Origin: a virus
Virus record (IMG/VR): IMGVR_UViG_3300028388_001127
Coordinates: 1 to 42,602 of that record
DNA length: 42,602 nt
Direction: 5' to 3' (one strand)
This document shows, in pieces, positions 1 to 42,602 of the stretch. The stretch's first letter is position 1. The number at the start of each line of letters is the position of its first letter. The translations under genes and the position numbers were made by a program. The notes under the pieces are model-generated. The model made no database searches. It saw only the letters and a program-made list of their open reading frames with translations, and was not told where the DNA came from.

Positions 1-99
1 GAAAACACAAAAGCTGATTGGCTACCTTTTACGGCTCTTACCGAAATTACAGGGCAAAGGGTAAAGACGGTTGAGGCAGTATGGAGCAATTGCAGCTAA
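1..99 (+). CDS. Partial small protein (3' end only)
   Basis: An open frame enters from the left edge and ends at TAA 97-99, giving 32 residues (ENTKADWLPFT... ending VWSNCS). The start is outside the window. At the far end of the window another small gene (ATG 42559) runs off the edge. If the sequence is circular, the two differ by one frame step, so one missing base would join them into a protein of about 47 residues. I do not recognise the protein; the middle (FTALTEITGQRVKTVEAVW) could form a short helical unit, but no function is supported. Confidence 0.45.
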   Translation, partial: ENTKADWLPFTALTEITGQRVKTVEAVWSNCS

Positions 100-104
100 T
101 AAGA

Positions 105-136
105 GGATAAACCACCGTTTTAATGTGGTTTTATCC
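105..136 (+). terminator. Strong hairpin, possible terminator
   Basis: GGATAAACCAC (105-115) pairs with GTGGTTTTATCC (125-136) around a 9-base loop with one bulged base. It lies 5 bases after the stop of the first gene and 46 bases before the next start. The following T-stretch (141-148) is interrupted, so it may be a weak terminator or an RNA-processing or stability hairpin. Confidence 0.5.
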
Positions 137-181
137 GCAGTTATTTTTAGTGAAATATCGTGTAATTAAAAAAGGAATAAA

Positions 182-811
182 ATGGAATTAACGAGAGCGG
201 AAAAAATTGATTGGATTAAGGATTGGCTAAAAACTTCTTATGTTTCTAAAGATGAGACCAAGGTTGCAAATGCTTATTTAAAAGAGTTGGAGAGTAAAGA
301 AGTGCATAATAATATCCACGTTTATGAACAATTTGGAACGAAAAGCCCAAGGCATACCGTAATGAATTACAGAGCGTATTTTGTAAGGAATAGTAAACTT
401 GGCTTTACAGAGGTTAAATTGAGTGAGTATGGATGGATTGAGCAAGTTGATTGGTTGGAGAGAGAGGTGGTTGAGTTCAAGGCTAACAAAGAGAGTTGGG
501 CGCAAAACCACATTGATATTGGTAGAGGAAAGAATGGATTGTATGCAATCGGAGTAAGTTACTCAACAGGAACATCTGGAGGAGGAGGAGATGTGAATGA
601 GTATGGAGATATATTTGAGAATAAAGAGAATGCAATTTTATCTGGAATTGAGAGAATTTTGGCAAGGCATTACAAGGCAAAGCAGGATGCAGAGAAATTT
701 GGAAAAGACAGCAATTACAATGAGAAATATAGTAAGCAAATTGTAAAGATGTTATTGGAAAGAAAAAAAGAAATTACAAATCCTGTTGCAGAGCAGTTAA
801 CATTATTTTAG
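182..811 (+). CDS. Hypothetical early protein ending in a clamp-binding-like QLTLF motif
   Basis: 209 residues, soluble, no signal peptide or membrane segment. The N-terminal part is helical and charged. The middle carries a Gly-rich stretch (STGTSGGGGD, about residues 130-139). The last five residues are QLTLF, close to the QL(S/D)LF consensus by which replication proteins bind the beta sliding clamp. I do not recognise the family. It leads a run of closely spaced genes; the 51-residue gene follows after 1 base. The clamp motif and the DNA-metabolism neighbours suggest a DNA-associated role, but that is inference. The start ATG at 182 follows an A-rich stretch (attaaaaaaggaataaa), typical of weak-SD Bacteroidetes starts. 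Confidence 0.75.
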   Translation: MELTRAEKIDWIKDWLKTSYVSKDETKVANAYLKELESKEVHNNIHVYEQFGTKSPRHTVMNYRAYFVRNSKLGFTEVKLSEYGWIEQVDWLEREVVEFKANKESWAQNHIDIGRGKNGLYAIGVSYSTGTSGGGGDVNEYGDIFENKENAILSGIERILARHYKAKQDAEKFGKDSNYNEKYSKQIVKMLLERKKEITNPVAEQLTLF

Positions 812-812
812 T

Positions 813-968
813 ATGGATGATTTCATTAAGTTAGTTGAGGAGATGAGAAAGTTGCAAAAGCAATATTTCAAGACCAGAGATAGAGATGTTTTGATTAGGT
901 CAAAAGAGGCAGAGAGAAAGGTTGACACTTTTATTAAAGATTTAAGAGAGCCAAAACTTGGTTTCTAA
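813..968 (+). CDS. Small helical protein, 51 residues
   Basis: ATG at 813 lies 1 base after the previous stop; the frame ends TAA 966-968. The product begins MDDFIKLVEEMRKLQKQYFK and is almost entirely charged and helical, a likely short coiled coil. The tight spacing to the upstream gene and the 11-base overlap with the next one suggest translational coupling in one operon. No function is recognised. Confidence 0.55.
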   Translation: MDDFIKLVEEMRKLQKQYFKTRDRDVLIRSKEAERKVDTFIKDLREPKLGF

Positions 969-1146
969 AGATGAGGACATACAAAGAAGAAAATATTTGG
1001 CAGAGTTCAATATGTGCCGAATGAAAAATTGCAAGTTTTATAATGGAGTTTGCACACACGATATTGATGCGGTTGATAAAAGGACAGGAGGAGATATTTG
1101 CCCATTGAATGAGAACAGCGTTGATAGAAATTATTTTAAAGGCTGA
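958..1146 (+). CDS. Small Cys-containing protein (possible metal binding)
   Basis: 62 residues starting at a TTG that overlaps the previous gene by 11 bases; no ATG lies upstream in this frame. Four cysteines (MCRMKNCKFYNGVC and later DICPLN) are arranged C-x4-C-x6-C-x15-C, which could bind a metal or form a small fold. It is the last gene before the first conserved promoter/leader element. The start is uncertain: an internal ATG would leave only about 44 residues but keep all four cysteines. Confidence 0.5.
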   Translation: MVSKDEDIQRRKYLAEFNMCRMKNCKFYNGVCTHDIDAVDKRTGGDICPLNENSVDRNYFKG

Positions 1147-1149
1147 ATT

Positions 1150-1196
1150 ATATTAAAAATTATGTTTAAATTAGTGCCATTAAAAACCGAGAGCAA
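1150..1196 (+). promoter_or_regulatory. Conserved promoter/operator/leader element, copy A
   Basis: The most diverged of five copies. An operator-like repeat (TATTAAAA, 5 bases, GTTTAAAT at 1164-1171) overlaps a -7-like box TAAATTAG (1167-1174). The leader ends TAAAAACCGAGAGCAA directly against ATG 1197. AAACCGAGAGC (1184-1194) is perfectly complementary to the candidate small RNA at 36103-36113. Confidence 0.65.
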
Positions 1197-1538
1197 ATGA
1201 TTAAATTAGTAGTAAAGCACGTAAGCACAAAAGACCAGAAAACCCAAACCACAATAACATTTTCCACTAAAGAAAATATTGGGAACATTGATAGAATTGC
1301 AATGGAAAATTCGCCAGGCATTTTAATCTTTGAGAAAGATTTTAAAAAGGAGGGAATTGAGAGAGCAATTAAAGATGTTGATTTGGGAGTTGAGTATGGC
1401 AAACACAGTCCAAGCAAAAAATTAAGAGGTAAACTTTATGAGTATTGGCATAACAATGTAACCGATGAGGATTGGGAGGATTGGTATGTTAAGAAAATGG
1501 ATGGAGTTTTGGATTTTATGACTAAACAATTATCGTAA
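1197..1538 (+). CDS. Hypothetical protein under the conserved leader (copy A)
   Basis: 113 residues, soluble. The N-terminal half is beta-like (MIKLVVKHVSTKDQKTQTTI...), the C-terminal half is acidic and aromatic (EYWHNNVTDEDWEDWYVKK). I do not recognise a family. It starts immediately after the shared leader, so it should be controlled together with the genes at 9789, 10305, 34290 and 36231. Its stop overlaps the next ATG by one base (TAATG at 1536-1540), indicating translational coupling to the downstream DNA-metabolism operon. Confidence 0.7.
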   Translation: MIKLVVKHVSTKDQKTQTTITFSTKENIGNIDRIAMENSPGILIFEKDFKKEGIERAIKDVDLGVEYGKHSPSKKLRGKLYEYWHNNVTDEDWEDWYVKKMDGVLDFMTKQLS

Positions 1539-1984
1539 TGAAAAGGAGAGATGTTTTATTATATGGTCAATCAAATAAGCAAGGGAGTTTTTTGATGGCA
1601 AATAAACAGGAGATGCAGGAGTTTTTTAAGACTTGGCCAGAGAAGTTTTTTACTTTAAAAATTGAAGTCCATAAAAATCAACCTTTAAGTATTCCGTTAA
1701 TCGTTTATTACAAAAAGAAAGTTGTACCAGATATGCAAAGAGCGTTTTTTGATGCAGGAGATAGGTACACAGCAGAGGAGACTGATTTGGTTTTAAGGTC
1801 AGCAAGTCCAATTTGTAAAAAAGAGGATTACAATTTTGAGGAGAAAAAATGGGAGAGCGTAATTATTGAGTTGGAGGATATGGATAACCAACAATTAGTT
1901 TTCTTTATAGAGCAATTAAAAGATTTCGCAGCAGTTAATTTTGGGGTTTATATAGAAGACCCAAACAGTTTAATCAATAAATAA
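1538..1984 (+). CDS. Conserved phage protein of unknown function
   Basis: 148 residues. The pattern (MKRRDVLLYGQSNKQGSF..., a central KKKVVPDMQRAFFDAGDRYTAEE and near the end VYIEDPNSL) resembles a family I recall from Bacteroidetes prophages near recombination genes. It may be a NinB-like or nuclease-associated factor, but this is memory, not a search. No catalytic motif is certain. Soluble, no signal. It is coupled to the gene before it (TAATG) and lies just upstream of the TOPRIM gene, which fits a role in DNA processing. Confidence 0.65.
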   Translation: MKRRDVLLYGQSNKQGSFLMANKQEMQEFFKTWPEKFFTLKIEVHKNQPLSIPLIVYYKKKVVPDMQRAFFDAGDRYTAEETDLVLRSASPICKKEDYNFEEKKWESVIIELEDMDNQQLVFFIEQLKDFAAVNFGVYIEDPNSLINK

Positions 1985-1992
1985 TTTTACAG

Positions 1993-2016
1993 ATGGCAAA
2001 GAGAGATATGTACTAA
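1993..2016 (+). pseudogene. Cut-off 5' end of the TOPRIM gene (in-frame TAA)
   Basis: ATG 1993 reads MAKRDMY then TAA at 2014. After the stop the same frame continues as KSWITENAIQIVQRYEKG into the TOPRIM protein, with coding-like content. One base change (CAA, GAA or AAA to TAA) would explain it. The TAA is followed by AAAA, so a homopolymer reading error is also possible. Confidence 0.5.
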
Positions 2017-2073
2017 AAAAGTTGGATTACTGAAAATGCAATACAGATAGTCCAGAGATATGAAAAAGGAATT

Positions 2074-2877
2074 TTGACAATTAGAGGATTACATTACCAA
2101 TTGGTAGGAATTGGAATGACAAATACCGATAGGCATTATAAGAGAGTTGTTAATGCTATGATACAAGCGAGATGGGATGGATTGATTGATTTTGACGTTT
2201 TCAGCGATAATGATAGAGAAATGATTGGCTCAACTCGTTATGAGGAAACAGATGTTGATGATAAGGTTGATACTGCAAAATATCAATTAAAAGCGTGGAT
2301 GCGTAATTATAGCAAAAACAGATGGGAAAATCAACAGTATTATCCAGAGGTATTTATTGAAAAGAAAGCATTGCAAGGAGTGTTTGGGAAACCTTGCAAA
2401 AGATTGGATGTTACTTTGGGAGCGTGTAAAGGTTATCCAAGTTTGACTTTTTTAAATGAGGCAGCCGAAAGATTTAAGATGGCAGAGATGAGAGGTAAAA
2501 CACCAATCATTTTATACTTTGGAGATTATGACCCAAGTGGAGAGGATATACCGAGGAGCATACAGGATAATCTGGAGAGGTTTGGAGTAGAGGTTGAGGT
2601 GCGTAGATTTGCATTGATGGAGGAGCAAGTTGTTGAATGGGGATTACCTCCTGCTCCTGCAAAGAAAACAGATAGCAGGACAGCAAATTGGAATGGACTT
2701 GGGCAAGTGGAGTTGGATGCAGTATTACCAGAGAAGTTGCAGGATATGTGTACAGATGCAATTAATAGCGTATTTGATGAGGATAAGTATGATGAGTTAA
2801 ATGAGCAGGAGGATGAGGAGAGAGAGGTTTACCAAACTGAATTAAAAAGATACGTTAACGAGGAGTTGAATGGCTAA
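2074..2877 (+). CDS. TOPRIM protein similar to topoisomerase VI subunit A / Spo11
   Basis: 267 residues from a TTG at 2074. Residues 3-10 (IRGLHYQL) and the RHYKRVVNAMIQARWDGLIDFD stretch around 20-41 resemble the winged-helix part of bacterial and phage TopoVI-A-like proteins; Tyr8 may match the active-site region. The TOPRIM domain shows Glu96 (PEVFIEKKAL) and DYDPSG at 151-156. The C-terminus is very acidic. The natural start is probably ATG 1993 (MAKRDMY), but an in-frame TAA at 2014-2016 follows codon 7; 19 open codons then lead to the TTG and look like coding sequence. So the gene is either nonsense-mutated at its start, restarted at TTG, or misread. No subunit B partner is seen. Confidence 0.75.
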   Translation: MTIRGLHYQLVGIGMTNTDRHYKRVVNAMIQARWDGLIDFDVFSDNDREMIGSTRYEETDVDDKVDTAKYQLKAWMRNYSKNRWENQQYYPEVFIEKKALQGVFGKPCKRLDVTLGACKGYPSLTFLNEAAERFKMAEMRGKTPIILYFGDYDPSGEDIPRSIQDNLERFGVEVEVRRFALMEEQVVEWGLPPAPAKKTDSRTANWNGLGQVELDAVLPEKLQDMCTDAINSVFDEDKYDELNEQEDEEREVYQTELKRYVNEELNG

Positions 2878-3085
2878 AAGAAAGGTATCTAAAAAAGAGA
2901 GTGTTTATAATATTCTCAAAGGTCAAACAATTACAATTGTTGCTCGAAAGAAAGGACAGGAGGAAAAGCAGAAAGATATGGAGTATACAAAAGCATTAGA
3001 GGCGAAAGCAAAATTTGAGGCATTGGGTTGGTCGGTAAGCCTCTACCAAGTTGGATTTTATCAACCATTTAATAATAATAAATAA
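2870..3085 (+). CDS. Small basic hypothetical protein
   Basis: 71 residues, starting 8 bases inside the TOPRIM gene's end. The N-terminus is highly basic (MAKRKVSKKES), followed by a helix rich in Lys and Glu and a short strand (GWSVSLYQVGFY). It could bind nucleic acid, but no motif proves it. The overlap with the upstream gene suggests coupled translation. No family recognised. Confidence 0.6.
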   Translation: MAKRKVSKKESVYNILKGQTITIVARKKGQEEKQKDMEYTKALEAKAKFEALGWSVSLYQVGFYQPFNNNK

Positions 3086-3092
3086 TAGTAAA

Positions 3093-3761
3093 ATGAAAAA
3101 CACGGAGTTATCGCAATTTACATTGCAAAAAGTAAAAACAAAAGGTCAAGGTCTGGAGGCTACTTTTGAAGTGCAGGAAACCACAGGAGTTGAAGTTTAC
3201 CACGACCAGAAAACGGTTAAAAGTGATAAAACACCTCATCCAGATTTGACTGCAATTATTAAAGTTTTTAGAGGACACATGGGAGAGATTTTTTACTTCT
3301 CAACAATTAGAGAGTTGATTGATAGTAAAGTTTTTATGCCAAACCCATCACAAACAAAAATTCTTGCATCAAAATACAATGATTTAGAGAGCAAGATTAC
3401 TGTTACAGGCGTTTCCGTATCTGGAAAAGAGGAAAACAAAGGATTGATTATTACTGCAAAGCTGAAAACAGAAACAGGACAGGAGGTTGCAATTAATTCT
3501 CAACGTATTAAATTCAACGGAACCAAGTACGGATTTGAGGAGGATTTGGAGAACTTGATTACAGATTTGGAGGCAGAGGTTTTTGAGTATGTAATTAATG
3601 GAAAACAGGCGCAGATTGAGATGGCATTTGATGATGAGCCAGATGGAAAGACCAAGGCAGCAGGAGTTGAGAAAGATGATGATGGGCAGTTGGATATGAT
3701 GGAGGAGGCTTTGAAAGATGATGAGAAAGTTGAGGAGGAGGAAAGCCAAGAGGAGGAGTAA
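3093..3761 (+). CDS. Hypothetical DNA-metabolism protein with acidic tail
   Basis: ATG 3093 (MKNTELSQFTLQKVKTK) is preferred over the in-frame ATG at 3051, whose extra codons overlap the previous gene and read as low-complexity sequence. 222 residues: a beta-rich body (ATFEVQETTGVEVYHDQKT, SKITVTGVSVSG) and a C-terminal third of almost pure Asp/Glu (ending VEEEESQEEE). Acidic tails are common in single-strand-binding and recombination proteins. The position between a TOPRIM protein and an HNH nuclease fits such a role, but the family is not recognised. Confidence 0.65.
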   Translation: MKNTELSQFTLQKVKTKGQGLEATFEVQETTGVEVYHDQKTVKSDKTPHPDLTAIIKVFRGHMGEIFYFSTIRELIDSKVFMPNPSQTKILASKYNDLESKITVTGVSVSGKEENKGLIITAKLKTETGQEVAINSQRIKFNGTKYGFEEDLENLITDLEAEVFEYVINGKQAQIEMAFDDEPDGKTKAAGVEKDDDGQLDMMEEALKDDEKVEEEESQEEE

Positions 3762-4205
3762 TTGGAGTTACCAATAAAAATATCAACACGAGAGGAGTTT
3801 GAGTATGTGATGAGCCGAGATTACAACCCATTATTGGATTGGAAAAAGTTTATTATACCAAACTCTTTGCGTGTAGATATTCAGAGAGAAATGTTTGGGC
3901 AGAGCTTCATTAGTAAAGGGAGTAATATTGTAGATGCTAACCAAAGATTTTACCGTTATATGTGGGAAACAAAAACCCATATTTGCGAGGAGTGTGGAAA
4001 ACCTTTGAGCCATTACAGTTCGGTTTTTATTAGTCATATTTTATCCAGAGGAGCAAAGCCAGAAATGGCACACGATTGCAGGAATATAAATATACTTTGT
4101 TTCAATCATCATAACCAATGGGAGCAGGAGACCACAAGAAAGACAATGAAAATTTATAAAACCAATTTAATAATAATCCAGATTTTAAAAGATGATTACA
4201 AATGA
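3762..4205 (+). CDS. HNH endonuclease
   Basis: 147 residues from a TTG at 3762, directly after the previous stop. A zinc-binding HNH core is visible: CEECGKPL (about residues 72-79), SHILSRG (about 89-95) with the first His, HDCRNINILCFNHHNQWE (about 102-119) with the Asn and final His pair. This spacing resembles phage NinG-type or structure-processing HNH nucleases rather than a homing enzyme. It acts on DNA, presumably in recombination or replication. Its end overlaps the exonuclease gene by 4 bases, so the two are probably translated together. Confidence 0.8.
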   Translation: MELPIKISTREEFEYVMSRDYNPLLDWKKFIIPNSLRVDIQREMFGQSFISKGSNIVDANQRFYRYMWETKTHICEECGKPLSHYSSVFISHILSRGAKPEMAHDCRNINILCFNHHNQWEQETTRKTMKIYKTNLIIIQILKDDYK

Positions 4206-4963
4206 TACTAAGTAAACCAATAATATTTTTCGACCTTGAAACAACAGGAGTAAATATTGTAAAAGATAGGATTGTGCAAATAGCAATCTTAAAAATTTCT
4301 CCAGATGGAGAGCAGGAGCAAAAAAAGACTTTGGTTAATCCTGGCATTGATATTCCAGAGGGAGCAACAGAAGTTCACGGAATTACAAACCAGATGGTTT
4401 TGGGTTCTCCAACTTTTAAGCAAATAAGTAAGAGTTTATTTGAACAAATGACAGGATGTGATATTGCAGGATATAACAGCGATGTTTTTGATGTACCACT
4501 TTTGATTGAGGAGTTTGCAAGAGTAGGCATAGAGTTTCCAGATGCAGGAGAGGAGATTAATTTTGTTGATGTTTTAAAGATAGAGAGGAGGATTAATAGC
4601 CATAAACTTACTGAAACTTATAAAAGATACACAGGAGAGGAGTTGGATGATGCACACGATGCAATGAATGATGTTATTGGAACTGCAAAAGTGTTATTTG
4701 CTCAATTAGAGAAAATGAATGATGATGATGCAAGAACAAATGATTTTACAGTTGAGGAGTTGGATTTGTTTTGCCAAGATGAGAGAAAGCGAGTAGATTA
4801 TGCAGGGAAACTTTATGAAAAGGATGGAGAGGTTTATTGGAGTTTTGGAAAGCATAAGGATTGTTTGGTTAAGGAGGAGAGGCAATATGCTGATTGGGTT
4901 TTGAGGTCAGATTTTCCAACAGATACAAAAAATAGAATTAAAAAAATATTGAGCAATGAGTAA
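4202..4963 (+). CDS. DnaQ-like 3'-5' exonuclease (DEDDh)
   Basis: 253 residues. Exo I is FFDLETTG (Asp11, Glu13), Exo II is YNSDVFD (Asp97), Exo III is AHDAMNDV (His152, Asp157): a full DEDDh set like the epsilon subunit of DNA polymerase III or phage exonucleases. The C-terminal part (FGKHKDCLVKEERQYADWVL and following) resembles the small accessory domain often fused to such exonucleases in Bacteroidetes. It removes nucleotides from 3' ends; whether it proofreads for the host polymerase or processes recombination ends is unknown, as no phage polymerase is seen. Confidence 0.9.
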   Translation: MILSKPIIFFDLETTGVNIVKDRIVQIAILKISPDGEQEQKKTLVNPGIDIPEGATEVHGITNQMVLGSPTFKQISKSLFEQMTGCDIAGYNSDVFDVPLLIEEFARVGIEFPDAGEEINFVDVLKIERRINSHKLTETYKRYTGEELDDAHDAMNDVIGTAKVLFAQLEKMNDDDARTNDFTVEELDLFCQDERKRVDYAGKLYEKDGEVYWSFGKHKDCLVKEERQYADWVLRSDFPTDTKNRIKKILSNE

Positions 4964-5342
4964 AGCAAGAGGAATGAGCAACAATGCTCGAAACAAAAGG
5001 GAGTTAAAAAAAATCCAATTAAAACTCAATGGCTATCTTAATGCTTTTATGAGTATATGTTATTTTGAGGAGAAAAAATTGGATTGGAATATTATAACCG
5101 AGAAAGAGTTTACCAGATTAAGAGGTAAATGGAAAGCCTTTTGCAAAGGCAAAGGATATTCGGAGGATGTTATTGCAGCTTTTCATTGGGATTGTATGTT
5201 GTTGAAAGTTGATTTAATAATGCAGACCAAGTATGAGAAAGAGGCAGATAAAAATGAGATATTAGTTTATCTAAAAAAAGGAATGACACCGTTAGAGGTG
5301 GCAGATTATATGTTTAAAAATTCAAAAACAACAGAAGTATGA
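4956..5342 (+). CDS. Hypothetical helical protein
   Basis: 128 residues, basic at the N-terminus (MSKARGMSNNARNKRELKK), otherwise helical and amphipathic, no signal peptide. It overlaps the exonuclease gene by 8 bases and the next gene by 4 (ATGA), so it belongs to the same operon. A motif near the end (MTPLEVADYMFKNSK) looks like a short helix-turn-helix, but this is weak. No family recognised. Confidence 0.65.
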   Translation: MSKARGMSNNARNKRELKKIQLKLNGYLNAFMSICYFEEKKLDWNIITEKEFTRLRGKWKAFCKGKGYSEDVIAAFHWDCMLLKVDLIMQTKYEKEADKNEILVYLKKGMTPLEVADYMFKNSKTTEV

Positions 5343-5593
5343 AACCAGTAAAATTTGACGAGCAAAATATGGTGTTCGGAGAAAACCAGAAAGAGTATGG
5401 AGATTTACCAGCGTTTAGAGACCGAGAGGGGCAAGTGATAACTTGTTGGGAGTTGGAGGATGGAGAGTTGGAGCAAATCCAGAAAACAGGAAAAGTTTAT
5501 TTAAGGCAATTAACTTTTAACCAACCATTACAGCCTGTATCGTTACACGCACACACGCCATTTGTTGAACCTACAAAAGATGAGGAGGAATAA
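5339..5593 (+). CDS. Conserved small protein with LTFNQPLQP motif
   Basis: 84 residues. It begins MKPVKFDEQNMVFGENQKEY and contains CWELEDGELEQIQKTGKVYLRQLTFNQPLQPV. This pattern (Cys-Trp, GKVYL, LTFN-PLQP) is one I recall as common in Bacteroidetes phages next to ssb, with no assigned function. Its stop TAA overlaps ATG 5593, which begins the severed first codons of ssb, so this gene and ssb were coupled before the homing endonuclease arrived. Confidence 0.7.
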   Translation: MKPVKFDEQNMVFGENQKEYGDLPAFRDREGQVITCWELEDGELEQIQKTGKVYLRQLTFNQPLQPVSLHAHTPFVEPTKDEEE

Positions 5594-5628
5594 TGAGTAC
5601 AGCTAATAAACTTGTTTACGTTATTTAA
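5593..5628 (+). pseudogene. ssb: Severed N-terminus of ssb
   Basis: ATG 5593 reads MSTANKLVYVI then TAA at 5626. This matches the usual SSB start (Met, a few residues, Asn-Lys, hydrophobic strand, Ile-Gly-Asn) and the start of the downstream ssb (MKNLVILIGN). It overlaps the previous stop (TAATG). The rest of ssb continues at 6162, after the homing endonuclease gene. Confidence 0.55.
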
Positions 5629-5646
5629 TTAAAATAAGTTTGTTGA
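5612..5646 (+). promoter_or_regulatory. Promoter of the homing endonuclease, probably leaderless
   Basis: TTG (5612-5614), 20 bases, then TAAGTTTG (5635-5642), a match to the Bacteroidetes -33/-7 pattern. ATG follows only 4 bases after the -7 box (TTGAATGG), so the transcript probably starts at or next to the start codon. The same box-to-ATG sequence (TTTGTTGAATGG) recurs at 18235-18246. Confidence 0.6.
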
Positions 5647-6165
5647 ATGGATTTAGAAAAAGTAAAAATGCTATATCTGGAGGAAAAATTAAGTACAACA
5701 GATATAGCAAAAAAATTAGGTTATTCAGTTAGTAAAGTAAGGTATTGGCTCAAAAAAGAGAATTGTTTGAGAAGTCGAGCAGATGGACATAAATTATCAA
5801 TACCAAAAATGGGAAAGCAAAGTATTGGGAAAAAGCGAGTTTTCACAAAACAGCATAAAGAGAATATGAGTTTATCAGCTTTACAAAGAGGAGAGAATAA
5901 TGCTAAAGGTTATTATAAAAATAGTAATGGTTATCTTGAATTTACAAGAGGAGATTTAAAAGGTAAAATGATACACGTTTTTATAATGGAATGCTTGAAA
6001 GGTAGAAAACTGAAAAGGAACGAAGTAGTGCATCACAAAGATGGTAACAAAACAAATAATTCAGTTTATAACCTTGAATTAATGTTAAAATCAGAGCATT
6101 CCAGATTGCATGCAAAAATGAATTACAAAGACAGAAAAATTAATAATAAAGGACAATTACAATGA
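5647..6165 (+). CDS. HNH homing endonuclease inserted at the start of ssb
   Basis: 172 residues. Residues 5-40 form a helix-turn-helix (STTDIAKKLGYSVSKVRYWLK). Residues 66-82 (FTKQHKENMSLSALQRG) resemble a NUMOD3 DNA-recognition element. Residues 128-150 hold the HNH core (VVHHKDGNKTNNSVYNLELM) with a following His-containing tail. Such genes cut intronless alleles and spread by copying. There are only about 20-40 bases between the flanking ssb pieces and this ORF, too few for a group I intron, so it is free-standing. Its stop overlaps the new ssb start (ATGA at 6162), and it has its own promoter. Confidence 0.88.
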   Translation: MDLEKVKMLYLEEKLSTTDIAKKLGYSVSKVRYWLKKENCLRSRADGHKLSIPKMGKQSIGKKRVFTKQHKENMSLSALQRGENNAKGYYKNSNGYLEFTRGDLKGKMIHVFIMECLKGRKLKRNEVVHHKDGNKTNNSVYNLELMLKSEHSRLHAKMNYKDRKINNKGQLQ

Positions 6166-6584
6166 AAAATTTAGTGATACTTATTGGGAATACAGGAGAT
6201 GATATAAAAATGCACCATTTTGAGAATGGAGGATGCATTGCAAGGTTTCCATTAGCTACCTCATCATCTTATACCAATAAACAAACAGGAGAAAAAGTTA
6301 CCAATACAGAATGGCATCAATGTGTAGCAAGAAACAAAGGAGCAGAGTTGTTGGAGAAGTATGTAAGTAAGGGAGATAGATTGTATATTCGAGGAAATAT
6401 AACTTATAGAAAGTGGACAGACAGTAATGGAGTAGAAAAATATAGTACGGAGATTAATGTTGATGATTTTACGTTTTTAACAACAAAAAATCAAAATCAA
6501 CAAAATACCACAAATAGTCAACCGCCTGTTCAACCGCAACAAAATGTAGGTAGCAATGAGGAACCAGATGACCCGCCATTTTAA
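6162..6584 (+). CDS. ssb: Single-stranded DNA-binding protein
   Basis: 140 residues. Residues 1-105 are an OB fold of bacterial SSB type: VILIGNTGDDIKMHHFENGG, the conserved NTEWHQCVARNKGAELLEKYVSKG and the strand GDRLYIRGNITYRKW. A Gln/Asn/Pro-rich linker leads to the acidic tip DDPPF, the hallmark peptide that recruits replication and repair proteins. It coats single-stranded DNA as a tetramer in the cytoplasm. The present start (MKNLVILIGN) replaces the older MSTANKLVYVI start upstream of the homing gene. Confidence 0.93.
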   Translation: MKNLVILIGNTGDDIKMHHFENGGCIARFPLATSSSYTNKQTGEKVTNTEWHQCVARNKGAELLEKYVSKGDRLYIRGNITYRKWTDSNGVEKYSTEINVDDFTFLTTKNQNQQNTTNSQPPVQPQQNVGSNEEPDDPPF

Positions 6585-6587
6585 GAT

Positions 6588-7544
6588 ATGAAATTGAGTT
6601 TTGAGAAACTTTGCGAGATGATTAATGATGATGCCAAGCTCACGGAATTAAACCGAGTTTGGCATTATGTTGTTAAGAACAGAACAGAGTTTACTGCAAA
6701 CCAAATCCGTTTTTTAAATGACAGGCTTAATGAGATAGGAGCCAAGGTTATTAATAATGAAGTTGTAAAAAAGCAGGAGGATTTTGATTTGCTGATGATA
6801 AGGATTGCAGATTGTAGATGGGAGATTGATAAGTTGAATGAGTGTTACGATTATGCGATTAGTATTGAGCAGGATTTAACCCAAAAAGAGAGAGAGTATT
6901 TGGGAGAGATGTTTTGGTATTGTTACCAAGATATAATTGACAGAGAGCAAAAGGAATATGAACAATTAAAAAAAGAATTTAAAATGCAACATTCAAACAA
7001 GGAGTACAATGCGACTTTACACACGAGAAAAAAAGCGCTAACAGTTAAAAATCCATACGCAGAATATATTGCGAGAGGAGAGAAAAAAATTGAGGTAAGG
7101 AGTAGAGATACTAAGTACAGAGGAGAGTTGATAATTTGTAGCAGTCAAAAACCAATAATACAGGGAATGATGAGCGGATGTATTTTAGCATCTGTAAATT
7201 TATGGCAAACCAAACCTTTCAGCGAATTAACCGAGGAGGAAAAGTTAAGTACGAAAATACCAAGAGAACAATGGAAAGATTTGGAGAGCCATTATGGTTG
7301 GTTTTTAAAAGATGTTGTTAGGATGGTTGAGTATCCTGTTAAAGGACAGCTTGGAATTTTTAACCTTGTAATGGATAGGATGGAGTTTATACCTTACAGC
7401 AATGCAGAGATTAGTGATTTGATTGAGGAGCATAAACCAAAGAAGTTTGACCGAAAAGCAGTAGCAATCGGATGTTTATTTATATTAATTATCTTTGCAA
7501 TAGTGGGGTTTGTTATCTGGGGCATAATAAAAGCATTCAGCTAA
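6588..7544 (+). CDS. ASCH-domain protein with C-terminal membrane anchor
   Basis: 318 residues in three parts. Residues 1-140 are helical, charged and not recognised. Residues 149-260 look like an ASCH/PUA-like domain: ALTVKNPYAEYIARGEKKIEVRSRDTKYRG then CILASVNLW and the aromatic C-terminal strand YPVKGQLGIFNL; such domains bind modified bases or RNA. Residues 291-313 are a hydrophobic membrane span followed by a short tail. An ASCH domain held at the membrane is unusual. It follows ssb after 3 bases, in the same operon. Confidence 0.75.
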   Translation: MKLSFEKLCEMINDDAKLTELNRVWHYVVKNRTEFTANQIRFLNDRLNEIGAKVINNEVVKKQEDFDLLMIRIADCRWEIDKLNECYDYAISIEQDLTQKEREYLGEMFWYCYQDIIDREQKEYEQLKKEFKMQHSNKEYNATLHTRKKALTVKNPYAEYIARGEKKIEVRSRDTKYRGELIICSSQKPIIQGMMSGCILASVNLWQTKPFSELTEEEKLSTKIPREQWKDLESHYGWFLKDVVRMVEYPVKGQLGIFNLVMDRMEFIPYSNAEISDLIEEHKPKKFDRKAVAIGCLFILIIFAIVGFVIWGIIKAFS

Positions 7545-7574
7545 CTAAATATTAAAAGCCAACTCTATACAGGG

Positions 7575-7622
7575 ATGATTTGTGAAAACATCGCAAATGG
7601 CAGATTTAAAATAAATAACTGA
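7575..7622 (+). CDS. Possible 15-residue leader peptide before terminase
   Basis: ATG 7575 reads MICENIANGRFKINN and stops at TGA 7620-7622, overlapping the terminase ATG (TGATG). Such overlap suggests coupling, but an ORF this short arises easily by chance. The same 77-base gap contains the weak repeat ATTTG/CAAAT and no clear promoter. Confidence 0.2.
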   Translation: MICENIANGRFKINN

Positions 7623-8197
7623 TGGCAGCAAATAAGAGAAATGAAAAACAAAAGTCGCAGGACAGAACGATGATTGCAAATTGGATGGTTCAAAATAAAA
7701 CTGTAAGAAAGATACAGGAGTTGTTGAATGAGAACAATTTGGAGAAAGGGAAAGGTTATACGTTATCATTAGGGCAGATTGCAGCCGATATGAAAAAGGT
7801 ATTGCAAGAGTGGCAGGATGAAAGAAAGGATTTTATTGATTATGTTGTTGATAGAGAGTTAAAGAAATTAGATATTATTGAGGCTGAATGTTGGGAGGCT
7901 TGGGATAAGAGTAAGCAAGGAAAGAAAACAACAAAATTTTCTGGAGGTCAAATAACAAACACATCCGTATCTGGAGGAAAGATTAAAGAGAGAAGTTTGG
8001 AGGAAACGAGTGGAGATGTTAAATACCTTGATAAGATTTTTGATTGTATGGATATGAGAAAGGATTTACTTGGTTATGCAGCAGCGAAAAAAGTTGAGTT
8101 TTCTGGTAGTATTGGAGTAGGAGTAACACCGATGAGCGAGGATGAGATTGAAAAGGAAAAGGCAAGAATTAAAAATAACTTGCGTAAGGTAGTTTAA
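7622..8197 (+). CDS. Terminase small subunit (putative)
   Basis: 191 residues immediately before the large subunit (5-base gap). N-terminal helices include VRKIQELLNE, which may be the DNA-binding helix-turn-helix. The centre (EWQDERKDFIDYVVDRELKKLDIIEAECWEAWDKSK) matches the oligomerisation helix pattern of phage small terminases. The end is basic (KARIKNNLRKVV). It would recognise the packaging site and load the large subunit. Identification rests on position and helical pattern. Confidence 0.75.
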   Translation: MAANKRNEKQKSQDRTMIANWMVQNKTVRKIQELLNENNLEKGKGYTLSLGQIAADMKKVLQEWQDERKDFIDYVVDRELKKLDIIEAECWEAWDKSKQGKKTTKFSGGQITNTSVSGGKIKERSLEETSGDVKYLDKIFDCMDMRKDLLGYAAAKKVEFSGSIGVGVTPMSEDEIEKEKARIKNNLRKVV

Positions 8198-8202
8198 AGG
8201 AT

Positions 8203-9714
8203 ATGACCGATGAGCAAATAATTATAGCCAAAAAAAAACAACTTGAAAAGTCTGCCAGAGAATTAGAGATATTGTATGCTATTCGAGCGGATGAGTGTGC
8301 AAAGAGTTTTTACCAATTTTTTATTGAGTTTTGGGATGTTATAAACCAAGACGAGTTGCATTTGAATTGGCATATAAAATACTTATGCGACAAACTGCAA
8401 GAGATTGTTGAGAGGGCAATTAGGAAAGAACCAAAGAAGTCCGACACAATCGTAAACATTCCGCCTGGAATGTCAAAATCAACTATATTTTCTCAAATGT
8501 TAGGAGCGTGGACGTGGATACACGCACCGCATTTTGTTATCATAACCTCAACACACAGTAATGATTTATCAGTTGACCAGAGTTTAAAGAGCAAGGATAT
8601 TGTTAAGAGTGAGAGATGGAGCAAATATTTTCAACCAAAAATATATGAGAGGTATGGAAAGTATATGCACCTCACGAAAGACAATGAGAAAGATTGGAGG
8701 AACAATTTTGGAGGTGTGAGGTTCTTTACATCGGTTGGAGGAGCGATTATTGGTAAACACGCCCATTTGATTATTTGGGATGATTTGATTGATGTAGAGA
8801 AAGCGAATAGCGAGGCAGTAAGAAAAAAAGCAAATCGCCACGCATCAAAAGTTTTACCTACCAGAAAGAAAGACAAAAAAGTTACTCCGACCATTGGTAT
8901 AATGCAGAGACTTCACGAGGAAGACCCAACAGGATATATGCTAAAGATTGATGATACTATTGAGCATATCAAATTACCTGCAAAAGTTACAGGAGAGGTT
9001 AAACCAGAACATTTAAAAGAGCATTACAAGGATGGTTATTTAGACCCATTAAGATTGGGGCAGGATGTATTGGATGAGCAAGCCAAATTATTAGGAACGT
9101 ATGATTTTGCAGGGCAGTATGACCAAGACCCAACGCCAAAAGGAGGAGGGAAAGTAAAATACGAATGGTTTAATTATATTGATAGCCACGATTTACCAGA
9201 GGGATTGATTTGGGATTTGTGGATTGATGGAGCATACACCAACAAAACTAAGAATGACCCAACAGGATTGGTATTTAAGGCATTTGATAAGAGGAGAAAC
9301 AGATTGTATATAAGACACGCAAAAAGTGCTTATTTAGAGATGCCAGATTTGTTGAAAGAAATACCGAGACTTTGTGAGATGTTTGGCATTGGTAGTCGTT
9401 CCAGAATATACATAGAGCCAAAAGCATCTGGGCATAGTATTGAGCAAATGTTGAAAGAGGTTACAGGATTGAGTGCGATATTAATTAAGAGCAAATTAGT
9501 TTCAGAGGGAAAGGATGCGAGGTTATCGGTTGCAAGTCCAAAGATTGAGGCAGGGCAAGTGTATATTGTAAGAGGAGGATGGAATGAGAATTATGTTGGG
9601 CAAATATGTTCTTTTCCTGTTGCGACACACGATGAGTATGTAGATTTAATTGGCTATGCGTGCGAGGAATATTTTACAGGCAGAAAGGTCAAAGGAGTTC
9701 GCAGAGTGAATTAA
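8203..9714 (+). CDS. Terminase large subunit
   Basis: 503 residues. ATPase: Walker A PPGMSKST (87-94), Walker B LIIWDD (189-194). Nuclease of RNase H fold: IDGAY (Asp342), YIEPKASG (Glu405), and HDEYVDLIGYA (Asp477/Asp481). Length and motif order are standard. It pumps DNA into the procapsid and cuts the concatemer. No intein or insertion is seen. The ATG at 8203 sits after an AAAGGAT stretch that could serve as a ribosome site. Confidence 0.95.
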   Translation: MTDEQIIIAKKKQLEKSARELEILYAIRADECAKSFYQFFIEFWDVINQDELHLNWHIKYLCDKLQEIVERAIRKEPKKSDTIVNIPPGMSKSTIFSQMLGAWTWIHAPHFVIITSTHSNDLSVDQSLKSKDIVKSERWSKYFQPKIYERYGKYMHLTKDNEKDWRNNFGGVRFFTSVGGAIIGKHAHLIIWDDLIDVEKANSEAVRKKANRHASKVLPTRKKDKKVTPTIGIMQRLHEEDPTGYMLKIDDTIEHIKLPAKVTGEVKPEHLKEHYKDGYLDPLRLGQDVLDEQAKLLGTYDFAGQYDQDPTPKGGGKVKYEWFNYIDSHDLPEGLIWDLWIDGAYTNKTKNDPTGLVFKAFDKRRNRLYIRHAKSAYLEMPDLLKEIPRLCEMFGIGSRSRIYIEPKASGHSIEQMLKEVTGLSAILIKSKLVSEGKDARLSVASPKIEAGQVYIVRGGWNENYVGQICSFPVATHDEYVDLIGYACEEYFTGRKVKGVRRVN

Positions 9715-9720
9715 TTACAA

Positions 9721-9788
9721 AATAATGCTTGTGCAACTTAAACTTAAAGTTTAAATTTGACCATTGTTAATTTAAAAACCGAGAGCAA
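9721..9788 (+). promoter_or_regulatory. Conserved promoter/operator/leader element, copy B
   Basis: TTG (9729-9731), 20 bases, TAAATTTG (9752-9759). The -7 box overlaps an operator-like repeat (ACTTAAAC, 5 bases, GTTTAAAT at 9749-9756), here nested with a perfect 17-bp palindrome at 9738-9754. The leader ends TTTAAAAACCGAGAGCAA before ATG 9789. AAACCGAGAGC (9776-9786) is complementary to the candidate small RNA. Confidence 0.75.
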
Positions 9789-9998
9789 ATGAATTTACAA
9801 GAGCAAATTGAATTATTAGAAAATCAAAAAAAAGCACTCTCAACTTATATTGAGATGTGCATTTTTATTAAAGCAGTTCCAAAGCCAGAGATTTTGATGG
9901 TATTGGAGGATAATACAAGCATTGAAAAATTGCAGGAGGCAATGAGAATGTTTGAGGAAACAAAGGAGAAATATACTAAAGCGATACAAGATGTTTGA
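9789..9998 (+). CDS. Small coiled-coil protein under the conserved leader (copy B)
   Basis: 69 residues, strongly helical (MNLQEQIELLENQKKALSTY; EKLQEAMRMFEETKEKYTKA), likely a coiled coil, no membrane segment. It sits behind terminase but has its own promoter, so it is probably expressed at a different time from its structural neighbours. The next gene starts inside its last codons. Function unknown. Confidence 0.7.
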   Translation: MNLQEQIELLENQKKALSTYIEMCIFIKAVPKPEILMVLEDNTSIEKLQEAMRMFEETKEKYTKAIQDV

Positions 9999-10236
9999 AA
10001 CAATAGGATTTTCAATAGATTATTATATTGGCAATAAGTTTGTTGGTTATGTAGTAATTGACAAGCCAGAAAGAGAGCAGAATGGTTATGCAGGGAGAAA
10101 GGTTGAGATTTTAAAAGAGGATGTTATATGTACCAACAAAAAAAGAATTAAGGCAGGACAGGAGGTAAAAACCGAGCAAGTGCAGATGTATGGAAAGCTA
10201 ACAAAGGATTTCAGAAAAAATGCTTTTAGCATTTAA
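9991..10236 (+). CDS. Hypothetical beta-rich protein
   Basis: ATG 9991 (MFETIGFSIDYYIGNKFVGY) is chosen over an upstream ATG at 9952 that would overlap the preceding gene by 47 bases. 81 residues, beta-like, with a Lys-rich middle (TNKKRIKAGQEVKTEQVQMYG). It overlaps the previous gene by 8 bases. Its last codons coincide with the start of leader element C, so a promoter lies inside the gene end. No family recognised. Confidence 0.6.
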   Translation: MFETIGFSIDYYIGNKFVGYVVIDKPEREQNGYAGRKVEILKEDVICTNKKRIKAGQEVKTEQVQMYGKLTKDFRKNAFSI

Positions 10237-10304
10237 AAATAATGTTTAATTTTAACCAAAATAATTATTAATCGTGCCGATGGCACATAAATACCGAGAG
10301 CAAA
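10221..10304 (+). promoter_or_regulatory. Conserved promoter/operator/leader element, copy C
   Basis: Operator-like ATTTAAAA (10231-10238), 5 bases, GTTTAATT (10244-10251), overlapping a -7-like TAATTTTA (10247-10254). The leader has a small hairpin GTGCC-GAT-GGCAC (10274-10286) and ends ACCGAGAGCAAA before ATG 10305. ACCGAGAGC (10293-10301) matches the small RNA over 9 bases. Confidence 0.65.
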
Positions 10305-10673
10305 ATGAATACAACAGAGCAAAAGCATTTAAAAAACGCAGTCATTAAATTGACAATTGAAAATTCAGAGAAAACTGAAAAAATCAAAGATTTGGAGGAG
10401 AGTAATGATATGCGTTGGAAGTGGTATAAAGAAAAAGAGGAGGAGTTGGAAAAAATGAAGCAAAACAATTTTCCTTTGAGTTTTTATGAGGTGCAAAGTG
10501 GAACAACCAGAGTTGGACACGCAGAGGGATTGATATTACAGCTACCAAAAGAACACGAGGGCAGAAATACTTGGTTGTTGAATTATGGAGTTGGAGAGGA
10601 GGCAAAAGGATTGAGGCAAAAGAAAGGTTTAAATTTCAACGAAGAGACTAAAAGTTGTGAAACAATAAAATAA
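10305..10673 (+). CDS. Hypothetical protein with N-terminal coiled coil (leader copy C)
   Basis: 122 residues. Residues 1-50 form a coiled coil (ENSEKTEKIKDLEES, KEKEEELEKMKQ). The C-terminal half is globular and Gly-rich (RVGHAEGLILQLPKEHEG, WLLNYGVGEEAKG). The family is not recognised. It starts behind one of the five shared leaders. A promoter-like box overlaps its stop codon and a terminator follows 27 bases later. Confidence 0.65.
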   Translation: MNTTEQKHLKNAVIKLTIENSEKTEKIKDLEESNDMRWKWYKEKEEELEKMKQNNFPLSFYEVQSGTTRVGHAEGLILQLPKEHEGRNTWLLNYGVGEEAKGLRQKKGLNFNEETKSCETIK

Positions 10674-10739
10674 TATATTTACATAACAATTTGGGGATTA
10701 CCTCGCAGAAAGCAGAAATGCAAGTATGCGAGGTTTTTT
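10674..10739 (+). ncRNA. Possible short transcript ending in a terminator
   Basis: A -7-like TATATTTA (10674-10681) is followed within about 20 bases by a hairpin (ACCTCGCA 10700-10707 with TGCGAGGT 10727-10734) and six T's (10734-10739). The simplest reading is the terminator of the preceding transcript. If the box is a promoter, a transcript of about 50 bases results. The 3' arm and T-tail are complementary over 12 bases to 34169-34180. Confidence 0.35.
10700..10739 (+). terminator. Rho-independent terminator
   Basis: 8-bp perfect stem ACCTCGCA/TGCGAGGT, 19-base loop, then TTTTTT. It separates the small leader-controlled genes from the structural genes. Confidence 0.8.
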
Positions 10740-10751
10740 AATAGCGATAGT

Positions 10752-11183
10752 ATGGCGACAAAAAGCACGTTGAGAAAATTAGAGACCAAGGTTAAAAAAG
10801 AGTTTGGCTTGATGGATATGAGGTTGAGTGTATTAAAAACCAATCCAACAACTGAAAATCTGGAAAGGTATTATAAAGCATCTGACAAATTGGATGATAT
10901 ATTGGATGAGTATTATAGTGCAAGTATTATGTATTTCTCTATTGAGAAACCAGAGCTTTATGAGTTGTATATTGACCAATCAAAAACCAAGGTCAAAAAG
11001 AAGTTTTTAAGGCAAATAACAAACTCAAAACAATCCGCATTAGTTTATAAGACAAATGAGAGGAGGTTGGAGGTTCTGGAGGAACAGAGAAAGGAGATGA
11101 TTAAGAAAAAGCAGAAAGGAGCGAAATTACAGAGAGTAAATAAAAGCATATCCAGATTAAAGAGATGGATGGAGTATGATTAA
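10752..11183 (+). CDS. Hypothetical basic coiled-coil protein
   Basis: 143 residues, rich in Lys/Arg and helical throughout (KVKKEFGLMDMRLSVLKT; VLEEQRKEMIKKKQKGAK). No membrane segment or known motif. It lies between a terminator and the strong promoter at 11213, just before the structural genes. It could be a virion or assembly protein, or a nucleic-acid binder; neither is shown. No family recognised. Confidence 0.65.
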   Translation: MATKSTLRKLETKVKKEFGLMDMRLSVLKTNPTTENLERYYKASDKLDDILDEYYSASIMYFSIEKPELYELYIDQSKTKVKKKFLRQITNSKQSALVYKTNERRLEVLEEQRKEMIKKKQKGAKLQRVNKSISRLKRWMEYD

Positions 11184-11212
11184 TACATAAGGATATTTTA
11201 TTTAAAAAATAC

Positions 11213-11287
11213 TATATTTGTCAAAATATCTTTCACAAGGCCGATGGGCAAGCCTCATTTTTATTAACATTTTAAAATCTTTAAAAA
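11213..11287 (+). promoter_or_regulatory. Promoter and leader of the structural operon
   Basis: TATATTTG (11213-11220) is a perfect -7 box; no clear -33 TTTG. The roughly 60-base leader holds AAGGC-CGATGGGCAA-GCCT (hairpin with GATGGGCA in the loop), shared in part with the leaders at 10273, 15206 and 21999, and an A/T-rich stretch before ATG. Confidence 0.65.
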
Positions 11288-11932
11288 ATGGGATTACTTA
11301 CAGATTGCCCACGTTCAGCAGCTTTAAATAGCGTACCAATCGAGGATTGTTTAGAGAGCGTTGGCCAAATTCAAAAAATGGTTTTTCAAAGAATAAGAAA
11401 AGCCGATGGAACAAAAAATACATTCGTAACAGCAACAGCAGACCCTGCATTATTAGCATCGTGGACTCCGTTACTTGCAGCAACAGATGATACAAAGGTT
11501 GTGCAAACGCCTTTTATCGCTCAACCAGAGTTTGAGCCAGGAGCAGCGAGAAAGTATGGAGGTGGTAATGCAACACTTGGAGGGATTGAGTTGGTAATTG
11601 GTAGAGAGCCAACAACTGCAACTGCAATGTTGTTAAGAAACAGCCAAAAAACTGTCAAAGCCTTAAAGAAGTTTATGGGAGAGGATGTTGGTGTTTATTT
11701 TGTGGATGAGTTCGGACGTATTATTGCGGATAGCGATGGTGCAGAGGCTCCTGCAAATTATTATCCTTTTCCTATCAATGGACTTTTTGTTGGGGATAAA
11801 AAGTTTGGAGGCTTAGAGGACATCGACAGCAATGCGGTTGAGTTCGGGTTATATCCAAACTGGTCTGACAATTTACGCATAATCACTCCTACGGATTTCG
11901 ATGCGTTAAATGACTTGAAAACTCCAGCGTAA
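11288..11932 (+). CDS. Putative virion structural protein
   Basis: 214 residues, soluble and beta-rich (VTATADPALLASWTPLLAATDD; NATLGGIELVIGREPTT; EDVGVYFVDEFGRIIADSDG). Its own strong promoter, long leader and unusually varied codons (more C-ending codons than neighbours) suggest high expression. Position between terminase and portal fits a tail-tube, decoration or head-associated protein; I lean to a major tail or decoration protein but cannot decide. A virion protein analysis would settle it. Confidence 0.6.
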   Translation: MGLLTDCPRSAALNSVPIEDCLESVGQIQKMVFQRIRKADGTKNTFVTATADPALLASWTPLLAATDDTKVVQTPFIAQPEFEPGAARKYGGGNATLGGIELVIGREPTTATAMLLRNSQKTVKALKKFMGEDVGVYFVDEFGRIIADSDGAEAPANYYPFPINGLFVGDKKFGGLEDIDSNAVEFGLYPNWSDNLRIITPTDFDALNDLKTPA

Positions 11933-11934
11933 GG

Positions 11935-12153
11935 ATGAGTAAAAAAACCGATGTGGTTTTATCCAATAACAATGATAAGGTAGGAGATATTACATTGGAG
12001 ATAAGCCACGCAGAAAGGGTATTAAAAATGCCTAACAACGGAGGTTGGAAACTTCCAAAAAACTCACCTTATAAATTGGATAAGAATGGCATTGTTAAGA
12101 AGTCAAATAACAGAAATACTGAAAAGCCCAAAGAACAGGGCAACGATAAGTAA
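11935..12153 (+). CDS. Small hypothetical protein
   Basis: 72 residues, starting 2 bases after the previous stop. Basic and polar (MSKKTDVVLSNNNDKVGDIT; KKSNNRNTEKPKEQGNDK), with a probably disordered tail. The last 68 bases overlap the start of the portal gene in another frame. A small head or tail accessory protein is possible. No family recognised. Confidence 0.6.
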   Translation: MSKKTDVVLSNNNDKVGDITLEISHAERVLKMPNNGGWKLPKNSPYKLDKNGIVKKSNNRNTEKPKEQGNDK

Positions 12154-13825
12154 AGCCGTAAGGCATGAGCAAAGGTTACGCTTCCATGTTGATACTAATA
12201 TGGAGGCTAACAATGTTCGTTTAGTTGTCAATGATTTTCTTAACTATGTAAAGGGTTTACTTCCAAAGGATAAATACCAGATATTTCTACAATTATTCCG
12301 CTATCCTATTGCAACCAATGAATTAACAGAGGAGATTTTTAGTGCATTGGAGAAAGTTTATGATGGCAAAGATGCTTATGAGGAATACAATTTTATCAGT
12401 CCGCAAGAGTTGGATGATTGGAATAGTTACAGGAGCGAGGTTATCAAAGCATACAGTTTCTGGAGAGGGACAGCCTTTGAGAAAATGAAAACAGCAGTCA
12501 ATGGTTTTATAATTGTTGATTTAAAAGAGGAGCAGGAAACAGAAAAGCCAGAGCCTTATTTTTATTTTGTGCCAATTTCAGATGTAAAGGACTTTGATTG
12601 TAAAGATAATGGAGAAGTTGATTGGATTTTGTTAGAGCAGGAAAACAGCAGATTAGCAGTTTTTGATGATGAGAGTTACCGAGTGTTTGAATTGAATGAT
12701 AAAAAAGAGATTGTTGGAGAGGCAATAATTGAAAACACCCACGATCTGGGATATTGCCCTGCATCTTTTTTCTGGAATGATAAACTTACCGAGGATAACA
12801 AGGTATTGAAAAAATCGCCATTATCAAATCAACTTGCAAATCTGGATTGGCTTTTATTCTTTCTAACAAGCAAAAAGCATCTGGATTTATATGCACCTTA
12901 CCCAATTTATTCTGGTTACCAACAAGATTGTGAGTTTGAGAACAAAAACAATGGAGATTATTGTGATGGAGGTTTTATAAAAAACAAGTCTGGAGAGTAT
13001 TATGTTGATAGGAGTGGAGCATTAAGCAAATGCCCTGTTTGTGCTGATAGCAGATTGGCAGGAGTAGGGAGTTTTGTTGAGGTGCCATTACCAAACCGAG
13101 ATAATGATTTTAAAGATTTGCGAAACCCTGTACAGATAACCTCTATTGATAAAGCGAGCCTTGATTATAATGTTGAGGAGGTACAGAGACTAAACGACAA
13201 AATTTATGCTGCGGTTGTAGGTCCTGGAGGAGATATGAAAATGGATAAGGCTTTTAATAAAGACCAAGTTAAGGCAAATACTGAAAGCAGGAGAAATGTT
13301 TTGTTATCCTTAAAGAAAAACTTTGAGAAAATTCAGAGTTGGACAGAGCATACGATTTGTAAATTGAGATATGGAGCAACCTATTTGAGCAATACAATTT
13401 TTTATGGATCGGATTGGTATTTGTATGATGTTGACCAATTAACAGAGCAGTACAAGTTAGCGAAAGGGGCAGGAGCAACAGATTATCAGTTGGATTTGAT
13501 ACAAGACCAAATAATTGAGACCGAAAACAAAAACAATCCAATGGCTCTCCAGAGAGCAGAGATTTTGAAAAACCTTGAACCATATAGGCATCAAACCAGA
13601 GCGGAAGTTTTGGAGATGATGGAGAAAGGTTTTGGAGATAAGGACTTAATTGCGGTTAAATTAAATTTTGCTACTTTTGTTTTGAGGTTTGAAAGAGAGA
13701 ACACGGACATTGTTGAATTTGGAAGTGCGTTATCTTTCAATCAAAAAATTAATATAATTCTAAACACATTTAAAGATTATGGCAGGACAGAGCAAATTAA
13801 CGGAGGAGCAAGTGGCAGCGAATGA
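12086..13825 (+). CDS. Portal protein (putative) with zinc-ribbon-like insert
   Basis: 579 residues. The N-terminus (RHEQRLRFHVDTNM, about 26-39), the HDLGYCPASFFW motif (219-230) and the helical core after it (LSNQLANLDWLLFFLTSKKHL) follow the portal pattern, and it lies before scaffold and capsid. Cys282, Cys293, Cys316 and Cys319 (ending KCPVC) form a zinc-ribbon-like insert, seen in some Bacteroidetes portals. Twelve copies would form the DNA channel. Start ATG 12086 overlaps the previous gene; the alternative ATG at codon 39 would remove the conserved N-terminus. Confidence 0.8.
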   Translation: MALLRSQITEILKSPKNRATISKAVRHEQRLRFHVDTNMEANNVRLVVNDFLNYVKGLLPKDKYQIFLQLFRYPIATNELTEEIFSALEKVYDGKDAYEEYNFISPQELDDWNSYRSEVIKAYSFWRGTAFEKMKTAVNGFIIVDLKEEQETEKPEPYFYFVPISDVKDFDCKDNGEVDWILLEQENSRLAVFDDESYRVFELNDKKEIVGEAIIENTHDLGYCPASFFWNDKLTEDNKVLKKSPLSNQLANLDWLLFFLTSKKHLDLYAPYPIYSGYQQDCEFENKNNGDYCDGGFIKNKSGEYYVDRSGALSKCPVCADSRLAGVGSFVEVPLPNRDNDFKDLRNPVQITSIDKASLDYNVEEVQRLNDKIYAAVVGPGGDMKMDKAFNKDQVKANTESRRNVLLSLKKNFEKIQSWTEHTICKLRYGATYLSNTIFYGSDWYLYDVDQLTEQYKLAKGAGATDYQLDLIQDQIIETENKNNPMALQRAEILKNLEPYRHQTRAEVLEMMEKGFGDKDLIAVKLNFATFVLRFERENTDIVEFGSALSFNQKINIILNTFKDYGRTEQINGGASGSE

Positions 13826-14207
13826 GTTGTTAAAAAAGGCTAAAACTCCAGAGGAAAAAGCAACAGCAGAGAAAGCAGTTGCAGATGCAAACGCTAATGC
13901 TGAAAAAGCACAAAAAGAAGCGGAGCAAAAAGCACAACAGGAGAAGTTGGAGAAGTCCAAAAAAATTCCTGTATTGAAAAAAACGAAAGCGAATTATGTA
14001 CCAGAGCCTGGAACAGAAATGAATTACCACGTAAAAGTGGAGGTTAAAGCTTTCAACCCACAATCTGGGAAAAGGTTAAGTACTCCGCAAGTACAGATAT
14101 TTGCACCGAAAGCATTTAAGGTATTTGCAGACCAAGCAGTTGGATTAGGATATACAGTTGATATATTACACGACCCAACGGATGAGTACCCAAAAGTAGG
14201 AGTATAA
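13779..14207 (+). CDS. Hypothetical head-associated protein
   Basis: 142 residues, starting inside the last 47 bases of the portal gene in another frame. Residues 5-65 are an Ala/Lys/Glu coiled coil (KTPEEKATAEKAVADANANA). Residues 75-142 are a small beta domain (YHVKVEVKAFNPQSGKR; VQIFAPKAFKVFADQAVGLG). The coiled coil before the scaffold gene suggests an assembly factor or minor head protein. No family recognised. Confidence 0.65.
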   Translation: MAGQSKLTEEQVAANELLKKAKTPEEKATAEKAVADANANAEKAQKEAEQKAQQEKLEKSKKIPVLKKTKANYVPEPGTEMNYHVKVEVKAFNPQSGKRLSTPQVQIFAPKAFKVFADQAVGLGYTVDILHDPTDEYPKVGV

Positions 14208-14261
14208 CCAAAAGAGGAGGAGAAAAAATAATTTACATTAACTTAAAAGGGCAATAAGAAA

Positions 14262-15203
14262 ATGGCATTAACAGCAGAGATTTTAAAAGCGAGTACAGCG
14301 TTAGCGAGTTTAACGGAGGAGCAAATTAAGGCGGTTACAGAGTTGAGTACCAACGATGAGAATACTGTAATTGGCAAAAAGATTGGAGAAATTTGGGGAG
14401 GCATTGACAGAGATGTTGAGGCAGTTACAGGACTTAAAAAACCAGACGGCACCAAGACTTACGATTGGTTAAAAAGCGATGTTTTCAGTAAGGTAAAAGC
14501 AACATTATCTTTACAAAAGAAAATCGACACTCTTAAAGGGGAAAAAGAGGAACTTGAAAAACAGTTAAAAGATGGTAAAGTTGATGAGGCACTTGCAAAA
14601 AAGTTAGAGGATAACCAAAAGCTTGTGAAAGATTTACAAGACCAACTGAAAGCAAAGGAAACTGATTTTAACAAAAAACTTGCTGAGGCGCAAGAGCAAA
14701 ATGTTAGCATTATGGTTAACAATGAGTTTGATAGAGCGTTGGTAGGAAAGAAGTTTAAAGATGAGGCTATTATACCAAAGAGCGTAAGAGAGAGTTACAT
14801 TACCAATGCAAAACAGGCAATTCTTTCAGAGAACACGCCAGATTGGATTGATGATGGAAAGGGTGGAAAACAATTAGTTTTCAGAGATGCAAATGGCGAC
14901 ATCAAAAGAAACCCAGAAAACAACCTTAATCCGTTTACAGCATCGGAGTTGTTTACAACAAAGATTGCTGATGTATTAGACCAAGGTAAAAACCAAGGTG
15001 GTGCAGGAACAGGAGGAAAAGGTGCAGGAGGAGGAAAGACAAGCGAACTTTCTTTGTCTGGAGTAAAAACACAGGTTGAGGCTGATGATGCGATTACTGA
15101 TTATCTAATGGAAAAAGGATTAGTAAGAGGAACAGCAGAGTATAACAAAGAATTTGACCAAATTAGAACAGAGAACAATGTTTCTGAATTGGACATCCGT
15201 TAG
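14262..15203 (+). CDS. Scaffolding protein (putative)
   Basis: 313 residues directly before the capsid gene. Residues 85-150 are a long coiled coil (LQKKIDTLKGEKEELEKQLKDG; LVKDLQDQLKAKETDF), followed by a globular part and a Gly-rich linker (GGAGTGGKGAGGGK, about 248-261). This is the usual layout of phage scaffolds (GPO/Gp20-like), which fill the procapsid and are removed before packaging. No protease motif is seen, so a host or other enzyme, or exit without cleavage, is implied. Confidence 0.75.
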   Translation: MALTAEILKASTALASLTEEQIKAVTELSTNDENTVIGKKIGEIWGGIDRDVEAVTGLKKPDGTKTYDWLKSDVFSKVKATLSLQKKIDTLKGEKEELEKQLKDGKVDEALAKKLEDNQKLVKDLQDQLKAKETDFNKKLAEAQEQNVSIMVNNEFDRALVGKKFKDEAIIPKSVRESYITNAKQAILSENTPDWIDDGKGGKQLVFRDANGDIKRNPENNLNPFTASELFTTKIADVLDQGKNQGGAGTGGKGAGGGKTSELSLSGVKTQVEADDAITDYLMEKGLVRGTAEYNKEFDQIRTENNVSELDIR

Positions 15204-15205
15204 TA

Positions 15206-15258
15206 TTGATGGGCAGGACTAACAATAGATTAATTATTAATTTTTAAAAACTTAAAAG
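15206..15258 (+). promoter_or_regulatory. Leader of the capsid gene with GATGGGCA box
   Basis: The gap between scaffold and capsid holds TTGATGGGCAGGA, related to the boxes at 11242 and 22003, then an A/T-rich stretch ending TTTTTAAAAACTTAAAAG before ATG 15259. No -7 box is convincing, so this may be a processing or translation-enhancing site. Confidence 0.35.
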
Positions 15259-16308
15259 ATGAGTTTGATTAACACAAGAATGCAGAATTTACGTGCTAAA
15301 GCAAATCTTGACAAGTGGGAACTGCGCCCATCACGTTACGGAGCTTTGGACTTATTTATGCAACAGACAGAAGACCCTGCTGGTATCATTACGCAGGAGT
15401 TAAAGGACAAAGCAAATGCCTCAATAGGTAGTACATTGCAAGTTCCTGTTATTGATTTTGATGGTGGGATTACTATTGGTAACACCAGAACAGTAACAAT
15501 CGCAGATAGTGAGAATACAAGTAGATTGGTAACAATCGCATTTGCCACTTATTCGTGGGGTTTCACAACCGTTCCTGCTGCGTTTATGAACAATGAAGTT
15601 AGCATACAAGCTGATTTTGAGAGAAAGTTTAATAAGTACCTTTTTAAATTTGGAGAGGCATTGGATAGTGCAGGAATTGCTGCTATGGATGCAAAGAAAA
15701 CCCAAGTTTTAAATGATACTTTAGGGCTTTACACTTTTGCAAGTAATATGGCGACTGCTGATTATGCGCAAAGAGAGGAGATTATTGGGGATTTAAACCC
15801 ATTACAAGCAAGTAACGATTTTTATATGCCATTGCATATCGTTGGTAACACAGGAGTTGAGAGCCTTGTTAGAAAACTTGCCGAGAAAGGTTTGTATAAC
15901 AGCGAAAACAAGCAAATCCAATATGCTGATAAGACTTGGCATTGGAGTAACAGAGTTGCAAATGCAACAGACCGTTACGCAACAGGATTTGCAGTACCAC
16001 AAGGTACAGTTGGGATGTTATCACGTTTCGAGAGAGAGGCGTTGTTAAGAACCAGAGTAAGAACAGGACACGAGTGGGATATTGATACATTGCCAATGTT
16101 GAATATGCCAGTTGGTACTTACTACTATGAAAGTGTAGGAGACTTTAGTGGAATTGCAGGGGCAGCAACAGCAGACCTTACAAGAGCTAAAAAAGAGCAT
16201 TATGGATTTTCAGTTGATGTAGCGTTTTTAGTTGCAGAGAATAGTGATGCGGCTAATGAGCCAAGTGCTATTTTGAAATTCGACATTAAGACAGAGGGTG
16301 CAGTATAA
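15259..16308 (+). CDS. Major capsid protein
   Basis: 349 residues with the composition and pattern of an HK97-fold capsid: N-arm (MSLINTRMQNLRAKANLDKW), spine-helix region around RKFNKYLFKFGEALDSAG, P-domain strands, and TRVRTGHEWDIDTLPMLNMP before the A domain. Position after the scaffold and a strong terminator right behind it support this. It forms the icosahedral shell. Its codons are less GAG-biased and more varied than neighbours, as expected for a very highly expressed gene. Confidence 0.85.
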   Translation: MSLINTRMQNLRAKANLDKWELRPSRYGALDLFMQQTEDPAGIITQELKDKANASIGSTLQVPVIDFDGGITIGNTRTVTIADSENTSRLVTIAFATYSWGFTTVPAAFMNNEVSIQADFERKFNKYLFKFGEALDSAGIAAMDAKKTQVLNDTLGLYTFASNMATADYAQREEIIGDLNPLQASNDFYMPLHIVGNTGVESLVRKLAEKGLYNSENKQIQYADKTWHWSNRVANATDRYATGFAVPQGTVGMLSRFEREALLRTRVRTGHEWDIDTLPMLNMPVGTYYYESVGDFSGIAGAATADLTRAKKEHYGFSVDVAFLVAENSDAANEPSAILKFDIKTEGAV

Positions 16309-16338
16309 GTTGTGCTTTTGATTAATAGCAAACCAAAG

Positions 16339-16371
16339 AGGGTGCAGGGTTTTATCCTTGCATCCTTTTTT
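16339..16371 (+). terminator. Rho-independent terminator after the capsid gene
   Basis: AGGGTGCAGGG (16339-16349) pairs with TCCTTGCATCCT (16355-16366, two G-T pairs) around TTTTA, then six T's. It limits read-through from the abundant capsid message. Confidence 0.88.
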
Positions 16372-16385
16372 AAATTTTAGACGTT

Positions 16386-17669
16386 ATGTATAGAGCAAGT
16401 GCAATATTAGAAAGTTGGAGAGGATTGATTGGATGGAGACAGAATTACGACCCAAATGGAAAGCAGTTGGAGGATGAGATGGTTGAGAGTGCGAGTAATA
16501 TGTTTTACCAAGACGAACACCCAATGCTTACTCTCCAGAATTTAGAAAGCATAATGCCAGATTACTCATTAGTCAATTATCCTGCTTGGGAAATAGGAAC
16601 AAATTACAAGGCAGATGAGATTGTAAAGAATGGAGGAGTTAATTATAAAGCCAAGAGAGATAATGTTGGTTTAATTCCTGGCGACAATCTGGAGGATGAT
16701 TGGAAAGTATTTAACCCATTTAGTGAATGGTTAAAGCAAAAGACTGATGCAGGGATAATTGATACGATCATACAATTTCTCGAAAAGAAAGAATTAAACA
16801 AAACAGCCAAGACTATCATTGAGAGAAAGAGTTTATTTGATGGTATTGGTAAAATTGATGATACCATACCGAATAAAGATAGGAGAGCAGGATTTGAAAT
16901 TGTTGCGAGTAGGAGTATGGGTTTAACAGTCCGTTTGGATAGAATTGGATTACAGAGAACAACAGCAGGAGATGTTACAATACAATTACATCACAGCAGT
17001 AAAGAAACGCCCTTAAAAACGCTTATTTTAAGTTTCACAAAACCAAACTCAATACATTGGTTTGATTTGGGATGGGATTTACCATATATTTCAGATGATA
17101 CAGATGGAGGAGGAGCGTATTATGTTACCTACAAGCAAACAGGAACATCCGGCCTCGCTATCAAAAAGGAAAAGGAATGGAATGAGGCACCGTGTGAGGG
17201 ATGTGTAAGCAAAACAGAACTCAATACGTGGAAAGCATACAGCTCATTTGTAGAGTTCCACCCATTTACAGTACCAGAGATTGATGGAGATAACTTATGG
17301 GATATTGATGATAACAGATATGAGTATTCAAGCAACCAAGGTCTTAACTTCCAAATAAGCCTCTATTGTGATTATACAGACTTCTTTACAGAGCAAAGAG
17401 ATTTGTTTAAAAGTGTATTAAGAAAGAGAGTAGCGATAAACCTATTGAGAGAACTTGTATACAATCCAAATAGTCGTATCAATCAAAATGAAAGCACAGT
17501 AACAAGAGAGCAATTGTTGTATGAGATTGATGGAGATACGAGAGGACGAAAGACAGGAATTAATCACGATTATCTGCAATCAATGGAGGCAATTAGCTTA
17601 AACACAGAGGGGCTGAACAGATTATGCCTACCTTGCAAGAGTAATGGGGTGCGTTATAGGACAGTTTAA
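16386..17669 (+). CDS. Virion structural protein with carbohydrate-binding-like module
   Basis: 427 residues, soluble. Residues about 65-108 (YPAWEIGTNYKADEIV, VNYKAKRDNVGLIPGD, DDWKVF) fit the CBM5/12 chitin-binding-like pattern (G-x-Y-x-G-x-V, Y-x-A, N-x-G-x-x-P, W). The rest is mixed, with Cys pair EGCVSK and later LCLPCK. It lies between capsid and connector genes, so it may be a head fibre, decoration or neck protein able to touch sugars. Its own promoter is not evident; the start is 15 bases after the terminator. Confidence 0.6.
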   Translation: MYRASAILESWRGLIGWRQNYDPNGKQLEDEMVESASNMFYQDEHPMLTLQNLESIMPDYSLVNYPAWEIGTNYKADEIVKNGGVNYKAKRDNVGLIPGDNLEDDWKVFNPFSEWLKQKTDAGIIDTIIQFLEKKELNKTAKTIIERKSLFDGIGKIDDTIPNKDRRAGFEIVASRSMGLTVRLDRIGLQRTTAGDVTIQLHHSSKETPLKTLILSFTKPNSIHWFDLGWDLPYISDDTDGGGAYYVTYKQTGTSGLAIKKEKEWNEAPCEGCVSKTELNTWKAYSSFVEFHPFTVPEIDGDNLWDIDDNRYEYSSNQGLNFQISLYCDYTDFFTEQRDLFKSVLRKRVAINLLRELVYNPNSRINQNESTVTREQLLYEIDGDTRGRKTGINHDYLQSMEAISLNTEGLNRLCLPCKSNGVRYRTV

Positions 17670-17673
17670 AATG

Positions 17674-17705
17674 TTTGTCTCCACCGTGTGGAGAAGTGAG
17701 ACAAA
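17674..17705 (+). other. Compact hairpin with alternative pairings
   Basis: TTTGTCTC (17674-17681) pairs with GAGACAAA (17698-17705), and inside it CTCCAC-CGT-GTGGAG (17679-17693) forms a perfect competing stem. It has no T-tail, so it is a weak terminator at best; RNA stability or processing is likelier. Confidence 0.6.
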
Positions 17706-17746
17706 TGGCTTGAAAGTCAGTTATTTATGAATTGTTAAATTTTATC

Positions 17747-17754
17747 TATATTTG
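17747..17754 (+). promoter_or_regulatory. -7 box of a nearly leaderless promoter
   Basis: TATATTTG ends 4 bases before ATG 17759. A transcript starting at the usual distance would begin at or next to the start codon. Confidence 0.55.
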
Positions 17755-17758
17755 GAAT

Positions 17759-18172
17759 ATGAAAAACGTTTTTAGGGTTTTTATAGGATTGTTAATGATT
17801 AGCAGTTTTACAGGGTACGGAGCTACAACCGACTTGAACCAAGAGCAAACAACTTTCATTGATGCCGATTTTGATGTAGGCGATATGATTGTAAATGTAG
17901 TAACAGAAACTCCAGAGGTGCAAAGTTTTGATTTTGTTGAGGTCAATAGAGATATTGATTTTTACCCAGAGTTTTCAAACAAAACAGATTTAATCGTTAT
18001 CCTCCAGAAAGAGAGAGATTGGTTAAATACTGAAAAGGTTAAAGAGCCAAGCATTGAGAAACAGTTTAGATTTGCAAGGGATGGATTAACCGAAAAGAAT
18101 AGTTTGGGTTTAAGTTACTACCATACAGCATTTGTCAATCGTTGCCCAAGGGATGGGATTAGGCAGAGTTAA
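17759..18172 (+). CDS. Secreted or periplasmic protein of unknown function
   Basis: 137 residues from ATG 17759 (the upstream TTG 17732 would add only promoter-derived codons). Residues 1-22 are a signal peptide (MKNVFRVFIGLLMISSFTGYGA), with cleavage likely after GYGA. The mature part is acidic, without membrane spans (DADFDVGDMIVNVV; KERDWLNTEKVKEPSIEKQF). A secreted protein inside the head-tail block is unusual; it may modify the host envelope or protect against superinfection. It has its own promoter and terminator, like an independent cassette. Confidence 0.7.
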   Translation: MKNVFRVFIGLLMISSFTGYGATTDLNQEQTTFIDADFDVGDMIVNVVTETPEVQSFDFVEVNRDIDFYPEFSNKTDLIVILQKERDWLNTEKVKEPSIEKQFRFARDGLTEKNSLGLSYYHTAFVNRCPRDGIRQS

Positions 18173-18195
18173 GATTTAAAGATTAAAAGTTTAGG

Positions 18196-18223
18196 AAAGC
18201 ACTCAATTACGAGTGCTTTTTTT
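18196..18223 (+). terminator. Rho-independent terminator
   Basis: AAAGCACTC-AATTAC-GAGTGCTTT with a 9-bp perfect stem and a T-run to 18223. It closes the cassette of the secreted protein. Confidence 0.92.
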
Positions 18224-18230
18224 ATTTCTG

Positions 18231-18242
18231 TATATTTGTTGA
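18231..18242 (+). promoter_or_regulatory. Leaderless promoter of the connector operon
   Basis: TATATTTG (18231-18238), then TTGA and ATG 18243. The box-to-ATG arrangement equals that at 5635-5649. The promoter lies just behind a terminator, so a new transcription unit starts here. Confidence 0.65.
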
Positions 18243-18698
18243 ATGGTTAAAGGTCTGGATGCAATACAGAGTAAATTGGATGCTTTAAAGGAGTTCCACC
18301 AAAACGCACCAAAGTATGCGATTGATGCAGTTATGGAGGAGAAAGCGGTTGTATTAGATATGAACTTTGAGGAGCAGTTGTATCTGGAGGGTGTGAATAG
18401 AAACAATGTGCCGATTATGGATTACAAACCATACTCTCCTGCAACAGAGTTTATCAAACAACAAAAAAGACAACCGTATGACCGTGTTACTTTGAGAGAT
18501 GAGGGCGATTTTCACAGCGATGGAGATATTGAGAGGATTGATGATGTTACAGCCGAGATAGTCAGTACCGACCAAAAAAGCGAATGGTTACAGGATAAGT
18601 ATGGAAAGGAGATATTGGGATTGAAACCAGATAATATGACCGAGTTAAAAGAGAATTATGTTAAACCATATTTACATAAAAAGTTAGAGGAGATATGA
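18243..18698 (+). CDS. Head-tail connector or tail-completion protein (putative)
   Basis: 151 residues. It starts with a helix (IQSKLDALKEFHQNAPKYAIDAV) and contains YKPYSPATEFIKQQKR and later TLRDEGDFH, a pattern I recall from Bacteroidetes prophage proteins beside tail genes (HK97 gp10-like in position). Soluble. Its end overlaps the next ATG (ATGA). It probably acts in head closure or tail joining; sequence alone does not decide. Confidence 0.6.
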   Translation: MVKGLDAIQSKLDALKEFHQNAPKYAIDAVMEEKAVVLDMNFEEQLYLEGVNRNNVPIMDYKPYSPATEFIKQQKRQPYDRVTLRDEGDFHSDGDIERIDDVTAEIVSTDQKSEWLQDKYGKEILGLKPDNMTELKENYVKPYLHKKLEEI

Positions 18699-19273
18699 AA
18701 ACAGCACCAACGATAATCAACCCAACAAATCCTGCAATAGTGGATAAGGTTTTGATTGATTTTAATACCAAGATGCTTAATAGAATTGATTGGCTGAATG
18801 GAGCGTATGGAAAGGCGCAAGTATTGAGCAGAAAGGATGATAAAAAGAAAGTCATTAAATATCCTGCAATCTACACAGGAACAGGGAAAGAGTATGCGAG
18901 TATGTTACCGAATGAGAGTTATGGCAATTTTTCTTTCTGGGATATGCAAGAGGCTTATGATATTGATTGGATTGATAACCAGATGCAAGTGATTGAGGCA
19001 AAGTTTGGATTGGTTGTTTGGTTGAATGTTAATAAGGTTCTGGAGGCTGACCAAAAGAGAAGTTTGGAAAGCATTAAGGAGGAGATGATGGATGTATTTG
19101 TTAAGACCAGAGTACTCAATGCGAGAATAAGATTAACAGGAATAACGGAGAAAAATGAGGAGGTTTACAAAGGTTATTCTATAAAGGAACACGACCAACA
19201 ATATTTGATGCACCCATTTGCAGCGATGAGGTTTAATGGAGAGATGAGAATTGAGAAATTATGTAACAGTTAA
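18695..19273 (+). CDS. Tail terminator-like or neck protein
   Basis: 192 residues, alpha/beta (YPAIYTGTGKEYASMLPNES; AKFGLVVWLNVNKVLEADQK), without signal or membrane segment. Its place after the connector and before the tail genes fits a tail-terminator or stopper. It overlaps the previous gene by 4 bases. No diagnostic motif, so the assignment is positional. Confidence 0.55.
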   Translation: MKTAPTIINPTNPAIVDKVLIDFNTKMLNRIDWLNGAYGKAQVLSRKDDKKKVIKYPAIYTGTGKEYASMLPNESYGNFSFWDMQEAYDIDWIDNQMQVIEAKFGLVVWLNVNKVLEADQKRSLESIKEEMMDVFVKTRVLNARIRLTGITEKNEEVYKGYSIKEHDQQYLMHPFAAMRFNGEMRIEKLCNS

Positions 19274-19276
19274 GAG

Positions 19277-19537
19277 ATGGAGGAGTTATTTTATGCAACA
19301 ATCGTTTATAGTGGATTAGGGAGCAGTATTTTTTTAATCTTAACGAAATATAGAGTTATCCAATATCTTCAAGCTAATGGCAGATTTGGAATAAATAAGG
19401 TGGCGAATTGCCACTTTTGTTGTTGTTTCTGGATATGTTTTGCCATATCAATAATTGGAGTTATATTGGGAGGAGGTTGGATTACCTTATTAGCTTCATT
19501 ATCTGGAGCATCAATTACGAGAGCAATAATTAATTAG
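19277..19537 (+). CDS. Small membrane protein with Cys cluster
   Basis: 86 residues. Two hydrophobic regions (about 5-23 and 48-75) flank a Cys-rich segment (NCHFCCCFWICF). Similar small membrane proteins with a Cys-His-x-Cys-x3-Phe-Trp pattern sit in many phage tail clusters; function is unknown. Three bases separate it from the gene before. It could alter the host membrane or assist assembly. Confidence 0.6.
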   Translation: MEELFYATIVYSGLGSSIFLILTKYRVIQYLQANGRFGINKVANCHFCCCFWICFAISIIGVILGGGWITLLASLSGASITRAIIN

Positions 19538-19544
19538 GATATAA

Positions 19545-19739
19545 ATGGCAAAGCAAAAAAGGATTGAAATTATATTAACACCCAGAGATGTAGATGTTAA
19601 ACCAACATTTGATTTGAATGCTTATGGTATGGAGAAATACGAAGTTTTGGGATTGTTAGAGTTAGCGAGTTTCCACGTTAAGCAAGTGAGTTTGCAAGAG
19701 ACAAAAGATTTACAAATTAAAGACCGAGAGAATGATTGA
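19545..19739 (+). CDS. Small hypothetical protein
   Basis: 64 residues, soluble, beta then helix (MAKQKRIEIILTPRDVDVKP; YEVLGLLELASFHVKQVSL). The middle resembles small conserved proteins beside phage tail genes, but I do not recognise it. It overlaps the ParB-like gene by 8 bases, so it is probably part of that cassette. Confidence 0.55.
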   Translation: MAKQKRIEIILTPRDVDVKPTFDLNAYGMEKYEVLGLLELASFHVKQVSLQETKDLQIKDREND

Positions 19740-20169
19740 ATTAAAAAAGATTTTACCAAATCCAGATAACCCACGAGTTATAAAGGATGAGAATTTTGAG
19801 AAGTTATGCAAGAGCATAAAAGAGTTTCCAAAGATGATGGCATTGCGACCAATAATTGTGAGAGAGGATTGGGTTGTATTAGGAGGGAATATGAGGAGAA
19901 AAGCATTGGAGCATCTGGGATATGAAAAAATACCAAAGGATTGGGTTAAGTTCGCAAAGGATTTCACAGAGGAGGAGCAAAAGAGATTTTTGATTACTGA
20001 CAATGTAGGATTTGGCGAATGGGATGAGATAAAGCAGAGGTTGAAATTAAAGATTGTGAGGAGAGGTGGTTATAAAAAAGGCTCTCCATTTGATGCGAGT
20101 AGTATTGAGAGAGTAATTAAGTGGAACGATTTTAAAGAGAGATACGATGCTGATAGCGATACCGAGTAA
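19732..20169 (+). CDS. ParB/sulfiredoxin-like domain protein
   Basis: 145 residues. Residues 5-60 follow the ParB N-terminal pattern (LPNPDNPRVIKDENFEKLCKSI, LRPIIVRE, VVLGGNMRRKALEHLG with the Gly-Gly-Asn-x-Arg box), then an ITDNVGFGEWDE box (about 88-99). Such phage proteins occur beside DNA-modifying or methylating enzymes rather than in partition. There is no C-terminal DNA-binding domain of true ParB. It overlaps the glycosyltransferase gene by 23 bases, so the two are likely functional partners. Confidence 0.8.
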   Translation: MIELKKILPNPDNPRVIKDENFEKLCKSIKEFPKMMALRPIIVREDWVVLGGNMRRKALEHLGYEKIPKDWVKFAKDFTEEEQKRFLITDNVGFGEWDEIKQRLKLKIVRRGGYKKGSPFDASSIERVIKWNDFKERYDADSDTE

Positions 20170-20866
20170 GAATAGAGCAGGGAATACAACCACAAATAAA
20201 ATCCTGCCAAACATTGGCACTTTCTTTGTGCCAGAGAGCGAGATACACCAATACAGGAGTTACATTAAGAATGTTATTGCGGTGCCAAATGATGTGAGAG
20301 GTATTACAGCAACGAGAAATTGGATATTACAAAACTCAAAGGATAAGTACGTTGTATTTCTGGATGATGATGTTAAGTATGCAGGTTATACCAAGATGGC
20401 CAGATACAAAGCATTAAAGATTGAGATTAAGGATGAGGTTTTTTGGTGGAATGAGTTTTATAAGTTCTTTGATATGTGCAAGGCGTTGGATTACAAGATT
20501 TGGGGATTAAAAACAGAGAGTGCGCCAAGGTCTGTTTATCCATATAAACCTTTCAATTTCAAATCATACGTTACAGCTTCGTGTATGGGGATGATTAATG
20601 ATGGAGAGTATATGTTTGATGAGCAGTATAAGGTTAAGGAGGATTACGAGATTTGTTTGAGGCATATAAGAGATAAGGGAGGTATATTAGCAGTAAGATA
20701 TTTGCATTGGGAAAACGAGCATTGGATTACTGATGGAGGATGTAAGGATTACCGAACTGTAAGAATGGAGAAAGATGCGATTAAATTGTTGGCAAGGAAT
20801 TACCCAGGTATGATACGAAAAGCAACGAGTAATGCAAACAAGTTTACTATTGAATTAAATTTATGA
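20147..20866 (+). CDS. Glycosyltransferase, TAGT-like (GT-A fold)
   Basis: 239 residues. IPSKNRAGNTTT near the start, VPESEIHQYRSYI, VRGITATRNWIL and the metal-binding FLDDDVKY (about 76-83) match the TET-associated glycosyltransferase (TAGT) family of phages, which adds sugars to modified DNA bases. A second acidic cluster (FDEQYKVKEDYEICLRHI) is typical of GT-A enzymes. No TET/JBP dioxygenase or base-making enzyme is in this window, so the acceptor could be DNA, a virion protein or something else. It overlaps the ParB-like gene. Confidence 0.78.
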   Translation: MLIAIPSKNRAGNTTTNKILPNIGTFFVPESEIHQYRSYIKNVIAVPNDVRGITATRNWILQNSKDKYVVFLDDDVKYAGYTKMARYKALKIEIKDEVFWWNEFYKFFDMCKALDYKIWGLKTESAPRSVYPYKPFNFKSYVTASCMGMINDGEYMFDEQYKVKEDYEICLRHIRDKGGILAVRYLHWENEHWITDGGCKDYRTVRMEKDAIKLLARNYPGMIRKATSNANKFTIELNL

Positions 20867-21210
20867 TTAAGAGTAAGAAATTTAAAGTGCCGATTTACAA
20901 TGTTAGCTTTACAGTTGTGATTTTTGAGAGGGATGAGGAGTTGCAAAATAAATTTAAGAAAGTAGAGTTTGAGCCAAATATTAGTGAGTTTGATGGAGGA
21001 GTGTTTGAGTGGAAAAATCATTTTTATCTTTGTTTAAGAAAACAATTTGATAAAGTACAATATCCTACTAATGGAATAATTGCACACGAGGCAAAGCACT
21101 TGGTTAATAATATTTTTATTTATATAAGCCATAAGTTGGATGAGTATAATGATGAGCCAGAATGTTATTTATTGGGTTGGATAGTAGATAAAATACATAC
21201 AGTATTATGA
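20863..21210 (+). CDS. Small HEAKH-motif protein (zincin-like?)
   Basis: 115 residues. GIIAHEAKHLVNNIF (about 72-86) has the His-Glu-x-x-His zinc motif and NDEPECYLLGWIVDKI follows, with Glu residues that could be a third ligand. I recall such proteins as conserved but unnamed in Bacteroidetes prophages. If active it would be a small metallopeptidase; it is far shorter than usual ones. It overlaps the genes on both sides by 4 bases. Confidence 0.6.
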   Translation: MIKSKKFKVPIYNVSFTVVIFERDEELQNKFKKVEFEPNISEFDGGVFEWKNHFYLCLRKQFDKVQYPTNGIIAHEAKHLVNNIFIYISHKLDEYNDEPECYLLGWIVDKIHTVL

Positions 21211-21629
21211 AAACAGAACGAATAGGAAAGCATACCATTGAGAGATATGATAGTATTGATGAGATGCCAACAGAGAGATTTTTTACTTACAATCGGATGT
21301 TGTTGTTAGATAGTGGTATTGGAGGAGATATGGAGGCTATTGATGGTCATATTACAAAGATAATGGGTTATGTTACCAGAGATAAAAAAGAGGAGGCTAC
21401 GCAGGAGTTAATGAATATGAGGAGCAGTTTTTATTTCGTCATTGAGAATATGAACCCAAAGCATTTGAGTTTTGCAGCGTTGGTGCATCGGATTGATGGA
21501 AAGTTAATGACTGATTTTAGCGATGAAAATTTGAGAAATTTAGTAAAGCAGTTCAGTCAATGGGGAGCGAACAGAGGATTTTATGAGAGAGCTATTGAGG
21601 CAGTAAAAAAAAAATTCAAAACGAATTAG
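21207..21629 (+). CDS. Tail assembly chaperone, short form (gpG-like)
   Basis: 140 residues, helical (ITKIMGYVTRDKKEEATQEL; LRNLVKQFSQWGANRGFYERAIE), located two genes before the tape measure as usual for tail chaperones. The gene ends with a run of ten A's and a stop 13 bases later, while the -1 frame stays open for 119 more codons. Zero-frame reading gives this short product; slippage gives the long one. The two forms together fold and load the tape measure protein. Confidence 0.8.
   Translation: MKTERIGKHTIERYDSIDEMPTERFFTYNRMLLLDSGIGGDMEAIDGHITKIMGYVTRDKKEEATQELMNMRSSFYFVIENMNPKHLSFAALVHRIDGKLMTDFSDENLRNLVKQFSQWGANRGFYERAIEAVKKKFKTN
21605..21614 (+). other. Slippery A10 run for -1 frameshift
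   Basis: Ten consecutive A's at codons GTA AAA AAA AAA of the short chaperone. A -1 slip moves from Lys136 to ATT (21614-21616), avoiding the TAG at 21627. Every A-AAA-AAA window is slippery. Transcriptional slippage is an alternative mechanism on such a run. Confidence 0.8.
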
Positions 21630-21973
21630 AGCTTTATTTTCCAGATATTTTTGATAGTGCGGAAAGTAAGCAGATATTTGGAGAGATTAAGAGGATGGCA
21701 ATGTTGATGTTGAAAGAAGTTGCCAGAGGAGAGGATAATACGGAGGAGATTAGGGAGATTGATGATTATTTGTTTGGATTTGCGAAACCAAAGGAATATA
21801 CAGGAAAGAAAGGAGCGGAGGTTGTTTACGTTAAGAAATATGAGGAGATGAGTTTGATACTTACAAAGTATGCTCAAAAGGATGCAAAACGTATGACTGT
21901 ATTGGAGTATTACCAAGCATATCAGTTGTTAAAAAAGGAGAATAAACCGAAACCTCGAAACCGTAAAAAATAA
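21614..21973 (+). CDS. C-terminal extension of the tail chaperone (gpGT-like, made by -1 frameshift)
   Basis: Open in the -1 frame from 21614: IQNELELYFPDIFDSAESKQ..., then MAMLMLKEVARGEDN and the Lys-rich end KPKPRNRKK. The codons between 21614 and the first ATG (21695) are clearly coding-like and have no start of their own, which argues that this is read as a fusion (about 255 residues from 21207). It resembles the T part of lambda gpGT by position and role; sequence similarity is not claimed. The basic tail may contact the tape measure. Confidence 0.78.
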   Translation: MQNELELYFPDIFDSAESKQIFGEIKRMAMLMLKEVARGEDNTEEIREIDDYLFGFAKPKEYTGKKGAEVVYVKKYEEMSLILTKYAQKDAKRMTVLEYYQAYQLLKKENKPKPRNRKK

Positions 21974-21978
21974 ATAAC

Positions 21979-22035
21979 TAAATTTGTATTTTAACAAGTA
22001 GCTGATGGGCAGGCTCACGATAATCAATTTCAGAG
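21979..22035 (+). promoter_or_regulatory. Promoter and leader of the tape measure gene
   Basis: TAAATTTG (21979-21986) is a -7 box; no clear -33. The leader contains AGCTGATGGGCAGGCTCA, related to the leader at 11238, with a short AGC/GCT stem around GATGGGCA. ATG 22036 follows an A/G-rich stretch. Confidence 0.55.
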
Positions 22036-25000
22036 ATGAGCAACCCAATAAAAGGCAGTGATTTATACCAAGATGATGGAGCGGTTGACAAGGGAATAAA
22101 AGACCTTGAAAAAATGAAAGAGGCATATACTCTTATGCTTGATACCATCACAAAAGAGGCAGAAACTTTAATTGCCAAACTTAAAGAAGTCAATACCACT
22201 ACAACAGAGGGGCAAGGTGCAGCGAAAAAAGCAATGACCGATGCCGAGAAATTGAAAAAAGCACAAAAGGAGTATGCAAGTGCTTTGAATGAAACCAATA
22301 CTAAAATCCGTGCATTGAGAGATGCAAAGAGAGAGGATATACGTGAGCAAAAGTTACAGAACAAATTAGCGAAGTCCGCAGAGGGCAGTTACAATAGACT
22401 TTCCGCACAATATGCATTGAATAAGTTGGCTCTAAATAAGATGAGCAAGGCAGAGAGAGATGCAACAAAATCTGGTCAAGCGTTAGAGAAGCAAACGAGA
22501 GAGATTTATGAGGAGATGAACCGATTGCAAAAAGCAACAGGAAAGCATCAATTACAAGTTGGGAACTATGGTATTGCAACAGAGAATTTGCACCCAATAT
22601 TAGGGAGGTTAAACCAGAGTTTGGGGGCGATGGGTACCAACTTACAAGCATTAGGAAAAGCAGATAAGCCATTTGTAGTATTATCAACAGCAGTCGTTAA
22701 TTTCGGAAAAGCAACATTGACCTTTATGCTTTCTCCTATTGGATTAGTATTGACAGCTTTGGGAGCATTGTTTTATTTGATTGTTAGGAATAAAGATACC
22801 GTTATACAGTTTAATGATAGTTTGATTAATGTAGGTAAAACAGCGAATTTACAAGGAGAGGAGTTGAGAAGTTTAGGGCAGGACATTGTTGGTTTATCCA
22901 GAAAATTGAAAGTAATTGGAACTCCTGCATTATTAGAATATGCCAAGGTTGCAGGACAGTTGGGAGTTAAAGGGAGAGAAAATATACTTGCGTTTGCTGA
23001 AAGTCTGGCAAAGTTAGAAACAGCAACAAATATTGCAGGAGAGGAGGGAGCGAGTAATATTACCAGATTACTTACTTTGACTGATGGAGGAGTGCAAAAC
23101 GTTTCAGATTTTGGAGATGAGATTGTTAATTTAGGTAACAACTTTGCAGCGACTGAAAATGAGATATTGACCAATGCAACAGCGATTGCCCAGAATACAG
23201 CACAGTATCGAGTTGGGAGAAAGATGGTTTTAGCTTATGCGACAGCAACAAAGGCAGTTGGTCTGGAGGCAGAATTGACAGGCTCAACCATTGGACGTAC
23301 TTTGGGAATGATTGAGAAAGCAATTAGAACAGGGAAAGGAATTGATGAGGTTGCGAAATTGACAGGGCAAAATGTAGAGGATTTAAAGGCTCAATTTAGA
23401 GATGACCCAGGAGCAGTATTTACAAACTTTATAGCAGGATTGAATGAGGTTAACAAAGCAGGAGGTTCTGTTAATGGTCAACTTGAACAGATTGGGATTA
23501 CTTCAATAAGAGACCAGCGTGTAATATCATCACTTGCGACAGCAGGATTTGATGTTTTAAAAGGTTCTATTGATGAGGTCAACAAATCTGGAGGAGCATT
23601 GGATAAGGAGTTTGGCGCAGCATCTGGAAAGTTAAGCGCTCAACTTAGTAGAGTAGGAATTGCATGGGATAATTTCGTTTTAAGTATTGAGGATGGAGAG
23701 GGATGGATTAGCCAGATAGCAGCGTTTTTTGCAGGAGAGTTTGCAAAGTCAATAGATAGAGCTTCATTTTTTATTAAAGTGATGGGAGCAGTTATATCTG
23801 GTATCATAGCAGTATTTAAACAATGGTTTAAAGAGGTTGGCAATTTTATTCAGTCGATTAGAGATATTGCAGATGTTGAGATTGATTTTAGTAAACCGTT
23901 AGAGAGTTTAAAGAATATTAAAAAAGCATTTGGTAATGTTAAGAGAACTTTTGTAACAGGGGCAAAGAATACAGCGAGTGCATTTGGAGAGGCTTTTAAA
24001 AGTGAGTTGAGTAGGTCAATGGAAGCTACCAAGAAAGCAATGGAAAAGAGTGGAGAGGAGTTGGATAAGATATTGGATGAGAGTATTAAAAAAAGTATTC
24101 AATCGGTTGGAGATATTGACAAAGAAATTGCGAGGCTAAATAAAACCCTTAAAGATGCCAAAACCAGAGGAGAGGCGAAAGAGATACAGGAACAGATAAA
24201 AGCATTGGAAAACAAGCGAAATGCAATTCTGGGAGTGGCTAACGCTAATCTGAAAGAGGCAGAAAGCCGAGCAATGGGAAAACAGAAAGCCAAGATTGAT
24301 GTGATGGAGGATGGAGAGAATAAGGACATCGCAATATTAGAGATGGAGTTGGCTGAAAAAAGAAAACTTTGGGAAAAGTATGGATTAGATGTTACGTTGT
24401 TAGAGGACTACGAAAAGAGACAAAGGCTTTTGATTTCAAAAAAGTGGAGCGATAAGGAGATTGCTGATGAAAAGGCTAAACAGGATAAGATTACAGCAGA
24501 GAGGAGAAAGGCATACAGCGACCAAATGGCGATTATTAATGATGCTTACGATTTGAGATTGTCGGAGATTGACATAATGAAAACCACGGAGGCTGAAAAA
24601 ACCAAATTACGTCTGAAGGCTGAAAAGACAAGATTGGAAAAGATTTTAAAGCTGAATGAAACTGTTAATAGGCAGTTATCTAAAGACCAGATACAATCAA
24701 TAAAAAACACTACCCAGAAAATAAATAGCGAAATTCAAACCGTTGGAAGTGGTCAAAAAGACATTTACCAGATGGTTGGATTGAATTTAGATGATGAGCA
24801 GAAACAGGCTATTAATAAGAGTTTGAGTTTTGCGTTGGATAATGTTAGAGCTTTTTTAGATGCGAGAGTACAAGCGGCAGAAATGGCAGTACAAAAAGCA
24901 CAGGAGGAAACGAGTGCAGCAGAAAGCCGATACCAAGCAGAAATTGATGCGAGAAACAATGGATATGCAAATAATGTAATAACAGCACAAAAAGAGTTGG

Positions 25001-25638
25001 AGCAAAAGAGAAAGAATGAGAGACAGGCGTTAAAGGATAAGGAAAAGGCTCAAAAAGCACAAGAGGCGATTGATACTGCAATGCAAATAACAGGATTAAT
25101 TACTTCAAGTGTACAGATATGGAAAGCCTTGGCAGGCATCCCAGTAATCGGGCCTAAATTAGCAGCCGCAGCAGTAGGGGTAATGTGGGCAAGTTATGCA
25201 GCAGCAAAGATTAAAGCAAAAAGCGTTGCGAAAGAGAAGTATGGAGAGGGTGGATATGAGTTTTTAAATGGAGGCTCACACGCATCTGGTAACGATATTC
25301 CTATTGGTACAACTTCAAGCGGAAAGCAGAGAACAGCAGAGGGAGGAGAGACGTTGGCTATTATCAAAAAAGCAAGTACAAAAAAGTATAAGGGAGTAAT
25401 ACCGACCTTGATTGATAGTTTGAATAAAGGAACGTTTGAGAGAGTGTTTAGTAATTCATTTATACCAAGTGAGGAGATGCCGAGTTTGGTTAATGTTGGC
25501 TATGATAGTCCAGATTTGAAACAGATTGAGGATGATTTGGGAGCGATTAAAAAGAGAGGAGAAACCCAACGTTACAGAGATGGAGATGGGAATTTGGTTG
25601 AGGTTTATAAGAATGTAAAAAGAACTTACGTAGGATAA
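22036..25638 (+). CDS. Tail tape measure protein
   Basis: 1200 residues, the longest gene. Residues 1-190 are coiled coil (LEKMKEAYTLMLDTITKEAE; LEKQTREIYEEMNRLQKATG). Residues about 215-250 are hydrophobic membrane-like spans (LSPIGLVLTALGALFYLIV). The middle is Ala/Gly-rich helix of the TP901 type, then long coiled coils (about 640-1030) with a hydrophobic segment (IPVIGPKLAAAAVGVMWASYA, near 1035). It sets tail length and helps DNA entry. It follows the chaperone as usual. Confidence 0.92.
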   Translation: MSNPIKGSDLYQDDGAVDKGIKDLEKMKEAYTLMLDTITKEAETLIAKLKEVNTTTTEGQGAAKKAMTDAEKLKKAQKEYASALNETNTKIRALRDAKREDIREQKLQNKLAKSAEGSYNRLSAQYALNKLALNKMSKAERDATKSGQALEKQTREIYEEMNRLQKATGKHQLQVGNYGIATENLHPILGRLNQSLGAMGTNLQALGKADKPFVVLSTAVVNFGKATLTFMLSPIGLVLTALGALFYLIVRNKDTVIQFNDSLINVGKTANLQGEELRSLGQDIVGLSRKLKVIGTPALLEYAKVAGQLGVKGRENILAFAESLAKLETATNIAGEEGASNITRLLTLTDGGVQNVSDFGDEIVNLGNNFAATENEILTNATAIAQNTAQYRVGRKMVLAYATATKAVGLEAELTGSTIGRTLGMIEKAIRTGKGIDEVAKLTGQNVEDLKAQFRDDPGAVFTNFIAGLNEVNKAGGSVNGQLEQIGITSIRDQRVISSLATAGFDVLKGSIDEVNKSGGALDKEFGAASGKLSAQLSRVGIAWDNFVLSIEDGEGWISQIAAFFAGEFAKSIDRASFFIKVMGAVISGIIAVFKQWFKEVGNFIQSIRDIADVEIDFSKPLESLKNIKKAFGNVKRTFVTGAKNTASAFGEAFKSELSRSMEATKKAMEKSGEELDKILDESIKKSIQSVGDIDKEIARLNKTLKDAKTRGEAKEIQEQIKALENKRNAILGVANANLKEAESRAMGKQKAKIDVMEDGENKDIAILEMELAEKRKLWEKYGLDVTLLEDYEKRQRLLISKKWSDKEIADEKAKQDKITAERRKAYSDQMAIINDAYDLRLSEIDIMKTTEAEKTKLRLKAEKTRLEKILKLNETVNRQLSKDQIQSIKNTTQKINSEIQTVGSGQKDIYQMVGLNLDDEQKQAINKSLSFALDNVRAFLDARVQAAEMAVQKAQEETSAAESRYQAEIDARNNGYANNVITAQKELEQKRKNERQALKDKEKAQKAQEAIDTAMQITGLITSSVQIWKALAGIPVIGPKLAAAAVGVMWASYAAAKIKAKSVAKEKYGEGGYEFLNGGSHASGNDIPIGTTSSGKQRTAEGGETLAIIKKASTKKYKGVIPTLIDSLNKGTFERVFSNSFIPSEEMPSLVNVGYDSPDLKQIEDDLGAIKKRGETQRYRDGDGNLVEVYKNVKRTYVG

Positions 25639-25639
25639 T

Positions 25640-28555
25640 ATGAAAGATTATAGATGGACTTTACAGCATAGAGAGGTTAATGGAGCGAATAAAATCGACC
25701 CATATAAAGTAACGCAGGGATTTTATTGGTATAATGATACCGAGTTTGAGAATACTGTTTATGCTTATAGCGATATTATCAAAGTTTCTCCAAACCAAGT
25801 TTACCAAGGTCATAATGGAGTTAATACAAATGTTTTCAGATTTGTTACTTTTTACGATTATAATGGAGTGCATTTGAGTGATTTGGATGGATGGAGAGAT
25901 AGTTTTACCGTGCCAAGTGGTGCTTATTCGTGTGTAGTTACTTTTTACAGTTTAGAGCAAGGATATGAGGCTAAAAATATCGGAATGACTTTAGGAGCAG
26001 GGAGTACGTTTGAGCCTTATTACAAGAGTAGAGTTGTGCAACCTATTTATAAAAAACTCTCCAGAGGTTACAAGTTAGAAAGTAGTAAGCAATTCTACCG
26101 AGAGAAAATGGATGGTAACGTAAAGCTGATAAGAGAGGATTTTGATTATATCAATGCGTTGCCTTTTGATACAGAGTTTAAGATGTTGGTTGAGGATCTG
26201 CAAGGAGTTCAAAGAGATTACCGTGGATTGTTTTACAAGACAGATTGCAAGTGGGATGATGATGATAGAATTGTTGAGTTGAGTTTTGAGCCAGATGATG
26301 AGTACGTTGATATATTGGCAGGATTGGATAAGACTTATAATTTGATAGACCTTGCACCAGAATCGCAGGAGATAACATTGAGGAGGAGACCGTTGATACA
26401 AGTTTATATTCCTGGCGATACCGTTGTTACAAATATTCTGGGAGGAACACATTGGGAGCAAGAAATACAGACAGACCCAATATTTGACCACAATACTCTT
26501 GTAAATACATATAAATTTGCAAACCCAAAGAACATCAGAACAATACCAAATGGGTACTTCTCAACAGTTAATCTTTTTAATTCAAGTAAAGCAGTAAATG
26601 GAAAAAAGATAGATGTTGCAAATGGCAATGAGGTTGTTGATGCAAGTTATTTTTGTAGTGAGTTTATATTGGTTTCAGAAAACACCAGATATAGAGCAAT
26701 AAACCAAGTTGATGAGATTGCTTATTATGATGTTGATAAAAATTTTATATCTGGAGATGCAAACATTACTGATGATTTAACAACTCCTGCCAATGCAAGA
26801 TGGATAAGATTTTCACAGTTATTAACAAATTTATCAACTTGTATGTTTAATGAGGGGGATAATGCTTTACCTTTTGAAAGTTTTACAGCTTCAATAAGTT
26901 TAAATATTACAGGAGAGTATGATGATAATAGATTGCAAGATGATGGAGTGTTTAAGTTAGTTGAGTATTTAGATAGTGGAAAATATCCGCTTTGGAATGA
27001 ATATACTTATTATATAGTTCCTGTAAATTATATAGTTCCTGTAAATGATGCAAGTACAACAAAAAATGATTTGGATGCAAATTGTTATTATAAAACAGAT
27101 GGTACAAGTTGGCAAAAACCAAGCATTAACAGTTTGTTGTTTTATGGAGTGAATGGGAATAGTGGAGAGTTTTATTTTACCGAGTATAAAATATATGTAA
27201 GATACTATACTGATTTATTAAATGTAAGAGGAACCAACACGCATAAAGTACCAAGTGAGGATATTGTTGCTAACAACAGAAATTACAGGAGAGTAATTGG
27301 TTACAATATTGATGATTTCTATATATATGACCAATTTGTTGAGTACCCAACGAAGTTTGGGAAAGTTCCAAATGGAGCTCCAGATGCAGGAAAGTATTAC
27401 AAAGAGTTTTTAGCATCGGTATCAACAGGATTGAGCAACCCACTTCCTGTAAGTTCCTCGAATTGGAAAAGTGTAAGTTTATGGTTTTTTAATAATCTGG
27501 ATATAAGATATACAGAGTTTATTGATGGGATGGATTTTGAGTTAAGAGATAATTTTGCTTTAGAGAGTGTAATTGATGTAATGTTGAGAGAGATGGGCAG
27601 TACTGTAAGGCATAAAGATACGACAGCTTATAGCGAGGTTCTTTATAGTGCGACAAACCCATTAGGAGGTTTTACATATCTGGATTTTGATGGAGGAACG
27701 ATTGCAACAGATTATTCTGGTAACATTCGACATTATTTAACGCCAAAATCAAATATAATTGCAGGAGAGTATGACCAACCAGCACAAAAAGCAAATGCGA
27801 GTTTAGGGCAAGTACTGAACATGTTGAGGGATTGTTATAGAATATTTTGGCATATTGAAAATGGAAAGTTGAGATTGGAGCATATTACTTGGTACCAGAA
27901 TGGAGGAACATATACAGGAGTAAATATTGGTGCAGACCTTACAACCTTGAAGCAACCAAGAAATGCAAAAAAATGGAACTTCTCACAGAGTAAATATGAG
28001 TATAATAAGGAGGAGATGCCAGAAAGGTTTGAGTTTGGATGGATGGATGATGTTAGCCCACCGTTTGAGGGAAAAGCAATAGAGATGGTTGGAAACTATG
28101 TGCAGAGAGGACGAATTGAGGATATGGCAGTAAATGGAATAACAACAGATATTGATTTTGTTATGAGCAATCCGCAAGAGGTTAGCAAGGATGGTTTTTG
28201 TTTGCTTTCAACGGTTGATGTTAATGGAGTTAAAAGAGTTCCATTTATTGAAATGGATATTGGTTATAACCAAGAGGTTGTAATGCAAAACGGATTTTTG
28301 AGTTGGTTATATTTGCATCCAAAATTTTACATTTATGATTTGCCAGGCGATAGAGCGATCATAAACGGAGAGGAGGTTTATTTATTCCAGAATAAGACAA
28401 GACATAAAAAACAGGAGGTTATTTTTCCTGCTCAATTACAAATCAGTCCTTACAATATCATTAGAACGAATTTAGGAGATGGGATTGTTGATAGTTTAAA
28501 GATTGATATGGATAGTAGAATAATAAAAGCAACAATTAAACACGACACGGATTAA
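25640..28555 (+). CDS. Large tail protein with two ligand-binding-like modules
   Basis: 971 residues starting 1 base after the tape measure. Residues about 15-130 and 303-425 are two related beta modules (VSPNQVYQG, FYDYNGVHL, SFTVPSGA in the first; VSENTRYRA, YYDVDKNFI, TTPANARWIRFS in the second), of a type found in phage tail and sugar-binding proteins. The intervening and following parts are mixed. The 18-base tandem repeat at 27011 lies in it. By order it is a distal-tail/baseplate or tail-tip protein. Confidence 0.7.
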   Translation: MKDYRWTLQHREVNGANKIDPYKVTQGFYWYNDTEFENTVYAYSDIIKVSPNQVYQGHNGVNTNVFRFVTFYDYNGVHLSDLDGWRDSFTVPSGAYSCVVTFYSLEQGYEAKNIGMTLGAGSTFEPYYKSRVVQPIYKKLSRGYKLESSKQFYREKMDGNVKLIREDFDYINALPFDTEFKMLVEDLQGVQRDYRGLFYKTDCKWDDDDRIVELSFEPDDEYVDILAGLDKTYNLIDLAPESQEITLRRRPLIQVYIPGDTVVTNILGGTHWEQEIQTDPIFDHNTLVNTYKFANPKNIRTIPNGYFSTVNLFNSSKAVNGKKIDVANGNEVVDASYFCSEFILVSENTRYRAINQVDEIAYYDVDKNFISGDANITDDLTTPANARWIRFSQLLTNLSTCMFNEGDNALPFESFTASISLNITGEYDDNRLQDDGVFKLVEYLDSGKYPLWNEYTYYIVPVNYIVPVNDASTTKNDLDANCYYKTDGTSWQKPSINSLLFYGVNGNSGEFYFTEYKIYVRYYTDLLNVRGTNTHKVPSEDIVANNRNYRRVIGYNIDDFYIYDQFVEYPTKFGKVPNGAPDAGKYYKEFLASVSTGLSNPLPVSSSNWKSVSLWFFNNLDIRYTEFIDGMDFELRDNFALESVIDVMLREMGSTVRHKDTTAYSEVLYSATNPLGGFTYLDFDGGTIATDYSGNIRHYLTPKSNIIAGEYDQPAQKANASLGQVLNMLRDCYRIFWHIENGKLRLEHITWYQNGGTYTGVNIGADLTTLKQPRNAKKWNFSQSKYEYNKEEMPERFEFGWMDDVSPPFEGKAIEMVGNYVQRGRIEDMAVNGITTDIDFVMSNPQEVSKDGFCLLSTVDVNGVKRVPFIEMDIGYNQEVVMQNGFLSWLYLHPKFYIYDLPGDRAIINGEEVYLFQNKTRHKKQEVIFPAQLQISPYNIIRTNLGDGIVDSLKIDMDSRIIKATIKHDTD
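27011..27046 (+). repeat. Perfect 18-bp tandem duplication
   Basis: TATATAGTTCCTGTAAAT occurs twice in a row (27011-27028, 27029-27046), giving YIVPVN twice in the tail protein. In frame, so the gene stays intact; probably a recent slippage event. Confidence 0.95.
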
Positions 28556-28556
28556 T

Positions 28557-29414
28557 ATGATACCAAATAATAATTTAAGCATATTGCCTTTTTATGGAGA
28601 AGTAAGCGAACAGGATTACAAGAAATTTCAATCGTTTGGAGAGGTTTACCCATTAATTAGTGAGGCATCAAAAATATTACCTTTCCAGATAAGGAGAGAA
28701 ACCAGAGAAAACACGATTAATAAAGCCAAGATTGTAAGTTTTGAAACAGGAGCAGAGACAAATATTTTAACAGAGTTCAATGGAGCAGGATTGAATATTA
28801 AGAGATTTGAGAGCGATGGTTATGATTTAATAATTAATCCAAGTGCTTTAATTTTTCCTTTATTCAGAATGACAGCAGGGCAGTATTATCTGGAGATAGG
28901 AGATGGAGTTGAGAATTGGTTTAGCGAGATTTTTACCGTGGTTGAAAATTTGAGTAATTATGTGAAATTGACATACCACGACAGGGATAATATGTATTAT
29001 ACAGGAGGTCATATTGATTACACGCCTCCTTTCAAAAATTACTGTTACATTAGAACAGAGATAGGGAAACCAGGGTACCCATTTGAGGAACAGGCTCAAA
29101 AAAGAGATGGCTATATTTTTATAGAGAAGCAGATTAGTGAAAAGAAATACAAATTTGAGTTTCTTTGCCCAGAGTATTTATGTGATGCTTTGAGAATAGT
29201 AAGGATGCACGATTATATTGTGCTGAATGACAAGGGAAAGAAATACCAAATTGAAAACATTATCTTTGAACCTAAATGGAAAGACCAAGGTAATTTGGCA
29301 GTAATGGAGGTCGAGTTTGAATGCGACACCGTTATTAAAAAGGTAGGAAAGGGAATACTACCAGCGAACTCTGGAGAGTTCAACACGGATTTTAATACAG
29401 ATTTTAACAACTAA
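28557..29414 (+). CDS. Tail protein
   Basis: 285 residues, beta-rich, no signal (MIPNNNLSILPFYGEVSEQD; FRMTAGQYYLEIGDGVENWF; IIFEPKWKDQGNLAVMEVEF). It ends with the short repeat FNTDFNTDFNN. Lying 1 base after the large tail protein and before the fibre, it is probably a baseplate or fibre-attachment component. No specific family recognised. Confidence 0.65.
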   Translation: MIPNNNLSILPFYGEVSEQDYKKFQSFGEVYPLISEASKILPFQIRRETRENTINKAKIVSFETGAETNILTEFNGAGLNIKRFESDGYDLIINPSALIFPLFRMTAGQYYLEIGDGVENWFSEIFTVVENLSNYVKLTYHDRDNMYYTGGHIDYTPPFKNYCYIRTEIGKPGYPFEEQAQKRDGYIFIEKQISEKKYKFEFLCPEYLCDALRIVRMHDYIVLNDKGKKYQIENIIFEPKWKDQGNLAVMEVEFECDTVIKKVGKGILPANSGEFNTDFNTDFNN

Positions 29415-29428
29415 AAACATCAAAAGAA

Positions 29429-31837
29429 ATGGCTTGGGAAACATTAATAGCAGCAGTCGAGGCAGTAATTACTGATAACGACAATAACGAGATTACAGGA
29501 GAGGTATTGAGAAATATACTTACTCAAAACATTATTCCACAATTAGGGGATGGAGAGTATATTGGTCTTGCAGAGTTAAATACTAATCCACAAACACCAG
29601 AGAGGAAAGTGATTTATTTAGCAAATGAAGTCGGTAATTACCAACACTTTTCTAACATCAGTATAACAGAAAGTGGTATTTATTTATTTAGTTATGATTT
29701 AATAAATAGTGTTTGGGAAAAAACAGATTTACTTAAAACATATACCAAAAAAGAGATAGATAGTAAAGTTGATGGAAATTTTACAGGACAGTTTGTTGCA
29801 GGGAGTTATGGCAATCAAAATGGAAATTTATATTTATCAATTAGAGCTGAATTTGATAGTTATGATGAAGCAGAGGTTAATGTTGTTACAAATGGAACGC
29901 CTTATTTAGTTCATTATAGGGAGGAAAATAGTGTTTATACTTTGCAAAATTCAGTAGAGATAATAAATGGGAAAGCTGATATATCTGGTTTTGATGTACA
30001 AGTTAATGATTGGTTTGGTACTTTAATTATAGGAGGTACAACAGGAGGAGTGCAGTTTATTTCTGGAGGTAATTATACAAAATATGTTGGAGGTAATTCG
30101 AGTATTCCTGCTACTATAACAGAAAGCAATTTAAACACAAGCAGTTTTACTTTTTCTTTAAAACTTGTAAAAAATTCTACCGTACACGAGAAAATAAAAC
30201 AAAACAACCAAGATTATTACACCAGTGAGGTTATCGATAATAAGTTGCAAGGATTTTACAAAGGTCAATTTGTAGCAGGTACTACGTTTGGTAATCAGCA
30301 AGGTTCTTTGTATTTATCATTAAGAGCAGATGCGATAAATTACGCAAAAGTAGAGATAGAAACAAACGCAACGGGTGTTATACATTTTGCTCAATATAGA
30401 GAAAGTGGTGGGGTATTTACATTAATTAATAGTGCTATTTTTAGTAATAATGTAGCTGATGTTAGTGGTTTTACATTCTTAGAAGGCGATTATTTAGGTA
30501 CGTTAATTGTAGGAGGTAGTGGAGGTGTTAAATTTGTTTCGGGTACAGGTAGCACAAGATATATAGCAGGTAATAGTAGTTTACCAAGCACTATAAACGA
30601 AGGAGATTTGTTAAATGCTACTTTTGAATTTTCTTTAAGATTAAAAGTTATCTCCGAAATAGAGCCTTTAATTGATGAAAAAATAACATCAAATAATCAA
30701 AACTATTATAACAAAAATCAAATAGACAACCTAAGCAACTACAAAAAAGTAGGTAATATAGTTTATACTAATTTTAGAAATTCTAATTTGCCAGCTAATT
30801 GGGTAAATGCTGGTTTTACCTCTAACATTGATGGTTTACAATCTCCTGTAAGTGGAGATATAAACACAATTATTGAATATGACCAACATAGTAACCTTGA
30901 TAGTTTCGTAACGCTTTTTAAATTTGATATGGTTGCACCTAGTGAAGTGCTTTTAACAAATTATCATAAAAAACTATCAACACTAGGCGGACACGTTGTA
31001 GGTTTTGATTTGGTTAATGGAGTTATAAAATTGTATGAACAAGAGGTGAAAGGTACGATGCCTACAAATGTGTTAAAACAAGAGAGCATACCTTTTACAA
31101 TTAAAAATGCAGAAACTATCGTAAGATACGAGAGAAACGCAGACCAAGAAAAAATTACACTTGTAAACGCTGAAAACAGTTTTAGTTTTGAGTATGACGG
31201 AACTACCAGCGTAGATAGCACAGGACAGGGATATGATAAATTCGGTTTAGTGTTTTTAAGCGGCGACATAGTAGTAAAAGAGGCTAATTATAGTAGTCAA
31301 TTACCCGCAGAACCCGATGTACTTATAATAGGTGATAGTATAGTAAATGGAGATACTATAAGGTCTTTAGTTGGTGGGGGTTCGAGTAATAGGTGGGCTG
31401 GTATTGTTTCAATAAATACGTTAACCGCTATAACTTCTTTAGGAGGTAATACAGTTTTAGATATAGCAAGGGATTTAAACTTTTACTTAGGTTTATTTAA
31501 ACCTAAAAAATGTATCTATGGAGCAGGTATAAACACAAGTAATTTTTCTCAATACACTACTAATGTAGATGCTTTCATAACAGCTTGTAATAATGCTGGT
31601 GTCGAGCCTATTTTACAAACCTTGCACCCAAGAGCAGATAGAGTGCAATATTGCGAAGATGTTAGTAATTGGGTAAAAGAAAAAGGAGTGCGTTACATTG
31701 ATTTTAGAAAAGTTTTAACAGTTGATGGGTTGGGGGTTACTAATAATAGTAGTTTATTTTTAGGAGATAATTTGCACCCAAACGTAGCAGGACATTTGGC
31801 TATGAGTAAAGAGGTAATATTAACTTTAGAATTTTAA
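29429..31837 (+). CDS. Tail fibre / receptor-binding protein with SGNH hydrolase domain
   Basis: 802 residues. The N-terminal region (IAAVEAVITDNDNNEITGEVLRNIL) is typical of Bacteroidetes phage fibres and should attach to the tail. Two similar modules follow (about 116-255 and 275-405: GQFVAGSYGNQNGNLYLSIRA versus GQFVAGTTFGNQQGSLYLSLRA). Residues about 440-625 are a beta domain. The C-terminus is an SGNH/GDSL esterase: GDSI (635-638), GAGIN, and DNLHP with Asp780 and His783. It likely deacetylates surface sugars. From about 30,250 the codon use changes (more GAA, GGT, TTA), a sign of exchange. Confidence 0.85.
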   Translation: MAWETLIAAVEAVITDNDNNEITGEVLRNILTQNIIPQLGDGEYIGLAELNTNPQTPERKVIYLANEVGNYQHFSNISITESGIYLFSYDLINSVWEKTDLLKTYTKKEIDSKVDGNFTGQFVAGSYGNQNGNLYLSIRAEFDSYDEAEVNVVTNGTPYLVHYREENSVYTLQNSVEIINGKADISGFDVQVNDWFGTLIIGGTTGGVQFISGGNYTKYVGGNSSIPATITESNLNTSSFTFSLKLVKNSTVHEKIKQNNQDYYTSEVIDNKLQGFYKGQFVAGTTFGNQQGSLYLSLRADAINYAKVEIETNATGVIHFAQYRESGGVFTLINSAIFSNNVADVSGFTFLEGDYLGTLIVGGSGGVKFVSGTGSTRYIAGNSSLPSTINEGDLLNATFEFSLRLKVISEIEPLIDEKITSNNQNYYNKNQIDNLSNYKKVGNIVYTNFRNSNLPANWVNAGFTSNIDGLQSPVSGDINTIIEYDQHSNLDSFVTLFKFDMVAPSEVLLTNYHKKLSTLGGHVVGFDLVNGVIKLYEQEVKGTMPTNVLKQESIPFTIKNAETIVRYERNADQEKITLVNAENSFSFEYDGTTSVDSTGQGYDKFGLVFLSGDIVVKEANYSSQLPAEPDVLIIGDSIVNGDTIRSLVGGGSSNRWAGIVSINTLTAITSLGGNTVLDIARDLNFYLGLFKPKKCIYGAGINTSNFSQYTTNVDAFITACNNAGVEPILQTLHPRADRVQYCEDVSNWVKEKGVRYIDFRKVLTVDGLGVTNNSSLFLGDNLHPNVAGHLAMSKEVILTLEF

Positions 31838-31882
31838 TAGATAAAAAAAATAGAAACAAAATTAATTTTAAATTATAAGAAT

Positions 31883-32212
31883 ATGGATTTTTTAAATGAT
31901 GTGTGGCAACACTTATTGCCGATGATTAATTGGGTTGTTTTTGTTCTGGTTATAGCATCAGGGTATTTTATAAGAGCAACACCAATGTTAAAAAGATGGT
32001 GTACCACTTTAAAGGTTTTGGTATTTAGTTTGATTGTAACGGTTATTTATGCAGTATCAGTTAAGTTAAATTTAGGCGTGTTTGTAGCAAGTTATTTTTT
32101 AGCATTTGGGTTTCATAGTGCTATATTAAAAATGCTTGAAAGAATATTTTACACACCAAAAAACGCTCAAAGCAGGGAGAGTTTGATTGGAGATAGGCCA
32201 GATGATAGATGA
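31883..32212 (+). CDS. Membrane protein, lysis region
   Basis: 109 residues with three hydrophobic spans (about 15-32, 43-62, 65-83) and a polar tail (YTPKNAQSRESLIGDRPDDR). First of three small membrane genes before the amidase, with 4-base overlap to the next. A holin or holin-associated role is likely from context; no family recognised. The start ATG 31883 follows an A/T-rich gap of 45 bases. Confidence 0.6.
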   Translation: MDFLNDVWQHLLPMINWVVFVLVIASGYFIRATPMLKRWCTTLKVLVFSLIVTVIYAVSVKLNLGVFVASYFLAFGFHSAILKMLERIFYTPKNAQSRESLIGDRPDDR

Positions 32213-32523
32213 GAATATTATTATACATAGCAACAGTAGTAAGTTTGATTACTTATTTGTTTTGGAGTTATCTGCCAAAAGGTAGTTTCTACATAGGCAA
32301 TGGGTTGTTTATATTGTTGCTATGTTTGTATATTTTCTTAAATGATAAAAAGAGCAGTATAAAATTTGTTTTGTTTTCGTTAGCATTGAATAATTTTTTT
32401 GATGAGATGTTTTTTGACAATACAAGTTTTGGAGTAAATGAAATATTAATCGGAATAGCAATAGTACTGTTCGCAATAATTAAGTTTATAAATGACACCA
32501 AAAGGAGAACCAAAGATTTATGA
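32209..32523 (+). CDS. Membrane protein, lysis region
   Basis: 104 residues with three or four hydrophobic spans (about 2-20, 27-45, 51-63, 77-94) and a basic tail (NDTKRRTKDL). It overlaps the next gene by 32 bases in another frame and the previous by 4. Probably part of the holin system or a membrane modifier; family not recognised. Confidence 0.6.
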   Translation: MRILLYIATVVSLITYLFWSYLPKGSFYIGNGLFILLLCLYIFLNDKKSSIKFVLFSLALNNFFDEMFFDNTSFGVNEILIGIAIVLFAIIKFINDTKRRTKDL

Positions 32524-32842
32524 GGAACTTACTACATTCTTTTTTAAGATATTTATACCTGCATTTATCGCAATATCAATTAAGATAGCAACACAAGTAA
32601 AAAGGGAGAAAATGAATTTTACAAGGGTAATTATTAGTTTTATAGTTGGGATTGGATGTGCATATTTTGTTTATCCTTTTGTTGAGGGAAAGATTGAGAA
32701 TAGTTACATACCATTGTTGGTTGGAGTTGTTGCAATGTCTGGAGAAAAAATTGCAGAGTATATTATTTATAAATGGGATATTGATAAGTTTTTAGGAGCT
32801 TTGATAGATTTTTTATTAGATAGATTAAGGAGTAAAAAGTAA
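32492..32842 (+). CDS. Holin (putative)
   Basis: 116 residues with three membrane spans (about 15-33, 46-62, 72-88) and a charged C-terminus (DFLLDRLRSKK). Size, spans and position directly before the amidase fit a phage holin (LydA-like group as I recall it). It would open the inner membrane for the amidase. Start ATG 32492 lies inside the previous gene. Confidence 0.65.
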   Translation: MTPKGEPKIYEELTTFFFKIFIPAFIAISIKIATQVKREKMNFTRVIISFIVGIGCAYFVYPFVEGKIENSYIPLLVGVVAMSGEKIAEYIIYKWDIDKFLGALIDFLLDRLRSKK

Positions 32843-32846
32843 AAAG

Positions 32847-33329
32847 ATGGGAAAATTAAAGTATTTAGTAATTCATTGCCTTGCTACACCAGAGGGCAGA
32901 GAGATAACAAAAAAAGACATTGAGAAATGGCATTTGAAAGAGCGTGGTTGGTCAAGGGTTGGTTATTCAGATATGGTGCATATTGATGGTAGGTTGGAGA
33001 ACTTGATTGAATTTGACCAAGATGATAATGTTGATAGTTGGGAAATTTCAAATGGTGCCAGAGGATATAATGGAATTGCCAGGCATATTGCGTATGTAGG
33101 TGGTGCAAGTTCAAGCAAAGAGGCTTGGATGAGGTTTTACCCACCAAAAGACACGAGAACAGATGAGCAAAATTATACTTTAGAGCAGTATGTGAGATAT
33201 ATGATTTTGAGGCATCCAGATATTAAAGTAATTGGCCATAACCAGATTTCAAATAAAAGTTGCCCAAGCTTTGATGTTTCTGCGTGGTTGAGGTCAATAT
33301 GTATTGATGAGAAAAATATTGGACTATGA
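32847..33329 (+). CDS. N-acetylmuramoyl-L-alanine amidase, T7 lysozyme-like (endolysin)
   Basis: 160 residues, one amidase_2 domain. Zinc ligands are His10, His131 and Cys139; Tyr40 and Lys137 match the T7 lysozyme catalytic Tyr46 and Lys128, with the same His-x5-Lys-x-Cys spacing. No signal peptide, so it needs the holin. It cuts the amide link between N-acetylmuramic acid and the peptide in the cell wall. Overlaps the next gene by 4 bases. Confidence 0.93.
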   Translation: MGKLKYLVIHCLATPEGREITKKDIEKWHLKERGWSRVGYSDMVHIDGRLENLIEFDQDDNVDSWEISNGARGYNGIARHIAYVGGASSSKEAWMRFYPPKDTRTDEQNYTLEQYVRYMILRHPDIKVIGHNQISNKSCPSFDVSAWLRSICIDEKNIGL

Positions 33330-33703
33330 TTATTAAGCAGAAATATTATGTAATGATTATAGTTGCATTGATTGGGATAGCAACAGCAAAACACTTCTAT
33401 GATAGAAGTGAGAGAAACCGTTTAATTTCAGATATAAAAAAAGACCTCCAGAAAGAGAAAGATATTGCTTTGGAAAAGGTTGGAACTGAAATAGAGGAGA
33501 GAGACAATAAAATTAAAACTTTAATACAATCAAATGAGAGAGCAAAGGCAGATAGTAAGTATTGGTACAACCAAGCAAAAAAGAAAGTGGTTAACCCTGT
33601 TTATGATATTGATTTTATCACAGCAGCTAATATACTCGCAAACAGTCGTTATCGACCAAGTAAAAGAAACGACACTATTAGACAAGCAGGCGACAATAGA
33701 TAA
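33326..33703 (+). CDS. Inner-membrane spanin-like protein
   Basis: 125 residues: one N-terminal membrane span (YYVMIIVALIGIATA, about 7-21), then a coiled coil (SDIKKDLQKEKDIALEKVGT) and a polar end, the layout of Rz (i-spanin). It follows the amidase with a 4-base overlap. The last 170 bases also encode the start of the next protein in the +1 frame, as in Rz/Rz1 pairs. It would link inner and outer membranes in the last lysis step. Confidence 0.7.
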   Translation: MIIKQKYYVMIIVALIGIATAKHFYDRSERNRLISDIKKDLQKEKDIALEKVGTEIEERDNKIKTLIQSNERAKADSKYWYNQAKKKVVNPVYDIDFITAANILANSRYRPSKRNDTIRQAGDNR

Positions 33704-34091
33704 AGCCAAGTTTGTTGAGAATGAGAGAAAGTTGCGAAAAGACAACGCACAGCTTCTGGAGATTATAAGAAAGCAAGACAGCACCATTGCTAAAATAACC
33801 AATGATAATATTGTAGCTTTAAAAACAATCCAGAAACAGAATGACCGAATATTTGAGTTGAGTAAGGATGTGTTAAGGTTAAGCGATCTACAATTAGGAT
33901 ATGAGGAAAAGAAAACAAAGCAACCAAGGTTGTATGCTTTTGGAGGATTAGATTATTACCAAGAGAATGAATTGTATTTGCCAAACATTGGATTAGCTTA
34001 TTTATCTGGAAAGATTGGATTTGGAGCAAATGTTGGATTGATTGATAAGAATATGTACTATGGAGGCAAGATTTTCATTAGTATATTTTAG
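33534..34091 (+). CDS. Envelope protein with signal peptide and beta-rich C-terminus (outer-membrane partner?)
   Basis: 185 residues from ATG 33534. KQKRKWLTLFMILILSQQLIYSQ (about 14-36) is a good signal peptide; ATG 33603 is an alternative start with a short one. Then a coiled coil (ENERKLRKDNAQLLEIIRKQ) and a beta-barrel-like end (GGLDYYQE, GLAYLSGKIGFGANVGL, ending KIFISIF). It may reach the outer membrane and pair with the preceding protein. There is no lipobox, unlike classical Rz1. Confidence 0.65.
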   Translation: MREQRQIVSIGTTKQKRKWLTLFMILILSQQLIYSQTVVIDQVKETTLLDKQATIDKAKFVENERKLRKDNAQLLEIIRKQDSTIAKITNDNIVALKTIQKQNDRIFELSKDVLRLSDLQLGYEEKKTKQPRLYAFGGLDYYQENELYLPNIGLAYLSGKIGFGANVGLIDKNMYYGGKIFISIF

Positions 34092-34114
34092 ATATAACCG
34101 ATTAAGTGAAAATT

Positions 34115-34137
34115 AAACCCTGTAACAAGGGTTTTTT
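34115..34137 (+). terminator. Rho-independent terminator after the lysis genes
   Basis: AAACCCT-GTAACA-AGGGTTT, 7-bp perfect stem, T-run 34132-34137. It ends the late transcript. Confidence 0.88.
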
Positions 34138-34228
34138 ATTTTTATAACAATTCGTATTCTGGAGAAATAAAAACCTCGCAAAATGTATTTTCGGTAAAAA
34201 TAATATTTAAACTTAAATTTTAAGAAAT
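34138..34228 (+). other. Non-coding gap before leader D
   Basis: About 90 A/T-rich bases with no ORF. Notable is AAAAACCTCGCA (34169-34180), complementary to the 3' arm and tail of the hairpin at 10700-10739, and the inverted AAAAT/ATTTT pair at 34181. I see no further promoter. Confidence 0.4.
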
Positions 34229-34289
34229 AATGCTTTGTGCATTTAAACTTTATGTTTAAATTTAACCCATAATTTAATCGAGAGCAAAA
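34229..34289 (+). promoter_or_regulatory. Conserved promoter/operator/leader element, copy D
   Basis: TTTG (34234-34237), 19 bases, TAAATTTA (34257-34264). The operator-like repeat ATTTAAAC-TTTAT-GTTTAAAT (34241-34261) is perfect, 8+5+8. The leader ends TTTAATCGAGAGCAAAA before ATG 34290; only CGAGAGC (34279-34285) matches the small RNA. Confidence 0.75.
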
Positions 34290-34538
34290 ATGGAACATTC
34301 AATTTATGACGGTCTAAAATTCACCACAGGAGAAATAAACAGAAATTTCAAAATCAAAGTTCACACTACAAATAAGTATGGAAAGAACTTGAATACTTTA
34401 GTTGGAGTATCTGGATTAATTCGATTGATAGGAGTTAATATGGTCAATAAGTTTGTGCAAAGAAGTTTTAATGCGATGGATGATAGAGTTGTATGCAAAT
34501 TACGTTCTGGAGTTCGTGTTACTTTTTACTCTCACTAA
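34290..34538 (+). CDS. Small hypothetical protein under leader copy D
   Basis: 82 residues, basic and beta-like (MEHSIYDGLKFTTGEINRNF; VVCKLRSGVRVTFYSH). No motif recognised. It is the first gene after the lysis terminator and has the clearest operator of the five leader copies, so it probably belongs to an early or regulated set with the following RNase H. Confidence 0.65.
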   Translation: MEHSIYDGLKFTTGEINRNFKIKVHTTNKYGKNLNTLVGVSGLIRLIGVNMVNKFVQRSFNAMDDRVVCKLRSGVRVTFYSH

Positions 34539-34549
34539 AACAAAACATA

Positions 34550-34771
34550 ATGACAAAATATGAGATTTTGAATGAAATTAGAGAGGATTTGGTAAACCTC
34601 TACAATTGCACAGATGAACCAGAGGTTAAAGGAATAATCAAAACAATCTTAAATAAAGATTATATTGATTATGTAAAATGCCCAAAGTGCGGAAACAAGT
34701 TTGAACCAGAGGAGGGAATGAAACATAGTTTTAAAATATTACCTCTACCAAATCCAGAAAATTTATGTTAA
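34550..34771 (+). CDS. Small protein with CPKCG zinc knuckle
   Basis: ATG 34550 (MTKYEILNEIREDLVNLYNC) is preferred; the frame is open upstream to 34493 but that part overlaps the previous gene. 73 residues: helical first half, then CPKCGNKFEPEEG (about 44-56) with a single Cys pair, and a Pro-rich end. May bind zinc as a dimer or with His60. It overlaps the RNase H start by 7 bases. Confidence 0.55.
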   Translation: MTKYEILNEIREDLVNLYNCTDEPEVKGIIKTILNKDYIDYVKCPKCGNKFEPEEGMKHSFKILPLPNPENLC

Positions 34772-35244
34772 TAAGCGTTTACACCGATGGAAGTTGTGAT
34801 AATACAAAAGGCATCGGAAGTTTTGGCTATGTAATAACAGCCAAACACAGAAACAAAAACCATTTGAAAAAGTACAGCAGTAAGAAATATGTTGATACTA
34901 CCAATAACCGAATGGAATTGAAAGCAATAATTAAAGCGATGGAGAGTATTGATGTAGGACATAACATTGATATTTACAGCGATAGTAAGTATTGCGTTGA
35001 TGGGATTAACCAATGGCTTGATGGATGGTTGAGAAAGGGAAAGTTAAAAAGCAAAATGAATTATGAAATTTGGGAGAGGTTTATGGAGATTAGGGAAAAG
35101 CACAGGCAAGGAGGAACGATATTAAATGTTACTTGGGTACGAGGTCATAATGGGAATGAGTTTAATGAGATGGCTGATAAGTTGGCGAATGTTGGGAGAT
35201 TGAATATTGATGATGGAGGGAAAGTTTGTAAAAAGAATAATTAA
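34765..35244 (+). CDS. rnhA: Ribonuclease HI
   Basis: 159 residues, full length. Catalytic residues visible: Asp8 (YTDGS), Glu51 (NNRMELKA), Asp73 (YSDSKY), His128 and Asp138 (WVRGHNGNEFNEMADKLAN). The basic handle region (WLDGWLRKGKLKSK) is present. It cuts RNA in RNA-DNA hybrids, removing primers or transcripts at origins during phage replication. Confidence 0.95.
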   Translation: MLISVYTDGSCDNTKGIGSFGYVITAKHRNKNHLKKYSSKKYVDTTNNRMELKAIIKAMESIDVGHNIDIYSDSKYCVDGINQWLDGWLRKGKLKSKMNYEIWERFMEIREKHRQGGTILNVTWVRGHNGNEFNEMADKLANVGRLNIDDGGKVCKKNN

Positions 35245-35261
35245 TTCAAAATAGAGATATT

Positions 35262-35597
35262 ATGAGAAATTTGATTTTAGTTTTAGGAATGTTAATGTTT
35301 GCGAGTTGCTCGGTTGATGATAGTATTGAGGAGAGAATGATGCAGGAGGAGTTGAGCCAAAATTATGAGGTTCTTATTTTGGGAGATTGGGATGATTTGA
35401 GCGATGATGATGAGGATGCGAGTTTTGATGGAGAGAAAGTTGTTTTTAGTTCTGGAGATGTGAGTTTTGAATATGAGTATTGGATTGTAGAGGATGAGAT
35501 TACGATTAAGTATGGAGAGTATATGGAGATAACAAGCCAATTGAGTATTGATGGAGTTGTTTTGAAAATTGGAGAAAGAGAGTATTTGAAGTTATGA
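35262..35597 (+). CDS. Surface lipoprotein, lipocalin-like
   Basis: 111 residues. Signal peptide with lipobox FASC (Cys16). After the Cys comes SVDDS, an acidic cluster like the lipoprotein export signal (LES) that sends lipoproteins to the cell surface in Flavobacterium and Capnocytophaga. The body (VLILGDWDDLSD; VVFSSGDVSFEYEYWIVED; LSIDGVVLKIGEREYL) resembles a small lipocalin-like barrel. A phage-made surface lipoprotein may block superinfection. It overlaps the next gene by 4 bases. Confidence 0.72.
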   Translation: MRNLILVLGMLMFASCSVDDSIEERMMQEELSQNYEVLILGDWDDLSDDDEDASFDGEKVVFSSGDVSFEYEYWIVEDEITIKYGEYMEITSQLSIDGVVLKIGEREYLKL

Positions 35598-35779
35598 GAT
35601 ATTTTGCGACAATTAGAGTTGAGTTACCAATAAACTCTCTAGAGGATGCGGTTAAGATAGCCGAGGAGATAACAGAGAAATTGAATAAGGATAAGGATTA
35701 CGATTTAAACCCTTATCTTTGTTATGTAACAAGCCGAGAGAGGTTTGAAACAAAAGAGATTTTAAATAATATTGATTAG
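35594..35779 (+). CDS. Small hypothetical protein
   Basis: 61 residues, alpha/beta (MRYFATIRVELPINSLEDAV KIAEEITEKL, then YLCYVTSRERFETKEI). The strand-helix-strand layout resembles a ferredoxin-like half-domain, but no family is recognised. It overlaps the lipoprotein gene by 4 bases, so the two are coupled. Confidence 0.55.
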   Translation: MRYFATIRVELPINSLEDAVKIAEEITEKLNKDKDYDLNPYLCYVTSRERFETKEILNNID

Positions 35780-35781
35780 TT

Positions 35782-36042
35782 ATGCCAGATTTACAAGCCT
35801 TAGACGTTAGAGCCGATGTTTTCATTGATAGAGATGTTGTGCCAATTAATACGATAGTTGAGCCAACAGTTAATCAAAATATACAGATTTATAAAGACCC
35901 ATTTTTTAAGACAAGACCAGAAAGCACAGCGATGGTTAAAAAGGTTTTGATGAGCGATGGGCAAAGGGATTTGTGTTTGGTACAGCTTGACAGTAATGGG
36001 ATGATTGTAGAGAGATGGATAAAAAAAGAGGTAGCAACGTAA
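35782..36042 (+). CDS. Small hypothetical protein
   Basis: 86 residues, soluble (MPDLQALDVRADVFIDRDVV; MVKKVLMSDGQRDLCLVQLD; ending RWIKKEVAT). Mostly beta. Last gene of the 34.2-36.0 kb run; the candidate small RNA begins about 45 bases after its stop. No family recognised. Confidence 0.55.
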   Translation: MPDLQALDVRADVFIDRDVVPINTIVEPTVNQNIQIYKDPFFKTRPESTAMVKKVLMSDGQRDLCLVQLDSNGMIVERWIKKEVAT

Positions 36043-36071
36043 ATTTATGTTACAGTACAATATGAAAGTCT

Positions 36072-36156
36072 TATATTTGTACCACTCCGCTAATATCCGA
36101 CCGCTCTCGGTTTATCTGCGAAACGAAGCCACTAGCAATCCTGTTAGTGGCTTTTT
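36072..36156 (+). ncRNA. Candidate antisense small RNA against the conserved leaders
   Basis: A perfect -7 box TATATTTG (36072-36079) is followed by about 70 bases without an ORF and a strong terminator. The expected RNA (from about 36084) has a hairpin CCGA-CCGCTC-TCGG (36097-36110). GCTCTCGGTTT (36103-36113) is the exact reverse complement of AAACCGAGAGC in leaders A, B and E; leaders C and D match over 9 and 7 bases. Pairing would cover the leader next to the start codon. The -33 box is weak. Alternative: an ordinary terminator with chance complementarity. Confidence 0.55.
36128..36156 (+). terminator. Rho-independent terminator
   Basis: GCCACTA (36128-36134) pairs with TAGTGGC (36145-36151), 10-base loop, then TTTTT. 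It ends the candidate small RNA and lies just before leader E. Confidence 0.85.
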
Positions 36157-36166
36157 GTTTGAATTA

Positions 36167-36230
36167 ATACTTTGTGCATTTAAAATTAATGTTTAAATTT
36201 GACCATATTAATTTTAAAAACCGAGAGCAA
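36167..36230 (+). promoter_or_regulatory. Conserved promoter/operator/leader element, copy E
   Basis: TTTG (36171-36174), 19 bases, TAAATTTG (36194-36201): a full Bacteroidetes promoter. Operator-like ATTTAAAA-TTAAT-GTTTAAAT (36178-36198). The leader ends TTTTAAAAACCGAGAGCAA before ATG 36231; AAACCGAGAGC is 36218-36228. It lies 11 bases after the small-RNA terminator. Confidence 0.8.
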
Positions 36231-36362
36231 ATGAATTACGATGATTGGAAGTTATCCAACCCTTACGATGATGAGAAAGACAATGAGTGCAGTTTTTGTG
36301 GTGTGCCTTGCGATGGGCATTTCTGTTCAAAAGAGTGCAGGATTGCGGAAATGAATGATTAA
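36231..36362 (+). CDS. Small zinc-finger protein under leader copy E
   Basis: 43 residues from ATG 36231; an in-frame ATG at 36174 lies inside the promoter and is rejected. CSFCGVPCDGHFCSKEC (about 20-36) has five cysteines in a knuckle pattern suited to zinc. Very acidic around it. It may be a small regulator or protein-binding adaptor. It precedes the Cro-like gene by 17 bases, so the two share the promoter. Confidence 0.65.
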   Translation: MNYDDWKLSNPYDDEKDNECSFCGVPCDGHFCSKECRIAEMND

Positions 36363-36379
36363 CTTAAAAAAGAGAATAG

Positions 36380-36679
36380 ATGGGAAAACCAGCGTTAAGA
36401 ATTGAGGAGGCTTTGGACTTTCACGAAAAGACCAAGGCTAAAAGTGAGCCAAGTATTTTAAAGGGAGGTTTGGCAGATGTTTTTTTTGGAGGTGCGAGTG
36501 AAAAAACAAGACCTGTAAATATGAGCAATTTGATAGGTGGCCGAACAAAGAGAGTTGACCCAGAGTGGGTGCATCATCTTTGTAAGGTTACAGGAGTAGA
36601 TGCAAACTTTTTGTTTGGAATAAAACCAATGAACCCAAAAATTTTAGATAAGTATGAGAGCGGAGCGTATAATAAATAA
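36380..36679 (+). CDS. Putative Cro/XRE-like regulator
   Basis: 99 residues. The segment VNMSNLIGGRTKRVDPEWVHHLCKVTGVDANFLFG (about 47-81) follows the pattern of short XRE-like regulators of Bacteroidetes phages (recognition helix, then a helix ending in Asn-Phe-Leu-Phe-Gly). It lies in the same transcript as leader E, so it could bind the operator-like repeats there and at the four other copies, forming a feedback loop. DNA binding is inferred, not shown. Confidence 0.6.
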   Translation: MGKPALRIEEALDFHEKTKAKSEPSILKGGLADVFFGGASEKTRPVNMSNLIGGRTKRVDPEWVHHLCKVTGVDANFLFGIKPMNPKILDKYESGAYNK

Positions 36680-36818
36680 AATATTCGCCATTTTGTTTGG
36701 TGTGATTTGTATAGGAGCATTTATAGTTGCAGCCTTTTATGAAGCCACGCACCAATATTTTATAATGGCAGTAAGTGGATTAATGAGTATATTATGTTTA
36801 ACAATAAAAACAGATTAA
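36654..36818 (+). CDS. Small membrane protein, 54 residues
   Basis: ATG 36654 overlaps the previous gene by 26 bases and the frame stops at TAA 36816-36818, 1 base before the next ATG. Two hydrophobic spans: KIFAILFGVICIGAFIVAAF (9-28) and YFIMAVSGLMSILCLTI (35-51), with a short basic N-terminus. Tight packing in the operon argues it is real. Function unknown. Confidence 0.65.
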   Translation: MRAERIINKIFAILFGVICIGAFIVAAFYEATHQYFIMAVSGLMSILCLTIKTD

Positions 36819-36819
36819 A

Positions 36820-37929
36820 ATGAGTAAAAACGAGAGTAAAAAAGCGGAGAACATTGAAGTACACGGAGCAAAAGAGATTACAGCCTTTGAGGAGATGATG
36901 GCTGAAAATCCGCAAGGAGTGTATGAGTTAGCACCTGGCTTAACATCGGAGGAGATGTTGGCGGTTTTCTTTAATTCGGATGCGTTGGTTGAGGCACCAG
37001 AGAAAATTTATAGGTTGCAAGGAACAAACCACAGGTATTATTACAAGTTTGATGAGAATGGGCAACCAGATTTCTTTACATCAGTTACCACGATGATAAA
37101 ACAAACGATGCCTACAAGTCCTCACTTGATTAAGTGGATTGCGGAGATGGGATATGATGAGAGTAGAAATTATGCACAGGAGAGAGCTGATTATGGAACT
37201 TTTATGCACACCGAGATTGCAGAGTTGTTGATTAACAGAAAGTATGATACGGAAAAGCTAAAGAGTAGATTGAAAGCATTTATTGAGGCAGAGAGTTTGC
37301 CAAGTGATTTCATAAACCACGTAGACGAGTTGAAAAAGGATATACTTGCCTTTGCTCAATTTATGATTGATTACAATGTTAAGCCATTAGCGATTGAGAT
37401 TGTATTAAGCCACCCAACAGATGGATATGCAGGAGCCATTGATTTAGTTGCTGAAATATCTGGCGAGATTTCTGGTCATTGGGGCGAGGTTTACAAGTCT
37501 GGAGCAAGAGAGGGGCAACCGAGAAAAACCACAAAGCACGTTGATGGAGTAAGATGTATAATTGATTTCAAAAGTGGTCGCAAAGGGTTTTATGAGGAAC
37601 ACGAGGTGCAGTTACAAGCCTACAATGAGATGTGGGATGCTCATTTTCCAGATAAGCCGATTGAGAAAAGGTTTAATTGGTCGCCAAAGGATTGGAGAGG
37701 TGCAAAACCTACTTATAATCTGAAAGACCAAACAGAGGCAAAGAGCGCTTATAAATTAAAGCATTTGGTTGAGTTGGCGAGAGTAGAGAAAGACAGGAGA
37801 AATGATACCGTTGTTGTTATATCTGGAGAGATTAATATTGAGAATGGTATTGATGGGAATATGCAGGAGATGACTTTGAGCGAGTTGGTTAAAAAGAGAA
37901 AGGTTGAAAAGGATAAACCAACGAAGTAA
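36820..37929 (+). CDS. PD-(D/E)XK nuclease (RecB/Cas4-like exonuclease)
   Basis: 369 residues. The core is visible: His130 in YGTFMHTEIAELL, Glu193 (AIEIVLSHP), Asp208 (YAGAIDLVAE), Asp249-x-Lys251 (IIDFKSGRKG) and QLQAY (264-268). This is the arrangement of phage RecB-family exonucleases, which resect DNA ends for recombination. The N-terminus (residues 1-60) is acidic and not conserved in my memory. A short Lys-rich tail ends it. It overlaps the next gene by 1 base. Confidence 0.85.
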   Translation: MSKNESKKAENIEVHGAKEITAFEEMMAENPQGVYELAPGLTSEEMLAVFFNSDALVEAPEKIYRLQGTNHRYYYKFDENGQPDFFTSVTTMIKQTMPTSPHLIKWIAEMGYDESRNYAQERADYGTFMHTEIAELLINRKYDTEKLKSRLKAFIEAESLPSDFINHVDELKKDILAFAQFMIDYNVKPLAIEIVLSHPTDGYAGAIDLVAEISGEISGHWGEVYKSGAREGQPRKTTKHVDGVRCIIDFKSGRKGFYEEHEVQLQAYNEMWDAHFPDKPIEKRFNWSPKDWRGAKPTYNLKDQTEAKSAYKLKHLVELARVEKDRRNDTVVVISGEINIENGIDGNMQEMTLSELVKKRKVEKDKPTK

Positions 37930-38153
37930 TGGGAGAGTTAATTTTAAAAAATTGGGAGCAGGGAATTGAAATAAGCCCTGCTACTCAATTCTTTTTGAGA
38001 AAGGATGTAAGTGATAGCGAGATTAGAGATATGAGCATACAACAAGCATTCCGCTCGAAATTGATAGCGTTTAAGACAGAAAACCAAATAACTGCAAATG
38101 CAGATTTTGAGATTGAGAGTTTAGAGATTAATTATAAACCGTTTGAGTTATGA
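37929..38153 (+). CDS. Small hypothetical protein
   Basis: 74 residues, soluble (MGELILKNWEQGIEISPATQ; MSIQQAFRSKLIAFKTENQI). Starts in the stop of the nuclease gene (TAATG) and overlaps the next by 4 bases, so it is co-translated with recombination genes. No family recognised. Confidence 0.55.
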   Translation: MGELILKNWEQGIEISPATQFFLRKDVSDSEIRDMSIQQAFRSKLIAFKTENQITANADFEIESLEINYKPFEL

Positions 38154-38515
38154 GTGAATTGTATAATAAAATGCAAGAAAGTGTAAAAGGATTTGCAAGT
38201 GTGGAATATCTGGAACACGGAGCAGCAGTATTTACATTTGATAATAATGATAACTGCACAGGAGGTTTTTTTGTTCCTGTACCTAAAGTGAAAAATCATA
38301 GAGACCCAAAAACAGGGAAAGTGTTTAGTTGTATTGTTGATGATAATGGGAATATAATTAAGAGAATGGATGAGATTGAGAGGTATGTTGATTTAAAAGA
38401 TGAGGAGCAAAAAACAGAACATAATGCAAATGTAGTAGCATCTTTTATGGAGCATTGCAAGGAGAAAGGTTTGGATATTCCAGATAGATTTTTTGAAACA
38501 TATTTTAAAGCATAA
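38150..38515 (+). CDS. Hypothetical protein of the recombination operon
   Basis: 121 residues: beta N-terminal half (AAVFTFDNNDNCTGGFFVPV), helical end (ANVVASFMEHCKEKGLDIPD). No motif recognised. The gene order nuclease - small proteins - Gp3-like protein suggests a shared role in DNA recombination, but nothing in the sequence proves it. Confidence 0.55.
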   Translation: MSELYNKMQESVKGFASVEYLEHGAAVFTFDNNDNCTGGFFVPVPKVKNHRDPKTGKVFSCIVDDNGNIIKRMDEIERYVDLKDEEQKTEHNANVVASFMEHCKEKGLDIPDRFFETYFKA

Positions 38516-38518
38516 AAA

Positions 38519-39223
38519 ATGGCAAAAGGTAGAATTAAAAGACCAGAGAAAGTTGAAGCGTTTAAAATGCCGAGAGTTGGGATGGTTAAGACAGGATATA
38601 AAGATGAGCGAGGTTACCCACGTTCTTGCGATTATTTTTTAGCATCTGGAAAGTATAAAGCTTTATTTGATAAAGCGTACCCAAATAAACCCAAGACTTT
38701 GCAAATTGTTTTCTGGGAGGATAATTACGAAACAATGTGCAATGAGAGGTATGAGTACCGAGATAATGAGGGAAAGTTGTTTGCTTCTGGAGATGGAGAG
38801 GAGTTTGAGGTTTGGAATGGAGATAAGTATGTAAAATACTCAATCGCTGACCATCCAAATTTGATGGAGGATTTGCACAAGAAACAGAGAAACAAAAAAG
38901 GATGGGAGGTTATTTTGACCTTGCGTTTTTTCTTGCCTAAAGTCAAAGATATTGCAGGATATTGGGAATACTCAACTAAAGGCGAGGCATCAACAATTCC
39001 TGCTATTAGAGATACGTTTGATTTGATGATGCAAAGCCGAGGTTCTGTAAGAGGAGTAATATTTGATTTGAATGTTGTATTTGCGAAAAGTCAAAAGCCT
39101 GGAGTAAAAAGCAGATACCCTGTTGTATCATTGATACCCAACCAAAGTAAAGAGAATATTGAGGCAGTAAAGGGAGCGATGTTGAATGTAGAGCAAACAC
39201 CTTTACTTGGAGATGGGAATTAA
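38519..39223 (+). CDS. Gp3/RDF-like metal-binding family protein (putative)
   Basis: 234 residues. FLASGKYKALFDKAYPNKPKTLQIVFW and EGKLFASGDGEEFEVWNGDKYV near the start, then VILTLRFFLPKVKDIAGYWEYSTKG and a conserved-looking end (AIRDTFDLMMQSRGSVRGVIFDLNVVFA) resemble the Gp3-like / recombination directionality factor family, related to a group annotated as hydrolase or metal-binding. No integrase is in the window, so a directionality role would need a partner elsewhere; a recombination role is as likely. Confidence 0.5.
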   Translation: MAKGRIKRPEKVEAFKMPRVGMVKTGYKDERGYPRSCDYFLASGKYKALFDKAYPNKPKTLQIVFWEDNYETMCNERYEYRDNEGKLFASGDGEEFEVWNGDKYVKYSIADHPNLMEDLHKKQRNKKGWEVILTLRFFLPKVKDIAGYWEYSTKGEASTIPAIRDTFDLMMQSRGSVRGVIFDLNVVFAKSQKPGVKSRYPVVSLIPNQSKENIEAVKGAMLNVEQTPLLGDGN

Positions 39224-39228
39224 AATAG

Positions 39229-39333
39229 TATATTTAACATCGAGTTATCGAGTTGCAGCCGAGGATAACCAAACCTAAAAAAATATTGACCGTATCGCTG
39301 GAGAGACTGCAACCTCAAAGGCGTTACGGTTTT
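39229..39333 (+). ncRNA. Candidate structured RNA with kissing loops and terminator
   Basis: TATATTTA (39229-39236) is a -7-like box. Hairpin 1: GTTATC (39244-39249) with GATAAC (39264-39269). Hairpin 2: CCGTATCGC (39290-39298) with GCGTTACGG (39321-39329, one mismatch), then TTTTCTT. GTTGCAG in loop 1 (39252-39258) and CTGCAAC in loop 2 (39307-39313) are perfectly complementary, so the loops can kiss. It fills the 117-base gap before the YopX gene. It may act in cis on that gene or as a separate small RNA. Confidence 0.5.
39290..39333 (+). terminator. Terminator-like hairpin before the YopX gene
   Basis: 9-base stem with one mismatch and a 22-base loop, followed by TTTTCTTATTT. ATG 39341 begins 7 bases later, so the downstream operon needs read-through or its own start. 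Confidence 0.65.
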
Positions 39334-39340
39334 CTTATTT

Positions 39341-39724
39341 ATGAGAGATTTAAAATTTAGAATATGGGATAGTTTTAATGCCGTAATGATGAGGCAGGAG
39401 GAGGATAGATATGCCGATAGTTTATGCAAAATATGGGTTGATTATGATATTTTAATTAATGGAGAAAATGACCCAATTATGATGCAGTTTACAGGATTGA
39501 CAGACAGGAATGGGATTGAGATTTATGAGGGGGATATAATGTCTTATAAAAATAGTTTTCCAGAAGATGACAACAAAAATTATTTTATAGTTTGGAATGA
39601 AAATGGATATTGGGCTATTAGATATAAGCATTGGGATAAAAAAACAACTTGTAGAATAGATGCTTTTCAGAGAGAAAATGGAGAGGTAATTGGTAATATT
39701 TACGAAAACCCAGAATTATTATGA
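39341..39724 (+). CDS. YopX family protein
   Basis: 127 residues. MRDLKFRIWD at the start, MQFTGLTDRNGIEIYEGDIM in the middle and EVIGNIYENPELL at the end are the diagnostic YopX pattern. The family is very common in phages; its function is not known. Complete, with no insertion. It starts right behind the structured RNA region. Confidence 0.9.
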   Translation: MRDLKFRIWDSFNAVMMRQEEDRYADSLCKIWVDYDILINGENDPIMMQFTGLTDRNGIEIYEGDIMSYKNSFPEDDNKNYFIVWNENGYWAIRYKHWDKKTTCRIDAFQRENGEVIGNIYENPELL

Positions 39725-40122
39725 TGTTAGTAGAGAGAGCGAATAAAGATTTTTATAAGTGGTGCGTTAATCCAGAAAACAAAGCAACCAATGAGTATCT
39801 GTTTAAGATGTGCGAGAGTGGGATGTTGATGTTTTATGAGAGTTATTGGAATAAGATGCCATTTGAGATGAGATATGGATATTACATTACTTGGTTTTGT
39901 AGTGTAGGAATACCAATAGGAGTTGTGCCAGAGTACCACGAGCATACAGGAGAGCATTTGGGTTTTTATCCTGTTGTAAGAGATACGATATTTTGGAAAG
40001 CCAACCATACAGGATATTATGAGGATTTGAATGAGGCAAGAGTTAAGTTGATTGAGGAGGCAATGAATATCTATAACAAAGAATTATCGTGGAAAGAATT
40101 TAAAGAGCAAAGAGGTTTATGA
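39721..40122 (+). CDS. Hypothetical protein
   Basis: 133 residues. ATG 39721 overlaps the YopX stop (ATGATG; the second ATG, 39724, is equally possible). Aromatic-rich (FYESYWNKMPFEMRYGYYIT WFCSVG), no clear membrane span. Not recognised. It overlaps the next gene by 4 bases and so belongs to the replication operon. Confidence 0.6.
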   Translation: MMLVERANKDFYKWCVNPENKATNEYLFKMCESGMLMFYESYWNKMPFEMRYGYYITWFCSVGIPIGVVPEYHEHTGEHLGFYPVVRDTIFWKANHTGYYEDLNEARVKLIEEAMNIYNKELSWKEFKEQRGL

Positions 40123-40898
40123 TTGGAAAAATATTAGGGCATACAGCATATTGGATGGTTAACAAAACCATAGCAAGAGTTACAAGTATAGAGGCAGCTT
40201 TATTGTTAGCAGATTTAGCAGATAAAGAGTTGTATTTTAACACCAGAGATGAGATTGATAATGAGGGATATTTTTTTAATACTGCTGATAATATCCAGAG
40301 AGATACAACACTAACTTATCATAGTCAAAAAAAGGCTTTAAAGTTGTTGATGGAGGTTGGATTTGTAGAGACAAAACTTAAAGGAGTTCCTGCAAAACTA
40401 CATTTCAAAATAGTTGAAAACAAGATTTTAAAATTTTTAAATACTGGAATTGAAAATACTTCAAAACTTGAATTAGAAAATTTTAATACTAATAAGAATA
40501 AAACTAATAATAATAAAAGTAAAAAGAATAAACCTATTAAACCTCAACCAAAGGTTTCGGTTTCTCCAGAGGAGGCAAAAGGAGAGCAAGATTTGTTTGG
40601 TAAAAAACCAAATAAAAATGCAAAGGTTTTATTTAAAAATTCCGCTTTTTTTGATTTGATTATCTTTAAGCAAAAATTAAAAGGATTGGATGATGCAGGA
40701 GTTGATTTGGAATTTTACCACAGACAAGTCAATAATTGGAGCGAGAGCAAAACAGTAAAGAGGACAGCAAATGGATGGGTTGCAACTGCCAGAACATTTA
40801 TGGAGAAAGACAAACAAGCAGGAAAGTTGCAGATGGTTAAAAGTCCAGAGGAGCAAAAGGAGCTTGACCAAGATATGATTGATTATTTGAATATGTAA
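40119..40898 (+). CDS. Winged-helix replication initiator-like protein
   Basis: 259 residues. Residues 1-100 are a winged helix typical of phage replisome organisers (AYWMVNKTIARVTSIEAALL; TADNIQRDTTLTYHSQKKAL; VGFVETKLKGVPAKLHFKI). Residues 120-155 are an Asn/Lys-rich linker. The C-terminal part (VKRTANGWVATARTFMEKDK) resembles the DnaD-like end that binds DNA or loads helicase. It probably opens the origin and recruits the host helicase. Confidence 0.75.
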   Translation: MIGKILGHTAYWMVNKTIARVTSIEAALLLADLADKELYFNTRDEIDNEGYFFNTADNIQRDTTLTYHSQKKALKLLMEVGFVETKLKGVPAKLHFKIVENKILKFLNTGIENTSKLELENFNTNKNKTNNNKSKKNKPIKPQPKVSVSPEEAKGEQDLFGKKPNKNAKVLFKNSAFFDLIIFKQKLKGLDDAGVDLEFYHRQVNNWSESKTVKRTANGWVATARTFMEKDKQAGKLQMVKSPEEQKELDQDMIDYLNM

Positions 40899-40909
40899 AT
40901 TTTATAACG

Positions 40910-41812
40910 ATGTTACCAATAGAAAGAAAGAGAAATGCTCTTGCATTAAGACAGGACAAATATTTGAATGATAAAATATTACTTCTCCAGAATGAGGATG
41001 TTTTGTTAAAGGTTGGAGAGAGAGATTTGATGATTGCAAATGCAGGAGTTGAGCAACCGATTAGAAAATATACCGATGAGGAGTTGATTAGTGTGGTGGC
41101 AAAGTCTGCTAAAATGATTTGCCGAGATATTGGAGTTAAGGATTGGAATAACCCAAGCATTATGAAATATGATGCAACCAGATTTTTCACTACTCTAAAA
41201 AATTACTACAAGGATTTAAGTTTAAAGGAGGTCAAGATGGCTTTTGAATTGGCAGCAGTTGGAGAGTTGGATGAGTGGTTGCCAAAAGATAAAAATGGCA
41301 ATCCAGATAAGAACCATTACCAAGCGTTTTCAATGGAGTATTATACCAAGATACTCAATGCTTATAAAGCCAAAAAAAATAAGGTTTGGAATAAAGTTAG
41401 AAAGGCATTACCTCCTCCAGAGTACATAATTACAGCCGAGCAAAAAAAGAAAAATAAGGAGGCTTTTTACAATGATATTTATGATGCTTTTGATAAGTAT
41501 AAGAATGATAAAATTGAGCCAAATTTTATATTAAGTATCTTTTATAAGGAGTTTGTTAGTAGAGGTTTGATTGATGGAGAGGAGAAAATGAGCAAAAAAT
41601 CCATTGACAGAGCATATCGCAAGTTGATTGATAGTGATGCTCCTCGAAAAGAAAAAAAGGCAATTATACAAGATTATCACAAAAATAAGATTGCACCAGC
41701 TTTGATGAGTTCAGCAGAAAGGATTGAGTACAATGAGAGGATTAGAGTTTATTTTGATAAGTTGATTGATGAAAAAATTGATATTAAAAAAGTGATACAA
41801 TGTACAGTTTAG
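40910..41812 (+). CDS. Hypothetical replication-region protein
   Basis: 300 residues, helical and basic (NALALRQDKYLNDKILLLQN; MSKKSIDRAYRKLIDSD). I recall similar proteins after the initiator in Bacteroidetes prophages; function unassigned. The place usually held by a helicase loader fits, but no Walker motif is present, so it is not an AAA+ loader. It overlaps the next small gene by 13 bases. Confidence 0.6.
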   Translation: MLPIERKRNALALRQDKYLNDKILLLQNEDVLLKVGERDLMIANAGVEQPIRKYTDEELISVVAKSAKMICRDIGVKDWNNPSIMKYDATRFFTTLKNYYKDLSLKEVKMAFELAAVGELDEWLPKDKNGNPDKNHYQAFSMEYYTKILNAYKAKKNKVWNKVRKALPPPEYIITAEQKKKNKEAFYNDIYDAFDKYKNDKIEPNFILSIFYKEFVSRGLIDGEEKMSKKSIDRAYRKLIDSDAPRKEKKAIIQDYHKNKIAPALMSSAERIEYNERIRVYFDKLIDEKIDIKKVIQCTV

Positions 41813-41964
41813 AGGAGTTGAAAATAATAATAAGAAATTGCAAAACTTTATCGGAGTTAACGAGTTTTTGCAAAGTAATAAACCAATATAAAAAATCTTT
41901 TCCTTTGAGTGTTTTGAATTGTTTACCGAGAGCAATACAGGCACAAAGAGAGATAGTAAATTAA
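41800..41964 (+). CDS. Small hypothetical protein, 54 residues
   Basis: ATG 41800 to TAA 41962-41964: MYSLEELKIIIRNCKTLSEL, ending RAIQAQREIVN. Helical, two cysteines. It overlaps the previous gene by 13 bases and ends 4 bases before the RuvC-like start, so it fits the operon. It contains ACCGAGAGC (41925-41933), the leader motif, within its codons, without the promoter. Confidence 0.6.
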   Translation: MYSLEELKIIIRNCKTLSELTSFCKVINQYKKSFPLSVLNCLPRAIQAQREIVN

Positions 41965-41968
41965 AAAT

Positions 41969-42499
41969 ATGGAGGCAAAAACAATCGTTGGAATTGACCC
42001 AGGAGCGAGCGGAGGTATCGCAGTTTATAATTATAAGGCAGGAATTACAGCGGTAAAGATGCCAAAGAAAGTTGAGGAGTTAAGTGATTACTTGACTTAC
42101 ATAAAAGACACTTACGAAAAGCCGATCTGTTTCATTGAGAAAGTACAGAGTTTTCATAGCGATACAGATGATGCAGGGAAAAGGTTTGGAATACAGAAAA
42201 TGTTAGCGAATTATGAGCAATTAAAAACAGTTTTGACATTGACTAAAATTCCTTTTGTGCAAGTTTATCCTCAATCGTGGCAAGGAGGATTGAATTTAAG
42301 AAAAAAGGGAGAGAGTAAAAAAGACCGAAAGAACCGATACAAAGCTGCTGCATTAAAATATTATCCAGAATTAAAGCCGACTTTATGGAGCGCAGATGCT
42401 TTATGTATTGTTCAGTTTGGGAGATTAAAGTTTAACACGGATGTTGATTGGATAATTGAGCGATTACCTCCAGCAGCACAAAGAGAGATATTTAATTAA
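41969..42499 (+). CDS. RuvC-like Holliday junction resolvase
   Basis: 176 residues. RNase H-fold acidic residues: Asp10 (GIDPGASGG), Glu57 (CFIEKV), and Asp143 (SADALCI), with a Lys-rich KKGESKKDRKNRYKA before the last. This matches phage RuvC-like resolvases, which cut four-way junctions before packaging. An additional C-terminal Asp may complete the site. Full length. Confidence 0.88.
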   Translation: MEAKTIVGIDPGASGGIAVYNYKAGITAVKMPKKVEELSDYLTYIKDTYEKPICFIEKVQSFHSDTDDAGKRFGIQKMLANYEQLKTVLTLTKIPFVQVYPQSWQGGLNLRKKGESKKDRKNRYKAAALKYYPELKPTLWSADALCIVQFGRLKFNTDVDWIIERLPPAAQREIFN

Positions 42500-42511
42500 A
42501 AATAACGGTTT

Positions 42512-42540
42512 GGCTATGAAACGTAGCGACCTACGAAGCC
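42512..42540 (+). other. Compact hairpin after the resolvase gene
   Basis: GGCT (42512-42515) pairs with AGCC (42537-42540) around an inner perfect stem CGTAG-CGAC-CTACG (42522-42535). No T-tail. A 13-codon ORF (ATG 42516, MKRSDLRSPKLSN) overlaps it and is probably chance. Confidence 0.5.
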
Positions 42541-42558
42541 CAAAACTATCAAATTGAG

Positions 42559-42602
42559 ATGAAGTTAAATAAAAGTACAAACCACCAATACAGCACAAAC
42601 TC
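42559..42602 (+). CDS. Partial small gene running off the right edge
   Basis: ATG 42559 (MKLNKSTNHQYSTN) is open to the window end. On a circular map it would run into position 1; the frame there is one base off the frame read at 1-99. Without an added base it would read 35 residues and stop at 61-63. Confidence 0.35.
   Translation, partial: MKLNKSTNHQYSTN

Follow-up and report, generated by a model that had tools for sequence, protein, structure and literature searches.

A predicted trans-acting antisense RNA of Bacteroidota phages whose seed changes together with its start-codon targets

Phage antisense RNAs known to have several phage targets are rare. The RegA protein of phage T4 represses the translation of multiple early phage genes at their start regions; the regulator described here would resemble it in multi-target translational repression at starts, but it is an RNA with a seed rather than a protein. 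The nearest known way of working is that of the c4 RNA of phages P1 and P7, a small phage RNA whose loop segments pair with a phage mRNA at its ribosome binding site and block translation (PMC12197685). The present RNA is predicted to share with c4 the pairing of loop antisense segments at a phage translation start, which concerns the way of working only, while membership in the c4 family fails on the target: c4 acts on the mRNA of the antirepressor ant, whereas the targets found here are an exonuclease, an ATPase, a DnaQ-like protein, RuvC and small proteins. Further differences from c4 are its predicted nature as an independent transcript with many unlinked targets, its occurrence in Bacteroidota phages and its coordinated seed changes. 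The OOP RNA of lambda, sar of P22 and aQ also exert phage-encoded antisense control of phage genes (PMC12197685), but each has one main phage target (cII, ant and Q, respectively), and OOP and aQ are opposite-strand RNAs, in contrast to the putatively trans-acting RNA with short seeds and several unlinked genes considered here. VpdS of VP882 and PreS of lambda are phage-encoded trans-acting sRNAs as well (PMC12197685); however, both are Hfq-binding RNAs directed at host mRNAs, with VpdS acting on phage mRNAs as well, whereas the present pairing is long, near perfect and with the phage's own starts, and no chaperone was identified. A literature search, with most subscription journals and all bioRxiv preprints outside its scope, revealed no similar phage RNA and none for Bacteroidota phages.

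The window, i.e. the whole analysed stretch of 42,602 bases (35% G+C) of an IMG/VR virus record, is related to Croceibacter phage P2559S (66% identity across 63% of a 4-kb query). The original prediction described a small RNA consisting of a promoter box, a non-coding stretch of about 70 bases and a terminator, perfectly complementary to leaders A, B and E, matching leaders C and D over 9 and 7 bases and carrying its seed partly in a hairpin loop. All of these elements were confirmed (Table 1), with the stretch that follows the TATATTTG box measuring ~ 75–80 nt, lacking an ATG start and ending in the terminator. The criterion of a discrete non-coding unit is met at the sequence level only, by the promoter box, the terminator and the absence of an open reading frame. 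Exact AAACCGAGAGC occurs four times (1184+, 9776+, 36218+ and 36103−), compared with 0.01 expected from dinucleotide shuffles; with up to two mismatches, there are 23 matches against 7.3 expected. The hairpin consists of an outer CGC/GCG pair, an inner CCGA/UCGG stem and a CCGCUC loop, so that the seed lies only partly within the loop. Searches with Rfam covariance models gave no match in the window at the gathering score and none for the unit of Parabacteroides phage PDS1 at E ≤ 1. The unit had also been placed beside a regulon member and a Cro-like gene; the former is gene E, while the gene at 36380 has no Pfam or PHROG match and the Cro-like assignment was not upheld.

Table 1 Features of the antisense unit and of its target genes in the window
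Feature	Position	Strand	Basis or remark
Leader A target AAACCGAGAGC	1184..1194	+	2 nt ahead of ATG 1197
Gene A, 113 aa	1197..1538	+	resembles P2559S gp55, likewise a target
Leader B target	9776..9786	+	2 nt ahead of ATG 9789
Gene B, 69 aa	9789..9998	+	
Leader C target, 9-nt match ACCGAGAGC	10291..10301	+	3 nt ahead of ATG 10305
Gene C, 122 aa	10305..10673	+	
Leader D target, 7-nt match CGAGAGC	34275..34285	+	upstream of ATG 34290
Gene D, 82 aa, phrog_32997	34290..34538	+	orthologues targeted in phages of classes I and II
Whole unit (promoter, hairpin and terminator)	36072-36156	+	carries inverted AAACCGAGAGC
sRNA promoter -7 box TATATTTG	36072..36079	+	sequence; Bacteroidota -7 type TAnnTTTG
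Predicted sRNA, ~ 75–80 nt	36080..36158	+	predicted fold (-28.6 kcal/mol, z = -6.0); unit conserved in relatives
5' hairpin (CGC..CCGA / UCGG..GCG), presents seed	36088..36120	+	fold prediction
Antisense seed GCTCTCGGTTT / GCUCUCGGUUU, loop plus 3' arm	36103..36113	+	exact complement of leaders A, B and E
Intrinsic terminator hairpin, then T's	36125..36154	+	sequence and fold
Leader E target	36218..36228	+	2 nt ahead of ATG 36231
Gene E, 43 aa, Cys-containing, phrog_35839	36231..36362	+	adjoins sRNA 3' side in class I phages
Shared 44-bp promoter regions of leaders B, C, D and E	9719-9762, 10214-10257, 34224-34267, 36161-36204		

Among all 8-mers of the window, ACCGAGAG is the third most start-enriched. 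Duplex prediction against the starts, which had been proposed as a check, did not single out the leaders: by RNAduplex energy they rank third to sixth, near the 1% control quantile, and duplex energy as the sole discriminator was rejected since it fails to separate them from other starts. For the exonuclease gene, which is the principal target elsewhere, the window offers no more than a weak site, at 36827. One copy of ACCGAGAG (19723-19732) ends 1 nt upstream of ATG 19732 and is a possible sixth, weaker target. In addition, leaders B–E have in common a similar 44-bp promoter region (77–100% alike) ending in TTTAAATTTGACC or similar; thus, this regulon seems to be co-ordinated at transcription too.

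According to their seeds, we refer to the window and P2559S group as class I, to the TCUEAP2, PDS1 and AS73P1 group as class II, and to a gut and rumen group as class III. In P2559S, the unit is conserved (~ 66% nucleotide identity) just upstream of the gene E homologue, CCGAGAGC stands perfectly preserved directly ahead of six starts, and the inverse GCTCTCGG is present only once in the genome, within the RNA. A unit at the same place was also identified in L252/L273, L254/L274, L255/G003 and L330. Class I units hardly vary in the box, the seed and the hairpin core, and the terminator is altered in sequence with its pairing kept; the TAnnTTTG box is retained ahead of the RNA in all relatives shown. 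Flavobacterium phage 1/32 possesses a gene E homologue but neither the motif nor the RNA.

The neighbouring exonuclease gene served as an anchor for finding units beyond the class I clade. Comparable units on the strand opposite to the genes (minus) were found in Elizabethkingia phage TCUEAP2, Parabacteroides phages PDS1 and PD491P1, Alistipes phage AS73P1, Bacteroides phages C1_85S2P and BKO1-3, and contigs L284, L287 and L289. The class II unit runs CCGCAUAACC, a loop ending in AUCGCUCUC, GGUUACUGCG and a terminator, with a deviating stem in L284. In PDS1 and AS73P1, start codons are preceded, overlapped or closely followed by GAGAGCGA or AGAGCGATG, and the exonuclease start of PDS1 reads ATGAGAGCGAAC; in TCUEAP2, GAGAGCGA lies upstream of gene D and of the ATPase gene, and only ~ 3 targets were seen. 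The RNA 5' end is predicted, in the absence of transcript data, just after TATATTTG (or TAATTTTG) in P2559S and PDS1. Two PDS1 annotations deserve mention here. The annotated start of PDS1_11 overlaps the opposite-strand sRNA (L258 4430-4483), and the true start may be located further downstream (ATGagaataaaaGAGAGCGA near 4616); the DNA polymerase, annotated from 14318, may start at L258 14276, with an ATG running into the target motif.

Class III was found by a descriptor scan that was blind to the seed sequence. It comprises ~ 26 gut and rumen phage contigs with the unit order GUC-UUUU-UACC, loop (A)UCGUAUCGCC, GGUA-UUUU-GAC and terminator; the loop is CGUAUCGCC, and the targets at exonuclease starts are GGCGATACG. 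Every class III contig with a readable exonuclease start has a complement of at least 7 bases there, e.g. GGCGATACGATG. A first co-occurrence count (Fisher p = 1e-6) contained eight false negatives, later corrected, with tblastn matches starting right next to the start codon. In L294, L318 and L329, an inverted repeat AGGGAA...TTCCCT upstream of the class III RNA promoter extends across the promoter spacer and is probably an operator controlling the sRNA itself.

Relatives with an altered leader motif but an unaltered RNA seed would have refuted the original prediction; in the relatives examined, both change together. L314 and L333 combine the loop CAUAUCGCCUGUAU with exonuclease leaders of the sequence ATACAGGCGATATG, giving 14 perfect pairs and including a G-C to A-T double change that is seen at several leaders; G005, the full contig of L333, contains nine GCGATATG sites at starts. 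The RNA of L312 (UCGUAUCGCUU) pairs with the leader AAGCGATACGA, and L293 represents another variant with three leaders. Position by position, 6–7 core pairs are preserved in almost every one of 26 phages, and one position is changed on both sides. The mean longest complement is higher with the leaders of the own class than with those of another class (7.3 versus 6.1–6.6 for class II, 9.5 versus 5.6–8.6 for class III, 14 versus 5.6–7.1 for III' and 11 versus 6.2–8.6 for IIIb), and in the leader-by-RNA matrix the diagonal is highest for every class. Seed/target coevolution, one of the membership criteria, is therefore met and demonstrated in these genomes. Phages within one class are related, so the counts are not independent, and the enrichment statistics are not corrected for phylogenetic dependence. 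The 5' stem of class III is nearly invariant and gives no covariation support of its own, and homology of the hairpins of different classes is not proven. The co-change supports the claim of a trans-acting antisense RNA on several phage genes; its function remains an inference, since no transcript has been shown.

With gene D as an anchor for further seed classes, two candidates were obtained, with fewer members and weaker statistics: L412/L416 (L412 9199 and L416 8933; seed GUUGUUAAAAGUGAAUA, leaders TATTCACTTTTAA and TTTTAACAACA) and L427 (6897-6985; seed UUUGGUUAACUG, leaders CAGTTAACCAAA and similar at 4–5 starts). L428 (7175), in which one leader has an 18-nt complement to its own unit, is a candidate class as well. 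A scan of 43 units gave a modest excess over reversed controls. For the three well-sampled seed classes, their sub-variants and the candidate classes alike, the best pairing is with the leaders of the same class or variant. For the loops of L282/L334 and L279, no complementary starts were found. Several searches were discarded: the antisense unit of L421 is merely its own leader read in reverse, viral contig pattern scans with the 14-mer ACCGCTCTCGGTTT or the 16-base CTCTCGGTNTATCTGC gave mostly unrelated matches, and a scan of genome contigs with CGCTCTCGGTTACTGCG gave 21 matches, approximately the chance level, of which L342, the only one inspected, was unlike the unit. The covariance models R1 and R2 found nothing in 295 genomes of the order of L342 under strict filters and without a positive control, which makes this only a weak negative.

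A further question is whether the motif could act as DNA, as the operator of a phage repressor or activator, with the complementarity reflecting one protein site in two orientations. A coevolving DNA-binding protein would likewise alter the motif everywhere together, and the 44-bp promoter region that class I leaders B–E share lies just upstream of the motif. The sites at starts, however, number 69 in the sense and 1 in the antisense orientation. Many of the targets begin 0–20 nt past the previous gene or overlap it, which leaves no room for a promoter, and the register follows the AUG, including sites that overlap it or lie within the first codons (ATGAGAGCGAA). The inverted copy, in turn, invariably forms part of a hairpin, in its loop or an arm, and a terminator follows immediately. 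The sense bias, the tight gene spacing and the AUG register together favour pairing with mRNA, and we regard an operator as unlikely.

In 6/18 genomes or contigs (P2559S, L330, L273, G003, G005/L333 and AS73P1), no 8-mer is more start-enriched than the seed complement, with 6/7 copies at starts in P2559S (p ~ 1e-9.6) and 9/11 in G005. It ranks second in PDS1 and is below the top rank in TCUEAP2 and most class III full contigs, and most of the latter have just 2–4 clear targets. The further membership criterion, a seed complementary to several unlinked mRNAs, is met by five leaders in the window, six perfect ones in P2559S and nine in G005, and this complementarity is an observation. Different seeds are directed at orthologous targets, namely, the exonuclease, an SMC/RecN-like AAA ATPase and a DnaQ-like protein (classes II and III), a RuvC-like resolvase (I and IIIb), and gene D, phrog_32997 (I and II); additional targets are a DnaD-like helicase loader (P2559S) and a MazG-annotated protein (PDS1). 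Some of these orthologies are based solely on N-terminal sequence and annotation.

We therefore consider, with a probability of roughly 85%, that this is a phage trans-acting antisense RNA acting at the start codons of a DNA-metabolism regulon; that it represses its targets is held with somewhat less confidence, in the absence of transcript or functional data. As inferred from sequence, the RNA would have a host-type promoter and a terminator of its own. Its 5' hairpin is predicted to display a seed of 9–14 nt in the loop or 3' arm, and pairing with several phage mRNAs just before, over or just after the AUG would follow, a step supported by coevolution. The mRNAs of Bacteroidota have no Shine-Dalgarno sequences, and their start regions show reduced pairing; those of Flavobacterium johnsoniae have no SD and low structure (PMC6847099). 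A duplex over the start region should thus be repressive, most likely by blocking 30S loading, as the ribosomes of Bacteroidota seldom rely on Shine-Dalgarno pairing and prefer start regions that are open; repression itself is an inference. Given a regulon made up mainly of genes for DNA recombination and replication, the most likely role of the RNA is to switch off or restrain early DNA-metabolism proteins in infection, with the timing likewise inferred. Alternatively, the RNA could be an activator that, for instance, stabilises the 5' end of the mRNA or recruits ribosomes; the class I leaders are short, and at some sites, located a few bases ahead of the AUG, pairing could shield the mRNA 5' end, but class II and III pairing often spans the AUG (GCGATACGATGG with CCAUCGUAUCGC, 12 bp) and should block initiation, which makes activation very improbable. 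That the RNA is a target mimic (sponge) or acts mainly on host mRNAs, the leader matches being a side effect, can practically be set aside: phage sponges such as AgvB exist (PMC12197685), but the RNA is complementary to the leaders and does not resemble them, and in several genomes no start motif is better enriched than the leader sites.

The observation behind the predicted antisense RNA is real and larger than originally reported, while timing and a possible immunity role remain open. The rewiring of up to ~ 10 targets together would be hard to explain if the RNA only regulated the phage's own genes. It is conceivable, although rather doubtful at present, that the system doubles as RNA-based superinfection immunity and that seed-swapping RNAs are widespread in Bacteroidota phages, every phage lineage altering its loop along with the full set of targets. 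If so, the RNA would silence the early genes of phages with the same seed and not of others, and immunity types would be set by an RNA, not by a repressor. The seed, regulon and pairing register are predicted in the cultured phages P2559S, PDS1, TCUEAP2 and AS73P1 and are directly testable there. The antisense RNA would represent a mode of translational control fitting hosts that do without Shine-Dalgarno pairing, and it provides an uncommon natural series, with several instances of an RNA seed rewired jointly with its entire regulon.
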